Source: Gracilariopsis chorda | Lineage: Eukaryota > Rhodophyta > Florideophyceae > Gracilariales > Gracilariaceae | NCBI GenBank assembly: GCA_003194525.1 | Contig: NBIV01000142.1 | Location: forward strand, 62,001 to 126,000 | Length of the DNA: 64,000 nucleotides | Direction: 5' to 3' | Shown: piece by piece, positions 1-64,000 of the stretch | How positions within the stretch are numbered: position 1 is the stretch's first letter | How the letters are laid out: each line of letters begins with the position of its first letter | Program-made: the position numbers and the translations under genes | The notes under the pieces: generated by a model | Told to the model about the DNA's origin: nothing | Seen by the model: the letters and a program-made list of their open reading frames with translations, nothing else | Database searches by the model: none

Positions 1-1930
1 GAAGGGTCTCCGGGGAATCTATAAATGCCAGACGCCTGGTCTTGTACTATTGAAGTCCTGTTCATCTTCAGGAGTGGAGTACACAAGCAATTGTGGTGGG
101 AGTTACTGCGTACAACTCAGGAAATGTATTAGCTGCCAGGCAGAACAATTGCTGGCACCTATTTGTGTTTATGTATGCAAATAGAATCCATGCGTAGTGT
201 CAACTGAAAAGCTAGACCGGAACCAGATCATCAATGTCCCCTTTCAACTTCATCATACTGCAAGTATTTGATGATACTTTCCCCTCGGTCTTTGCGATAG
301 GCCTACACATGACGACCGTCCGAGACCTGAACTGGATAGGCCAAGACAGCAAGAGCTCGACCACCTAGTTTCGTAGCAGAGGACATGACTTGATGAACCT
401 TCTTCTGTCCGGCCAGGATGATTACCATTACAGCATGAAATCGAGGTTCATCTTCCTTCCGGTTGACCAGGCGACAGCTACTAGAACGTCTTTGAGGACC
501 TTTCCGAGCTCCACAGTGAACTGAAGCAGACTAGTTTATCACACGTAACTGGCCCAAAGTAGCCTGAGAAAGAGCAGTGTAGGCTCTAAGCTTTTTCCGG
601 CTCATGACGATATCTTGATCGATTAGTTCTGGATGGCGACGTCTGGGAGGCCCCAGGACCCATCGGAGGTACGAGAGTAACCTCATTTTCATTCTGGTTG
701 ACATGGGTACCTCTATCAACGGAAGTTTTGAGATCCTGAACCCCCAGAAACGAATATAACGTTCCCTTTACGCCGGTAAAGACACTCAAAGCCAGTGAAT
801 TCTTCACGGGGTTGACTCATGATTGAGAGAACCTGTCCAAACGAACGAATGGTGCTAACCAAGAGAATCACTAAAGCAATGATCTCCTGAACGGCTCATA
901 TATACAAGAGCATACCAAAGCGAGTGAAGACCTCTTCCTAGTTGTGTCTACACCAGAGAGAAGCCTCACATAGACGAGAGGTATACGCAGAAAGAAGACT
1001 CATTTATTGGGCTAGAAGAAATGCCATACGCATAGGACCTCTGAGCACAATTCACCTGGTTTTGGGCACTGTTGGGACAGGGCTGACGGACGTCAGTGAT
1101 CTTCGAATATCGGGGATGACCCACAGCGACTAAGAAGAGAGAAGCCTTACAGATTCGCAAGGGATGGTGCTCTGCACTATCCAGTATCATTCAGCGACGT
1201 CCATCGACTGCGACCAAACTGTTAAAGCGGGATGACGCATGACCGCCATCATACACGATACGCACTAGGTAGTAGCCAGAATTCACGGTATCCCAAGCAG
1301 AGAAGTTCCGAAGCTCGACAGAAGTTTTTCGAAGCTCGAATTAAAAAGAGAGCATCTTCACGAAAGAGCTCATTTCGGGCAGACTCGCAAATGTAATTGG
1401 AGTCGTGTCGAAGTATTTAGATAGTCTGTTCGCGTCGTCTCTGCAACATGGCACATCCACAATGTTTAGGAGAGCAGCTGGCATACACTCGCCATCGTTG
1501 TTGCGGGTTTAAACGTGACGCTCCTCTCATATGCTGAACTCCAGCAAACGAACATTAGACGGACACGCATGTGAGCCTTGAGAGATGGAAACAGTGAACC
1601 TGGGATTCACTTTACACCATTCGATGAACAACTTTCGACTGTCTCGACCATGGATGTCACCGCCGGACCCAGGAGCGGTAGGCCCACTGGGCATATGTCC
1701 ATCTTTCGCAAGATTCTTCGTGGCGGTCGTGATTGGCGCGATACGACAAACCGGGCAAAAGAGAGTCGTGTCGAACATCTACCATGTCCATAGGTCTTTC
1801 ACCTGAAATCCAGAGAGCCCAAACTGTCTTCCACTTGCTCCCCTGAAATGTCCTTCGAAGACAATTATACGGTCTACTTCCCATCCAGAATGGCGTGAGC
1901 TGGATCTTGGAGAATTAGAGACGGACAAGT
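1..1930. other. No recognisable gene
   Basis: Nearly 2 kb without a convincing coding region. The open frames are under 90 codons, overlap each other on both strands and contain no motif I can name. Several minus-strand stretches between about 200 and 800 read like eroded protein (Arg- and Pro-rich) but I cannot assign them to a family. This is probably decayed transposon sequence left of the Helitron. Confidence 0.5.
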
Positions 1931-1939
1931 GGCTCCATT

Positions 1940-1954
1940 GCGTGCTTCGCACGC
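1940..1954. repeat. Hairpin near the expected Helitron 3' end
   Basis: GCGTGC (1,940-1,945) and GCACGC (1,949-1,954) form a perfect 6-bp stem with a TTC loop. Helitrons normally carry a short GC-rich hairpin just before a CTRR end. On the minus strand a CTAA followed by T lies about 25 nt beyond the stem. That spacing is longer than the typical 10-12 nt, so the assignment is tentative. Confidence 0.35.
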
Positions 1955-2138
1955 GTTAAGGAGTAAGAGAAGCATTGGAGTGAAAGGAGTATTTGGGTAG
2001 CGTGTTTTGGGTAATTTGTTTGTAGAATGAGAGTATTTTTGGGGAGTAATAAGGGAGAAGAAAAGAAAAAAATGAAAGAAAAAAGAAGACGTTTACTCAA
2101 AGCTATCAAGTTTGTCTACGAAAGAACTTCGGGGTACA

Positions 2139-3690
2139 CTACATTATTGGTAGAGATGCTACCGGCAGGGAAACAGGCCACGATGTTGGACGGGTTGGTG
2201 GTCCGAGAAAAGGCGACGTACAGCTAGCCATGAGTAAAACAGCCATCACGCAAATCCAGTCCGATGCGACCTCTATACGACTGACCCTGTGCTTTATTGG
2301 TAGTGATGCTAAAACAGACACGTACTGGGAACTGGGTGCGAGTGAAGTTGGGAACCGGAAAGTTGTGGTCTCCAGGTCCACAGGGCATGCGCGGAAAGCA
2401 TAGTGCGTTGCCACGATTTACTCCAGAAGCGAGTTGAAGGAACAGTACGTTGCTTTGCATGTCTTCTACAGTATAGATTGCACCATTGACGTGGCCATTT
2501 CAGGGATCCAAGTTTCAAATGAGCATAACCACAAAGCCCTTTTTGAGTTTGAGGCGGTGGTCCGGCAGCGCTGACCCGGCAGTCAGAGTGTTGAGCATCT
2601 CGACAGGGTACTGCAGCGCGGCATCGTCCTCGTCACTCACCTTGTCCGCACTGAGGTCCGTGCGATACGCTCCAGGTATCATGTGGCCTATAGAGTCGTT
2701 GAGCTGTGGTAGGTGATAGTTTCGTGCGGTGATAATCACCGTTGACGTTAGCCAATCCGCATCTATGTACCTTTCAGCGATATCATGAAATACCTTACGG
2801 ACCATGGTGCGGAACAACTCCACACATTGTACGGACTCTGGCAGCGTGAAGGGATGCTTTGGCGGGACGGTGCCTGGCAGTCTGCCCTCTCCAATCTGGA
2901 AGTGGGTGTTTGGAAACTGCAGTGCCTCCTGTGTCGCTGTGGGGTCTCGACGGAGCGCAGAAAGCCGCATGTTCTCAGTCAATCTCAAGTTGCGAAAGTG
3001 AGAAAAGAGACTTGAGCGATTGATGCACTCGTTCACGATCACTGATCGAGAGCCGCGACGAACAACGGAGAGAATCTGCCGAAAGTCACTAGAAAGCAAT
3101 ACGAACTTGCCTCCAAAGGAGAGCTGCGAGCGCGTTATGTCACGGAGAGTGCGGTCTACGGCTTTGACGCAGAAGCGATGACACGTTACGATCTCATCCC
3201 AGATAATGAGGTCGACGTTCTTCATCCGATTGGCCAGGTGCGAGTTGACCAGGATGTTTCACGTGCTCTCAGCGGTGGCTGGGATGGGAATCCTGAACAT
3301 GGAGTGGGCCGTCCGACCGCCCTCAAGCAGTATGGCTGCTACAGAAGACAGGGCTACCGTAAGGATGGACTTGCCACGAAGGCGTAACGTGGTCTGAGTT
3401 GCCTTGGAGAGGAAGGTCTTGCCGGTTCCACCCGGAGCATCAAAGAAGAAGACGCGAGTGGTTGGCTGCGTTGGCGTAGAAGGACCACCAAGACCCTGCA
3501 AGCTCTTCGCGGACACGCCAAGAAGGATGGTCCCCACGACGGTATTGAACGCCAGACGCTGACGCTCATTGAAGAGAGGGAGGGCAGCTTGCACAGTGTC
3601 GTTCAGCTCCGACTGGAGTTGCTGCGGAGACCAGGCTGGAGCGCGCATTTCCGGTAGGTCCTACATGGGTTTCGGAAGACCGTACGATGA
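2139..3690 (-). pseudogene. Helitron helicase region (Pif1-type), broken
   Basis: This is the C-terminal superfamily 1 helicase half of the Helitron protein. Motif I (Walker A) is visible as APGGTGKTF near 3,415-3,440. Motif II is present as LIIWDE near 3,210, with WDE replacing the more usual DE-A/S context. Motif III region reads SSDFRQ. The C-terminal motifs TNKAQGQSY (V/Va) and LYVAFSRT (VI) follow near 2,200-2,310. The frame is broken by TGA at 2,515 (family consensus Arg in LIRNL), TGA at 2,500 and TAG at 2,224 (consensus Gln in HGQLYVA). It would unwind DNA during rolling-circle transposition if intact. It lies directly downstream of the Rep half, joined through a one-base frameshift. 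Confidence 0.88.
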
Positions 3691-6600
3691 CAGAGACGCC
3701 AGTGGGCCAACCATTTCTTCAATGCCTTTTGCACTTCTAAGAGAACGTAAGAGCTGGCTCTTTCGTCGTCGGGCAGTGCGTGCATCATGTTGCGATGTCG
3801 AGCGCGTATATCCTGCAGGAACATCGATAGATGCTGCTCCCGCAGAAAACAGGGGTCCAACGGCTCGCAGTAAAGCAAGATGGCGGCAAACAAATGAGAG
3901 AGCGGAACAAATGAGGAGTGAAAGGACTCGCGTAGTGCCCGTCTCCACTCGCTGTCGTCAGCGAGAAGGCCCGTCTTGAGGCAGACCTCCCTGAAGCTAC
4001 CACACTGCTGACCATCCACGGTGCCGAGATGCTGAAAGGAAGTAGCACCCCCTGTGTGGGTCAAGAGTAAGCGGAGGTAGTACCGCTCACCCTCTCGTGG
4101 ACTGGCAGTGTTAATGCGCCCAACTACATGCGCACCGCTGCCAGTGAAGTCGTATAGATTAGCTGCTGCAGCGGCCGCTAAGGAGGAGGTGGGCTGGCTT
4201 CTAGACACCGAAAGACGTCGGAGACATGCACGCGGCTTCCAGGATTTGTTTGATTTGTTCCAAGTAAAGTACCTCGGGAACTGGGCATACGGGATATGCT
4301 GTGCACCGGTGTACTTTTGGTTGGCCACAAACCACTCAGTCAGCTTGGTTCCTGCCCGCTCTCTGTTAGCAGCAGAGTGCTCGTCGCCTTCCTGGAAGAA
4401 AACCGTATGGTGATCTTCCAAGTGTACTTCAAGCCCCCGGACGGGTGGATTGCGATCGACAATGTCGAACGCAAGCAATCGCCACACTGCTTCGGAGGCT
4501 GACACATACCGTGCGTCCTGGAAGTTCTAAATCTCGTCATGGCGTCCGTTCTCGTCTACAATGTCCATGGTGACTGTGTCGGAACCCTTGCACACATACT
4601 TGAAGAGGTATTTGATACCGCCAAGTCGCGATATGCATAGGTCAACGTTGATGTGGCATGCACACCGTCGGAGAAGCTCTGGGCAATGTGGAACCACCCA
4701 AAAATTGACCAACGTCACTGTGCACTGTCGACGGCCGACCCTGCAGCTTCGTTCCACAGACACCGCGCCCTCGGAAAGAGCGCGTCTTCAGTAGCTGATG
4801 TAGTACTCATTCTCAAGCCGTGCAGTTTCGGAGCGAAATGGCTCCGGAAAGTGCTTCAAGCAGGTCAGCTCGCGCATGCACAGCGCTGACCGATTGCCTG
4901 CACCGCACGGAGTGTGAATTATGTGCTTGAGCACCATCTCTTGTAAGGTGGCGTCGGAGGAAGGAGGAATCTCAGCTGAGATGAGCTCGTCAATGTGAGC
5001 AGGGTCTCGGAGCTGCTGCTTTGCATATTCGTTGAGGAAGAAGATAATATGCACATGTGGTAGGCCTCGCTTTTGGAACTCGATTACCGGCACGTGAGCA
5101 AGAACGGCTCCAAAGAACTTTTCATCAATGAAAAACGACATCAAGGCTTTCATCTTGAGACGAAACACTCGAGCACAAAGATCGGGTCGATCGGGAGCGC
5201 GCTGACCATCGAACAGCGCCCTGGTGATGTCAGGCCAGTTTGGATTGCACGTCATCGTGGGAAAGATATCGGTGTGCCCAATGGTGTTGGATATGCAGAT
5301 GGTGTCGCGCATTTGCTGTCTCATGTATCAGTCACCTCCTACAAATGTGGAGGGCAACACGAACAGTCGTCCAGCGCGAACAGCATCGGCCTCATCCACG
5401 CCCACCAGAGCGTCACCCAGGCTCTCCCGCAGAGATGTATAGTCCGCAGCTCAAAGTGTATCCTGGTTGTGTCGTAAGTAAGACAAACGCTCCGACTCAA
5501 CCTTGCCGAACTGGTCAACCATGTACTGCTGGAAGAGCCGTTTGCCGCGTAGAATCGTAATGAACTCGGTCGATCTCTCGAAAAGCCGCCACGAATAATG
5601 CATCAGCGGAGTCACCTTCTTCTCTCGTGAGGCGTTCGGTGGGCAATACCTCATCTCAGGGTGCCATCCGTCCTGGCCACATGGGAACAAAAGAACGTAG
5701 CTCAAGGGATCGTACGATCTGTCACTGACGGGGATACTGTCCAGCACCTCATCACCATTTACAGTGAGCTCTCCACGCCTATGCACAACAATATTGCACG
5801 TCCCAATCTCGCCGTCCTCATTCCCTGGAATGATGGCGGCTACTTGCAACGCCTCGGTCCGGTTGTAGCGACGAACATGCTCGCTGCGGGGCCGTCTATC
5901 AGCATGGATCACCATCTGATACGTATTTGCTGGCGTATCGGTGATAGCCCACTCGCGCAGCTTGCAGAATGTCTGCACGTATGGGTTCCCCGTGTGCAGC
6001 ATGGCTGCCAACTGAGACAGCAGTTCCGGTTAGAGGCGGGGCAGCAACCCCGCTCGCCTCGCAGACTGCGCGTCATAGTCGGTGTCATGGATGTACACAG
6101 ACAGAAATGCGGTCTGGACACCCTGAGCAGGAATGAGCGGACCCATGTAGTGATAGAACTGTCCCTGCATGGTGATCGTAGGATTGAAGGTAGAGTCTCC
6201 TAAACCAAGACTCACCCAGTTTGCCTTGACCGAAGCCATAGACATAACTGTGTTGTAGGCACGGATCTCAGCACGAAAGTGGTTCTCTCGGGGCCCAGTC
6301 CCAGTCAACAGTTGACGAAGAAGAGGTGGAGGCTGCAGAAGCTGAGGGAAGCTGAGATGCCCTTTTGGGCAGCACTGCGAGAAAAGCGGGTTCCGGCGAG
6401 AGCTGTTAACCACTATCTCCTCTCTGAAGTGCAGTGCCTTGCAGAAGCGGCACTCGACATTCATGAGACCAATATCCATGTAGCCACTCTCATCGACATT
6501 ATCCGAGTCAAACAATCGACAGGCGACATTTCGGTTCTCGCGCTCAGCTTTAAGACACTGTTGTCGAACAGCTGCGCTCTCGAGCTCTCGTGATGCCTGC

Positions 6601-7007
6601 CTAGATGTTCTTTCAGAGTGACGGCGAGAATGGTCAGCAGCGGGGTCATCCTGTTGCCTTGCAGCACGATGGGCGTCACGATCGTTTACCTGACGATTTG
6701 CCCGATTATCTGGCGTCTCTGAAGCTCGTGCCGAAGCAGTGGCTGTACGGTTGGCCTCACGAACGTCATCAGTCTGCGCGGCGGGAGCTGTAGCCCTTCT
6801 TCTTCGCGCACGTTCCCTATCAGCTGCTCTTCGTGCTTCACGCTGTTCCTCAGTTTCACTTGCCCTCCGTATGGCTGCTCGCTCTCTATTACGACGTCTC
6901 CTCTCTGCCTGTTGCTCACTGGACTCTGCTCGATGTCTTGCAGCAGCACGTTGACGGTTCTGCTCACGTGTGGCCTCGCCTGAAGCACTGGGCTGAGTTG
7001 GAGGCAT
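3661..7007 (-). pseudogene. Helitron Rep region (HUH nuclease), broken
   Basis: This is the N-terminal part of the Rep/Hel protein. It starts at an ATG at 7,007 with a strongly basic, coiled Arg/Glu/Ala-rich segment of about 150 residues. A C-x2-C...HF...CC cluster follows near 6,350-6,450 and is typical of Helitron-like helicase N-domains. The HUH motif reads GLPHVHIIF near 5,050-5,066. The catalytic tyrosine region reads KYLFKYVCKG near 4,584-4,610. The rolling-circle motif TMTCNPNWPDI precedes HUH. The same frame is interrupted by TAA at 6,030, TGA at 5,451, TGA at 5,328, TGA at 4,788 and TAG at 4,527. Three of the TGAs sit where the family usually has Arg. A one-base shift between about 3,690 and 3,720 moves reading into the helicase frame. 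It cannot make a full protein. Confidence 0.88.
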
Positions 7008-7666
7008 TGTAAAAAGAACTTAAGCACACCACACAAAAGACCAACTGTCCAAAGCCCGGCAAAGCAAAAAACGAAAAGAAGGAAAAAAAAGATATGGTCG
7101 AGAACAATTGTGCTACGGGCTGCCAAACACTTTTATGCACCTAGCACCGAAGTTTTGGATAGTTGCAACGAAGATAAAATATCTTGACCACAAAGAAACC
7201 GCCTAGATTGGGAACTGACCTGTACAGAGTAAACAGGGGGCCGTGCCTGCAGAGTCTGCCAGGACTGCGAGATTTACAATCCCAAAATCGCTAGGCAACT
7301 CTGTGCTGGACGTACTTTAGTCCGAAGACCGTTTCCCTTTAACAGTTCCTTAGATCAAGACAGAGTCGCCGTTGCTCGACTAGTACTCTGTTGTCCCCTG
7401 TCTAGACTCTTTAAGGGCTACTCCTTCCGTGCAAAGCACGTTTGGTGGGAAGCTATCGTACCTCACGTGAACGCCACCCAGAAGTAGTTGCCGAACCAAT
7501 AAAATCTGGATGAGGAACGCGTTATTCCGTGAGAAAGTTAAACTTAAGAGATCCCGCCAGTACAGCCAGCGTACCTTTTTCAGACGTCCTGACTCGCCCA
7601 GAGTGCCAGAACCCACACCGTAGGTTAACCACAGCGAAACAGAACGCGAGCGCTCAGTGGGCTAGT

Positions 7667-7912
7667 GCATTGCACGCTTTTGTATAGCGTGCAATGCCAT
7701 TGGTGCACATGACCGTAGAAAAGTAGTAATTAAAACGGTCATGTGCACTACACTGCAACGGCTCGGTTACTGTAGTGTAACGTGTGGGGTACTTTGGTCA
7801 AACGGATAGGCTACTGTGGCAAGCAAACGGCGCCAGGTGGAAACGTGTCGCATTATGCAGTGGAAGGTGCCTCTTGGAGCGAAGAAAATGCCATGTTTCC
7901 ACTTGGCAGCCT
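7667..7912. repeat. Cluster of perfect and near-perfect palindromes
   Basis: Four hairpins are packed into about 250 bp. One pairs 7,667-7,677 with 7,687-7,697 (11 bp perfect). One pairs 7,703-7,716 with 7,735-7,748 (14 bp perfect, 18-nt loop). One pairs 7,746-7,752 with 7,771-7,777 (7 bp). A longer imperfect pair lies around 7,829-7,845 and 7,897-7,912. No coding frame covers them. This looks like a foldback or MITE remnant; an origin or regulatory role is possible but unsupported. Confidence 0.6.
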
Positions 7913-7929
7913 CTTTGCCAATTTTGCGG

Positions 7930-9780
7930 CCATTGAGTGAGCGTTAGCTGACACACAAACACACAGACGGACAGACTTCCACTTTAGTAGGGGGGATGGT
8001 GCATTGTGAGCGTGTACCGAAAAAGGACCAGCTTGTGACGGAGCAGACCTCTCTCGAGCTGATTGATTGATAGATAGTGACGCAACCCATCTCCTTGATC
8101 GGAGACGCGAGATATTGGAGCTGGCATAGGGTGTAGTCGTGGCGGCATCGGAAGTTTTGTCTTTCCAGAGAACGATCTCTTTGGGGCTTTATGTCCTTGA
8201 GGCGTTGATTTGTTTCGAGTTGATCGCTTGGATATCGGTTTGGTAGGTCATTGCTATCGGCGCTTTTGCTTGGGTCGTTCGCTCTTGCCACTTTTTCCCA
8301 GGGCTTCTCTTCCTACCAGAACACTTATTCCTCTTGTACAACGTTCGTGTAGATCGATTACGGAGGCGTACGGGTGGCAGAAAGATATTTCCGATAGGCG
8401 TTTTCTAGTCGTGTAGTTCACTTTCGGCTTGGTACTAGTCACGCTAGACGCATTTTTGACGTGGTTGTGTATTAACGCGCTCTTGAAGATCGTCACGCGG
8501 AAGAGGACCAAGCTCTGGGGGAAGGTCTGGTTATATAATTCTGAAACGCCACCTGGGGTGGCGGTTTGAGGGGGGAATGTGTCACATGCCTGTGGAGCAC
8601 AAGCGTTGGTTTAGGTATGGTTTTTGTTCTGCACATTTTTACTGGGCGCTGCCCAGTTTCCAGCATGGAAGCTGAGCATTTCCTCCACATAAATAAGCAC
8701 TGCTTAGTCTTGCCAGTTTACTGCCTGAAAAAGATGCATTAAGAAACTCCCAGACCAGTAAAGTCCGGGGCCACGTCTTCCGCATTACCTCTATCCCAGC
8801 AAAAACATCGCGCGTGCTCCCCCGTTTTTCTTGCGCAACAGCATTCATCAAAGATATAAAGGCTTCATTCGTATTAGGCAATTGTTGTTGTACATTATTT
8901 ACATGTTGGTGGAGTTGTTGTATAGTTTGTATACTTTGATGATATGATGATTTATTCTGAACGAACATTATAGTTCACAGATAGTTTACGCCATGTTATG
9001 CAGATATTTATTCAAATTTAAAGTTTCTTAGACCTAAAATGCTTAATTTCATGGCTTAGAGAAATTGCAGTGTGCTCGGGCGTTTTCGTAATACTTGTAA
9101 TACGGGTGCCCCCTAAAAAGGTAGACATACTGGCATATTACAAGAAAGCTGACGCCCTTTCCTGATGAACATCTGTAAGGTAGTGATGACTGTAAGACAG
9201 AATATCCTTACACCACGAATTGCAGACGGGTCAGTGCATCTTAACCTTTTCCATGAATGCCACTTGTAAACGATGAGATGCCCCACCGAATCTGGATTGA
9301 CTGATCAATGAAGAATATGATTGGCTGGGCAGTTGTGATCTTTCCACGACATAGTGCGTGATTTGGGTCTGTGACAAATGTTAAAACTATCACTCTTGCT
9401 GGTGGTCACTTTGTCCGGCATTTGCTGACGTCGAGCAACTGTATCACCTTGAGAGCAACCTCTGCTTACAGCTGTTGAAATTGGGACCAGGCGGTTACTG
9501 AGTCGGTTACCCATGTTGAGATGATATGGAGTTATCGTACTAAACGTATTCTCGTCCATGGGTGACCTGATGGCTATTTGATTCAATAGAGGCTTATGAC
9601 AATCTGGCCTCGATAAGGATATTTTCAAAGGTTTTGAAATTTTATCATTTTTGAAATACAAAGCGTGACTGAGCCTGGATAAAGGTGTAGCAGCTGCCTA
9701 AACTATTAGACGTGGGCGATTTGTCTACTGAACAACTTGAAATTGTTTCGACTGACACATGCTGGTTACAACTTGTCGGT
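7930..9780. other. No recognisable gene
   Basis: About 1.85 kb without a family match. A minus-strand frame at 8,639-8,968 begins with a Gln/His/Asn-rich helical stretch and could be part of a retroelement Gag, but it carries no zinc knuckle or other marker. A minus-strand frame at 9,305-9,661 is likewise unassigned. Confidence 0.4.
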
Positions 9781-9799
9781 TTATGATTGGTCAGAGTTA

Positions 9800-10686
9800 T
9801 CGCTTTTTTAACGGATGTCTGGTCTCAGACTCCTTGAGTATCATCACGTTTGTCAGTCTGGACGTCAGTTGTCAGATCAGCTAGCTTCTTTTTCTAAGGA
9901 GTGTGACACAATGTATATTGTTGGATTTCATGGAATGGACCGACTTGCTGCCGGTAATCCACAGCAACTTCAACAGCGCTCCATCCCCACATCGTAACAA
10001 CATTCCTCCGTTAACCGCTTTTTTGTGTATGAAGCCTACTCCACCCATCTCCTCGTTTTATCGCTCAAGTACACAGAAGACAGTCAAAGTCAGTGATGTG
10101 ATTCTCGAACGGGTTGTCAACGTCAAGGCGCTGCAGAAAGCGTGCGAAGAACTTCATCCTCTGATACAGAACAGTCTACAAAAAAAAAACAGAGCGGCAT
10201 CACGACAGAAAGATTCGACAGGAAAACTCGCCCAATTTCACCGAGAGCAATTTTGTTCTTGTCGCTCGCGACGAATTCTACGCTGTCGAGAAGCTTGCTC
10301 TGCGTTGGCGTGGACCATGGGGAGTGCTCCAAGCCCTCTCTCACTACGAGTTTCAACTGGAAGATCTGCGAAACGGATTCACTGAAGATACTCACGCCTC
10401 TCGTCTGAAGTAGTACCATGACAGTTCGCTGGACACTGAGGCTATTCTTCCTCACGTCATCTCATCCGAGACTGGAATGCGTGTTACGCGTTTAATAAAA
10501 CTGGTCAAAGCCTACGAAGGAGTAAAAGTGCTAGTACGTTGGAAGGGACGTAGTGCATCTGAAGACACTTTTGAGCCACTGAACCACATTTACGAAAATG
10601 TTCCGACCATGCTGAAGCATTTGCTCGATAGTAGGAACACTACGGCTCAGCTGGCCGAACAAGCTCGTTCTAAACTAGGTCTCTGA
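9800..10686 (+). pseudogene. Ty3/gypsy integrase C-terminus with chromodomain
   Basis: This is the 3' end of a gypsy-type Pol. Reading across frames gives the end of the integrase core (WTDLLPVIHS near 9,940), then a linker. A conserved C-terminal block follows with KLALRWRGPWGVLQ, ending THASRLK near 10,405. Last comes a chromodomain-like module (VLVRWKGRS, TFEPLNHI, ENVP) ending at 10,686. The chromodomain would bind modified histones and steer integration. The copy is dead: an A run near 10,179 shifts the frame and a TAG at 10,411 interrupts it. No upstream RT or protease was found within the window, so only the Pol tail remains. Confidence 0.8.
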
Positions 10687-10983
10687 AATAGAGCAGTGTA
10701 CCCATTTCTGGGTCTGTAGTGTTGGACAGAACCCCAAACAGGTACAGGGGTCCTCCACCTAAGAAGCCTGGGTACGCAACAGTAGAGTAGGTAGTCGTCT
10801 GCATCCGAACAGTTCCCAGTTGGGAACCAGCTTTGTGGTATTTAGGCCATGGCAGAACCGCCTTTCAGTAATTCAAGACATCGAACCTCACCATTTCCCG
10901 ACGAACAACATGCGTAGCCTGGCACACTCTGACGGGCTACCGAATGCCTCTAATATTGAGAAAAGTGACTTCCATTCGTCAAC

Positions 10984-11367
10984 TTAGTCAGACTTTACGC
11001 GTCGTTCGTTGAATCTAGGCTTATGCTTTGTGGTGTTTAGAAGCAACCTAGTACTCTTCTTCTCTGTTGCATACCATTCTTTCAGTTTGCAATACATCCC
11101 AATAGGGTTTCGTCGTTCTGATGCGACGGCTTGAAGCGGAGTATCCTCCAAACACTGAACCAGGTACATGAGCGTTTTGGAAATCTTAAGCTTCTTTTCA
11201 TCAGATCGTGCGTCGGTGTCTCCTCCATGGGATGGATACCGCAGAATGACAGGAAGAAAACCCTTTGATCCCAATAGTGCTTCCATTCTCATTTTCAATA
11301 GCCAAGAATCATCATGGAGTTCAGGAAAAGAACGGGGAAGCTTCTTCAAAGTTTCGTCTTCCATCAC
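10984..11367 (-). pseudogene. Ty1/copia Gag-like fragment
   Basis: A 127-codon frame resembles the UBN2-type N-terminal Gag of copia elements. It has a Trp-containing KMRMEALL helix, a charged spacer, a helix ending LVQCLEDTPLQAV, and a KLKEWYATEK motif matching the usual W-x-L-x3-Y segment. Gag would form the particle shell around copia RNA. No zinc knuckle, protease or RT follows on the minus strand, so this is an orphan fragment. The repeat at 11,650-12,108 lies immediately upstream on its strand and might be its LTR. Confidence 0.55.
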
Positions 11368-11649
11368 AGTATGGAGCGACTCACAAAAGAAGTTGTGCTA
11401 GCCAAATATCAATCCGTAGAGCACGATGCTACCACTGTCGGTAGATGGCTAACATCTCCGTTCTCATGGAAAAGCTTCAGCCAGATTCTTTATGTACGTA
11501 CTGTGCCCAGACAAACGTCTGATAAGATGAAAGACGCTTGATACTATTTTCGTTGCAGAGCAAGGAACCATTCAACGAAAACATCATATCAAGTTCCTAC
11601 CGTGACATTTACGTCATCACAAAATCTCTCACCACTTTGTCCAAGCAAT

Positions 11650-12108
11650 TTTGTCCTACTTAAACGTGAGACAAACGTGCTTACGCAATTTCGTCTAACC
11701 TAAGGTCAGAAAATTGAGTTTCATAGCACAAACAGGATCATATGACATAACTCCTGTCGAGGAGATCTACGTGAAGGTCATGGATAGTGCTTTAGAGAGA
11801 TTGTTTTGCGTATGATTGCAAGTGTAGCACTATATCCTAAGTCCATACGTTCCGTTTTATACGAGCAAAGAGAGAAAATACTTCTCTACCCAACTAGAGG
11901 AAGAGTTGCAACACCCACAGTACACCTTCAACATGCAGTAATCACTTGCTTACACTGATAGCATTTATCTCCATCTGGATTTAGCTTCATACACTTCACG
12001 TTTTGCCTACCAAATGCGCCATGAAGACAAAAATTCATAACACGAAGCATCTAAGCAACAGATGTACCTCCTAGACCGCTGTGACAATATCACTTGCGAT
12101 GAGTAGCG
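11650..12108. repeat. Left member of direct repeat pair flanking the LINE
   Basis: About 455 bp match 17,498-17,960 in the same orientation, at roughly 85% by eye. Shared blocks include TCGTCTAACCTAAGGTCAG, GCAAGTGTAGCA and ACGTTTTGCCTACCA. The two copies sit immediately either side of the LINE. They could be LTRs of a copia-like element or two members of a dispersed repeat family. Confidence 0.75.
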
Positions 12109-12115
12109 GAGCGGT

Positions 12116-12140
12116 CAGCTCAGCCCAAAGGGCTGAGCTG
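12116..12140 (-). repeat. Terminal stem-loop of the LINE
   Basis: CAGCTCAGCCC and GGGCTGAGCTG form a perfect 11-bp stem around AAA. It sits just past the last coding part of ORF2 and within 10 bp of the left direct repeat. LINE reverse transcriptases of stringent type recognise such 3' hairpins to prime copying, so this likely marks the 3' end. Confidence 0.65.
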
Positions 12141-14413
12141 CAGTTTATTGTTCTCACTTTCCCAGATGGGTGGGCAGCAGACTACACAAAGTACTATATG
12201 CTTGTCGAAACAATCGGGGCATCTAAGTCCCCTGAGGTAGTATGAGTCACACCTGGTAGGTTTGCCGAAAGAAGCCTGCCGGGCTCGGGGCCGTCTGACT
12301 GCGGAAGCTTTCCAAGTCTTCTCGATTGATTTGTTTTCCAATTCATGTACCGGATGTCGTGGGGAGCGTTGATTGAAAGGGGTGGAGGAGGGTAACCAAG
12401 GTGGGGCAGTAGAGGGAAATCAGAGTCGGCATCCCAGTACGGTGCTGCAACTGCTGCTTTCGTCCCATCTGGTTCCAACTCCAGCTTAACCAAATAGACG
12501 ATCTTCAGCCTTGACGTGGCGGTTTGGCTGCCTTAGCTTAGTTGGACAACGATGTGGCTAGTGCCCTAATGAAGGTCACGAAGCGCCAAGCACTTCTCCA
12601 AAACTTCAGATGCATTGCTTTCCAAGGAAGTGGTCCACGATTTTTGATCTAATACACGACAGAGCTCAGGCACAAGGGGCCATAGCGCATCTGTGCGGAC
12701 TGGGAGCTTTCCAAGGTACCAAAGGACGCCTTGGTGCAATGCCTTACGTGACAACGTGCGAGAGGAGATCAGCGGAGCGAGAGTGGTCCATAACACCGGT
12801 GTGGCACGAGCCCTTCCCATATTCGCTAGATTAAATTCTTCCATATACAACTTCTGCTTCATGACACTCTTGAAAGCAAGTGGATCATCCACATATAACG
12901 GTAATTCCAAGTTTTCCAGCATCGATCATACGGCGGGTATATTCCTGACAGTCAACCAGGGACGAATAGCAAGTGCAACGATTTCAGCGCAGCGAGCGGA
13001 CTGTCCACGTTCCTTGATTGATACCAGATGGCGAAAGCGGAACCTTGCAGCAAGGGCGGCACTATGTACGGCTCAACGCACTTCAAGTGAAGGTACTTTT
13101 GTCAGTGGACGAGAGCGATCGGTGTGGTTGATTCCAACCTTAGCTCCCAGGATCCATGAGTGCACTTCCAATTCCAGCTTCAGCGATGCTTCCAAATTTT
13201 CTGCAGAGATGGGCTGCAATGGGAGGCAGTACTCAAACAGGGGCAGGATCTTGAGCTTCACGATCCTAACCTTGCTGAGTACAGATAGCGGAGCATCCAC
13301 TGTAACTCGTCGAATACGGTATAGCGCGACTCTAGCCGCATTGAGCCTCTCCAAGAGCCTGTGGGCGGCAGGCCCAGAGGTTGGGAACGAGAAACCACGG
13401 TGACCGAAGATGTACTGGACGCCAAGGTACTCTTCTCCAATAAAGAAATCTTCATTAACAGCAGATCTGACTATGTAGGACTTTGAGGCATTCCAATTCA
13501 TTTCCATGATGGATGCCCACGAAGCGCCGCAGCGTAGCTGAGAGGCTAAGGCTGCCTGATCTATAGCAAGCAATAGCACGTCTTCAGCAAAGCAGCTTGT
13601 GGCACTCCTCGGAATTCTGTTGAGGAACTCCAGAAACGTGTCCATGAATATGTTGAAGAGCGTTGGGTTTAGTGGGTCTCCTTGCAGTACACCCAGGACC
13701 ATAACAGCCACAACTCCAGAGACTTGACGTAAAGTCTTGATCCGTACTGGCATCAAACGCGCCGGTAGCATACGAGAAGTGTCATCCGGGAGTCGAGCTG
13801 TACATATATCCAGCAACTTCTCGCGAAGTACTGAGTCATAGGCGCTCTTCAAGTCGAAGAAACCGGCGTTAGAGAATCCATGGCGGAGGGAGTGAGCGGC
13901 AAACGCTGCAGCTAATTCAGTGTTGGAGCGCTGGATAAAGCCCCACTGATTGCGGTGAAAATGGTAGAGCTCCCCAATGCGGTAATGGAGAGCTTTGGAG
14001 ATGACCTTACGCAGAACCAAAAGAAGGGTAATCGTTCTGTAGTTCGAAGGGAGAGTTGGGTCCCTCTTTTTGAAGATAGGAGCCACGAATCCAGAGCGGA
14101 GGATTCGAGGGGCGTATGAGACGCGTCCCACTGCTCTCCAGAGTTCCAATAGTGCCGAGGCGATCAGGTTGGTCTCCAGCCTTAGCACCTCGAGCGGAAT
14201 GAAGTCTGGACCAGGAGCCTTCTTCTTCTTTCCACACGTGATAGCTCGGACAATAAGATCCTTGAAAGAGGGTGATACGTCAAATTTCCCCACCCGAACT
14301 TCTAAGGCTTCTTCAGGTTTAGTAGACTGTAGGTACCTTGTGAAGTCATCTGCGGCGAGTTTCTCAGGCGCAGAAGTATCTTCTACCAGCTCTAGCCTCT
14401 TCAGCTTTGGCAT
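12120..14413 (-). pseudogene. LINE ORF2: reverse transcriptase and C-terminal knuckle
   Basis: The long open part is 13,073-14,413 (446 codons). It shows the LINE RT blocks: KAPGPDFIP near 14,210, PIFKKRDPT, SNYRTITLL, the first catalytic Asp in FFDLKSAYDS near 13,850, and QGDPLNP near 13,670. The YxDD box reads FAED at 13,580-13,591. One catalytic Asp is therefore Glu, which should impair activity. Reading continues with frame changes through 12,566-12,922 to a Cys/His motif (CPDC...H...C) near 12,190-12,240, the usual ORF2 C-terminal knuckle. The RT is in the same frame as the endonuclease and is separated from it only by TAA at 14,450. Confidence 0.88.
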
Positions 14414-14449
14414 TAAGTCATTTGGTGCACCTTTTTCGAGTTCATCCCG

Positions 14450-15466
14450 TTATTGATCCAGCAGCCTGCGGCGATTCCTCCGGAGATTCTGCTTGATAGT
14501 GCGATCAATAGCCTTCACTTGAGCTCTTACGTCGACAGATTTTGGCTTCTTGAGAATTCGATACCTTTCATTAGCTAGAACGTCTCGTTCCCTGGTCCAA
14601 CCAGGTCTGTAACGCGGTGGCTTTGGGGAGAGATTTCCTAACCAAGGCCGCAGGATGTCCGTTGAGAGCTTCATGGTGGCAGCTTCGAGGGAGTCAGGTG
14701 ATTCTGCCTCTTTGAGCTGTGTAATGGCGGACGGTAGATGCTTGGAGTAGGATCTTGCAGCATGTTTTTGTATCCGATGGTTGGATAATAGGGTTTGAGA
14801 TAGCCTATTAACAAGCATGGCGGAGGTGGTCAAAGGGAACGAAGGAATGACCGGTAGGTGGTCTGAAGGCCAAGAACCTCCCAAAGTTTGTGGCATCGAC
14901 TGTGCGAGTCTTCGAACAAGAAACATGTCTACGACACTAGATCCACGGTGCGGAACAAAGGTTGGCGAGAGCGGCACCAGAACCTTGAACTTGGTCTTCA
15001 TTATCCAATTGTAGAGGCGAGTGCCTTGCGGGGTATTCAGCGTGTCCCAGCGACTGTTCCGTGCATTAAAGTCCTCTAGTGTAACATTACCACGAGCGAG
15101 CCTTGTGATGTCGAAGAACAAGTTCTTCATAACTTCGGCCGACGCCTGCGGCTTGATATAAACGGGTACCAGATTGACGGAGTTGAGAGAGCCAGCCAGT
15201 ATCTGGTAAAAGTTGTTGCATATAGAATCAAGTCTCTTGAAAGCGCCATATTCCTTATAGAATACTGCGACGCCCCCACCAAGGCGTAAGCGATTCGGTA
15301 AAGAGTAGGTATCCGTCGAGTCACAGAACAGCCACTCGTCTTCTACGAACCTTCCAGCTAACCAAGTTTCGGTGATGCAGACAAGGTCCGACATATTCAG
15401 CAGCGTCTTAATGCTGCCGAGTTTGGGCGTGATGCACCCATTGATGTTGAAGGCTGTGACGATCAT
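14450..15466 (-). pseudogene. LINE ORF2: APE-type endonuclease domain
   Basis: This is a 338-codon frame with the apurinic endonuclease fold that nicks target DNA for target-primed reverse transcription. It starts MIVTAFNINGC, has the catalytic Glu in CITETWL near residue 34, LEDFNARNSRWD where the family has GDFNAR, VVDMFL, and the terminal SDHLPV His. The Gly-to-Glu change next to the DFN motif is unusual. Its ATG overlaps the ORF1 stop in the tetranucleotide ATGA, a layout used by some LINEs for termination-reinitiation. An in-frame TAA at 14,450 splits it from the RT. Confidence 0.87.
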
Positions 15467-16879
15467 TGGTCGGAGCCGCCAGGGCGTGCCGGCGAGATGT
15501 CGTTAGATGGTGAGTTTTCCTGGCTTCCCGGTTCCGGTTGAGGTGGCTGTGTTCCATAAGAAGCGTCATGAGCCTCGCTGCGAATGGAGGAAGCCGGAGA
15601 GTCTAGCTCGAGGGACTGGTGAGAGTCCTTGAGCCCTTGAGCTTGCCTACAGTACCAAGACTTTGCAGCTGGCGACCTAGAGTGCAGCGCACACCAGTTC
15701 CGGCGTCTATAGCATGACTTGGCGCGCACCTCTTTGTTGGCGGCATTCGACTTTGACCCAGTCGGCTCATAGCTGTAGAGGTGGCGGTGGCGTAGAATAG
15801 CCATTGTTGATACCAGCCTGATCACAAGCAAGGGTTGACATATGACTTCCAATATATTATTACCAATGAAAAAGAGACTAATGACAGCCCACATGGGGAG
15901 TGAAAGAAATAGGGCTTTCCTTAGGGCTCCAAGAGGGCCTCTAGGAACATTTACAAAATATACAGTCAGGAGGCTAGGGCGGGGCTTCTGCTGAGGGCAA
16001 GAGAACTGGGCATCAATTAGGTCCTTCTTTGTTTGGGCATTCTTTGCCTTGGTCTGCTCAGAAATGGTGTCCATTGCAGGCTTAACGGCGATTTCCGCCC
16101 AAGATAGTTTAGCAGAACTGACTGCCTTGGGCGCATAGATCTTACGTTTTAGTGCGCCCTTGTTCGAGTTCTTGTCGGGTACGGGTGGTTCCGAATCCTT
16201 CAAGTGCTCGAGCGGAGGTGTAGCTTCACTGGGCGAGGGTGATTCCATTTTCAGTGAGGTTTCCAGTGGTCCAGTCTTCTCAGCGGATGGAGTCCTGTCG
16301 GGCTTCTTCTTCTCGGGCTTCTTCTTCTTCGTAGAGGTGATGTGGGCTTTTAGGGCTATGATGTCCTCTTGCAGATCTGAGATCGTGTCCATGAACTGAG
16401 CGCACTGCAGTTGCAAAGTCTGGTTCTCGGTCTTGAGTTCAACGTACGACTTCTTCTTGACTCTCACCACAGACTCGAGCTGAAAAATGTCAGGGGTGGG
16501 AAAGCGCGTAGTTGGCGAGTGCGCCTCCGCTTCCTTGCACGGTAAAGTGGGCTGCTTCAGACCATTAAGGTCGGGGGCTTTCTCGGGTGGATACGAGAGT
16601 TTCAGTAGAAGGAAGCTCAAGGGCTTTCGCGCTTGAAGTGGGGTAGAAGGACCCCCCCAGAGAAAGAGCTTTCGGAAGAGCGGCCTGAGGCGCCTCTGAG
16701 TCAGTGGGGACACACGTCTCAGCAAGGAGAGCATCCAGCTTTCCGCAAGTGACTTTGCGCTGGTATATACGGCACTTAGCCATTAAGCGGCCTCTGGAGG
16801 ATCTGTTCAGAGCCAACAAGTTCAGCTTCTTACAATAAGGGCAGCACAATAGAGCCTTCTTCTTCATGAACACTTCCAC
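15463..16879 (-). pseudogene. LINE ORF1: nucleic-acid-binding coiled-coil protein
   Basis: ORF1 begins at an ATG at 16,879 with a Cys-rich motif (CCPYCKKLNLL, then C and C about 25 residues on) that looks like a zinc-binding N-terminus. After a frameshift at the run of seven C (G on the coding strand) near 16,650-16,656, reading continues in the frame ending at 15,463. That frame contains a coiled-coil segment (ELKTENQTLQLQCAQ) near 16,430, a Lys/Pro-rich linker and a Ser/Pro/Gln-rich tail. ORF1 proteins coat LINE RNA. The homopolymer frameshift could be real decay or a sequencing error. Confidence 0.75.
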
Positions 16880-17497
16880 AAAGGCTCTCTTTCTTGTTCG
16901 GGGCGATGGGGCCCCTGAGTCTTCTCAGCCATCAAAGACGATGTGTCCACCATTCGTAGCCATACTTGGAAACGAAAAGGCGGCGGAATAGCCTGGGGAG
17001 ATACGAGATTGCGGGGTACACGCTCAGTGGTTGGCTAGAGCAGTACACGTGGCTGGAAGCTCGCTGGAATGTGGCGGCGGTGGCGGCGAAGACGACGGAG
17101 ACGAACGCAGGCTTGAGGAAGACGGAGCGGATTCCACAAAGAAAACGACAACAGCACCCAGCCAGGAAGCAAATGGAGCGATATAATACGGTACAACGGT
17201 AAAGCGGATCGGTACGCACCGGAAGAGATACTTTGCTGGAGAGGCGCACAAGGTTGACGGGTAGACCGGCGCCCACGAAGGCGTCGAAACGTGGGGTTCG
17301 CGCGGGTAGCGCAAACCCGAAAATCGGTGTAGCGCACGGGCAAGCCGTGCAATGCGCACGGAGGCAGTGTGAGCGGACGCACCGGTAGCAAGATGTCTGG
17401 AACACAACTACCAAAAGTGACCACCGTCTAGGACAGATTTAGGAGGGGAGTTTGGCTGGGGCAGTACATCTTTTACAAGACAACGAAGGTGCCCTTT

Positions 17498-17960
17498 GTT
17501 TCCTACTTCAACGTAAGACAAACTTGCACACGCAAGTTCGTCTAACCTAAGGTCAGAAAACCGAGTTTCATAGCACAACCAGTACCATATGATATAAATC
17601 CTATCGAGAAGATCTACGTGAAGTTCATGAATAGTGCTTTAGAGAGATGGTTTTGGCCATGTTTGCAAGTGTAGCAATATATCCTACGTCCATATGTTCC
17701 GTTTTACACTAGCAAAGAGAGAACATACTCCTCGAGCCTACTACGCGAATAGTTGTAACACCCACGGTACATCTCTAACACGCGATAATCACTTGCTTAC
17801 ACTGAAAGCTTTTATTTTAATCTGGATTTAGCTTCATATACTTGACGTTTTGCCTACCATATGCGCCATGAACACAAAACATTCATAACGCGAAGCACCT
17901 AAGCGACAGATGTACCTTCTAGATCGCTATGACAGTATGCACTTGTCATACGTAGCCAAT
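17498..17960. repeat. Right member of direct repeat pair flanking the LINE
   Basis: This is the partner of 11,650-12,108, in the same orientation, with many scattered substitutions. It abuts the LINE 5' region on one side and a Tc1 remnant on the other. No coding frame is seen in it. Confidence 0.75.
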
Positions 17961-17989
17961 ACTCATTCCTTGTATTTCTAGAATTTGTT

Positions 17990-19010
17990 CACAACCCTTA
18001 GAAATACTGTGTAACTACCTGTATTGATTGTTACATTCGATCTTATTCCAGTTAGTAAAGACAGCAGCTGTCAGCTCATCAAGTGTAGCAAATTGCGTTT
18101 GCAATAATGGGTTTTGCTAGCAGTCCCCATAAGCTCTCAATACTATTTAACTTCAGAAAGCGCGATGGGCAGTCCATGACCGTTACATTTTTGTTACAAA
18201 GTCGATATGTTGTTACCTTGGAAGTGCACATTGCAAAATTGTCTTGTTGAGATTATGAAGCTCAGATCTTATACTTTCTTCATAAATGAGAGCTAATAGT
18301 TCTCCATTGTCTTGATGTACTTTTCTGAGTCTGGATTGCTACCCAAAATGGTTATTGAGCCAATATTTCTTCCTGAAGAAACACCCCAAAATCATCACTC
18401 CACCCTCCCGTTTTTATGCCGATACGTAAAGAAATTTATTTTCCTGACTTCGTAGCAATAACGCGCAAACCAATCTCACCCGTCCACATTTAAGGTCCGT
18501 TTACCTGAATATATAAGTAAAGCTCATTGTGCTGTGGTCTGAGCAGGTCAATCTCGATCCCAAAGAACAGTGTGATGTTTGTGTACAGTTCCAGTATTCT
18601 GGGTTAGTTAGATCTTCTTCAACTGGAAAAATTCTGTTATACACAGTATTTGTTGCACCCAACGTTTCTTTGTTGGGATTTGTAGTGCGATTTTTAGAAA
18701 AGATGCTTTGAATGCCTTTGGAAGCTTCGGGCTGTATATGACTTTGCTCCCTAAGTCATAGTTAAAATTTTCGTTCGTTCGCTTTTTAACTGTGTAGGCG
18801 TTGGGGTTGTTGTGATACCTTCTCACAAAATCTTTGCTGCGTTTTGTCTTATCTGATATTTGGACAACAGACGTTTTGGTCTTATCTGATATCTGAACAA
18901 CAGCCGTTTTGGTCTTATCTGATATTTTAACAACAGACATTTTGGTGATGTAGAAGTTCTCTACTTTTCCTATTCCATGTATGCAAGAGTTTTCTCTCAT
19001 GGAATGGCGG
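17990..19010 (-). pseudogene. Tc1-like transposase remnant
   Basis: The minus strand reads as a Tc1/mariner-family transposase in several frames. The N-terminal frame (18,608-19,000) has a helix-turn-helix region with VRRYHNNPNAY and ends RWVQQIL...FFQLKK, typical of the paired-like DNA-binding half. Further on, KFNVDG-like, YRHKNGRV and HGLPIALSEVK-like stretches match the DDE half between about 18,500 and 18,030, broken by stops and shifts. The first helix carries a threefold 33-bp tandem repeat (18,841-18,938), so the ISDKTK motif appears three times. The copy is dead. Confidence 0.72.
18841..18938. repeat. 33-bp tandem repeat, three units, inside the Tc1 remnant
   Basis: Units at 18,841-18,872 (32 bp), 18,873-18,905 and 18,906-18,938 share TCTTATCTGATAT and ACAACAG. 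On the minus strand they encode repeats of VVQISDKTKT in frame within the transposase N-terminal domain. Confidence 0.85.
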
Positions 19011-19019
19011 TAGAAGATC

Positions 19020-19885
19020 TTTTGTTGATTCTAAGAAAAAAAAAGAAGATCTAGAGACTTTACTGAGTGCAGTAAGAAACAGCTACAAATTCACTACTGC
19101 ACCACACAAGGGTTCGATTAGATATATGGCTAGAAGATTCGGAGCTTGAAGTAATGGTTTTGTTTCTACCTTTTTTTGTAATGGTTCGTTTTACTTAGTA
19201 GTTCTCATGGTGGAACGCATGTAATAACAAACGACCTCTTTGGACTCAAGACTGTACCTCGCTGTAGGTCTGGAGATGAAACAAGTTTAAGAGGCAGCGT
19301 ACGTGCATTGTGGCCACTTTACATCGAGCTGAATGCGTTGTCAGTAGACGTGATCTCTTGTACGCATCGTGTCATCCATACGAGCCTTCCAATCCAAATG
19401 CTGGATATATACGATGGATTTCTCGTGCACAGGCTAGGCTTAGAAGCGCGTTTGGCTTATCTTTCCAATCATCAGGAAAAAGCCGGCCAGAGTTTTACAT
19501 CGAAGAAACACTGGTGTTTCTATTGGCTGCATGTGTGCATGAAGCCAAAAGAGTCAGCTGGAATTGTTCAGCAAAGGGCGCAGCATGCTCGTTTCATGCG
19601 TTTTTGTATCGTTGTGATGATAAGGCAGGTGGTCCCAAAGAATTACATGGATGTGCTTTGGATGGGCATGCAGGTATATGAGTGATTTTGATCGTGCAAC
19701 ATCACGCATGCTATGCTATGTATTACTAACATTCTATCCTCAGCTTATGAAATAAATATCCACATTCAAAATTCATTTCCCAATGATACCAAAACATTGA
19801 GAATATTGATTGCTGGTTTTTTGAAATCATTCTTACATCGAGCGTGGCCGTGGATGTACAAGTGGCACGCTGATGATAGACGGAA
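19020..19885. other. Unassigned stretch with one small open frame
   Basis: A plus-strand frame at about 19,310-19,681 reads smoothly for 120 codons, with Cys- and Arg-rich character (RWISRAQARLR, ETLVFLLAACVHEA). It matches nothing I know, and a second plus frame of similar length overlaps it. I would not call either a gene without transcript evidence. Confidence 0.3.
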
Positions 19886-20432
19886 GTAAAGGTAAGCTGT
19901 TACTCGGATTTGATTTTATCGCCTGTGTGAAGTACTTAAATCAATCTTGGGGTTTTACCCCATTTGGTCTCGTTATACTCACCCGCACGGTGTCAACTAG
20001 AACCGCTGATCTGGCTTACCCCGTGAGTTTGCCCAGTTCTCACTGTTCTTACCATATTGGTTACTCTTTTTGTGGGAGGTGATACCCGTTTGACTCAGTG
20101 TTGAGTTTTGCTGTGCTGGCTAATAAGGAAGATCTCGACTCCCAGGTCGCTTTCGGCTTTCCGCTCGCCCCACCAGTTGTAATTATTGCCCTGATTCATT
20201 TGCCCCTTTTCCCTTTTGGTTCTCCTTGGACCAGTACACCCCTTCCACAGATCTATGCACAACGTTGAACAGATGGTAACCCGATTCTCGGTAACACCTC
20301 CATCGGTATACCCGGAAGCCACATCTTACACCCCAATATCGTGTGGTACGGAGGGCTTCGTTGCTGTGCCTAGCTTGCAAAAGAGCAAGGCTCCAAACAC
20401 CTGGAAAGGATCCCTGGCATAAGAATATTCCT
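19886..20432. repeat. Dispersed repeat family R1, copy 1
   Basis: This matches 28,038-28,590 in the same orientation. Shared landmarks are AAGCTGTTACT near the start, CAGATGGTAACCCG, CGGTATACCCGGAAGCCA and a closing AGAGCAAG...AACACCT...GGAT block. It is non-coding. An LTR or MITE origin is likely; terminal motifs were not resolved. Confidence 0.7.
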
Positions 20433-21326
20433 CCATACCCAGTTTACGTCAAAGTTCTTTCAAGACCTCCGTCGTATTCCCGAGGTTCGAAATATTTTCG
20501 TCACAAAATACCACCCGCTGGGCAATGGCAACTAGAATTATTTAATTCTACGATGCTGAAAGCATTAGATTTCTATGTTACATGTCATCCTAAAGGCTGG
20601 GATCGGTATACTGATGCGAATACGTATGCCAATAATACCCAGGTACAATTACATCGTTTTCAACTTTTGAGTTGGTGCTGTCGCGACGCTCACCCCCAGT
20701 CGTCGCTCTTACTACGAGTGGTGCTCTGGTAAGGCATCATAGGCCTAGCAGGACTTGAAGTCGACTGGTAGACAATTTGATGATAAGTTACAATAAAGAT
20801 GATTTCCACTAGTTGTGTTTCCTGAGAGCTAAGAGGGGCGCCACTTATAGGTCACCTACATTAACATGAAAGGTCATTGGTCCCTTTTCAAGGGTCGTAT
20901 TCACTTAGCACGCGCATGTGCGTGTGTGCTGGCAAACTGAGCGCTTTCGACGGTCAGGGAGTGCTGCCAAAGGCCAAGACCATTGCTTCTGTTCATCACT
21001 CAATTGTCTCTGAAAAGATGAGGTTCGCAATAGGTAGATTGTTAAATAAGAAAGACCGGAACAGAGTGTATGAAAGGCCTAGACGTCAAACACGCCCTGC
21101 TTGTTACGAAAAACCCATTGATTGATCGGATATCTCAGTACACCAGTAGCTAGAAACTTTGTTAAAGCCTTGCAGGGTTTTGGGTTGCTCAACCTATCTG
21201 CTGGGTTCTATTCTCGGCTGATGCGTCAAATACCAGAAATGTCCAATCATTCGTATGATTCTTGTGGGACGTTATCTTTAGTCATGATACGTTTTCTGTC
21301 ATAATGGAGTTCTTGACGAGGGTATC
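20433..21326. other. No recognisable gene
   Basis: The small plus-strand frames here (for example 20,343-20,732 and 20,877-21,125) have no family signature. The second is rich in Lys/Arg near its end but too short to interpret. The stretch lies between repeat R1 and element X1. Confidence 0.4.
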
Positions 21327-21877
21327 TGTGAGTGTCATTTTGCACGAGTAAACGACACCGGACGACGACAGTCCTTCATATGCCCCCTTCTTAGCTAAAA
21401 GAGGACAATAAATGGGTTCGTAGCTCGAGAGTACCAGCACAGGCGTGCAATGCCAATGTAGTGAATAGGGACAAACCATGACAAAGAACCAAGAGGCAAG
21501 GTAGAAAGAAAACCCGGTAGTGACCGCAAAACACAACGAGCGCCAAAGCCCGGGACAATGTAGCAAAGAGACTACACCAGCGGATGACCTACGCGATCAA
21601 AACCTTAGATCTAGCGTAGTGCTGATGACTACTCCCAATATAGCACCACGGCCAACACGTACGACCAAGACTTTAGGTCTAGTACGCGGCCGAAGTGCAC
21701 CGTGCCACAGATGATAAGCCCAAACAAGGGCGGTGTTAGTACAAGTACGTGTCAAGGTGCGGGAGACCAAGCCGCACTAAGTGGAAGGGTAGGTGGGGAT
21801 AAGTGTGGTTGATGGCAGAGAGGAGCCGACTGCTCTAAGAGAAGGTGGGGGTTGCCAAAGAGAGGAGAAATGGTCTG

Positions 21878-21915
21878 GCCCGAGTTGGCTTGGAGGCCAC
21901 CGAACTCGGGCTTTT
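21878..21915 (+). terminator. Hairpin followed by TTTT in X1
   Basis: GCCCGAGTT (21,878-21,886) pairs perfectly with AACTCGGGC (21,903-21,911) and is followed at once by TTTT. The same structure is in X2 at 57,464-57,501, including the loop. It looks like an intrinsic or Pol III-type terminator, but function in a eukaryotic element is inferred, not shown. It could equally be an RNA packaging or stability hairpin. Confidence 0.4.
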
Positions 21916-22060
21916 GTAGACAATCGTTCTATATGAATACCCTCTAGTTTCGCATACTAAGTTTAAGTAACAACCCATAATAACCTGTTATGGGACACAT
22001 CCTTGCCATGACGGACCAGCTTGGCAAAAGGTATTATACCTCTTAGGGTATTTTGTTGTC

Positions 22061-22068
22061 TATATAAT
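22061..22068 (+). promoter_or_regulatory. TATA box of the X1 ORF
   Basis: TATATAAT lies about 53 bp before the ATG at 22,121. X2 has TATATAG at 57,647, 54 bp before its ATG, in otherwise matching sequence. The conserved spacing supports a real core promoter. Confidence 0.6.
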
Positions 22069-22120
22069 ATCTTGTGAAGGCACCAGATAATTCCAGCAAC
22101 ACTGTTCCAGCCACCTCACC

Positions 22121-22528
22121 ATGCCCAGGCCAGACGCAACCGCCATCATTTGCAATATTTCTGAGGATTCCAGTTCCTCTATTCCATACTGTGACCTCGT
22201 CGAGGTGGAAGCCGAAGAAGAAAGTGCGCCGTCACCTTCGTGGACCGCACAGATGGCGACCGAAACACTTCCTGATAATGTTGACGGCTTTGGGTTTTCT
22301 TCATCTTTACTGCTCGAACTAGAGGACATCTTACGTCGTATTCCGGACAAAGAGTAGAAAATGAAAGACGTCCTTACCACTCTGCATGATCTCATATCCC
22401 AAGCGCCAACATTGTATGTGCGCGGACTGATGCATGGGGCAGTATTTGCGTCAAACTGCCATTGCCTGCAGAATCATACTCCTCTTCATTCCTTCCTCCC
22501 CCTTATACACCAGCGTCTTACTAAGTAA
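22121..22528 (+). pseudogene. Small acidic protein of element X (X1 copy, interrupted)
   Basis: It begins with an ATG at the same point in the element as the X2 protein. The start is similar (MPRP..., ISEDSS versus MPKH..., ISDDSS). An acidic Ser/Glu-rich region follows, then a helical tail. A TAG at 22,355 interrupts it, but the frame continues with LYVRGLMHGAVFA. That matches LYIQGILEGMVFV in X2, so the two are homologous over their whole length. Stop at 22,526. The function is unknown. The layout (TATA, short leader, ORF) suggests the element expresses it. I do not recognise the family. Confidence 0.6.
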
Positions 22529-22556
22529 ACACTTCTGCTGTTCCGTGCATATGTTG

Positions 22557-23320
22557 TCATACTGTTTTCCTTCCTGGGTAGCCGTGTTGGACACATTTAT
22601 AGGTGTGGTTGTCTGATTTGGGGTTTGCTTGGATTTCAGGCGGAGCTCCGTTTCCGTCGGCGGGTTTGGCCGGTTTTGGTTTAGCGCGTCGTCTATTCGG
22701 CACGAACGACGACACCGCCTTCGCATGCTTTGCAGAACCAGTAACAGCCGGACGCACGGACAGCAACGCTTGCATACTGGCATGTAGACGATTGTTGACA
22801 TGACAATGAAACAACCATAGGCCAGTATTATCCGGCACAATCTCCACCACAGCAGTGGAGCCCGGTAACAGAAGTATCGAATCCACATGCTCACCTCCAG
22901 CCGTAACGCCCACCAAGCCATGCACATGCGCGGTAGGAAAATCGACTTCATTGTCCATCGTACCATGGTACAACCCGGTGCGCCACCCCTCCTGCATTTC
23001 AAACGCCGACAGTGGTGACGCGGAAGCGCAGCGCCATCACCTGGCGCAGACGCGTGAGCAAGGCATTTATACCGACATGTTGCAAGCCATTAGGTGGAAT
23101 GCAATGGGAACATGTGAGCGGCTGCAAAGCGCTGCGGGGCGCGTAGAACGACGACGAGCAAATCGCCAACGGCGGCGCGGAGCACGGGGCCGATTAAGGC
23201 CAGGTGATGTTCATGGCGACGGCGGGTGATGCGCACTGTGAAGGGGGGCGTGTACTCACGGAACACGAGCTTGTGGTACACGAAAGTAGGTGTGAAAGGG
23301 AGCGCGGACAGCGGTTTCAC
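22557..23320 (-). pseudogene. Multicopper oxidase fragment (ferroxidase/ceruloplasmin type)
   Basis: Two overlapping frames give C-terminal cupredoxin domains. In 23,090-23,320 the block VFREYTPPFTV and LIGPVLRAAVGDLLVVV matches a domain start of ceruloplasmin-like ferroxidases. In 22,557-22,997 HVHGLVGV, VPDNTGLWLFHCHV and LHASMQALLSV give the terminal domain with the HxH and HCH copper ligands. The usual DH after HCHV is NR here, so one type 1 ligand seems lost. A frameshift joins the pieces. Only about one domain is present and there is no signal peptide, so this is a captured gene piece inside X1, not a resident gene. The tail after 22,830 is Lys/Pro-rich and unrelated. Confidence 0.78.
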
Positions 23321-23541
23321 ACCGACGAACAGACGTTGACCGGCGTAGAACGGAGCTGCTGTGCAACGGTCGATGTGGCAGGGGCGCGCTTTGCAGCGAA
23401 GCGCACATCTGCTGAGGCGGAGGCGCCTGGGGTGGAAGCGGCGAGAGGGGGTTGGCCCTTAAAATGAGATCGAATCTCATAGGGACTCCACCCCCTCCCA
23501 GTCTTTTCCACTTAGGGCAACAGATGGGGGGGAATCCCTGA
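23317..23541 (-). repeat. Right end of X1 with constant leader frame
   Basis: About 135 bp (23,405-23,543) are nearly identical to the right end of X2. On the minus strand they open a frame starting MEKTGRGWSPYEI, only about 30 bp inside the end. The segment contains a 7-bp palindrome, ATGAGAT-CGA-ATCTCAT (loop TGA in X2), and a run of seven G next to the end. In X1 the frame runs to a stop at 23,317. Confidence 0.75.
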
Positions 23542-23759
23542 CAGTATCAAAAGCGATTTGCTGTCAGTTAGCAAGCATAACTTAACCTTCCGCATCACAA
23601 TGCTCTGCAAGTTGTGACGAATGACATATGCGGCATCCAAACCATTGGCTTACGCATAAATCTACGTTTCTTCCACGCTGCGGACAACTCCTTTTGACGT
23701 GTATGAGAGATATTGAAGAATAGTACAACGGCTGTTATTGTCGCATAGCGTCACAATGT

Positions 23760-24310
23760 AGTGTAGTTGCGATGATAGATCTAATTCTGAGCCAAAGACG
23801 AATCTACGTAAACCAAAGTGCATATTGATTTGATATCCAGCTTACATTGGAGAATGCCATGATCCTTTGAATCCTTCACATGTTCCACTGTTGAGCTGAG
23901 ATGCTTCAAGTGAAGATCGGTCCGTTGGTGAGATAAAAATTGGGCTAACTGAGGAACTCTGCCAGCAATGTCAAGTCGTGTGTGCGTAATCCATCCGAGA
24001 GTCATAAGCCTAGATTTGAGTTTCTAAAACTAGTCCTTTTCCGAAAGTGGAAGCAATTTTGCGATTTAATTGCATTTGTGCAACTGGAAGGGATTATTCT
24101 TTTTGTTATTCTCGATACCTGCCAATGTGGAGTTGTCCAAAATCTTCTTTTTCAATCAAATCGGTTTCCAGTTTTTCCGTTAAACAGGCCAACTCATTGG
24201 ATCCTGTAAGAATGGAATCGTGCACAAATTTATCGGCAAACCCCTACCAGTTCTCTTCTGATATGTTTGGCAGATAATGAAAAATCCCCTACACACTGCG
24301 TCTTGTTCAG
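23760..24310 (-). pseudogene. Ty1/copia RT-RNase H remnant
   Basis: The frame 23,781-24,005 reads LGWITHTRLDIAG, VPQLAQFLS and LVYVDSSLAQN. This matches the copia region joining RT to RNase H, where GWL...TRPDI and the D-A-S-F-A motif are diagnostic. Upstream on the same strand, in other frames, DSILTGSNEL and LTEKLE resemble the YVDD neighbourhood. Stops and shifts are frequent. No LTR was identified. Confidence 0.72.
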
Positions 24311-25246
24311 ACCGTTCTTGATGTAATCTGAGAATGTAAAATTCCAGTACTCACCCGATTCTATGAGTCCATATAGAGGTCGTAATACTTAGACCAACTC
24401 ATAAGAGTCGAGTTCAAACTCTTTGGTTGAACGTACGTAGACCTCGCTCATAAACTAAGGAGGTTACTGTAAATATGCTTTCGTTGCATGCGTTGACCAG
24501 ATTCTGAGACCGAACCACACATCAATGCAAAGAATCATTCCTATAGATGATTACTGCAGTGTAGTATTTTGATGAATACACATGTCAATATCTTTATCCA
24601 AGTATCCTTGCGCAACAAAACGAGCCTTGTAAAGGGTTTTGTTGATCACTCTATTCTTTATCATTAGAAAGAAATGACCGCCGATGATGTTCGCATTATC
24701 TGTCATTTCTTCGTGGCTGACTACCTTCCATGTTACTTTCCTTAGGAGGCCCTCGATTTATTTCCTTTTACTAGGGAAAAATACTGGTTCCGCATTGCGA
24801 CAGTCGTTGAAAGTGATGAGTTCGGTAGTTGGGATATCGGGGTAGAGAGGTGGGGTTCATGCGACTGCGGTACGACGGAGAAGCACTGGACCGAAGGAGA
24901 GCCAGTTGATTTGACAGTGCCCTAGTGGCATGGTTATCACTAAACACTGGAGATAAAATACATCGAGAAATAATGCAGTGGACCAGACGATCATTGTTCC
25001 CGACATAAATGTCCTTGTTAATCACACGCGGAACGGTGTTAGTGCCAAAGAAGCCTTTATCATCTCCGCAATGAACATTGACGGAATCGCCAGGAGCAAA
25101 AGGTTAGAGGGAGGCAGGGGGAACATGGGTTCTTACAACTCGTCGGAGCATAGTTTAGCGACATTGGAGGCATATTTCTTTCGTCCGATATCCAGAGCGC
25201 GAAGGTGAGCACCTTAATTGGCGAATTCAGAGTTAACCTACGTTAA
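24311..25246. other. No recognisable gene
   Basis: Short frames only. The plus frame 24,978-25,208 and the minus frame 24,771-25,025 overlap and neither carries a known motif. The region lies between copia and chromodomain remnants and is probably further retroelement decay. Confidence 0.4.
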
Positions 25247-25528
25247 ATGGGGCACTCAATACACTTCAAGGGTTCGGTTTTACGGCAATACGTCACAAGA
25301 GACGTGACTTCGGACACGTATTGCCGTTATTTTTTCATCAAATGCATCTTGCGTCACAAATATGACCCACAAAGCGTTGTTTATTATCAAATCCGGTGGT
25401 ATGAATATACACCGGAAGAGGACACGATGGAACACATCGAACATCTTACCAGATCAAAATTCCCGCAATACTATCGAAGGACTCGGGCATCCATACACAT
25501 AACGGTGGATAAAGCCCATCTAACATAG
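25247..25528 (+). pseudogene. Chromodomain fragment of a retroelement
   Basis: A 93-codon frame contains a clear chromodomain core: KCILRHKYDP, YYQIRWYEYTPEEDTMEHIE and a closing Arg-rich helix (QYYRRTR). Spacing of aromatic residues and the EEDT-x-E box fit chromodomains at the end of gypsy-type integrases. The rest of Pol is missing. It differs from the chromodomain at 10.6 kb, so two gypsy lineages left traces here. Confidence 0.65.
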
Positions 25529-25839
25529 AACTGTACCCTGTCCCCGAAGTGCATGAAGTGAACACGAAGAAGAAAAGATCGAAAAAGAGAAGAAGAAGAG
25601 GATCCTCACCGATGCAACAAGAAGTTAATGAAAGGTAGCAAATGGAAGACAACCAAATTAACGGTCATATCGGATTAACTGTTTCAAGAAGAGAAGTCAT
25701 GATGATAAAGAACACTATGAAGTGGAGAATGCAGAAGAAACATGAAGAAAGAAGCACGAAGAACCAAAAGTTGGGTGTAATCCAAAAACTATCGCAACAT
25801 TGATCACTGATAAGTTAAGTTCAGAGTACTGTGTACAAA

Positions 25840-26289
25840 TTATCCCGACGCAAAGCCTGCACCAGATTGAATGGTGGAATGAGAAAAGTTTACCGCAGCG
25901 AGAGCCGGGAGCTGTCCAAAACCTACTATTTCCAGAGATATCGGAACTCCAAGCTTTCGGAGGTTCTCGCGCAACGAGGTTACGTGAGAGTCCATTACAA
26001 TCGGAGGCGGTATGCTCGGCGGAGATTGGGGCTCATATATCTGAGTTAGGAAGCCCCATCTCTCTGAAGCACCCCATTGGTTGTACGGCCCAGCTCCACT
26101 TGGATCAACCGAATTCAGGACCAGGTCTTGGTAAAGGCCGCAACTGTCGTCGGCCTCTTCATCCATCATCGGATCATCGACGTCGACCAACGGCTCGTAA
26201 TGGTCATGGAATACGAACCCTGTTGGATGAATCGCTGGTATGGTCCGCCGAAGAAGATTGCGATGCTGGAAGGTATGAGCACGGGACAC
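25840..26289 (-). CDS. Hypothetical protein, 149 aa
   Basis: An open minus frame reads like protein: Asp-rich (VDVDDPMMDEEADD), then Pro-rich (SPPSIPPPIVM). No domain is recognised. A 205-codon plus frame covers the same bases. I prefer the minus frame because its composition is less random, but the evidence is weak. No promoter or neighbour supports it, and it may be a Gag-like remnant. Confidence 0.3.
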   Translation of the reverse strand: MSRAHTFQHRNLLRRTIPAIHPTGFVFHDHYEPLVDVDDPMMDEEADDSCGLYQDLVLNSVDPSGAGPYNQWGASERWGFLTQIYEPQSPPSIPPPIVMDSHVTSLRENLRKLGVPISLEIVGFGQLPALAAVNFSHSTIQSGAGFASG

Positions 26290-26449
26290 CGTTGCACAGA
26301 AATACCTATCGTAATATATTTCCTCCCCATCAGTTGCTTGCCCGTGACCAGGAGACTTGTCACGAGTATTTATTGGACCTTGAAAACAATTCTCCTACGC
26401 AAAAGTATCCCAGTTGACCTGGTCGATCACATCCACGATGTGTAAGACT

Positions 26450-28037
26450 TCATCCACGTTGCCGTGGCATCTGCATGGGATTAGCAGGTCGAAAGTTTTG
26501 ATGATGTTCCTAACCATGGGCAGTATGAAGCAGAGATGGTAGTTCCCATACTATTCCCAGTGAAGGTAAACTCCTGCTCGGGTAGGCCACTATACGGCAA
26601 TAAGTGACGAATAAGCGGATTTTGTATAATCGATGATACGAAACCTTTAAACCGGGACGAATGTCCGGGAAACACCATTAGGGTACCTCAACCTCACGCC
26701 AACACGGTGGTAATGCTGCGAAGCGACCCCTAGAAATTTATGGGAGATACCTTTCGGTTTATTTATGGTTGTAGAGAATCAGATACCTCTTTTAGGAACT
26801 TGCCTTGCACTCAAACCGAATGTTCTTGGATAACGCCGTTTGCGTTTCAGAGCGTCTTCGGAGCCGAAACTCTGCAGGGAAGATTGATATCCCCTGGCAG
26901 AGCGTAGTGGATTTGATGGCTACCTGCGTTGTGGTTTCGAAGTGGCCGTGTGCAACTGGGCCTGGTTATCCTCAGAGAATACTTCTACATAGGCGCAATA
27001 CCTTGATACGTCGAAGTCGCATTTGCTGGGAATCAGATATTAGCTTGGAGTACCCATGCATCCTTTATATGCAAGTTGCGTTATTTCTTCTCCGGCTTTA
27101 TCCAGGTTCTCTTCACGTCCGAGGTTCATCTTGAAGAGGTTAGGATTCAACGAAATGCGTCCTTGTCAATCACGTGAAGTAACGGCGTCAAGTGGAAGCC
27201 CACTAGAGAGAGCACTTTCATGTGCGTACGATTGTATCAGTGGCAGGTTGAAAACCTCTAATGGGTGAAAAGAAAGAGCTCGGGCATAAATCGAAAGATT
27301 CTGTAACGGATATCGGGCTTCCATGGTTACCCTGTGGACCAAAACCAGTTTGTTTATAACGACTGGAGTACGCTGAGAGAAGTGCCACGCGTAGACGTGT
27401 ACTTAAATGTTTATTGGTGTCTTATCGTGAAGCAATGGTGTCGTAGGAGACCGGCCTAGTCTCTAAGACAAAGGAGTGATACTCCCAGACTCGGAAGTAC
27501 CAGCTCTGGGTTTGTATAGGTTGGGATTTTCGGACTTCATGAGCGGAGATGAAGTGTTGGATTCCATGTCGTTGGTGTAAGTTCGTCGCTTTATGTGTTG
27601 AACCAGAGGAAGGTTGGCATTACTCATGAGCAGTTGAATTTTTTATACGATTTTTTACCTGCCCATCTCTTGCTTTCATTGCGATGTTTCCTGGTCTAAG
27701 GAAGGGACGTAAATAGCAATTCGTGTGCGTATATCTTCTAAGCAAGGTGAATCCTGAATGATTCAGTACCGATGTGGCATCGGTTCAACTCAGGTGTGTG
27801 TGTACCCTTGGAACGTTTTGGTGAAAATCGATATAAACTTCATTTCGTGTTTTTGGAACCGTCGTGGATGATTTCTATGATATCTGGAATTAATGAACGC
27901 TTAATATACGTACCGACGATATTTATGGCTGAAATGATACACACGTGTCGTGTTGCGTCATCGTCAGCCATGCACTCAGTTACAGAAACGCTTGGACCCC
28001 ATAATAGTTAACAGAGGACAGGCCAGCCCTTTCAACA
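26450..28037. other. No recognisable gene
   Basis: Only short, mutually overlapping frames are present. I see no transposase, RNA gene or structured repeat. Confidence 0.45.
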
Positions 28038-28590
28038 TGAAATAAAGTTAAGCTGTTACTTGGCTGTGATTCTATCGCCTGCGCAAAGTGACTACCATCC
28101 TGGAGCTTCTCCGCGTCTTTTCTTGCTATTATCACCCGTGATTTATCAACCAGGACGGCTGATCGGTCTTACCCTGCGTGTTCCCAGTGTTTATTGTTTT
28201 TACCGAAGTAGAACAGATAGCCGTATGGCTCAGTATTGACTGTAGCCATGCTGGTGGAATAAGCAATACTCCCATCCCCAGGTCTCTTTCGGCTTTCCAA
28301 ATGACCCGCAAGTTGTACCTTTTGTCTGTGTCCTTTTCCTTCTTTTACCTTTTTCCCTTTGGATTCTCTTTGGACTGGACTATCGCTTACATGGACATGT
28401 GCAATATGTTGACCAGATGGTAACCCGGATCTTGGTAACAACTCCTTCGGTATACCCGGAAGCCATCTGGGTTTTACACCCGAACACCATGTGGAACGGA
28501 AAACCCTGTTGCTGTAAGTACCTTGCAATAGAGCAAGACTGCGAACACCTTGAGAGGATCTCCTGCCTAGGGATATTGCTCCACAGGAAG
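28038..28590. repeat. Dispersed repeat family R1, copy 2
   Basis: Same orientation as 19,886-20,432. Conserved blocks include CAGATGGTAACCCG and CGGTATACCCGGAAGCCA, with many substitutions between. It is non-coding. Confidence 0.7.
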
Positions 28591-28719
28591 AGAAATCCAA
28601 GCAAATGAAAACTATGTAAGAAGAGAGGAAAGTGGATATACAGTTTATGGAACGACTACTGCTACAGAGTGAAGCATAAAACAGGAGGGAAAATAACTTC
28701 AAGCTGCTACCTAGTAGCA

Positions 28720-31700
28720 AAAGAAAGCCAGGAACGATCTGCTATTCTTTAAAAGTTCATGGAAACCAACTATCGTGGTACGATTGAGAACAATGGCAAG
28801 GACGCTGACCAGCACAATAAATCGCATGCAAACCTTTGGCGTGTTGCGCATCTACAGGGAATGATATCAAGCAAAGGTAGTACGGCATAGCAAAGCCGAG
28901 AGCATGGAGAGAAAATCTCAGTGATGATATTGGCGTTATTACCAGTATTAGCTTTTCTGGAGTTGGTAGCTCGGCCTGATGCGCAAAAGAACCATACAGG
29001 TAGGAGTGCCGCTGGCGAATGCAAAGTCTTGTAAGCTTCGTCGCTTCGGGAGAACAAGAATAGCACGTGTGAGCATGGATGAAACGAGTGCAGTAAGATG
29101 GTTGGGCCAACGCCGTGATCTGCAAGTTGTGCGCTAGTGTGGAGGTTCCAAAGACAAATCTAAGACTAGCGTCTTCGGTTGTTGTGCGCCTATCCGTTCA
29201 GCTAATTGACACACAAACACTGGCAGTGGCTACGTACTGCGGAATGCCGCGCTTACCTTCTGCACTACAGCAAAATATCTAGATACTCTCTGCGAATGCG
29301 TCGTGGTAAGCACGTAGTGTGTAAATCCAAAACTAGTGATCAAACCACGTATGTATGGTGCAAACCTATGCGAAGGCATTTATCTCATGATATATAATCT
29401 TGGGTCATCGAAATACTCGTAACGCATAACTATCGTGAGCGACTTCCCGAAAAAAACTCGGTTGACCGAATAATCCTGATTTCAGAACATTACAACGGCG
29501 GCCAATGCCTGATAGAGGTCTGAAAGGTCTCCCTCTCATGCAAAAGGCGATTAATTGAGAATCGTCTCATGCTAAGTCCAACTTTGAAAGGTCCCCGTAC
29601 TTTTCTATCTACACTATGCATTCCAGAGAGAACTACTCATAGCCACGGTTTTGGGTATGCTCTGACTTCATCTTCTCATACCCAATTTCCGACGTCAAAA
29701 CCCTATATCTCACAAAGACTGCTTCCCAATCGTCTTCTTCACACCTTTGTAGGGATTATTTAAGAATGCTCTCATGTTCTTCGATTTCCATTTGAGCTAG
29801 TTCACTATTCTCAACTTCGTTGTCATGTAGCTTCGTAAGTATATCTATCTCATATTTCTCTTCATCTATGTCCTCTGTAAACTATATCTCTTGCTGCATT
29901 CGAACAGTTTAACTGTGTGATACCACGGAGGTTTGCAATAGAATTACTAATTCGTTGTTAGATTTAATTACTATTTTACCTTTGTTTGAGTATAGTTGGA
30001 TCCAGCATCAGTTCTAACGTTTTTAATTTTGCTACTGGTATTCTACCTGACCTCTTGAAGAGATCGGTTACCTATTTGACATGTCTACCTGGCCTTAAAG
30101 CCGTGTTGACATCTTTTGTGAAATACTGTCAATATGACACGACAACAGGCTTATTTCAGAAAAGCTCTGCCCGACCAAGTGGGCAAAGTTAGCTCCAAAA
30201 TACACGTTGCCTACTACCTACAATGCTGAACAACACCTCACATGATACAGCAATGATCAAACCGTAATAGAAGGTTCCCGAGAGATCCGTGCCAAGTCAT
30301 CATGAGCAATGTGGGGTTATCCCAGATCATCAAGACCCTGTCCATTGGTGATTCTTGCCAAATCATAGAACAAGTAATCACCTGGGGAATTTGCCAAGTC
30401 ATCTAACGGCTATATCTGGCATTGAAAACGGTAAACCACCCACATATGGAGGCCACCGAGAAGACCAAGCATAATGCCGTAAAACCCAGACGATTTGTTC
30501 TTGAATAGTGGCACTAATAGAACTAAGCTAGACCTTTTATATAAACCCCGATGGCAAACTTCAACTCGGATCATCACCTTCGAATCCCAACCATTCTCAA
30601 TTATTGCACCTCTGTTCCTAACATTCATCCATGAACCCCATCGTATGACATCCTTTAGCACCTTAAAACGGGATTGTAGCACCCCGAAACGTCTCTCTAT
30701 ATCCGTTCTTCTGCTCTCCTGCTTCCTTTCGTAGCAAAGCTCTTGAGCTGTTCATGGATGGTGACTAGGTGATGTCAGTACTGCGCATTTTGCATAGATT
30801 CCATCTAATGGAGACTAAGACAGGCTCTCTTGGCTCAGAGGATGAATTAATTTTGGAGGAGCTATTTAGCATGAACAGAAACCTGTTGAGTAAAAAGTCG
30901 GTGAATAAGAGAGATTTTTTGACAAACTTTATACCTTTGCTGATATAAGACCTTCCTGCCAGCCAATGCCGGATATGGAGATCTCTATCCCACCAGATTT
31001 GTACCCAACTCTTTTCCATTTTCTGTTTCATGCTGCTCTGGTACATTTTTAATGTCAAAGAAAACTAATCCAGGTACGTTTGCAGCATTCTACTGCTCTA
31101 ACATACCCGCTGAAGCCATGCTTCCCATGCTTGTATGCCATATTATCAAGTCCTTTCTGGTTTTGTCTTCTTTTCATATAGATAGTTCCATACGGCTTTA
31201 AGATACAGATACAAAGCTGACGCAATTAGTTTCTTGTACAGTCTGCAGATATTCTGGAACTGTAATCGAAGCCATGAAACCTGCGGTTAGTACTCGACAA
31301 GCGCAATAAAGATGGTATTTTGATATGTGAAGAGCGTCAGAGTTTTTTGTAGCCCCAACGTCGCTCATCCATTACTTGTGAAAAGTTTGGAACAAGAAGT
31401 CCATTTGCGTGCCAGAAATAAGACCTTGAGACACAAAAACTTTTACAAAACTGTCTTGAGGTGTATATTCTGTCAGGTATCACGCAGTTTTGAAAACCAA
31501 TTTTTTTGTTCCTTATAATTGTTCGGGATGTTTGTATTAGTTGTTTCGTAACATCTTTTTTCCAGGCGCTTGTACTTGATTGGTAACATTGCCAATGATG
31601 AAACGACCGTTCAGAGTGCTGTGGTTGAATAGCAAGCCCTCTTAGAGCGGTATTTGTGGACTTGGTTCGTTTCCCGGATCCCTCTCCCGGATCAATCCTG

Positions 31701-31750
31701 GTTGTCTCAACTATGAGTATGTATGAGAAATGGCTAGCCGGAGCTACGGG
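28720..31750. other. No recognisable gene
   Basis: Three kilobases of short frames. The minus frame 28,757-29,125 is the longest (122 codons) and Cys/His-rich by chance or decay. I see no domain. Composition is somewhat A/T-richer than the gene region at 60 kb. Confidence 0.4.
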
Positions 31751-31789
31751 TGGTACACGTGGGTCACAGTTGTTTGTGTAATGCTGACC

Positions 31790-32420
31790 ACCTAGGTTGG
31801 TAGATAGGAGCTCCCAATCTATTTATTTTGTTATTTATTTTAGATATTATTAATAGAGGCTATAGTACTTTAGTGCGCCAGCTTCGCCGCCGTCGCAGCA
31901 GTAATCGCCGAACCAAGGACTTGGCTCTGAACTCTACACCTACAATGTTTGTCAACTCCTCCGTGAGTGATGCCCCCCGCCGGTAGTTTATCCGCCTTGC
32001 TCATCCATATTAACCCCTTATGGGGAGTATTACTACCATTAATTATCGCGTTCGACCATGTATAAGGAAAACCGCTGGCTTTGTCAATATTATGCCTAGT
32101 TACTCTTGTGACTCGCCTCTATTCTTCCCCTTTTCCATTTTTTCCGCCTTTGGGTGGTACATCCGCCACTCAGGTGGATTACACTGGCACTTGGGCTGCG
32201 CTCCCCACTCCGTGTGCTGCCCACCTCTTACGAGAGTATACACCTACACACTTCGTGGGATCACTTCTTCGCACCTCTTTGCCCACGTAGAGACGGGGTC
32301 GGCATCGGTCTTACACCCAATCTTGGCATACCTTTTCCTTGAGAAGGTTCTACTACTGGGTACTTCTCTAAGAGAAGAATAACCCGAACTTCTTCGCAGT
32401 ATGTCTCCGCTGGCGGGTAT
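31790..32420. repeat. Dispersed repeat family R2, copy 1 (LTR-like)
   Basis: This resembles 41,230-41,930 in block order. Both have GTCGCA(C/G)CAGTAA, TTGGCTCT, a pyrimidine-rich CCTCT...TTCC...CCCTTTT tract, and AACCCGAAC or ATCCCGAACGTCTTTCG near the end. The pyrimidine-rich body and CG-rich hairpins suggest an LTR or leader. Homology is patchy. Confidence 0.45.
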
Positions 32421-32429
32421 TGCACTACA

Positions 32430-33170
32430 GTTGTATGCAGATGGTGAGAAAAATGGGCATTACATATTGTAGGTGGAATTGCCATCATTCTCTGTTCAGC
32501 GATGTGAACATAGCTTCCAGACGTTGGACAGGCAAGGGAAACGAGGATGTCTCGTGGTTTGAAGCTGTTGGACGTTTGAAACTGGAATGAGCTGAGCTTG
32601 ACGTGTCCTGGAAAAGCATTCTGTTGTATGGTATTCTGATGATACGTTTCTACGTTGGGACGTGCTTAGCTACAGAACATACAGCTCCCGTACTCTGGAT
32701 CTGTCGCTAGTGTTTACAGGATCATCAAATATACTCATATATGTAGGTGTAGCGAAATAGTAGCCAATTACGTTACAAAAAATAGCTTCAACCCATTCCT
32801 CGTTCAGTACATGTATTTTAAAGTTAGTGCAGCGAGCGCACCACCTCTGGGGCTTCAAAGCCGCATGCCAAATGGAAATTAAATTGTAATTTCTACTTCC
32901 TGGGCTCATCAAGACGGCAAATACTTCTGAAAAGTAGGTGGACGTTTTTGCAAAGTTATTGTTTCAGTAAGGTTCACAGCGCCCACTAGAAGATGAGAAA
33001 AAGAAAGGTGACATTTCATATAGATGTACTACGCTTTAAACATTCAACTGATTCAGCAAGTCAATTGACGCGAATAAGAAACGTAGACGGCTATAGTTAA
33101 CAAGCACATACCTTATGCTTTTATCACTGAACATGTCAGAAAAAGTGACATCAGAGCATTTATATACTAT
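32430..33170. other. No recognisable gene
   Basis: This is an intergenic stretch between repeat R2 and the piggyBac-like element. A GTTAAC at 33,097 offers a TTAA, the usual piggyBac target, but I could not match it with the other end. Confidence 0.35.
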
Positions 33171-33174
33171 TTTA

Positions 33175-35714
33175 CTATTTGAAATGCCTGTCTACAAGAT
33201 GGTTTTGAATGCAGTCACGTCCAGTCGGACTGTGACACATCCATAATTCTCTACTAAGCTTTAACCATTCAGAACATAGATATTTAGACTTCTTATCCAT
33301 ACTAAATTCTTTGCATCTTGCTTGATAGGTGGCTTTAAGCATATAGCCATTATAAGGTTTTGCCTTTTTGCTGGTTGCAAGCAAATGTATTCCACTACCA
33401 GTGACCATTGGAGACACTGATGTTTCTTCATCAGCATTGCTTTTATATCTCGCACCAATCACATCGTACGATTTGTCAATCAGCTGTTCCGCAAGTTTGG
33501 CGTTAAACCCTTTCTCTGTCAAAAACTTTCTTGCCCCCATACTCTCTTTGTAAAGCAACCATCAGTCAACAATACAAATTGAAAACAATGTAGTACTAAG
33601 CCTTAATGACCGATCCTTAACCTCAATTTTCTTTTCAAGATTAAGATTGCCATGGCAGCATCGATTATGCCTATCAATTTGGGAACAAGTCTGATAGCGG
33701 GTGTCGATAAGCTTTGGAATAGGTATTTCTATGGTGAAACATTGAGCTTCATTTCCAACTACTCTCCATCTGGACCTAACAAATGGCTGAGACGGCAGCG
33801 TTGTACCACATTTGCTTACGGAGTAACCCCGCTCTCTCTCCATCCATAAAACGGTCATAAAAGGTGGGCAGCTATTTGTACCTTCACGTACCATGACAAC
33901 CTGATACTCTCTCCGTGACAGCTCTTGTTCGGACAGAAACGTGGGTATTATTTGGAAGATGTCTTAACGACTCCGATGAAGCGTAACCCATACTTAGAAA
34001 AAGACGTAGCAGTCGTTACTGACGTAAATACAGAGTCGGGACATACAACCCTAGTTGTATGAAACCAAGGTTCTGTCAGACGGAACAAAATATCAGTACC
34101 ATATACATGGTGCGATTCATAACGTATTTCAGATGTATCTTCAGAGGAAGGTATGAGTTCTATGCCAAGAAGTATTCCGCTAACACTGCAACAAACGATG
34201 TTTATCTCACAGCCATTTTCTGGCTTACATTCCATTGCAACGTAACGCGAAAGGCCTATCGAGGTCCAGTCTACGCCAAGTCCATACCAACGTGACATGC
34301 TTTCATGGATACATAATTTATGTGACGGTGTAACATGTGCACGTCGATGTCAATTGATGACATCGACAAACTTGCTCACATGTGACCATCGCTTGTCACA
34401 GTTTTCGCTTTCTGTGTACTCATTGTAAGTTATGCAGGACAAACTAGCCTCAAATATGTACGGGACATTTTGGTCCTAAACTGTGGCGCTGTAATGTACG
34501 TGGAAACCAATTGTCTTGACCACAGAGCCCGACGACTGGTGAACTCCAATCTTGACATCAGAATCAATATGCCAAAAAACCATAGCATCTCCCCACCGGT
34601 CATGGAAATGTGACCGAAAGACCTCAGCTTTATGTTTGTAAGCAGTGGTGTGGTCTGTAGATATTCATGCGGAAACATTCACATGAAAACGTAGTATGGT
34701 TGCAAGGCATATTGAGTATGGTTTTGTAGAATTATATCACTAGTGTGATATAGCAAGCCTGGATGCAGGGCGCTTCCATAGGCTGGGGACTCCATGGGCC
34801 ACGCGCATTGCTGGAGTGTGCCAGGTTGTCGCACACGTGTCCTCTGGCAGAACCCAGTGGTATTTTAATTTCTAAATTCTAATATTTGTACCATAGGTAG
34901 TGTAGATAGTACACGTGGTGCGCTGCGTGACAGTGCCCCATACCGAAGGTTGAGGTGCCTCACAGCCAATACGTAGGCTGTTCAAGGTGCGCCTCCCTCC
35001 ACAGGCAAAGTCAAAGACTCTTTTGGCTCCTTTCACCCACTTTGGTAGAAGCGCCATCAACCTTAAGGTTTACAAGTCACTGTCACGCCGTTCTCTGTCT
35101 CCTGTAGGCACGGCAGTTAACACCGCCCCAGTGCACCTTTTGTACCAGTGGGCTAGCCGTCGGCCCCTTTTCTTTGGACCCTCTCCTCCGTTGTTAGTGC
35201 ACCGTGCCACTATACTACAACTAGTTAGACCAATCATCTTCTCTAGTCGGTTCGGTATAGATCCATTTGAATCCAGATGAACGTTCTTATTGGTCCAAAC
35301 AAATTCATGGACATGAATGATCACCCCTCCTACTACAGTACCTGATGCACTATAATTCTTGGAAAGAACGGCATTTGCCATTTCAGTCACGGTTCTTGTA
35401 GCATTTGTAGGCGGAATGGAATTATCGTCTGTCACAGGCGGTATTACTTCTTTTTTAGGCGTACTCGGTTTGAAACTGAACAGTTTGATACAGAATCGTT
35501 TAGTAGGCGTTGGTAGTTTCCAATCAAAACTCACTAAAGTTGGCCAAAGACTAATTGCAATGGACACCACAACATGGACGCCGTTTCCAATCAAGCACTT
35601 AGTCTTCCAAGGAGAGCCCAACAAATGCTTACATTCTGCGTCAGAAATGACCAGAGTGGCCCGAGTATTTAAGACGTTACAAAAAGCCAGACGTGGATCT
35701 GACCGTCTCGGCAT
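33175..35714 (-). pseudogene. piggyBac-like transposase, broken
   Basis: Five minus-strand frames line up in transposase order. The N-terminal domain is at 35,070-35,714 (LGSPWKTKCLIG, VSFDWKLPTPTKR). Next comes EMLWFFGILILMSRLEF...ALWS at 34,430-34,678, then YVAMECKPENGCEI and LTEPWFHTTRVVCPDS at 33,948-34,298 with catalytic acidic residues. IPIPKLIDTRYQTCSQIDRHNR follows at 33,562-33,894. The C-terminal Cys/His tail (WMCHSPTGRDC) ends at 33,175. These are blocks of the DDE_Tnp_1_7 family. The last two frames are in register, split only by TGA at 33,562; the others are frameshifted. TTAA duplications and terminal repeats were not found. Confidence 0.78.
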
Positions 35715-35739
35715 TATCTTGGGAATTTAGGGGATATGT

Positions 35740-36720
35740 AGCCACACTTTAGGAATGTTGTACTCGTGTGTTGGAACAGACCTGTGGTTTTTCCCTGGCG
35801 CTGAACGCAATGACTTTGCTCGGTAAACTGGGCTGAAAAGTTCTCATATTGATGAAGTAAATTTAGTAAAATATTCTTTTAGAGTTTAGATTCACATGAG
35901 TACATTCGGACTCATATGAGTACAGGTGTCCTGTAGACACAAGAGGTGAAGACTATATATCCAAATCTTAATTCGGCAAGGAACGACAATTTTTGTGGAA
36001 CGGCAAATCTGCCTCTATCTCTTAACTAATCCGCCTAATTGGCCTCACATTTATTCAGCAACCAGAACAAATCATCTCCCATGCCGAAACAAGTTGAAGA
36101 TCTCGTACAAAAGGCGAGCTACGCTGCCCACAAAAAACCTTACTATACGGCTCAAAAAACGCGTTTACAAAAAATTGTCAGGAAAAATGCACCTTCCGGT
36201 CCACATGAACGTTTATGGTCTCTGCCCCTCCAATCTAAACCTCTGTTTACAGTATTTCAACCATATGAAGAGCGAATTTATCCATACGTGCTTTGGCTTG
36301 GCGCGGCTCCTTCGATGCTTTGGGCGTCTGGGCGAGGCAATAGCGCTTAATGTTGCAAGTCGGTGCAAGCTGCACTAAACGCATGATGCCTGCTCTTGGG
36401 GTTTTACATGCCGCCGCCAGTTCATGCCTCTCAGCCTCTCTGCGCTTCTCTTCTTGAGCCGCCGCTCACTGGTTCATAACATCCACAACTACGTCAGACG
36501 TAAAGTGAGTGCTCATGGTGGTGATGATGCGCACATGGCCGTCTTCTTCATCCAAAGCATCTAGAAACAGCGTACTATGCATTTCGTAAAGCGTGCCCAG
36601 ACGTTGTTCGACTGTGACTAGACGTAATATCCTTCCGCTTTTCTACATCATATTCTTTTTTAATGGGGGAACGTTTGGCTCCATTAACTCCATGTACCAA
36701 ATATCAGGCTTTTGAAAGCC
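35740..36720. other. No recognisable gene
   Basis: Two overlapping plus frames of 100-127 codons (35,995-36,378) are Lys/Pro-rich without motifs. They may be shadows of decayed minus-strand transposon sequence. Confidence 0.35.
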
Positions 36721-37600
36721 TCTTCAGATGCTGATGGCGGTATAAGAACTGTCATAGGCGTTACTGATACAATGCGCGACGTCCAACGCGTTCAGCTTCT
36801 GATTTTGCCTTACCGCCTTATGCAGTTCATTCTGAAAGTGTGATTTGTACGAATAGAAAACCAAAAAGTATAGTGGCCGCATTATGTGAAAGGTGTGCCC
36901 CGAAAGAGCGATGAAAATGATAGTATTATCTTTGAAAATTTTCAGTGTTTTGTACTGAACATAGGCTCTATATCCATGCCTTAGAAGAAACAAGCGCTGG
37001 TTGTTCTCTCGTTCTTCGTCTCTTCCAGAAATCTTTTTGCCCAATTGAGAACAATAGCTGTGTTTACGCTTGGCGGTATGTGCTGAAAAAAGGTAACACG
37101 GAGGCCGTACCGAGTGCAGCGATTGAATACGTTCCTTAATTTGTCTATAGCGAGGAAGCTTTCCTGGAAAAACAATCGGCAGCTTGTAGTTATTTCCACT
37201 AGAAGATACATCTGACATGATGGATACCCTATTAAGGTTTCCTTTTGTCGTCAAGGCTTTTTGTATCAGTCGTGCATTGTTTTATCCATTTCTCTTTCGA
37301 AATCATTGCCCCTTCATTTTCTCAAACGAAAGTGAGGACTGATCGGTACTGAAGATATAATTGTAATCTATGCTGTTGTAGCGTTTTATTGTCGCTTGGA
37401 ATCAGAATATGTGTTCAATAAGGTAGTATGGAGTGACAACGTTAAATCGTTTGTCCTCCATCATTTGGATATACTCCACGTGCGAATCATGGCAATTTAA
37501 ATATTCTGATACCCAATTGTTATACAGACGATTATAAAGAATGTTTGGTTTGATCTTTTATTTGTTGCGGTAACATTGAAACATGGTCTTAGAGAAGATC
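36720..37600 (-). pseudogene. pogo-like transposase remnant
   Basis: The frame 36,724-37,254 is homologous to the pogo transposase at 48.4-50.1 kb. LPIVFPGK, HGYRAYVQYKTLKIFKDNTIIFIAL and HTFHIMRPLYFLVFYSYKS match its GK, DGYKSHL and ILQPLDVSVLLSYK blocks. The second catalytic Asp is His (HGYRA) and the third is Tyr (RPLYF), so this copy is inactive. Weaker matching extends to about 37.6 kb. It is a diverged second member of the pogo family. Confidence 0.72.
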
Positions 37601-37609
37601 AAAAACTCC

Positions 37610-39500
37610 CTGTCGGATGAACAGTGTGTTGTTATTAGCATAGTACAGGAAACATTGAGCAATAACGTCTTCTTCGTCGAAGCTTAGTACTGATGGTCTT
37701 CGTCTTGTGAGAAGGTTCAGATGAATACTTTTGGCCTGTGTTGGTTTTGATTCAATGCAAGTTCTCGCTCAAGAGATATACGCACGTCTCAAGACTCACA
37801 CATGCTGTTTCTGTTTGTCTGATAACGCATACCACAATAATTCTTTCTGGAAGCGTTCAAAGACCACTGATTGCAGTATGTCATATTGAGGTTCGTTCGC
37901 GTCCTGTTGAAACGGTGTTCGTTGCGTTGTTAGGACATGTTATAGGGCCGGTAGCTGCAATATATAGTTTTCGAAAGAAGAAAGCGTGCGCTTTTTGAAC
38001 ATGACTTTGCTACGCCTAACCTAAAAATAGATAGCTCACAGTACGAGATGAAATACTTCGATGTTGCCATCATTTTCCCTTGTGAGCAAAAATAGTGAAA
38101 ATTGGGACAAGAAGGGGTTTGTAAATTTTGGGATTTCTGTCGAACTAAGATACAGACGGATAAGATTGCCGGTCTCTACGCTAAAATACCTGTCTCTATA
38201 TCTGTGTTTTTAAAGAAAGTTTTCCTGAGGAGCATTAGAGATGCTCTTGCCAAATAAAGTCAATAGAGGTTTGTAATTAAGCCAAAATCTAGCTAACTGA
38301 GCCAGATTCTAGTGACTTGCAGTTGTACATGTCTTAATTAGGAACAAGGTGTTTTGCTAAAGTGTGCAGCGGTTTTCAAATAGCTCAGGAACCTCTTATT
38401 TTAAAAATCTGGATCGCCCTCTTTCTACTAGTCCTAGAAGTTTGAAAGAGCAGCCACAAAGAATTCGATCTACATCCATCATGGATTCCAACCTCGCTCG
38501 TGCATCCCACACCCTTGAAGGCTCAAAAGCTGTCAGTACTACATCTGACAAAAGCCCATCTGCATCAAAAGCAGCCCATCATGTAACGCAGATTGCAAAG
38601 TTGTTAACACTTGCAACATCAGCTACGCCACCGCAGCGCTTTGTACCTAACAAAGTAGAAAGTCATGGACCCTGCAATAACTTACCACATTTGACGCCGC
38701 AACACAAAAATATAAAACATTAAGCAAATATGTGCATCAGTAGCACGAAATGCTAAACAAAATCATGTTACGGACCATGCAATTATACAGGAGAAAACTC
38801 AGTATGGAATGGCGTGGCAGAGAGAATGCATGTCTTTGATTACAGCCGCAAACGGGCAATAAATTGTGTCCATTGCTCCAAAACAGGTAAACGCAGTGAT
38901 AAGTTGTGACTCAGGTGACAATGATGATGCTTTGATAGCATGCATTAAACCGGGAGCAACGTAGGGTGATGCTCAACATTTTTTTGCATCAAGCACTTCT
39001 TGATTACAAGATTGAGGCTGGCAAAAGAGTTTTGTCTTGTGATGATAGTGCGGCGAAGAACATGGCACGTTGCAAATAGTCAAGAACGGAAAAAGCTGGG
39101 CGTCTTATAAAGCGCAAAGCCGAATAAATTTTGTAAAAGAAAGGAATGGAGAACACGAAGAAGAAACGTTTATCAGAACACCGTGCTGTTGGCCGTCATC
39201 TTGTGAAGACGCAAATCATGACTGCAAAGGAGGTAGTGGCAAGTGATGCTGTTTCCACAAAACAAGCGGAACAGTTTGACGTATTGCTTGCTCTTTACGT
39301 TCAGAAAAACAATTTGAGTATGCCCAACCTTTCCACTGCTATGCCACCATTGAAAACCGTGTTACCATTGGAAATGAACCCAGATTTACTAAGCGATGAA
39401 AAGGATGACATACCTCCTAAACGTGTTGACCAATAGTCAGATACCAACAACTCGACTTCATCAGAGTCAGGGGCCGGGCGAACTGTCGTTACAAAAACAC
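37610..39500. other. Short frames, no recognised gene
   Basis: Plus frames at 38,364-38,723 and 39,146-39,436 have plausible protein composition (Ser/Ala/Pro-rich; Lys-rich then acidic). They may be fragments of the DNA-binding partner protein of the Harbinger-like element that follows, but I cannot show this. Confidence 0.3.
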
Positions 39501-39522
39501 CTGAGAGGTCGCAGCTGTAGTT

Positions 39523-39626
39523 AATTGTGCCGCGCGCTCTGCGCATGCGACGATTTTGCAGCAAAGGGAGCCGTAAGCCACTGAAAAAAAGGGCTTCTGG
39601 CACACGCAGAGCACGCGGCACAATCG
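39523..39626. repeat. Inverted repeat, two arms of about 26 bp
   Basis: 39,523-39,549 and 39,601-39,626 are near-perfect reverse complements (AATTGTGCCGCG...CTCTGCG) around a loop of about 51 nt. They lie at the 3' side of a Harbinger-like remnant and could be a MITE or paired element ends. Confidence 0.6.
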
Positions 39627-40640
39627 TATTCACGCGCGTAGCGCGCAAGGCATTCCCTAGGCCCGGTTCTCTTCAGTGCGTTCCAGCACTTCAAGCTTGG
39701 ACAAATACCGCCCGCGCGTCTGCAGTGCAAATCCACGTTGGTCAAACTGCCATGTGGATACCATTGCAATATTGTGATACGCAATCGGGAACAAATCCTT
39801 CTCAAATGGCCAACGTCCCAAGAACAGCCTATACCTCTTGCTGATAAAGCCAATTTACCATTCAATCACCATACTTTGCTTGTAGATGTCTTTCTTATGC
39901 TCATTTTTATACAACCACGAATTGTTTTCCGTTTTTATATACTGGGCAAACAGTTCTCCTTCCCCAGCAAATCTCATGACTGCCATTCCGTTTTGCGCGT
40001 TGGAAAGATAAAGTTCTCGATTACGGTAAACATCTGATCTTGTGTAGAGCAAACGGTCCAACTCAGCACCATGATCGGCTATTTCTAAGTGAATGAACCT
40101 TCCAAGGATATCGCAAAAGACAAGAATACAAAAACAATGAGACTTCTTGTATCCGCCGTACGCGCGTTCTTGTAAATCGTCTTCATTTGGTGTCCATCGT
40201 TTATTTTTGTTTTCATTGACCAAAAACACACAGGATGGAAACTGGATTTCCAAGCCCCCCATACTAGATCTTTCCTCTGCGCTTAGCCATCTTATAAGCT
40301 TAGGAATCGCAGCTTCAAGACACTTATGTAACGCGAACAGCGTGTGTCTAAAGTAGTTGACAGACCCTCAACAGAACAAATATGCTTACTTGCCATATTT
40401 TCCAGACCTTGACTACCCTCGTGTGACCCACCAAGAACGTCAAATAATAAAAAGCAGCTCTCTTGTGTCACACTTGCTTTTTCGAGAAACCCTGCTAGCC
40501 TCAGCGGCATACGCCTCTCTTACGTCAAATCGTTTGGCTAGTTTTGCAGCAACCACTTCATGCAGAGCGTGAAGCTCTGATACTGTTAAATGGGTAAGCT
40601 TCTGAAAGATGTGAACGTATGCATCTTCGTGTCGCACAAC
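39600..40640 (-). pseudogene. Harbinger-like (DDE_4) transposase remnant
   Basis: The frame 39,855-40,262 carries AYGGYKKSHCFCILVF, GRFIHLEIADHG and DRLLYTRSDVY. These match the DDE_4 region in which the transposase core follows a GYK-x-H box and a second Asp. Upstream, 40,440-40,637 has a helical N-terminal segment (SELHALHEVVAAKLAKRF). The part downstream of 39,855 reads on in another frame (LFLGRWPFEKDLF). It is more divergent than the two Harbinger copies to the right and is clearly non-functional. Confidence 0.6.
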
Positions 40641-41229
40641 ATGGTAAAAGTTTGTCGTCTCCCTGTGAATATACGTGGCTTTAATGCTGTATATGCTGTT
40701 GCCACGACCGGAATTTGCTTGTTGAGGCTATTCGTGGTCGCTCTTTTCTGCCAGTCTCTTTTGCAGGTATACTTGTGGCGTAGAGTTGGCAGCAGCAAAG
40801 ATCTGTCTGGTATGCTGGTGTTGCGCTTCGAGTTGAATCATGAAGGCAACTGCTGTGCTAACGTCGTCATCTGAGTCTGTTATTTTCGCTTATGGTGAGG
40901 AGGTAATAATGGCAATAGTTGGGTGCGATGGATTGTAAAGATAGTCTTCGGAAGAAGGCAGTGAACCAAACAACATTACTTCAAAATAATAAACCATTCA
41001 AAATCGCCACTTTGGGTACAGTGCGTGAAACGTTGTAAAGCTGTAGTGCAACCCTCTCAGGGAGGGATTCTTGGTACTTGAACGCTTTCCCGATATTATC
41101 GGTTGTGTAGTGTGTATATGAACTACGCCCCCATTATGGTGGATATGGACAGGTGGGACACGGTTTTGGGTCAATTGGCGGTTGGCCACAGTAGAGGATG
41201 TTGCCACGAAATGTGGAGTATTTTAGTTG

Positions 41230-41930
41230 ATTTTACTTATTATTTTCAGACCCATTTCTGGGAAGCTAGTACTTAGTGCGACGGCGCACTGCCGTCGCAC
41301 CAGTAAACCTTCCCCAACAAGGGACCCCAACCTGGGGAATTGGCTCTAGTTGTTACCGCTTGCGCGCGTGCTCTACTCCTCCTTGGAGTGAAACGCCGTG
41401 AACCACGGGACATCTAACCCCCTTGCAAATCTAAAGGGACCCATGACTGGGAGTCATATTATTCCAATTGCATTGGTGTTTTGCCCTGTATAGGGATATT
41501 GTTACCGGCATCGCCGTTCGCCCCCGTCGCTCTCGCGACTCACTTCGTCCTCTCTTCCTCCTCTTCGCCCTCACTCTTTCCCCTTTTCAGGGTAGCACCT
41601 CCCGCTATCCGCGGCCCTCGTGTGCGCATCCGTCAACACACCCCCACTTACGTGGAAACATACCTCTACTGAAGATCACACTCCGCTCACGCGGATACCG
41701 ATTCTTCGCCTTCACCTCCCTGCGCGAGTCGCGACAGGTGGCCCTGGTCTCACAAACCGGCTTCGCCGTGACACCCCTGGGAGGGCTCTACCCAACTGGG
41801 TTCACCTCCGAGGAGGAAAGATCCCGAACGTCTTTCGGTGTTTCTCCCCTTTGGGGCGTTGCACCAAAAAAGCAAACCCAGCCACAAGCTTCTATTGTAG
41901 GGATTGGCATGCTTTGGCGGTATAGCGATG
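41230..41930. repeat. Dispersed repeat family R2, copy 2 (LTR-like)
   Basis: This is GC-richer than its surroundings, with a pyrimidine-rich body (CGTCCTCTCTTCCTCC) and short hairpins (GCGACGGCGCACTGCCGTCGC at 41,279-41,299). It parallels 31,790-32,420. Long plus frames across it (41,468-41,986) look like shadows of the pyrimidine-rich composition. Confidence 0.45.
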
Positions 41931-42172
41931 TGTTGCAAGATGCACTTTGGTTAGTTAGTCACATTCGTAGACTATATTTGTCATAGATAAGAAATATAGC
42001 TCTGTTACGATCAAAACACCTTGCGAAACATCTTTAAACCCACGACATACTATATGAAACAAGTCCCAAAAATGGCGGAAATTCTGCCATTTCAAACCTC
42101 TTGCCTGGCACTACGTGGTATCAGTGACAGAAAACACTGCGTGGCTTGTCTATCCCAACTAAGGCCCCAAAT

Positions 42173-43184
42173 ATGGCGAGAGGAAAGTACTTGTCTCAAT
42201 TTGAGAAAGGACATATATCCGCACTCCGCCATGTAGGAATCTCTTTATGACAAAATGCAGAAAACGTTCAACACTCCTTCATGGCTGTAAGAAGCTTCTT
42301 AAGTTCAAGAACCAAGCCAAATCAGCCGACCATCGCCAAAACGTTTCGAAAACTCTCTCCACAGCAACAATGTACTTTGCTACGGGAGGCAGCTAAGAGT
42401 AACTCGAGGGCATCAGATTCAAAAAGGTAACTCAATCTCATTGTATTTGTTTGCCGGGTGCAGCAGCTACTCAAAGAAGACGACACCCTTAAATATTCAA
42501 AAGTGATGCAGCCCCCAAAATTGACCAGAGATCATAAGATAGATATAGAACGGCTACAATGGTCACGAAGAAACATATCTAAAGGAAATGTTTTTTTTGG
42601 AATAAAGTTGTGTTCTCAGATGAAAAGAAATTTAACCTTGACGGTCCAGATGGTCTTTCATATAATGGCATGATTTGAGAACAGAGCTGCCACGTCTATT
42701 CTCCCGTGTTGGAGGTGGTCACTCGGTCATGGTTAGGGGTGCTATATCATTGTATGTTGTTAGTGATGTATTATTTTTATGTAGCACTCAGAACTCTAAA
42801 ACGTATTGCGATACGCTAGAGCTTGGACTAATACCTTGGACTGCAGAAGTATTTGGACCTATGTCAACTTGGGTGTTTCAGCAGGACGGTGCATCAATTC
42901 ATCGTGATACTTTCACAAGGAACTGTCTACTCCAACTTTAAGTTCTGCTTTTATCTTGGCCCGCTAAGTCCCCAGACCTTATCATAATTGAGAATGTCTG
43001 AAGATTAATGGCTATAAAGTTTTACGCAAATGGTAAGCAGTTCGAGTATGTCGAGGATCTTAAGGACTCTATTTTAAATTTATGGCGCAGGCTCACTGCA
43101 AAGTACATGCAGAAACTGTATCAATCTATTCCTAGACGCTTGCTAGCTGTGATGGACAAACGTGGTGGTGCTACAAAGTACTAG
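42173..43184 (+). pseudogene. Tc1-like transposase (DD34E), broken
   Basis: It starts ATG GCG AGA with a helix-turn-helix (MARGKYLSQFEKGHISALR) cut by TGA at 42,248 where Arg is usual. The DDE core follows in shifted frames. SDEKKFNLDGPDG near 42,615 has the first Asp. GGGHSVMVRGAIS is next. WVFQQDGASIH near 42,880 has the second Asp. WPAKSPDL-x3-EN near 42,960 has the terminal Glu, 34 residues after the second Asp, so it is Tc1-type DD34E. The C-terminus reads SIPRRLLAVMDKRGGATKY to TAG at 43,182. At least two frameshifts and several stops make it dead. It catalysed cut-and-paste into TA. Confidence 0.82.
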
Positions 43185-43699
43185 AACAATAAAGGTGTGC
43201 AGTTTTATTACATGTGTCATAACTTAATTCGTGTGCTTAAACCTATTTCACTGTATGATTCAAATTTGTACTCTGTATGAAACGGAACTGCTTCAAACAC
43301 ATACCACTGTCGTTTTGGGCACCCGTTTTGCCCTTGTGCAAGCGTGACTAGTGTCATGCTTGCACCTTTGAAACGCCTTTATTAGCAGTCGGGTGGGTGT
43401 GATTAAAGGAGTTTCACGCACTGTATAAGAAAGTTTGGTCTTAATTAAAAACCTCTAATGAAGACAATTGAGACCGTGCGCCTGCAACATATGGACGAAG
43501 ATGGGATGAATCTTCACAAATGAGTCAGCATTTATTTCACGCCATCTTTCAAAAAGGTAAAAGCGTTGAAAGGTCTATGCCTGTTCCTTTTCCGTGAGAT
43601 CTGGAGTATTAATCTCCGAAGGGCTACCAGTACAACCGTCAGCCCCATCTCGTGATGGCAGCATATTCCGACTTCACGAGGACTGCTTGTTGTGGTAGA

Positions 43700-44832
43700 G
43701 CGTACTCCCTCGGAGTGGTCGTTGGAGCACTCTGGAGACGCCGCCATCGAGCAATGCAATCCACGTTCTCAAGCTCAGGAGTCTTGCTTTTCTGGCGTTC
43801 CGCGTTGAACGCAATATACGCGAACACGAACGAATACTGCAGCGTAGCAACCGCATATCGAGCAGTAGCTTTTCGTTCAACTTCAACGGTTATGGCGATC
43901 GAGATTGCTTCTTCAACTTTCGTTTTAATCGCCGTGACGTAGAGCGGATGATTGCTGCAGTGGCGTGGCCATCGCACCAGACAAATACAACCCGCAACCG
44001 CTACAGCGTCACCCCAATTCTCACGAACTGCCTCGTCCTGCGTCGAATGTTCTCTCCTGCGCGATGGGCGGATCTAGAAGTTCAGTTTGGCAAACAGCAC
44101 CCTCACCTAGCGGAAATATATTGGGAGGAAATAGAGGTTATGTGGAGTACACACCACTCTCTCATTTCTAGTATTCTGCGGTCGTTTATTGGGACACATG
44201 CGACCCATTACGCAGCTGCTATTCATGAGAAGTCACAGGGACTAACTAACTGTGTTGGCTTTATTGATGCTACCGTAATTGGAAGAGCAAGACCGAATGG
44301 GAACAAGTGCCAAAGTGTGGTGTACAATAGCCACAAGCGAAAGCACCCCTTGAAATATCAAGCTGTCAACACGCCTGACGGTTTGATACTACACAAATGT
44401 GGCCCCATAGAGGGCAGGCGTCATGAATGGACACTATTCGTGCGCAGTGAGCTCGACGAAGTACTGCCGTCAGTGCTACAGATTGGTGGTTCCAGGTATT
44501 GTGTGTATGGTGACTCAGGGTAAAATAGGCGTTGGTACCTCGAGGTGCCGTTTCAAGGTTTATCGTTGACAAAAGCGCAGAGGGCCTTCAATAAGGCCAT
44601 GTCCTCGACAAGGATAACAGTGGAGTGGATATTTAAGGATGTGAAAATGTACTTTTCTGTTGTAAGTTTCAAGCGAATGATGAAGCTACTAGAGAGTTCT
44701 ACCAGGTTTTTGTTTTTGTGCTGCATGTTTCTCAGCAACTGCCGCAACTGTGTTTATCCAAACCAGATATTGCAGTACTTTAACTGCCCCTCGCCATTAC
44801 TTGAGTCGTATCTTAGCGTGAACGTAGGATAG
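43700..44832 (+). pseudogene. PIF/Harbinger transposase 1 (DDE_4), one stop
   Basis: The frame is open from about 43,699 with coding character (FNFRFNRRDVERM) upstream of the first ATG at 43,948. It continues to 44,832 except for one TAA at 44,521. The DDE_4 core shows GFIDATVIGRARPNG (first Asp), YQAVNTPDGLI, GPIEGRRHEW, YGDSG (second Asp) and TRITVEWIFKDVK (Glu). The TAA sits where the family has Tyr after GDxA. It catalyses cut-and-paste with 3-bp TWA duplications. Its partner gene lies downstream on the opposite strand at 44,972-45,694, the usual convergent Harbinger layout. Terminal repeats of this copy were not found. Confidence 0.85.
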
Positions 44833-44971
44833 AAAGCGTTACGGGGGTGAGGAGACGTCCTACGAGTTTAGGAGCAACGTCAGTACTCCCCAAGCTCGAG
44901 TTACGGCTTAAAACGTGATTTTCGTCACTTTTGTTGCGCTTGGAAAGCGCCAAGTAAAGCCTGCAGCTTTT

Positions 44972-45694
44972 TCAGGTCCAGTTTACTATTCTTTTGCCTC
45001 TCCAAACGACGTTCTTCCCGTTCCTTGCAGCGCTCCTCATTCTCCACATCGAACTTATGCCGCTCGAATTGAAACTGCTCACGCTCCAAGTCAACCGTGC
45101 CATGTCGGACTCCTTGAGAGACTCACCAAACTTTGCCAACTCCCGACCTATACCTCCACCTCGCACCATTCTGTCCTTGTTGCGATCCTTTGGACCAACA
45201 CCTGAGTCACTCTCAGAGCCTTCTTCGTTGCACCTGTAATCAGCGGAAAGCTTGTTATTTCTAGATAAAGACGCTGCAACAAGAGCTTTTCCGATTCTCT
45301 CCTTCTCTTCCTCCTCTTTTGCGACTTTGTCCTTCTTCGCGTGTTTCTCCTTCTTCAAGTCATCCTTGGCTTCACGCATCTGTAATAGTAGCTCGTTGAG
45401 CTCACTCAACTCCCTATCCCCTATGCCCGACATTAAATGAGTTAAACCGTCCTCTTTATCCAATAATTCCTGTAAATGATCATAGCGGTCATGGCACTGC
45501 TTCCAATTGAGCTTACAAATCATTTCAGGGTTTCAGTTGCAGCAATCTGCAACAATCTCGTACAGTGATCTTGTTTGGCCGTAAGGTGCGATTTCTGCCT
45601 TTGCTGCCGCAACCTCACGCACAATAATTAAAATTTCAGTAGCAGTGTACTTAGAACGACGACTGCTAGTTTTGCGGAGTTCATCCGTGCCCAT
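44972..45694 (-). pseudogene. Harbinger partner protein (Myb/SANT-like), one stop
   Basis: It starts at an ATG at 45,694 (MGTDELRKTSSRRSKYTATE). A Myb/SANT-like helical domain follows (EILIIVREVAA, SLYEIVADCC, LNWKQCHDRYDHLQELL). After that comes an acidic segment and a strongly charged coiled coil (AKDDLKKEKHAKKDKVAKEE). A TGA at 45,533 splits the first two helices; the frame is otherwise intact to 44,972. In Harbingers this protein binds the transposase and the element ends and helps nuclear import. The Pro-rich frame at 45,628-45,903 is out of register and probably a shadow. Confidence 0.72.
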
Positions 45695-46006
45695 GGGGGT
45701 GGCAGCATCTTCAGAAGAGGAGGAGGGGCACCAATAACTGCAACAGCAGCCTCCGGTGGTGGGAAAACATGAGGAGTAGGGGTAGCAGTCTGAATGGGAG
45801 GAATTTGTGGTGTGAGAGGGGATGAAACTGCATTGCTAGCTGTCACACTAGCCATAGCGCAGCTGTGTGGGTTAGCGGTGGTGTGGGTTCTCTGGAGATG
45901 CATGGTATAAGGAAGATCACGGAGGGTACCTGTGTCTGCGTTCTCCTACCTCCCGCCAAAATCAATTACCCATGCTTCCCTGGCTTTCTCACAGACTCGT
46001 GACTAA

Positions 46007-46046
46007 GGGGCGTTCGATGAGTTGACGAAACCCTGAACTCTAAATC
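46007..46046 (+). repeat. Left terminal inverted repeat of the giant Harbinger
   Basis: Forty bases that match the reverse complement of 56,865-56,904 at 37 positions. Preceded by TAA at 46,004. The 10-mer GACTCGTGAC at 45,994-46,003 lies just outside; its complement recurs beyond the right end at 59,341. Confidence 0.85.
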
Positions 46047-46505
46047 GGTAATCAGTAGATACCCAATCAGAAGATCACACATTGCATACGTTCGTTTCCA
46101 GTTTCCGCTTCCGACTGTAACTCACCAGCGCCTGCAGTCCCCACAAAACGGAAACCGTGTTCCGAATTGTCTTCCATAGTGAATGCCACGTTTTTCGTGA
46201 CATGCAGGAACATGAAATCGTTTTCCCCACCAGGGCACGCACGCTTATCTACAACTCACGCTCAAGATGAAGGCGATAGAGACCCGACAAAGCAAGCGAT
46301 TGATGAAAAGACAGCAACTACTGGAAAGGAAACCGACATCGCAGAACAATCGCTAACGATACCGAAAAGTTTATAGCATGGCATCCAAATTCTAGACCAA
46401 TGCCACTTTGATAACGTCCACTGCAAGCTTTCCCTCAAATGTTTGAATATTGAAGGCGCACAAAACGCAAAACTGGCTATTAAGGGCAAAGTTCTAGCAA
46501 CGAAA

Positions 46506-47741
46506 ATGGTACGACGAAAGGTATGCTTATTGACAATTTGTTAGCTGATTGATGGTTGTGAAGACACTAGTAGCTTGGATTGTGCATTTGTTAACGGACT
46601 ACGAAACACAACTGTACGAATGAAGCGCAATGCTCGCGGCCATGAGGAAGTGATATGGGTGAAGGGCGATATACCTGTTTTCGTTGATGGTGAAATCGTT
46701 ATTGGAGAACCTCCGCTCGGTGCTGAAAATTCCGCTTCTGTTTCTCAACTTCAGCGTAGACGGCCGTTTGAGGCGGTAGAGTTCTGTCGACTACTGCATG
46801 TTTTAGTGGATGCTCGGATGGTTTCTGTTCGGGAAAAGCTCATGGATTGCATGAAAAGAGTAGAGCTCGACAAGCAAAGGGAAGACCCATGGTCCGAAGC
46901 AATTGCCCCACTATTCAACTATCCTGATTTTCGGCCAGAGGCGATCTCCGTAGTAGGTGGAGGTGTGACGCGCGATGATATATGTTCAATCAATCAGGCA
47001 ATTCGTAGTCATTTACGAGATGGTGGTATTCCCAAAAGTAAGTTTGCGGAGTTCAAAAGTCTATACGGAACATGCGTAACAAGGTACGAAGCATAAGATC
47101 AGGGAGATCCTGAAGCTTTTGATAGCTACGCAGACAGTAAGACCTATATTATATATGATTTTTATTTTCTTCGTTTACATCCAATTATGGAACCGCTTTG
47201 TACTCGAGCGCTGCGAAGTGATTTCAAACAGGAAGCTGGAGTTGGTGTAGAAATGTCACAGTATGGCTTTGGATCTCCCGCAGTGTCACAGTCTAGATCG
47301 AAACGCGCAAGAACTGACAAAAATCGCATTGCTTCTTCGGGATTGGAATCTTTGGCTGCTGCGCTTACCCCGCGTGACGAACATGTCGCGCGGGAAATGG
47401 AGAAGGAGGAGCGTGATAAAGTTAGGTTTGAAGCGGTTGAAGCCCATGCTCGCAGCACCGAGGCTACTTTGGAGGCTATTCTGAAAGTGAAGGACATGCT
47501 AACAAATATTTCATGTGAACACGAGAAGAAGGTGCTGCATGGTAGTTTAGAACGTTTGGTGCGCAATCTGGATGGTTAAACAATGCAACCAACGCACCAA
47601 TGCCTCAATCTACGCCGCAACCCCCGCTAAACTCTCCCCCGGAGCAAGCTACTCCTCCGCCAATGTCGATCTGGACCCCGATGCAACGCTTCTCGAAGCC
47701 AACATCGCCGACGCTTACGCCCACGCAAACGCTCTACTAAA
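46506..47741 (+). pseudogene. Harbinger partner-like protein of the giant element
   Basis: The frame opens at ATG 46,506 (MVRRK). It is interrupted by TAG at 46,542 and TAA at 47,094 but reads as one protein to 47,579. After a one-base shift, a Pro/Thr/Gln-rich tail ends near 47,741. Around 46,780-46,920 FEAVEFCRLLHVL, RVELDKQREDPW and APLFNYPDF have the helical pattern seen in Harbinger partner proteins (R-x-ELD, W-x3-A-x2-FN). A coiled-coil end (REMEKEERDKVRFEAVEAH) follows. The first stop lies in a 24-base GT...AG stretch (46,521-46,544) whose removal keeps frame. Position next to the left repeat supports its role as second Harbinger gene; family assignment is inference. Confidence 0.6.
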
Positions 47742-48415
47742 CCTCATAGATTCATCCACTCCAGACCCGGAGACCAAAGTAGCCACTCTAGATCCCGCTT
47801 GCACAGTCGTAGAACGCGTTTCATATGAATTAAGTCTATGTCCGCTCTGTGTGCTGCCACTGCTTCTGAGGAACCGCCACGGCACCGTTCGGAGGATGTC
47901 ACGCACGATTCTGTCACCCCGGAACATCTTGCACGCTCGCTTACTAACCGCTCATTACTTTATTTTTCAAACCTTCCCGGGTGATGAAGTGCGTTTGAAT
48001 TGAGAGACCAAAGACGTAAAAAATCATTGTCAAACTGGGCCACGATCACACTTTTTAGCAGCTAGAACACTTGGCACTTCTGAGTCAAAGTCGCAGAGGA
48101 AGAAAAAAGATATGAACGAAGCCGATGTACTTTGAACATGATGACAGAATTTGCGAAAACAACCACAGCAGAGCTCTGTCTTAAGTTGTATATCGTGCAC
48201 GGAACGCGCCTAAACATAACATTTGCTCAAAATTTACGATTCATGCATGTAAACAATTCTTTTCTCGACATTCATTGGCTCACTTTCCCTTGATAGCAAA
48301 CGAAAAGACATTATTTCAGCGTTCGGCGGCGACACCATACCGATATCATTCCAAGTTGCTTTCCATGTCAAAGCATCAGATGCAGTGGAGGAGATGCAGA
48401 CGTATCTTTCATGCC

Positions 48416-50068
48416 TTAGTCATTCTTCCTCGCCGAGATATTCTCAGCATTACATACTTTTAAACTACCGCAAACAGCTCGAGCACTTGCAGAAACACGG
48501 CGAGCTTCACGTGTCTCATTTAAACACAATCGACGTACGGCACGTTCAGATGCGAGGCTTTTCAGATGGCGCACTTCTGCTTCTGTTTCAGGCTCATTCC
48601 GACGACGTTTGCGTTCCATCAACACATCTAAAACTGCAGAGGCGGTAACATGGCCGCCATATTTTGTGTTGATCTTCACTGTTCCACTTTCTAGAACTGT
48701 TGCACCACCACCTGCCAAAGCCCTACTCTGACTGTCAAATGACTTCATTATCTCTTCCAAGTGTTCTTTAGAAGACCGGTCGCCTTCATTGTTAAACCTG
48801 CGTAGGGAAATAGCACTTGCCCGCCGAAGACTGTAGTTCCAGATTCCCATATTCTGGAAACCGCTCTGAATGTTTCGAAGTGAACACGAAACAGACAGAG
48901 CGTCCCAAACAATCCGAGCGATGTCAAATGCGTCAATTACCGTCTTGATCCGAGAAAGTTTGTGCAATTCACTGCGTATAGCGGCTTTATACGACAATAA
49001 GACTGAAACATCTAGGGGTTGGAGAATGTGAGACGTGTGTGCTGGAAGAGCGACGACAATGATTCTGTTGTCGCGAAGAATTTGCAAGCTCCTGAAATGT
49101 AAGTGACTTTTGTATCCGTCGAAGATAAGAAGAGAATACGTGCTGCTGTTTCGCTTGGCTCTGACTTCATCCACAAATCTGTTTGCCCAGTCGTGAAAGA
49201 TTCTTGTATCAACCCCCGGTGTTTCTCTTTGGTATAGGTGGCAAGGTGGCAGTAAGTCGTGAAGTGTTTCGTAGCTGCCTCTCTCCGATTTGCGGTAGTG
49301 AGCCTATTTTCCCCAGAACACAATGACCGGTTTGAGAGCTGAACCATCAGCACAAATAACTGGCATTACCGTGACGCGATCTCTTGCTCCTTTGACTTTG
49401 CTCACTTTCTGAATCAAACGGCCCCTATGCTCCTTACTCCCAACTGCTTTCTTCCCGCTCCTCCCAAGAATCTTTCCGAACGACGCCCCTGATTCATCAA
49501 TGTTGAACACCTGACTTGGATCTGTTATGCTGTACTTCTTCATCACGGCATTAAGAATTGCCATAAAACGCCCAATACTCTCTGCGGTAACGGCAGCGAC
49601 ACGGTTGTACTCTATACCTTGGATTGGTTGATACTTCAATTCATGCCGTTCACAGAACAGCCGGACCCATTTCTCGGATGGAAGGCCGTTCACGAAGCTG
49701 ATTTCTTGTTGGCGGTGAAGTGGAAGGGTCGAAATGTAATATGCCGCAAGATCAAGGAGGCAGGTCTTTGCTAGAGGTGTGTTGTTATTGGCGTACATTC
49801 GCACCATTTCTGCGATGTCATGTTCTTCATTGTCGGATAACACTTTTGGCCTCCCTGGTTTGTTCATTTTCAGACATATCTGTTCTGCGGATGTTGATAT
49901 GACATCGTTGGTTACGTTGAGCCATTTGATATAAGCATTTCGTATGCGATACCAAGGAATTCCATATTCCTCAGCAAGTTGATGGTAAGAACTTCCATGT
50001 GTGAATCTTTCAAACAACGCCTTCTGAAACCATTGATAGAGAGTGGGTGGACTGGAAGAAGAAGCCAT
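48416..50068 (-). pseudogene. pogo-like transposase (CENP-B/DDE_1), one stop
   Basis: This is a 551-codon frame with a single TAG at 49,304 (FWGK-stop-AHYRK). The N-terminus has a helix-turn-helix (SYHQLAEEYGIPWYRIRNAYIKW), then a CENP-B-type domain (EKWVRLFCERHEL). The DDE_1 core follows with catalytic Asps in VFNIDESGASFG, LLIFDGYKSHL and ILQPLDVSV. A Lys/Arg-rich tail with a Cys ends it. All three catalytic residues are kept. It would cut and paste at TA. It is nested in the giant Harbinger block; its own ends were not resolved. The related copy at 36.7 kb has lost two catalytic residues. Confidence 0.87.
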
Positions 50069-50853
50069 TGTGGTGTGCCGTTAGTTGGGACGAACGGAAC
50101 GATTTCACAGATTGCTGACCATTTCTACTCGCGAATTGGTTTCCGTTGTGGTTTTTTCGCGCTACATGTCTCTTCAGAAGATTTTGTTGAGATCGAGATT
50201 GAAGGAGGCAGTTAGGTTGGGGTTTATAGTCCGTTGAATTTATCGTAAAGCATATGAGCACTGCTTATGAATTTGGAAGGACCTGTCTTTCTCACACCAT
50301 ATCTTGTAAACTACGCATATGAATTTGCTTGCTTTTCGCCCATCGGGAGGCTTCGAGTCTTATAGTGTCCACACTATAATTTGAAAGGGATCTTCACATT
50401 TGTTTTACCATGGCTCGGACTTTTGTGACGGAGAATACGGCTCAGAGAGGCATGCAACACAGAAACCTGGCCTATCATCTTCATCTTTGATTTTAGTGAT
50501 TTAGACAGCTGGTGGCATTTGGTACCGAAGGGTTACCAGGCTGCCCCGCCTTTTTGCACCGGAGGATGACCTGCTTGCAGAAGTGCCACCGTCGCCACCA
50601 CATTCTATTTCCTGCATTTGCGACTCCCGCCGCGCCATACAAGAAAGTTCGCTCCAAGCTCAATCAAGACACCCGAGCAGAGCATTGTTCACAAAAATTC
50701 TCCTGCATTGTCAGGCGCTGATTAGAGCACATCTTCCGTCGTCGTGTTTCCACGGCTCGTACGTGATCCCTAACAATAGACACAACGTTATCCTCCTCTT
50801 CTAAGCTTTGCCAGAGTCTTAATGTGCAGCGACCTGCCTCTGATATGTGTACT

Positions 50854-52097
50854 TTACTTCCACTTCTCAGCTGCCAATATAGCAGGCCATGATTGCTTGG
50901 GGTGAATATTATACATGAGTTTTCGGTGTGCCTCAGCTATATCGAGTAATCCCCGGTACATCACCCAAGCCACACTCGACGATTCACCGTACCCCTTTAG
51001 CTGGTCCTCACCTAGTTCGTGCTCTTGAAAGCTATTTGGCGCAATGCGTCTCATCGAAGAGCCGAGTAAGTACTGTTCATCCGGTTCCCTGGACACCACA
51101 GCGCCTTCCCCTGTTGATTTGGACAGTAAAATGTTGTGCATTCGAGCATCTAAACCATCTGAAAACGCACGCAATTTCCCAAATACCTTCGTCATCCTTT
51201 GGAAAACAAGTGACAAAGCTTGTAACGCAGGGGTTGGTGGGAGCTCCGTAGCTCCAACGAAATTGACAGCCAACACTCCTTCTGGTTTAAAAAGGCGTGT
51301 TCAAACATCTGAACTGAGAACAGCGTGGATGGCATTGTGTTCCCCGTGAAAACTTCATGGATCACGTAATCAAAAGGATGAATGGGACATTTTGTGGCAT
51401 ATGACACGGCATCCTCCACTTGAACAGGGATATGGAGCCCGAGGTACTTGCAGGCGTAAAGTGCGACGATCGTGTCGATATCAACAGTAGTTACTTGGAC
51501 GCCATGTTTCGAAAGGGCTTTCGCAGCAACTCCAATACCCAGACCAATACATAGTGCAGTTGCGCTGTCTTTGCGCTGTCCGACAAGCTGTACTGCATCC
51601 TGAACATAGAATTGGGAGAATATGGAATACGGGTGGTACTTGCTGACGTCGAAATAACCACCCAGGACGGACAGATCCGCAAGTAGCATTCGATATTCCC
51701 CTCGTTTCTCAACAATGCTGATCAAGCCCGTCGGATCACGAGACTGTGCAAGGAGGGTATAACGTTTAGGAAGTGGTGGTGGTGGCATGAATGGGGGGGG
51801 CTGTCCTACAAGTAGTGATCCCAGGAAAACCATGACCAAACTGTACATGATGGGGAGGGGTTTCTTTTTCCGACGAGTGCGCTTGTCCCGTGAAAGACGT
51901 AATGCGTTTAGAGCTACAGATCTAATCGCAAACTGCGTCATTTCAATCGCAAATGTTAGTGAGGGAAGCGTAGTTTTGAGTACTTTAAACAACCAAAACA
52001 TGTGATAAACAAGAGTGTACAGCAGCATCCAGTATGAACAAGAACAGTGATGTAATGCATGCACAAATAAAATCGGTTTTGGAGGAGCATATGACAA
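50854..52097 (-). pseudogene. Spermidine-synthase-like membrane protein, frameshifted
   Basis: The frame runs from about 52,097 (first ATG 52,028) to a shift near 51,285, then in the next frame to 50,854. The N-terminus has two hydrophobic stretches (MLLYTLVYHMFWLF; MYSLVMVFLGSLLV) and a Pro-rich linker. A Rossmann methyltransferase-like fold follows: CIGLGIGVAAKAL (nucleotide loop), VTTVDID (acidic end of strand 2), EDAVSYA, and FDYVIHEVFTG. After the shift, GVLAVNFVGA and a C-terminal WPAILAAEKWK fit the same family. These membrane-anchored spermine/spermidine-synthase-like proteins are of uncertain substrate. The shift lies in TTTTTAAA, consistent with a one-base loss. It lies between pogo and the RING frame inside the giant block. 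Confidence 0.7.
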
Positions 52098-52099
52098 GA

Positions 52100-52880
52100 G
52101 CAGTTAGCAGGGACAGGCAAAGCAGTTGAGCAACTGCAAGCACACATGCACTAAGCGAGGGATAAATAACCAGCGGAATGAAACAAATTGGTGGCAGGCT
52201 GCATTGCAGAATGGCACTAAGTTCCAGGACCAGTGGAGGCGCTAGAAACTATATTGCATCTGCGAGAGGGGCTGACTGTAACGCAGGGAGCTGCAGGCGA
52301 ATGACCCTGTACTGGAGCAATGCGCAGATAGAGAGAAGCACGCTGAGAGCTGCGCGTATTGTGCTAGAGTGCTTCATATCTCCAACTCCGGACGGGCCCA
52401 GGAACAAAGACTCGCGGAAGAAGAAGACGAAGAAGACGAAGAAGACGAAGACGACGAAGGGATTTCGAGTTCATTGGTATGTAACCGTGCTGTGGACACG
52501 TGTACGCGTCATGCTGAGTCGGCCAGTAGAAGATGACCAAGCACCTCTGCAATAGCAGAACGGGCTGGGGTTTTGAGCTGTGTAATATCATCTATGCAGA
52601 CAAAAAGCAGCCACCATGTGCAGCGCGCTCGACGCGGTGGCGTTGCTTTGGCAGGCTGCTTTCCGCTGCTGCCCTGTCAACATTAGAGTTTCTTCTCCAA
52701 GTCCATTGGCACTTCATCATGGGAAAGTGCAGCGCCGTAGCGCCCGCCTTGGCTTCACTCGGCTGCTTTGCCTTGGGCGCAGCTCCTGGCCCCCGACGCT
52801 CCAGAAGACGTCTTCGTCGCAATGTCAAAGTTTGCAACAGCGACCTAAAACCACAATATCCACCCACCTCTCACTAAGCA
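52100..52880. other. Spacer with GAAGAAGAC microsatellite
   Basis: No gene is supported. Between about 52,416 and 52,460 the plus strand is a GAAGAAGAC-type simple repeat, which makes Lys/Thr-rich or Leu/Arg-rich shadow frames. GC content rises around 52,620-52,830, where both strands are open; I see no motif in either. Confidence 0.5.
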
Positions 52881-53351
52881 TTGAATGTCTCCTTACCCTT
52901 GGATTGTCCTGTTTGTCTCACCGAATTCATCATACCCCGCGTAGCACCGTGCGGCCACACGTTGTGCACCTCCTGTCTCGCCTCACTATTCGAGCATGAG
53001 AGACATCCCCCCTGTCCCGTGTGTCGCAAAAGGATCAAGGGCCAGCTCGATCGTCTTCCGGTTAATTTAGCGCTTGAGAGCCTTGTTGGAGCTCCCGTCT
53101 TCGCTCGTGGCGGCAATGCTTGGAATGGATACGTCCACGCTGAAACTGAAGCAAGAGAACTTGTTCCACACATAGTGGGAGAAATAACTGCACGCACCAG
53201 AGCGAACATGGTTGCGTCTCTTCGACCGGCTTGGAACTGGCTCAAGTGGTCTGTTATTATTTTCACCAAACTCGGTGCATTTCTGGTTAGTCTGAAGGAA
53301 TTTTTGGATTCCACTATTACTCGCACCAGAAGTTACCAGCGTATTGCTTAA
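52881..53351 (+). pseudogene. RING-HC finger protein without a usable start
   Basis: A 156-codon frame begins two codons after a stop with no in-frame ATG. The nearby ATG at 52,885 is out of frame, so a small indel at the start is likely (or an upstream exon is missing). It has a complete C3HC4 RING: CPVCLTEF, then APCGHTLCTSC, then CPVCRK, with normal spacing. A helix (LALESLVGAP) and a C-terminal amphipathic/hydrophobic stretch (WSVIIFTKLGAFLVSL) follow that could anchor it to a membrane. RING-HC proteins are usually E3 ubiquitin ligases. It is one of four captured-looking genes in the block. Confidence 0.65.
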
Positions 53352-53596
53352 TTTACCTTTTACCAACGTCTCAGCTTCTGTTTCTTTTGCCTGTTCTTAT
53401 CGCCTCCATGTCCATTGCTTGCATGGTTATGGTCGGCTTTTGTACCTTCCATATCTACATTCTTTGATCATCTGCCTCCAGTACTATACACCTCTGGTTG
53501 TCGCGTTATCTTGTTTCTCTTGCCGTAATAATATACCCACTAACAAATAAATTTCTCGTTTTCTGTATAACCATCGTCTGTTTTCTTCATGTCTTC

Positions 53597-53613
53597 GGGG
53601 GGGGGGGGGGGGG
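53597..53613 (+). repeat. Run of 17 G
   Basis: An uninterrupted homopolymer of G between the RING frame and the GalT fragment. It could form a quadruplex, mark a junction, or be a sequencing artefact in length. Confidence 0.9.
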
Positions 53614-53820
53614 TTCTCTCAGTCTGGATCAACTGCTTCACATACATGTACTCATGTGAAGATGTGATGGCGCTCAAGCCGTAGACACTGTCACCACTTG
53701 TTCTCTTGCATGTACTCTCGGTTTTCTACATTTTCCGAGATCACTCTCTCCGAGCGCATTTCACTGAGTTCTTCTTGCTGTTTCTTTCGTACGTTTTGTG
53801 CGTGAGATTTGAGGGCTTTT

Positions 53821-54744
53821 TTCTCGATGTACACCCAGCAGTTTACTAAATGCGCGAACCCCGAGTACGACTCTACCTTTGTCTTCGACAATGATATCCA
53901 GGCTTTATTGGCGGACACCCCGTACGGTGAGGTTGGCAGCGTTGAGAACAACGATCTTGTAGTAGCCAAAGCTGTGCGTGGAAAATGTTGCGTTGTCTGC
54001 TTCTCCTCGAAGCTCAACCTAACTGTCGCTGAAATGACCGTCAAGGAGATCAAAGCCGTTTTTGATGCCTGGGTTGAGGAGTATGGCAGCCTCTCCAAGC
54101 TCGATTACATCGGGCACGTGCAGATATCCTAGAACAATGGACAGATGATGGGATGCTCCAACCCTCATCCTCACGGTCAGATCTGGGCATCTGAGTTCGT
54201 TCCAGAAGAGCCGGGCATCGCACTCGCTAATCTCAAAGCCTATCAGACTAAGAAGGGAACCCACATGTTGGAGGACTATTATAAACTCGAAATGGAAGCA
54301 AAGAGACGTATCGTATGTCAGAATGAGACTTTCCTCGCCGTTTTCCAATTTTGGGCTACTTGGCACTTCGAAGTCATGGTCATAAGCAAAGTGAGAGTAC
54401 CCTGCCTCGTCAACTTTACCGACGCCATGCAACTGGATTTGGCCAACATGTACGGTCGCGTTTGCGCATGCTATGACAATCTTTTCACCACTTTGTTCCC
54501 GTACTCAATGGGTACTCATCAAGCGCCTACCTACAGTGGTATGGATCCAAGTAAGAATGAATATGCGCATTTCCATACGCACTTTTATCCCCCACTTCTT
54601 CGAAGCGCTACCATTAGAAATTTCATGGTTGGCTTTGTGATGCTTGGCGAGTCGCAGAGAGATATTACCGCGGAGCAAGCTGCAGCCCGACTTCGCGACT
54701 GTTCGGAAATTCACTTCAACCATGCCAGGAAGAAAAAAACTTGA
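53821..54744 (+). pseudogene. galT: Galactose-1-phosphate uridylyltransferase fragment (GalT-like)
   Basis: GalT exchanges UDP-glucose and galactose-1-phosphate in the Leloir pathway. The frame reads the family from the NP-x-Y-x3-FVFDND block onward: VVCFSSKLNLTVAEM, MGCSNPHPHGQIW with the catalytic His-Pro-His, NLFTTLFPYSMG, HFYPPLLRSA and FMVGFVMLGESQRDIT near the end. The first roughly 80-100 residues, which hold the zinc-binding cysteines, are absent. A TAG at 54,130 replaces the usual Glu of the FEN motif just before the active site. The ligand motif H-x-H-x-H in HFHTHFYPP is largely kept. So it is 5'-truncated with one nonsense codon. It lies between the G run and the Pth fragment in the giant block. 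Confidence 0.85.
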
Positions 54745-54888
54745 AGCACTGGTACAATTCCTTTATCCCGCGTTTCATTTTTTTATCCTTGTCTCTGAAG
54801 AGGTTATGTCGCTGACACATTAACGCTTCAAGTATTGATTTAGAGCGTGCCCCTTCAGTTGTGACATTGAATAAGAACACATTTCCAC

Positions 54889-55434
54889 TCAAGCAGTGAC
54901 AAAAGCCACTCGTATTCGACAATAATTTCGTCTCCTTTGCTTTGCCAACGCAATATGAGTCTGAAAATTTTCGATTCTTGCTTCGTCTACCCAGTAGTCA
55001 ACGGCTTCCATCACATTCCATTCTTCTTTGTCCAAAACCTGCTTCTCTAATCGCGAAAAGGATCCAAGAACGAAGTCCGCCCAATCTTCCGCTCCACGAC
55101 TCGGAAAACCAACGCCAATTCGTAGCCTAGCGTACTTCTTACCGCCAACACATTGTTGTGTACTCTTCAGCCCAATATGCCCACCGGCACTGCCTTTCGC
55201 TCGTAGTCTAATGTCTCTGAGATCAAGCGATATATTGTCTGTCACAACCAGCAGAGCTGCGACAAGAGCGTCCATGTACTTAAGAGCGCCGCGTACTGCG
55301 CGACCGGAGGCGTTAATAAACTTGCTTGGTTTGAGCAGCATCACGCTTCTGTCGTGCAAATGGAAGTGCGCTATGTCTCCCTGCACGCTGCTCTCCCGCC
55401 GGTTCTTCGTGGTAAGAATCCCATTCTGTGCAGT
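54889..55434 (-). pseudogene. Peptidyl-tRNA hydrolase fragment (Pth1 type), 5'-truncated
   Basis: Pth1 frees tRNA from dropped peptidyl-tRNA. The frame has VMLLKPSKFINASGRAV, then DISLDLRDIRLR-like spacing, KGSAGGHIGLKS, YARLRIGVGFP and DFVLGSFSRLE, all in family order. The conserved start of the enzyme (GLGNPG and the catalytic His region TRHN) is absent. In frame, a TGA is met just upstream of 55,434, with no ATG before LLKP. The 5' end of this fragment overlaps the 3' end of the Harbinger transposase on the same strand in another frame. A clean junction is therefore likely near 55,380-55,440. A CACAG before AATGGG could alternatively be a splice acceptor. Confidence 0.75.
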
Positions 55435-56777
55435 TGTTCAGCGACATTATCGCGAAGCGTTGAATATTGACGAGACCGATTTCGGGACCTCAAGCTGTCA
55501 CGTTCCATGTGCAGCGCGTCTTGAAAATTTACAGCCGGGGACCCGTGTGCATGGTTTTCTTCGTGGCTTGGGATGTACTCAAACAGAGTATCATCTGCAT
55601 TATCAATAATGAAATTATGCAGCTGGCAAGCCACTAAGATGATAAGAGGTACTTTTCTAAAAGGATAACTTATTGCAGACCAAAAGATACCGAATCTGCT
55701 GACAAGCATACCGAAAGCCTGTTCCACTATTGTGCGACAAGAGGAATGGTACGGGTTAAAAGTGTCTTCCTTCTGCGTCAACCGCTTTCCTGCGTACGGT
55801 GAAAGCACTCTACCCTCGTTGCTGTACGCATCATCAGCGACGACTGCGGCCCAGTGCGGCAGAGTACAACCTTTCAGTAGTTGGTAAAGTTTCGTTGCGG
55901 AAAAAGCTGTCGCATCATGAGTGCCTCCGGAATGCGTGGCTGAAACAAAGCAAAACCGATAGTCTCCCTGTACAGCGGCCTGTACCCATAACGCAAAAAA
56001 TCCTTTTCGATTGTAGAACTGGCGTTGATCAGGAGCGTCACATAGACGAGGTTTCTGAACTTCGATGGCAATTCCATCTAACGCTGCAATAACGCCACAA
56101 AGAGTACTATTTCACAGTTTGCAGAACATGTTAGCATTTACTTTGCATTCTCTTTCGGATTGTGGGAAGCGTATTGGAGGTAGACAGTTCTTGAGAGCGA
56201 ACAGTGATTCCTCAAATAAGGAATATAGAGTTGTAGTTCCTATGCCGTACGGCCATCCAATGTCCAAATAGCTTCCTCCGGCCAGGATTTGTAGAGTGAC
56301 GAAAAGCATCACTTCGATGCTTACTGCGGCAGCTACATGAAAATGTTTGCGTTTCTATCTTTGCAATTGATGACGCAAACTCGACGAAAGTAACCTGAAC
56401 TGAAACTTTGAGACGCGGTACATTCGCCTGAAAGCGAAGTTGGAAATGCTTCCAATGTGTTGAACTGGGGAAAACGGTGGACGACAAATGACTGTTTGGA
56501 TACTCCTACTGGACTGCTCCACGTCCCATAAGTGTAAGAGATACAAGAGTACAAAGCGTTTGATATCTTCATGTTGTCGTCGTCTAGGACGGCTCTTGAT
56601 GGTGTCATAGAGTGTTTGGCGGGAATGGAGTACATCCAGATAAAGTGTTATAGGTCGCGGCATTTGCTGTAGAGGAAGCAAGCAGCCGTATGGTAAGGAA
56701 AATGTAGATAAGGCCGAGGGAGTGTGAGGTTTGTAGTAGCCGCAAGTGGTGACGACGTGAAGCCAACATAGTTGCAT
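55371..56777 (-). pseudogene. PIF/Harbinger transposase 2 of the giant element, two stops
   Basis: One frame of 469 codons from 56,777 to 55,371 is broken only by TAG at 56,355 and TGA at 56,112. The N-terminus has the family helix FAFRRMYRVSKFQFRLL. Then come LFVTLQILAGGSYLDI and the helix-turn-helix. The DDE_4 core is complete: VIAALDGIAIEV (first Asp), FYNRKGFFALWVQAAV, SGGTHDATAF, VVADDAYSNEG (second Asp) and CRTIVEQAFGMLVSRFGIF (Glu). The C-terminus overlaps the Pth fragment. It starts 127 bp inside the right terminal repeat, as expected for the element's own transposase. Confidence 0.87.
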
Positions 56778-56864
56778 GCTCTCTGCAACCTCATCAGGTT
56801 GATATACAGGCGTCGTTGACCAGGAGCATTACTGTTAAAGAAGCTGACAGTGAAATTCGGCTGT

Positions 56865-56904
56865 GATTTCGAGTTCAGAGTTTCGTCAACTCATGGAACG
56901 CCCC
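56865..56904 (-). repeat. Right terminal inverted repeat of the giant Harbinger
   Basis: Reverse complement of the left repeat with three mismatches in 40. TAA follows at 56,905, then CCAGG, the duplication made by element X2 eight bases from the end. Confidence 0.85.
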
Positions 56905-57463
56905 TAACCAGGTGTGAGTGTCATTTTGCACGAGGAAACGACACCGGACGACGACAGTCCTTAATATGCCCCCTTCTTAGCTAAAAGAGGACAATAAATG
57001 GGTTCGTAGCTCGAGAGTACCAGCACAGGCGTGCAATGACAATGTAGTGAATAGGGAAAAACCGTGACAAAGAACCAAGAGGCAAGGTAGAAAGGAAACC
57101 CGGTAGTGACCGCAAAACACAACGAGCGCCAAAGCCCGGGACAATGTAGCAAAGAGACTACACCAGCGGATAACCTACGCGATCAAAACCTTAGATCTAG
57201 CGTAGTGCTGATGACTACTCCCAATATAGCACCACGGCCAACACGCGCGACCAAGACTTTAGGTCTAGTACGCGGCCGAAGTGCACCGTGCCACAGATGA
57301 TAAGCCCAAACAAGGGCGGTGTTAGTACAAGTACGTGTCAAGGTGCGGGAGACCAAGCCGCACTAAGTGAAAGGGTAGATGGGGATAAGTGTGGTTGATG
57401 GCAGGGAGGAGCCGACTGCTCTAAGAGAAGGTGGGGGTTGCCAAAGAGAGGAGAAGTGGTCTG

Positions 57464-57501
57464 GCCCGAGTTGGCTTGGAGGCCACCGAACTCGGGCTTT
57501 T
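57464..57501 (+). terminator. Hairpin followed by TTTT in X2
   Basis: GCCCGAGTT and AACTCGGGC (57,464-57,472; 57,489-57,497) with the same 16-base loop as X1, then TTTT. Conservation in both copies argues for function or recent common origin. Confidence 0.4.
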
Positions 57502-57646
57502 ATAGACAATCGTTCTATATGAATACCCTCTAGTTTCGCATACTAGGTCTAAGTAACAACTCATAACAATCGGTCATGGGACACTTCCTCGCCATGACGG
57601 ACCAGTTTGGCGAAAGGCATTGTACCTCCTAGGGTATTTTTGAGTC

Positions 57647-57653
57647 TATATAG
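57647..57653 (+). promoter_or_regulatory. TATA box of the X2 ORF
   Basis: TATATAG, 54 bp before the ATG at 57,707, in a segment conserved with X1. The leader CCAGCACCAGATGATTCCAG following it is also shared with few changes. Confidence 0.6.
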
Positions 57654-57706
57654 TACCTTGCTCCAGCACCAGATGATTCCAGCAACATTGTTCCAACCAC
57701 CCCACC

Positions 57707-58135
57707 ATGCCTAAACATCCACGTCCGAATGTCACCAGGCTTGTTCGAGAGATATCCGACGATTCGTCCCCGGAATCACCTTGTAAACGCAGTCGTTTCA
57801 TCGATGACGAAGCTTCCGAGGCCGGGCCTTCCACCGAAGAGGCGCTCTCAATTCAGGCAGAGTATGGTCTGATGCCTGAGGACAGCGCCATCAACCCATC
57901 TTACGATGTTGCCCAGGTTGGTGGCCTACTCCTGGCTCTAGCGGATGGTCATCAGAAAGTAGGTGAGCTGCAGCCTTCCCTTCAATATCGTTTGGAGCGC
58001 CTTCCACTTTTATATATACAAGGGATTCTCGAAGGAATGGTATTCGTGGCGCGGATTCGTCGGCGTCCCCTTGTGAGGGGTGTTATGCTAGCGGTGGCCA
58101 CAGCAATAGATGAAGAATTGCAGAGGGAGGACTAA
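57707..58135 (+). CDS. Small acidic protein of element X, intact copy, 142 aa
   Basis: An uninterrupted frame from ATG to TAA, placed as in X1 after a TATA box and a conserved leader. The first 50 residues are Ser/Asp/Glu-rich with a basic CKRSRF patch, possibly a nuclear signal (SSPESPCKRSRF). The second half is helical: VGGLLLALADGHQK, LERLPLLYIQGILEGMVFV, ending IDEELQRED. It is homologous to the interrupted X1 product, yet much more diverged than the flanking non-coding DNA. I do not recognise the family. It could be a Gag-like or regulatory protein of the element. Confidence 0.55.
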   Translation: MPKHPRPNVTRLVREISDDSSPESPCKRSRFIDDEASEAGPSTEEALSIQAEYGLMPEDSAINPSYDVAQVGGLLLALADGHQKVGELQPSLQYRLERLPLLYIQGILEGMVFVARIRRRPLVRGVMLAVATAIDEELQRED

Positions 58136-58154
58136 TATATGCTACCATCTTTCC

Positions 58155-59285
58155 TTATGATGTCAATAAACCGCTTTTTCTTGCGTGTATACGTTGAAAT
58201 AGAGATGCGGTACTGTGGATAGTGGCGGCGGTAGTGAGAATAGGAATAGATGCTGTTGGATATGGGGCAGAAGCTGCAATAATCTGATCGGATTGTGCGG
58301 TAGCCAGTGCGCTTTCGGTTTCCAGCTGCGATTCAGGCTTGTGTACGCCGTGCACGTCGGGAGTATGCGATAATTGAGGCATAACGGTAGCAACAGTATG
58401 CATAATTTGTTGTGCTGCGTGCGCGGGTTGATTTTGTGGATCGGCATCATGAATGAGGGTTTGCTGAGTATGGTCTGGTTCTGTAGCAGCAGGTTCCGCG
58501 TAGTCCATGGGTTGTTGCGAGGGCTGTTCGGCTACTTGTTGAATGGATTTTTGGGGCTGGGTCTTGACGGCTACAGTTTGTTGGGAAACAGCTTGAAGAT
58601 CATGCTGGAGACCGCCTGCAATGTCTTGCAGAGTGGAGTGCGGGGAGATGGAGTGGGGTTGTACATGTTCTGGATGATGAGTAGGGTGCTCATGTTCAAG
58701 TTGGTGCTCCACAGGCTGCTTTGAGCGACAAAACAAAGCGACAGGAGGGCGAGAGTACATACATGCACTAAAAACGGCTTCGCCAGCGCTTCACCTCCTA
58801 CGCTGGGTGGGCGAGCTGTTGGAAGTGATATCGCGTTCCGCGGCGGGCTTCCGATGTCTGACCAAGCCGGCGGGCACCTTGGTCTGGTAGTAGCTCATAT
58901 CGACGTTACGCACGGAAGCGGAGGCGGCACACTCGGCGGCGTCCGGTCGTGCAGAATGAACGGATGAGAAATCCATTCTGTCGAAGACGATGTCCTGCAC
59001 GGCGGCAGCGTCATTGAGAGGCACCAATTCTTCCTGCACGCTTCGCTTTTCGCCACACGATTGGCAAAGGCTGGCGCCGGAAGTGGGCGCCAGCACGGCG
59101 GCAGGCGCGACGGCGCATTGGGAGCATAGCGCGGTCACAACGGTGCGCGACACTATGGGGACGGCGCGGGCGCCGCGCCCATCTGCTGAGGCGGAGGCGC
59201 CTGGGGTGGAAGCGGCGAGAGGGGGTTGGCCCTTAAAATGAGATTGAATCTCATAGGGACTCCACCCCCTCCCAGTCTTTTCCAC
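58155..59285 (-). pseudogene. Cargo frame of X2: GATA-like zinc finger and Gln/His-rich tail
   Basis: The frame starts with the constant leader (MEKTGRGWSPYEI) at 59,285, passes a TGA at 58,791 and stays open to 58,155. Near 59,060-59,150 it has LCSQC, sixteen residues, then LCQSCGEK. This is close to the C-x2-C-x17-C-x2-C spacing of GATA fingers, including the LCxxCG ending, but the Trp-Arg loop is lost. After the TGA the sequence is Gln/His/Pro-rich (VEHQLEHEHPTHHPEHVQ). The start lies only 32 bp from the element end, so expression is doubtful. The zinc finger assignment is tentative. X1 carries an unrelated oxidase piece in the same place. Confidence 0.45.
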
Positions 59286-59322
59286 TTAGGGCAACAGTTG
59301 GGGGGGAATGCCTAACACCAGG

Positions 59323-59750
59323 CACATTTCAGCCTGGTTTGTCACGAGTCCAAAGCAGAATTCCGTAAAAGGGCTTGCAGTGTAAATTCTTTTACCGAAA
59401 TGTTGCAGTTGGGAAACTCATTTCCTCAGGCGTACGAGTATTCTCACGCGCGGCTACGTGAGTGTCGGGCAGGCCGCCTGGCGCTTCTCGATCCAACACC
59501 TTCCAAAAAGGTTCTCGCAAAAGGACCGGTTCAGAAAATGGGGCGAGATGAACTGTCAACATGCAATTGCATGCATCCCCAGCGATCGCTGATGCATCCT
59601 TTCCCTACCGCAGCGAAGCAAAGCGGCCCTTTTTCCTTTCTGCTGGGGCAACTCCCCCATGATTTCAACTCACCCGATCTTCGACAGGATTATGCATGAA
59701 TTGTTGGGAGAGCCTTTCACCTCTACACTGGTTTTCTGTGTGCAAGGGTC
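59323..59750. other. Intergenic, no gene seen
   Basis: Just outside X2 the complement of GACTCGTGAC occurs at 59,341-59,350, matching the left outside flank of the giant Harbinger at 45,994. A 99-codon plus frame (59,400-59,699) has no motif. The rest is the 3' flank of the next gene. Confidence 0.45.
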
Positions 59751-61043
59751 CTACACTTTAAGCTCGGACCAGTCATTGTCACTGTCAGTCTCACTTGGGG
59801 CGGGTTTTTCTGGGACGGACTCCTGGTTTGTCTGTTTGATAGCGTTGTCAACTACAGATGAATCTGGATTCTGGCTTAATCCAACGTCCTTAGTTGATAA
59901 TTCCGACGCAACACATGATTGTGACGTATCAGAGAAGTAGAAGTGCTTGTTGAAAACGCGAGGAGAAAGGCGTCGTTCGTCTACTTGTCTCGATTTGATC
60001 TTTAGCTTTGTTTGCAATTCACGAGTCATCCTCAATTGAACGAAGTGCGGAGAGGCATACAACTCAAAGCAGAGCGTCGTGGAGCTCCCATTTTCGCCCT
60101 TCGGAAGAACCCACTCCGCGCTCAAAGAGCCACGTTCAGCAAGAAAAGATGAGCAAGACGGACGACGCCCGGACACCCATCCCTTCAATTCAGCCACGGT
60201 TAGCCCTGTATCGAGCGCTCTGTACGCGGAGCCATCATTCCACGTTTCCAGTCGCCAGAGCCATTCTGCATCCGTTGCAAGACTCTCACTGCCGCAGACT
60301 GCTTCGACCTTGTAGTCGAAGCGTTCTTGCGAAGATTCCCACCGAGATTCCAAATTCAACGACGCTCCAAAAGCAGTTGCTGCCACTCCACCACCGAGGC
60401 CCTTTTTCACGAAGCCGATGCATCGTCTAACTGGCATTGGTTTAACATCTACGCAAGTACAATGCTTGGTAGGAAAAACAGGACGAATTCCAAATTGTAC
60501 TGACTCGAGGATGTGATTACTCCGCATTGCGGACTGGTTCTGCGTTTTTGCACGGAATCGCAGCGTCTCGAATGTGATACGCATACCAAGCATATCTGTC
60601 GCTTCAACGGGGAATGTTTGAGCCCGCATTGACGCCATCAGCTCAAACAGGGAAGTTTCAAAGCCTGTTTCTGCAGGTGTTGTACCAGAAATGAGGATGC
60701 TATCGCGACTAGCGTCCTGCGCATGTTTCTTGAGAAGGTTGATTTTATGAACGCGTTCTTCTCCTCTCAGCTTTCCGAAACGCGCACCTGAGCACTCGCC
60801 AGGAAATACTGCTGTTGTTTGTGGTACGATGTAAGAAGTGACAGGTATGTACCTGTCGCCGTAAGAAAGACATGCCGTCTCTTGATCGTCATCGATCACC
60901 AGTTCGATGTCGGGGTGCAGTTTGATGTCTTGAAGAATGTTTGAATTGATGTTAGAGAGTGGAATGAAAAGGAACCGGCTGCCGTCTTGGTCTCGAGTTA
61001 TTCGGAGGGCTTCAACAATCTCGTCCGTAAAAGGGTTAGACAT
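59751..61043 (-). CDS. Hypothetical protein, 430 aa
   Basis: An intact intronless frame from ATG 61,043 to TAG 59,751. No domain is recognised. The N-terminal 100 residues look globular with alternating strand/helix character (FLFIPLSNINSNILQDI, DIELVIDDDQE). The middle is Gly/Ala-rich (GGGVAATAFGASLNLESRW). The last 70 residues are disordered and acidic, ending SETDSDNDWSELKV. The W-x-x-L after acidic residues resembles an Atg8-interacting motif, which is only a guess. No transmembrane segment is seen. It is divergent from the gene at 61,651 with a 607-bp shared upstream region. It is probably a resident host gene because it is unbroken. Confidence 0.75.
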   Translation of the reverse strand: MSNPFTDEIVEALRITRDQDGSRFLFIPLSNINSNILQDIKLHPDIELVIDDDQETACLSYGDRYIPVTSYIVPQTTAVFPGECSGARFGKLRGEERVHKINLLKKHAQDASRDSILISGTTPAETGFETSLFELMASMRAQTFPVEATDMLGMRITFETLRFRAKTQNQSAMRSNHILESVQFGIRPVFPTKHCTCVDVKPMPVRRCIGFVKKGLGGGVAATAFGASLNLESRWESSQERFDYKVEAVCGSESLATDAEWLWRLETWNDGSAYRALDTGLTVAELKGWVSGRRPSCSSFLAERGSLSAEWVLPKGENGSSTTLCFELYASPHFVQLRMTRELQTKLKIKSRQVDERRLSPRVFNKHFYFSDTSQSCVASELSTKDVGLSQNPDSSVVDNAIKQTNQESVPEKPAPSETDSDNDWSELKV

Positions 61044-61650
61044 GGCAGAAACGGAGTGACAACCTCAAGTGTAGCATCGAGTTCTTGCTGATGAAGTGGT
61101 TCGGCGACAATGCAGCGAAAGGGGTAACAGCTGGGAGGAGATGGGCTCTGGAGCCTGGTTCCAGGGTTTAGAAGGCCAAACGTCTGAACAATTATCTATA
61201 ATCTTGAATGTACACAGCCATGCTCTGCATGATCGTGTAATCCGACTCACGCGTGGTCCGTGCCCTCATGAAACGTTACTCGCTTTTCCTCATACCCGTC
61301 GTATCTACAAGTGCACATACCCTTATAGTAATAAAGATTTCTAGTATGGTAGGTGTAAACCGAGGGCTTGTACATACAGAGTGTTCTTTGAGAAGAGTAG
61401 GATCCGGCATGCACCACGGTGCAGGTTACAGTTGTGCACCCTGACGCCCCTGAAGTCTCGCCGGGTGGGACGCGGAACTGAGGTTAGGATTGCAGCAGCA
61501 ACGCTCTTCGTCATCTTGATGATGCGCTCAGAAATATAGACAATCCTCAACGTCTCCTGCCATCACACCTGCTCTACCCATAGTAACCTAAGAGTTACTG
61601 TTGCACCTCCATAGTCTGAAACTGTCTCCACAACGAGATATTATCACGGA
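61044..61650. promoter_or_regulatory. Divergent promoter region
   Basis: 607 bp between two genes transcribed away from each other. No clear TATA box was identified for either side; short frames within it are unsupported. A stop (TAG at 61,612) closes the plus frame just before the ATG at 61,651. Confidence 0.45.
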
Positions 61651-64000
61651 ATGCAGATGCTCAACAATGATTCCAGAAGGAATTCAATTCCACCGAGCCC
61701 TCGACTTCACGCATCTCATGACCTTAATATTAGGGGAAGTCGTCTTTCGAACAAGCCAAGCCCCGAAAGCAATACTGCTACCTCTGGTACGTTGCTGCCG
61801 GAAGCGTCCTCTCTCGAAACGACATGGTGGCAGCGTTTCCGATTAGCTTTGTGCAGCTCAGTGCTTCGCGAAGAGCTTCGCGGCGATTTCTCATCCGCCT
61901 TGAGTATCGCAGATTCCGCCCTACAACAACACAGTTTGAGTTCGTGCGAACGTACCGATGCCCTTTTCTCGAAGGGGTTGTCCCTCCTTCTCAGCGGCCG
62001 CCCTCAGGCCGCGATGACTGTGCTAGATGAAATGAAGTCTCACATGGAAGATAGGAGAGACGATGCACGGCATCTCCGATATCTGGTTTGGCTATATATA
62101 GCTCGTGAAGAGGCTCACGCGATGGCGTTAGATGATTCAAACATGGCAGATGATGTTTTACTAAGGGCGAGGTTTGGCTGGCCGGAGAGTAACGTAAGCG
62201 AGCTTCGCTCCAGACAAACAAAGATCAAAGAAGTTAGACAGATAACTGTAGACCGTGTTTCTGTGGAAGAGTGTGAACTTTTCAACGCCATTGTGTTCTA
62301 TAGACTGGCGAAGATGTATGGCTACAGCCTTTGTCCAGCTAATGTTGCAGTCCCCGTGCCTGAGCGAGCTTACTTGGAAAAAGCATCCCATTGGATCAAA
62401 TACGCCAGACGCCCTCCTCCACTTGCTCGAGGCTGTGGTTTCGCGCAGCGTCAGTACATACGCTTATGTAGTATGTGTCTACCACGAGAGATGATTGTGC
62501 AGAATATGATGACTTACATACCCATGCATGACGATCATGACCGCGGATTAGCTTTGCTGCTCGAATGTGACCTGATTTTGTGTCGGGTTGGAACAACTGT
62601 AGAGTACTGGGGCACCATCGCAGCTCTAGGAGGATGGTCAACATTGACTGCGGGAGTCCTTGTCGAGGAGTTTTACCGTCCCACAGCTCACGAATTAGAC
62701 CGTGCCTCTAAACTTATTCAAGATGCGCATGAGCTCTTCGACGAAGTTAACTCTCCAAGAGGAGTTGCAAGTGCGTATATACGGAAAAGCTATTGCGCAG
62801 TATTGGACAGTAGGTGGAATGAAGGTAAGCAATATGCTCTGATCGCATTTGACAGATTTCGAGCCGTCAAAGATGCATATGGTCAGAACGTCGCCCAGCT
62901 TCATGTCGTCCTCGCCTCAATAGGAGAATCGCCGCTTATAGATCCAAGTAGCATGGCTTTTCCAATAGGTGAATGGGGCATAGGCTGTGGGAGTTACAGT
63001 GTTGCCGTATCACTTGGACGGCTTCTGCTGCGTGTCGCAAGTCAATACTGGCTTGTAAGAAACGGACGCATCATGGAAGCTCTTGGGTGCTGTCGCGCTG
63101 CTCGTGGACTGTTTGAAGCACTGAAAGCTCCCCTTGGGATTGCGGATGCTTTGTTCAGTGAGAGTCAAGTACTTTCTTTCTGTGGTGCAAGGCATGAAGA
63201 GATAACGCTGTTGCAGGATGCGCTAATGGTACTCACCAAGATGGGGAAAGTATCATCCGAGACGAAGGAGGCTCGTCGAAATCTTATCGCAGATATTGCT
63301 GGTGGGCTTCTTAGAGCATACCTTTCTTTAGAAAGCCAGATCACAGGTCTCGAGCGATTGTTAGATGATGTGAAAGAGCTCTTTGGATTGCCTCGCGGGG
63401 AAAGCTCAATCGAAGGGGCTAAGGAGCTCTTGCGGATGTTTGGACACTTCTTCCGCGACAGCTCCTCACCTGTCTCCGGAACTGCATCAAACGCCAAGGC
63501 TCCGTTCATAATTTTGCATTATGTTACATTGATGACGCAAGTACTGGTCCCTGCAATCAAGGCATATCATCTTCAATTTCGCCCTGAGGCGAGGGAGGAG
63601 TTTCAACGACTAGAAACTCTTGCACTATACAACATTGATGTGCTTGCTGGTAATCCCCGTGAGAAGGAGTTTTGCATGTTCCTAGTCCATGGACTCCTCC
63701 ATAACTACGAAGAGCAGAAGAAAGCCGCCCTAGAGCATTTTCACCTTTTCTCCGAGTGTTCGATTAACCCTATATTGGACATAGTGCATTTACAAGACGT
63801 TACCTCAATGAATCCGGATGGCACGAGAATGCAGAGAACAAAGGACATAACAGAAGTACAGGGATATTTGAGCTTAGACCTTCGAACTTGCTTTTCCATC
63901 CTCATCAAGGCCGAGGCGTGGCCTGAGGCTAGAGAATGTCTGGAATCTTTGAATAAGTTTCTTGGTACAAGTAATTGGTGGCGCTTAGATCTGGATAATC
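61651..64000 (+). CDS. Large helical-repeat protein, partial (over 780 aa)
   Basis: The frame is open without a stop from ATG 61,651 (after TAG at 61,612) to the window edge, 783 codons so far. No introns are evident. The first 70 residues are Ser/Pro/Asn-rich. From about residue 75 on the protein is a series of amphipathic helix pairs with alternating small and aromatic residues (ALSIADSALQQHS, EKASHWIKYARR, ALGCCRAARGLFEAL, KKAALEHFHLFSE). These resemble TPR or related solenoid repeats without strict consensus. I do not recognise the protein; scaffold proteins such as large complex subunits are typical owners of such repeats. It is unbroken, so it is likely a real host gene. The C-terminus lies beyond the window. 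Confidence 0.8.
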   Translation, partial: MQMLNNDSRRNSIPPSPRLHASHDLNIRGSRLSNKPSPESNTATSGTLLPEASSLETTWWQRFRLALCSSVLREELRGDFSSALSIADSALQQHSLSSCERTDALFSKGLSLLLSGRPQAAMTVLDEMKSHMEDRRDDARHLRYLVWLYIAREEAHAMALDDSNMADDVLLRARFGWPESNVSELRSRQTKIKEVRQITVDRVSVEECELFNAIVFYRLAKMYGYSLCPANVAVPVPERAYLEKASHWIKYARRPPPLARGCGFAQRQYIRLCSMCLPREMIVQNMMTYIPMHDDHDRGLALLLECDLILCRVGTTVEYWGTIAALGGWSTLTAGVLVEEFYRPTAHELDRASKLIQDAHELFDEVNSPRGVASAYIRKSYCAVLDSRWNEGKQYALIAFDRFRAVKDAYGQNVAQLHVVLASIGESPLIDPSSMAFPIGEWGIGCGSYSVAVSLGRLLLRVASQYWLVRNGRIMEALGCCRAARGLFEALKAPLGIADALFSESQVLSFCGARHEEITLLQDALMVLTKMGKVSSETKEARRNLIADIAGGLLRAYLSLESQITGLERLLDDVKELFGLPRGESSIEGAKELLRMFGHFFRDSSSPVSGTASNAKAPFIILHYVTLMTQVLVPAIKAYHLQFRPEAREEFQRLETLALYNIDVLAGNPREKEFCMFLVHGLLHNYEEQKKAALEHFHLFSECSINPILDIVHLQDVTSMNPDGTRMQRTKDITEVQGYLSLDLRTCFSILIKAEAWPEARECLESLNKFLGTSNWWRLDLDN

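Follow-up and report, generated by a model that had tools for sequence, protein, structure and literature searches.

Two units in the window, a 64,000-nucleotide stretch of the Gracilariopsis chorda genome, agree at their ends and differ in the middle, and the locus raises the question of what kind of element would keep constant ends around an interior that changes. Seven matches to the phycobilisome linker family, all seven scoring above its cut-off and with no stop in the matched part, also suggest a red alga. The initial annotation of this DNA described exact boundaries and perfect 5-bp duplications for both units, and these were verified: X1 is flanked by GTATC and X2 by CCAGG (coordinates in Table 1). 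On the window strand both units start with TGTGAGTGTC and they finish with ...TGACA (X1) and ...TAACA (X2). The two have 799 bp in common on the left, at 94.9% identity and at 98% over the first 600, and their final 143 bp on the right, at 96.5% identity, in agreement with the annotated lengths of about 600–800 and about 135 bp and with the annotated divergence of about 2% over the first 595 bp. Between the common ends, blastn yields no match. The description of the centres as unrelated was accurate insofar as they are blastn-negative and match different host genes, but from LTR position 795 X1 and X2 each encode a distant form of the same small protein. Homology of the two interiors as parts of one long LTR, which the annotation named as evidence against its own interpretation, was found for this small antisense ORF only. 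Two identities had been offered for the units: solo LTRs of more than 2 kb that acquired host sequence, or a Ginger-like, non-autonomous integrase-type DNA transposon that exchanges cargo between constant ends.

We searched the 91.3-Mb assembly (1081 contigs) with the two end sequences, as the annotation had proposed, and obtained at least 41 left-end and at least 40 right-end matches, counts that are lower bounds because only 40 candidates were scored in each search. The searches recovered full copies, with paired LTRs, gag-pol and a start resembling a primer-binding site (PBS) inside. LTRs paired on the same strand are mostly spaced 8.5–10 kb apart. On contig C157, two 2376-bp units are separated by 6565 bp containing a 2128-aa ORF, in which protease, reverse transcriptase (RT), RNase H and integrase follow one another in Gypsy order. 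In the ORF of copy L002 these four domains occupy residues 467–552, 1145–1300, 1390–1494 and 1602–1757; its rve core scores 30.4, slightly under the cut-off of 32.6, and the integrase zinc-binding domain exceeds its cut-off. The internal region is enclosed by direct LTRs with TG...CA ends, the PBS-like sequence TGGTACTCTCGAGGAGGGCC (TGG...) lies directly behind the 5' LTR, and a polypurine tract (PPT), GTGGGGGAG, abuts the 3' LTR. The gag-pol ORF is on the strand opposite to the one on which the LTR had initially been read, so that this orientation has to be reversed; in the coding sense the LTR runs TGTTAGG...CTCACA.

Both ends are present in 24 units, 9 of which adjoin an internal region and 15 of which do not. 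Perfect 5-bp duplications flank 12 of these 15, with one flank common to 4 of them; the duplication of L018 becomes perfect after a 2-bp shift of the end, that of L024 matches at 4 of 5 positions, and L006 is the remaining unit. For 13 further left ends, a right end of this kind is absent. Since X1 and X2 lack an internal region and each is bracketed by its duplication, we take them as solo LTRs. Judged by sequence, they are solo LTRs of one Ty3/Gypsy family, and the first of the two identities is thus the one that stood, since full copies consist of two LTRs around gag-pol and the interiors of the units match host sequence in part. We also noted tandem arrays (L033, L034, L037 and contig C506), in which internal sequence flanks one LTR on both sides or three LTRs lie in a row. 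Thirteen bases of the PBS-like sequence are repeated in each LTR (CTCGAGAGTACCA on the window strand, at 21424–21436 and 57010–57022), roughly 100 bp inside the PBS-side end.

Ginger elements are defined by a lone integrase-type transposase that is enclosed by terminal inverted repeats. A non-autonomous transposon of this type with exchangeable cargo could have the same TGT...ACA ends and 5-bp duplications, and L019, in which two LTRs form a palindrome flanked by TATAC duplications, resembles a unit with long inverted ends. However, the integrase of this family belongs, with RT, to a gag-pol ORF flanked by a pair of direct LTRs, next to a PBS-like start and a PPT, and inverted repeats of at least 60 bp were not found in the window. 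On these grounds Ginger-type membership was rejected, and we regard this interpretation as barely credible. Exchange of cargo between constant ends does hold, but it happens inside an LTR. The palindrome itself (L019:2711-4858, on contig C99) is 2148 bp long and 92% identical to its own reverse complement, and is apparently made of two ~1.07-kb LTRs of the X superfamily joined U3 to U3. Elements of other kinds also lie in the window: frames for a LINE-type reverse transcriptase and endonuclease (13073–16782, minus strand), flanked by two direct repeats of 300 bp with 85% identity (11649–11948 and 17496–17795), and DDE transposase-like frames (DDE_Tnp_4, DDE_1) at 43699–44523 (plus strand) and 48416–49303 (minus strand).

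In window orientation the LTR consists of four modules. M1 is a constant, PBS-side part of ~790 bp; M2, ~530 bp long, holds the ORF antisense to gag-pol; M3 is a swappable cassette of 0.75–0.94 kb; and M4 is a constant, PPT-side part of 143 bp, of which ~133 bp align in type D, one of the cassette types described below. We assume that the cassette is placed in U3.

Table 1 Predicted features of X1 and X2 (window coordinates; M1–M4, LTR modules).
Feature	Position	Strand	Remark
X1 target-site duplication GTATC, left	21322..21326	.	
X1 solo LTR, cassette type E	21327..23543	- (gag-pol sense)	2217 bp
X1 M1, constant PBS-side part; antisense TATA box at 22061	21327..22120	.	
X1 M2, antisense ORF, 78 aa then stop	22121..22357	+	
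X1 open frame with multicopper oxidase match	22557..22997	-	
X1 M3, multicopper oxidase gene fragment	22685..23379	-	C232 match
X1 M4, constant PPT-side end	23401..23543	.	
X1 target-site duplication GTATC, right	23544..23548	.	
X2 target-site duplication CCAGG, left	56908..56912	.	
X2 solo LTR, cassette type A	56913..59317	- (gag-pol sense)	2405 bp
X2 TATA box, 60 bp upstream of antisense ORF	57647..57652	+	
X2 M2, intact antisense ORF, 142 aa	57707..58135	+	
X2 AATAAA downstream of antisense ORF	58165..58170	+	by eye
X2 cassette part 2, host homeobox gene fragment	58222..58720	-	source C14, 97-98%
X2 cassette part 1, 3' part of B-box-like host gene and post-stop sequence	58714..59196	-	source C289, 96-97%
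X2 M4, constant PPT-side end	59175..59317	.	
X2 target-site duplication CCAGG, right	59318..59322	.	

The small protein encoded antisense in M2 recurs across the family. Of 38 LTR starts read, with two LTRs counted twice, 22 have the 142-aa ORF; other forms measure 135 aa (L009), 128 aa (L010) and 141 aa (L014), and that of X1 ends at 78 aa. L009 and L010 are related to X1 and have longer forms of its ORF. In the remaining 12 starts the ORF is absent, carries a frameshift or is truncated where the stretch ends. A genome search with the protein gave 129 matches, 35 of which span at least 140 of the 142 residues without a stop. The relationship between the X1 and X2 forms was found by tblastn of the X2 protein against the corresponding place in X1 (E 5.2e-4, 28%) and by hhalign, with one profile built from X1-type and L014-type forms and the other from X2-type forms (probability 94%, E 1.2e-7); the protein has no match in Pfam. 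Between the ORFs of X2 and L011, dS is 0.134 and dN 0.045. Ten recent X2-type copies have a pooled dN/dS of 0.79, which is near neutral and says little. Between X1-type and L014-type forms pN is 0.35–0.36 with saturated synonymous sites, and because of this saturation constraint on the protein is indicated and not measured. Together these comparisons suggest that the antisense protein is under long-term constraint, and our guess is that it might be a regulator.

We followed five types of cassette, A (the type of X2), B, C, D and E (the type of X1), and found host-gene matches in the M3 of four of them (A, B, D and E). The type E cassette matches a multicopper oxidase gene at C232, its putative source, in two segments (49163–49537 and 49819–50146, 91% each) within a 704-aa open frame, and the fragment in X1 is recognized by Pfam as PF07731 (E 1.3e-7). 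Type A joins fragments of two host genes, the 3' part of the B-box-like gene of C289 and a middle section of the homeobox gene of C14. The homeodomain of the latter has an E of 6.3e-11, and the B-box an E of 4.5e-4, which is under the Pfam cut-off; in X2 the B-box-like part overlaps the homeobox part at 58714–58720 and the constant end in its last 22 bp. Type D matches a Sel1-repeat gene at C45 over its start (88%; Sel1 E 1.5e-20) and, in a second piece of 113 bp, a gene-like open frame at C46 (92%) that is zinc-finger-like by eye. Type B consists of the mRNA of a zinc-finger gene at C22, which we take to be ZNF706-like, followed by a piece of C133, and the ORF that it places in the LTR matches zf-met2 (E 6.8e-14). 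Type C has more distant matches, at 71–73%. Related copies were found for the cassettes of L014 and L020, with no identified gene, and the relatives of L020 have recurring breakpoints. Compared between types, M3 sequences are 66–74% identical at a coverage of 0.67–0.82, values that come from forced global alignments.

Two candidates bearing on the oxidase fragment were rejected. The 170 bp present in L010 and missing from X1 are not an intron, being bordered by 7-bp direct repeats and lacking GT-AG. The X1-like piece on C24 (L042) was discarded as the source of X1, since it lies between inverted flanks. This piece (L042:642-1405; 764 bp, 94.5%) has flanks that are long and, by eye, inverted, and another transposon may therefore have captured the oxidase fragment.

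Host matches of this kind could also arise in the opposite direction, if the cassettes were simply the fast-evolving U3 of diverging subfamilies and pieces of LTR had come to lie in genes. Subfamilies of the crapaud element do differ in U3 (PMC10787394). Against this, the host open frames extend beyond the match, that of the homeobox gene in both directions and those of the Sel1 and B-box-like genes in one, the homeodomain and Sel1 repeats are known domains, and introns of the C22 gene are missing from the LTR. We therefore consider simple subfamily divergence very improbable.

The gene at C22 is interrupted by two introns with GT-AG borders (85 and 91 bp). The type B cassette, whose match to this gene spans 5' UTR, ORF and 3' UTR, lacks both exactly. 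This cassette clearly appears to have been copied from a spliced host mRNA. The evidence of exact intron loss comes from this one fragment. Six of the seven sourced fragments are in sense with gag-pol. We infer that host mRNAs were packaged and that RT switched templates onto them, and we hold it highly probable that the cassettes in the LTRs of X1 and X2 came about in this way and were later moved between element backgrounds. In LTR-mediated retroposition as already described, templates are switched at microsimilarities (PMC5408686).

A second route to the same LTRs would be capture at the DNA level, in which double-strand-break repair puts host DNA into a resident LTR and retrotransposition then spreads the altered copy. 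The C133 piece of type B would suit this route: it is antisense to an open frame, covering the start of the frame and upstream sequence, and therefore does not fit a plain sense mRNA. The joints between fragments are compatible with either process. At four of five joints examined the longest identical runs are 5, 6, 8 and 8 bases, with the M4 joint scored using X1 as a stand-in for the constant end, and the fifth, between M4 and Sel1 sequence in type D, has 63 bases without explanation. When five host sequences are joined at random, the mean number of shared bases is 0.70, and 0.65% of the joins reach 5 or more. This contrast is overstated because the control takes single random positions and the examined joints the best run in a window. 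Short matches of this sort would fit end joining equally well. The repeat-bounded deletion in the X1 oxidase fragment, which lacks intron borders, and the fact that intron loss is shown in a single case also lean towards DNA capture, whereas the exact absence of both introns from type B and the prevailing sense orientation speak against it. On balance we judge capture at the DNA level unlikely, and retain template switching onto host mRNAs as the origin of the cassettes.

Two copies combine a cassette with an M1 from another background. L012 has a type A cassette (96% to X2) beside an M1 that is 98% identical to types B, C and D and 91% to X2, and L007 has a type B cassette (96–97%) beside an M1 that is 96% identical to X2 and 88–89% to the other B copies. 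From these mosaic copies we conclude that cassettes moved between backgrounds. The internal regions read behind A, B, C and D share 98.1–100% identity with that of L002, a type D copy, over the aligned parts (for B, 1765 bp only), and that of a shorter-LTR copy, L001, is 91.6% identical to L002. Both cassettes are of one type in all 16 same-strand pairs lying 7–20 kb apart, three of which come from the array on C506. This count is based on 54 cassettes selected by hand (20 B, 16 D, 7 E, 6 A and 5 C), including partial ones such as C60, C529:14804, C144:56231 and C991:11195 and excluding host matches, shorter pieces and distant matches. One type per pair would follow from the copying of the LTR into both ends of an element, although local duplication would have the same result. 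On C506, C751 and C991, neighbouring type B cassettes are spaced ~9.9 kb apart in three of four cases and 8.9 kb in one, and type D and C neighbours 8.9 kb; from the wider spacing, some type B elements may hold ~1 kb more.

Template switching as proposed would proceed as follows. During reverse transcription, RT would leave the element RNA at a short match, continue on a host mRNA, in some cases pass on to a second host mRNA, and then return to element RNA. In LTR retroelements the LTR sequence is copied into both ends of the new element, and a single capture would for this reason alter both LTRs. Later jumps between element RNAs would shift whole cassettes across backgrounds, as the mosaic copies suggest, and recombination between LTRs would have left X1 and X2 solo, consistent with their duplications and missing internal region.

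Host-gene capture by LTR elements is mostly known as cargo between the LTRs. In the X family, types A, B, D and E match different host genes at the same site of the LTR, and the internal regions read behind A, B and D are at least 98% alike. The series allows RT jumps onto host mRNAs, change on the promoter side of the LTR and the duplicate spread of chimeric sequence to be studied. The antisense ORF conserved across the subfamilies is a second question, which is now testable. We can also imagine, although we are more inclined to doubt it than to believe it, that the capture slot in the LTR is kept, that host transcripts are written into it and cassettes shuffled beside an LTR-driven antisense gene, and that this turnover is adaptive. 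If so, a change of cassette would give a subfamily new regulatory sequence or a new host-silencing target.

LTR subfamily turnover and host-gene capture each have known precedent. Repeated capture in one slot of an LTR, beside a conserved antisense ORF, was not found described in the open-access literature searched, a body that leaves most subscription journals outside. The closest parallel to the turnover is crapaud of Podospora anserina, which has many LTR subfamilies in which the 5' half of the LTR (U3) varies and R/U5 is conserved, and for which recombination between co-packaged RNAs has been proposed (PMC10787394). Its variable U3 measures less than 200 bp, and the main text of the paper does not use the term 'host gene' (PMC10787394), whereas the cassettes of the X family measure 0.75–0.94 kb and match host genes, and the LTR holds an ORF as well. 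A variable U3 is also reported for insect ERVs (PMC12992720). Retrosat2 of rice resembles the X family in its very long LTRs and extra ORF (ORF0), but host-gene sequence in the LTR is not mentioned in the accessible part of that paper (PMC3485330). Retand, a plant Gypsy element, likewise conserves an accessory ORF that runs antisense to gag and pol; this ORF lies between pol and the 3' LTR, in contrast to the position inside the LTR seen here (PMC11963269). Other LTR retrotransposons carry host genes in numbers and are similar in this cargo, but in the available portions of their description no capture inside the LTR is described and the terms 'within LTR' and 'intron' are absent. In maize Bs1, the captured genes lie between the LTRs. 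LTR-mediated retroposition is similar in that host mRNA is joined to the element by template switching at microsimilarities (PMC5408686), and the X family differs in that the captured sequence lies inside the LTR, in one slot whose contents differ by subfamily.
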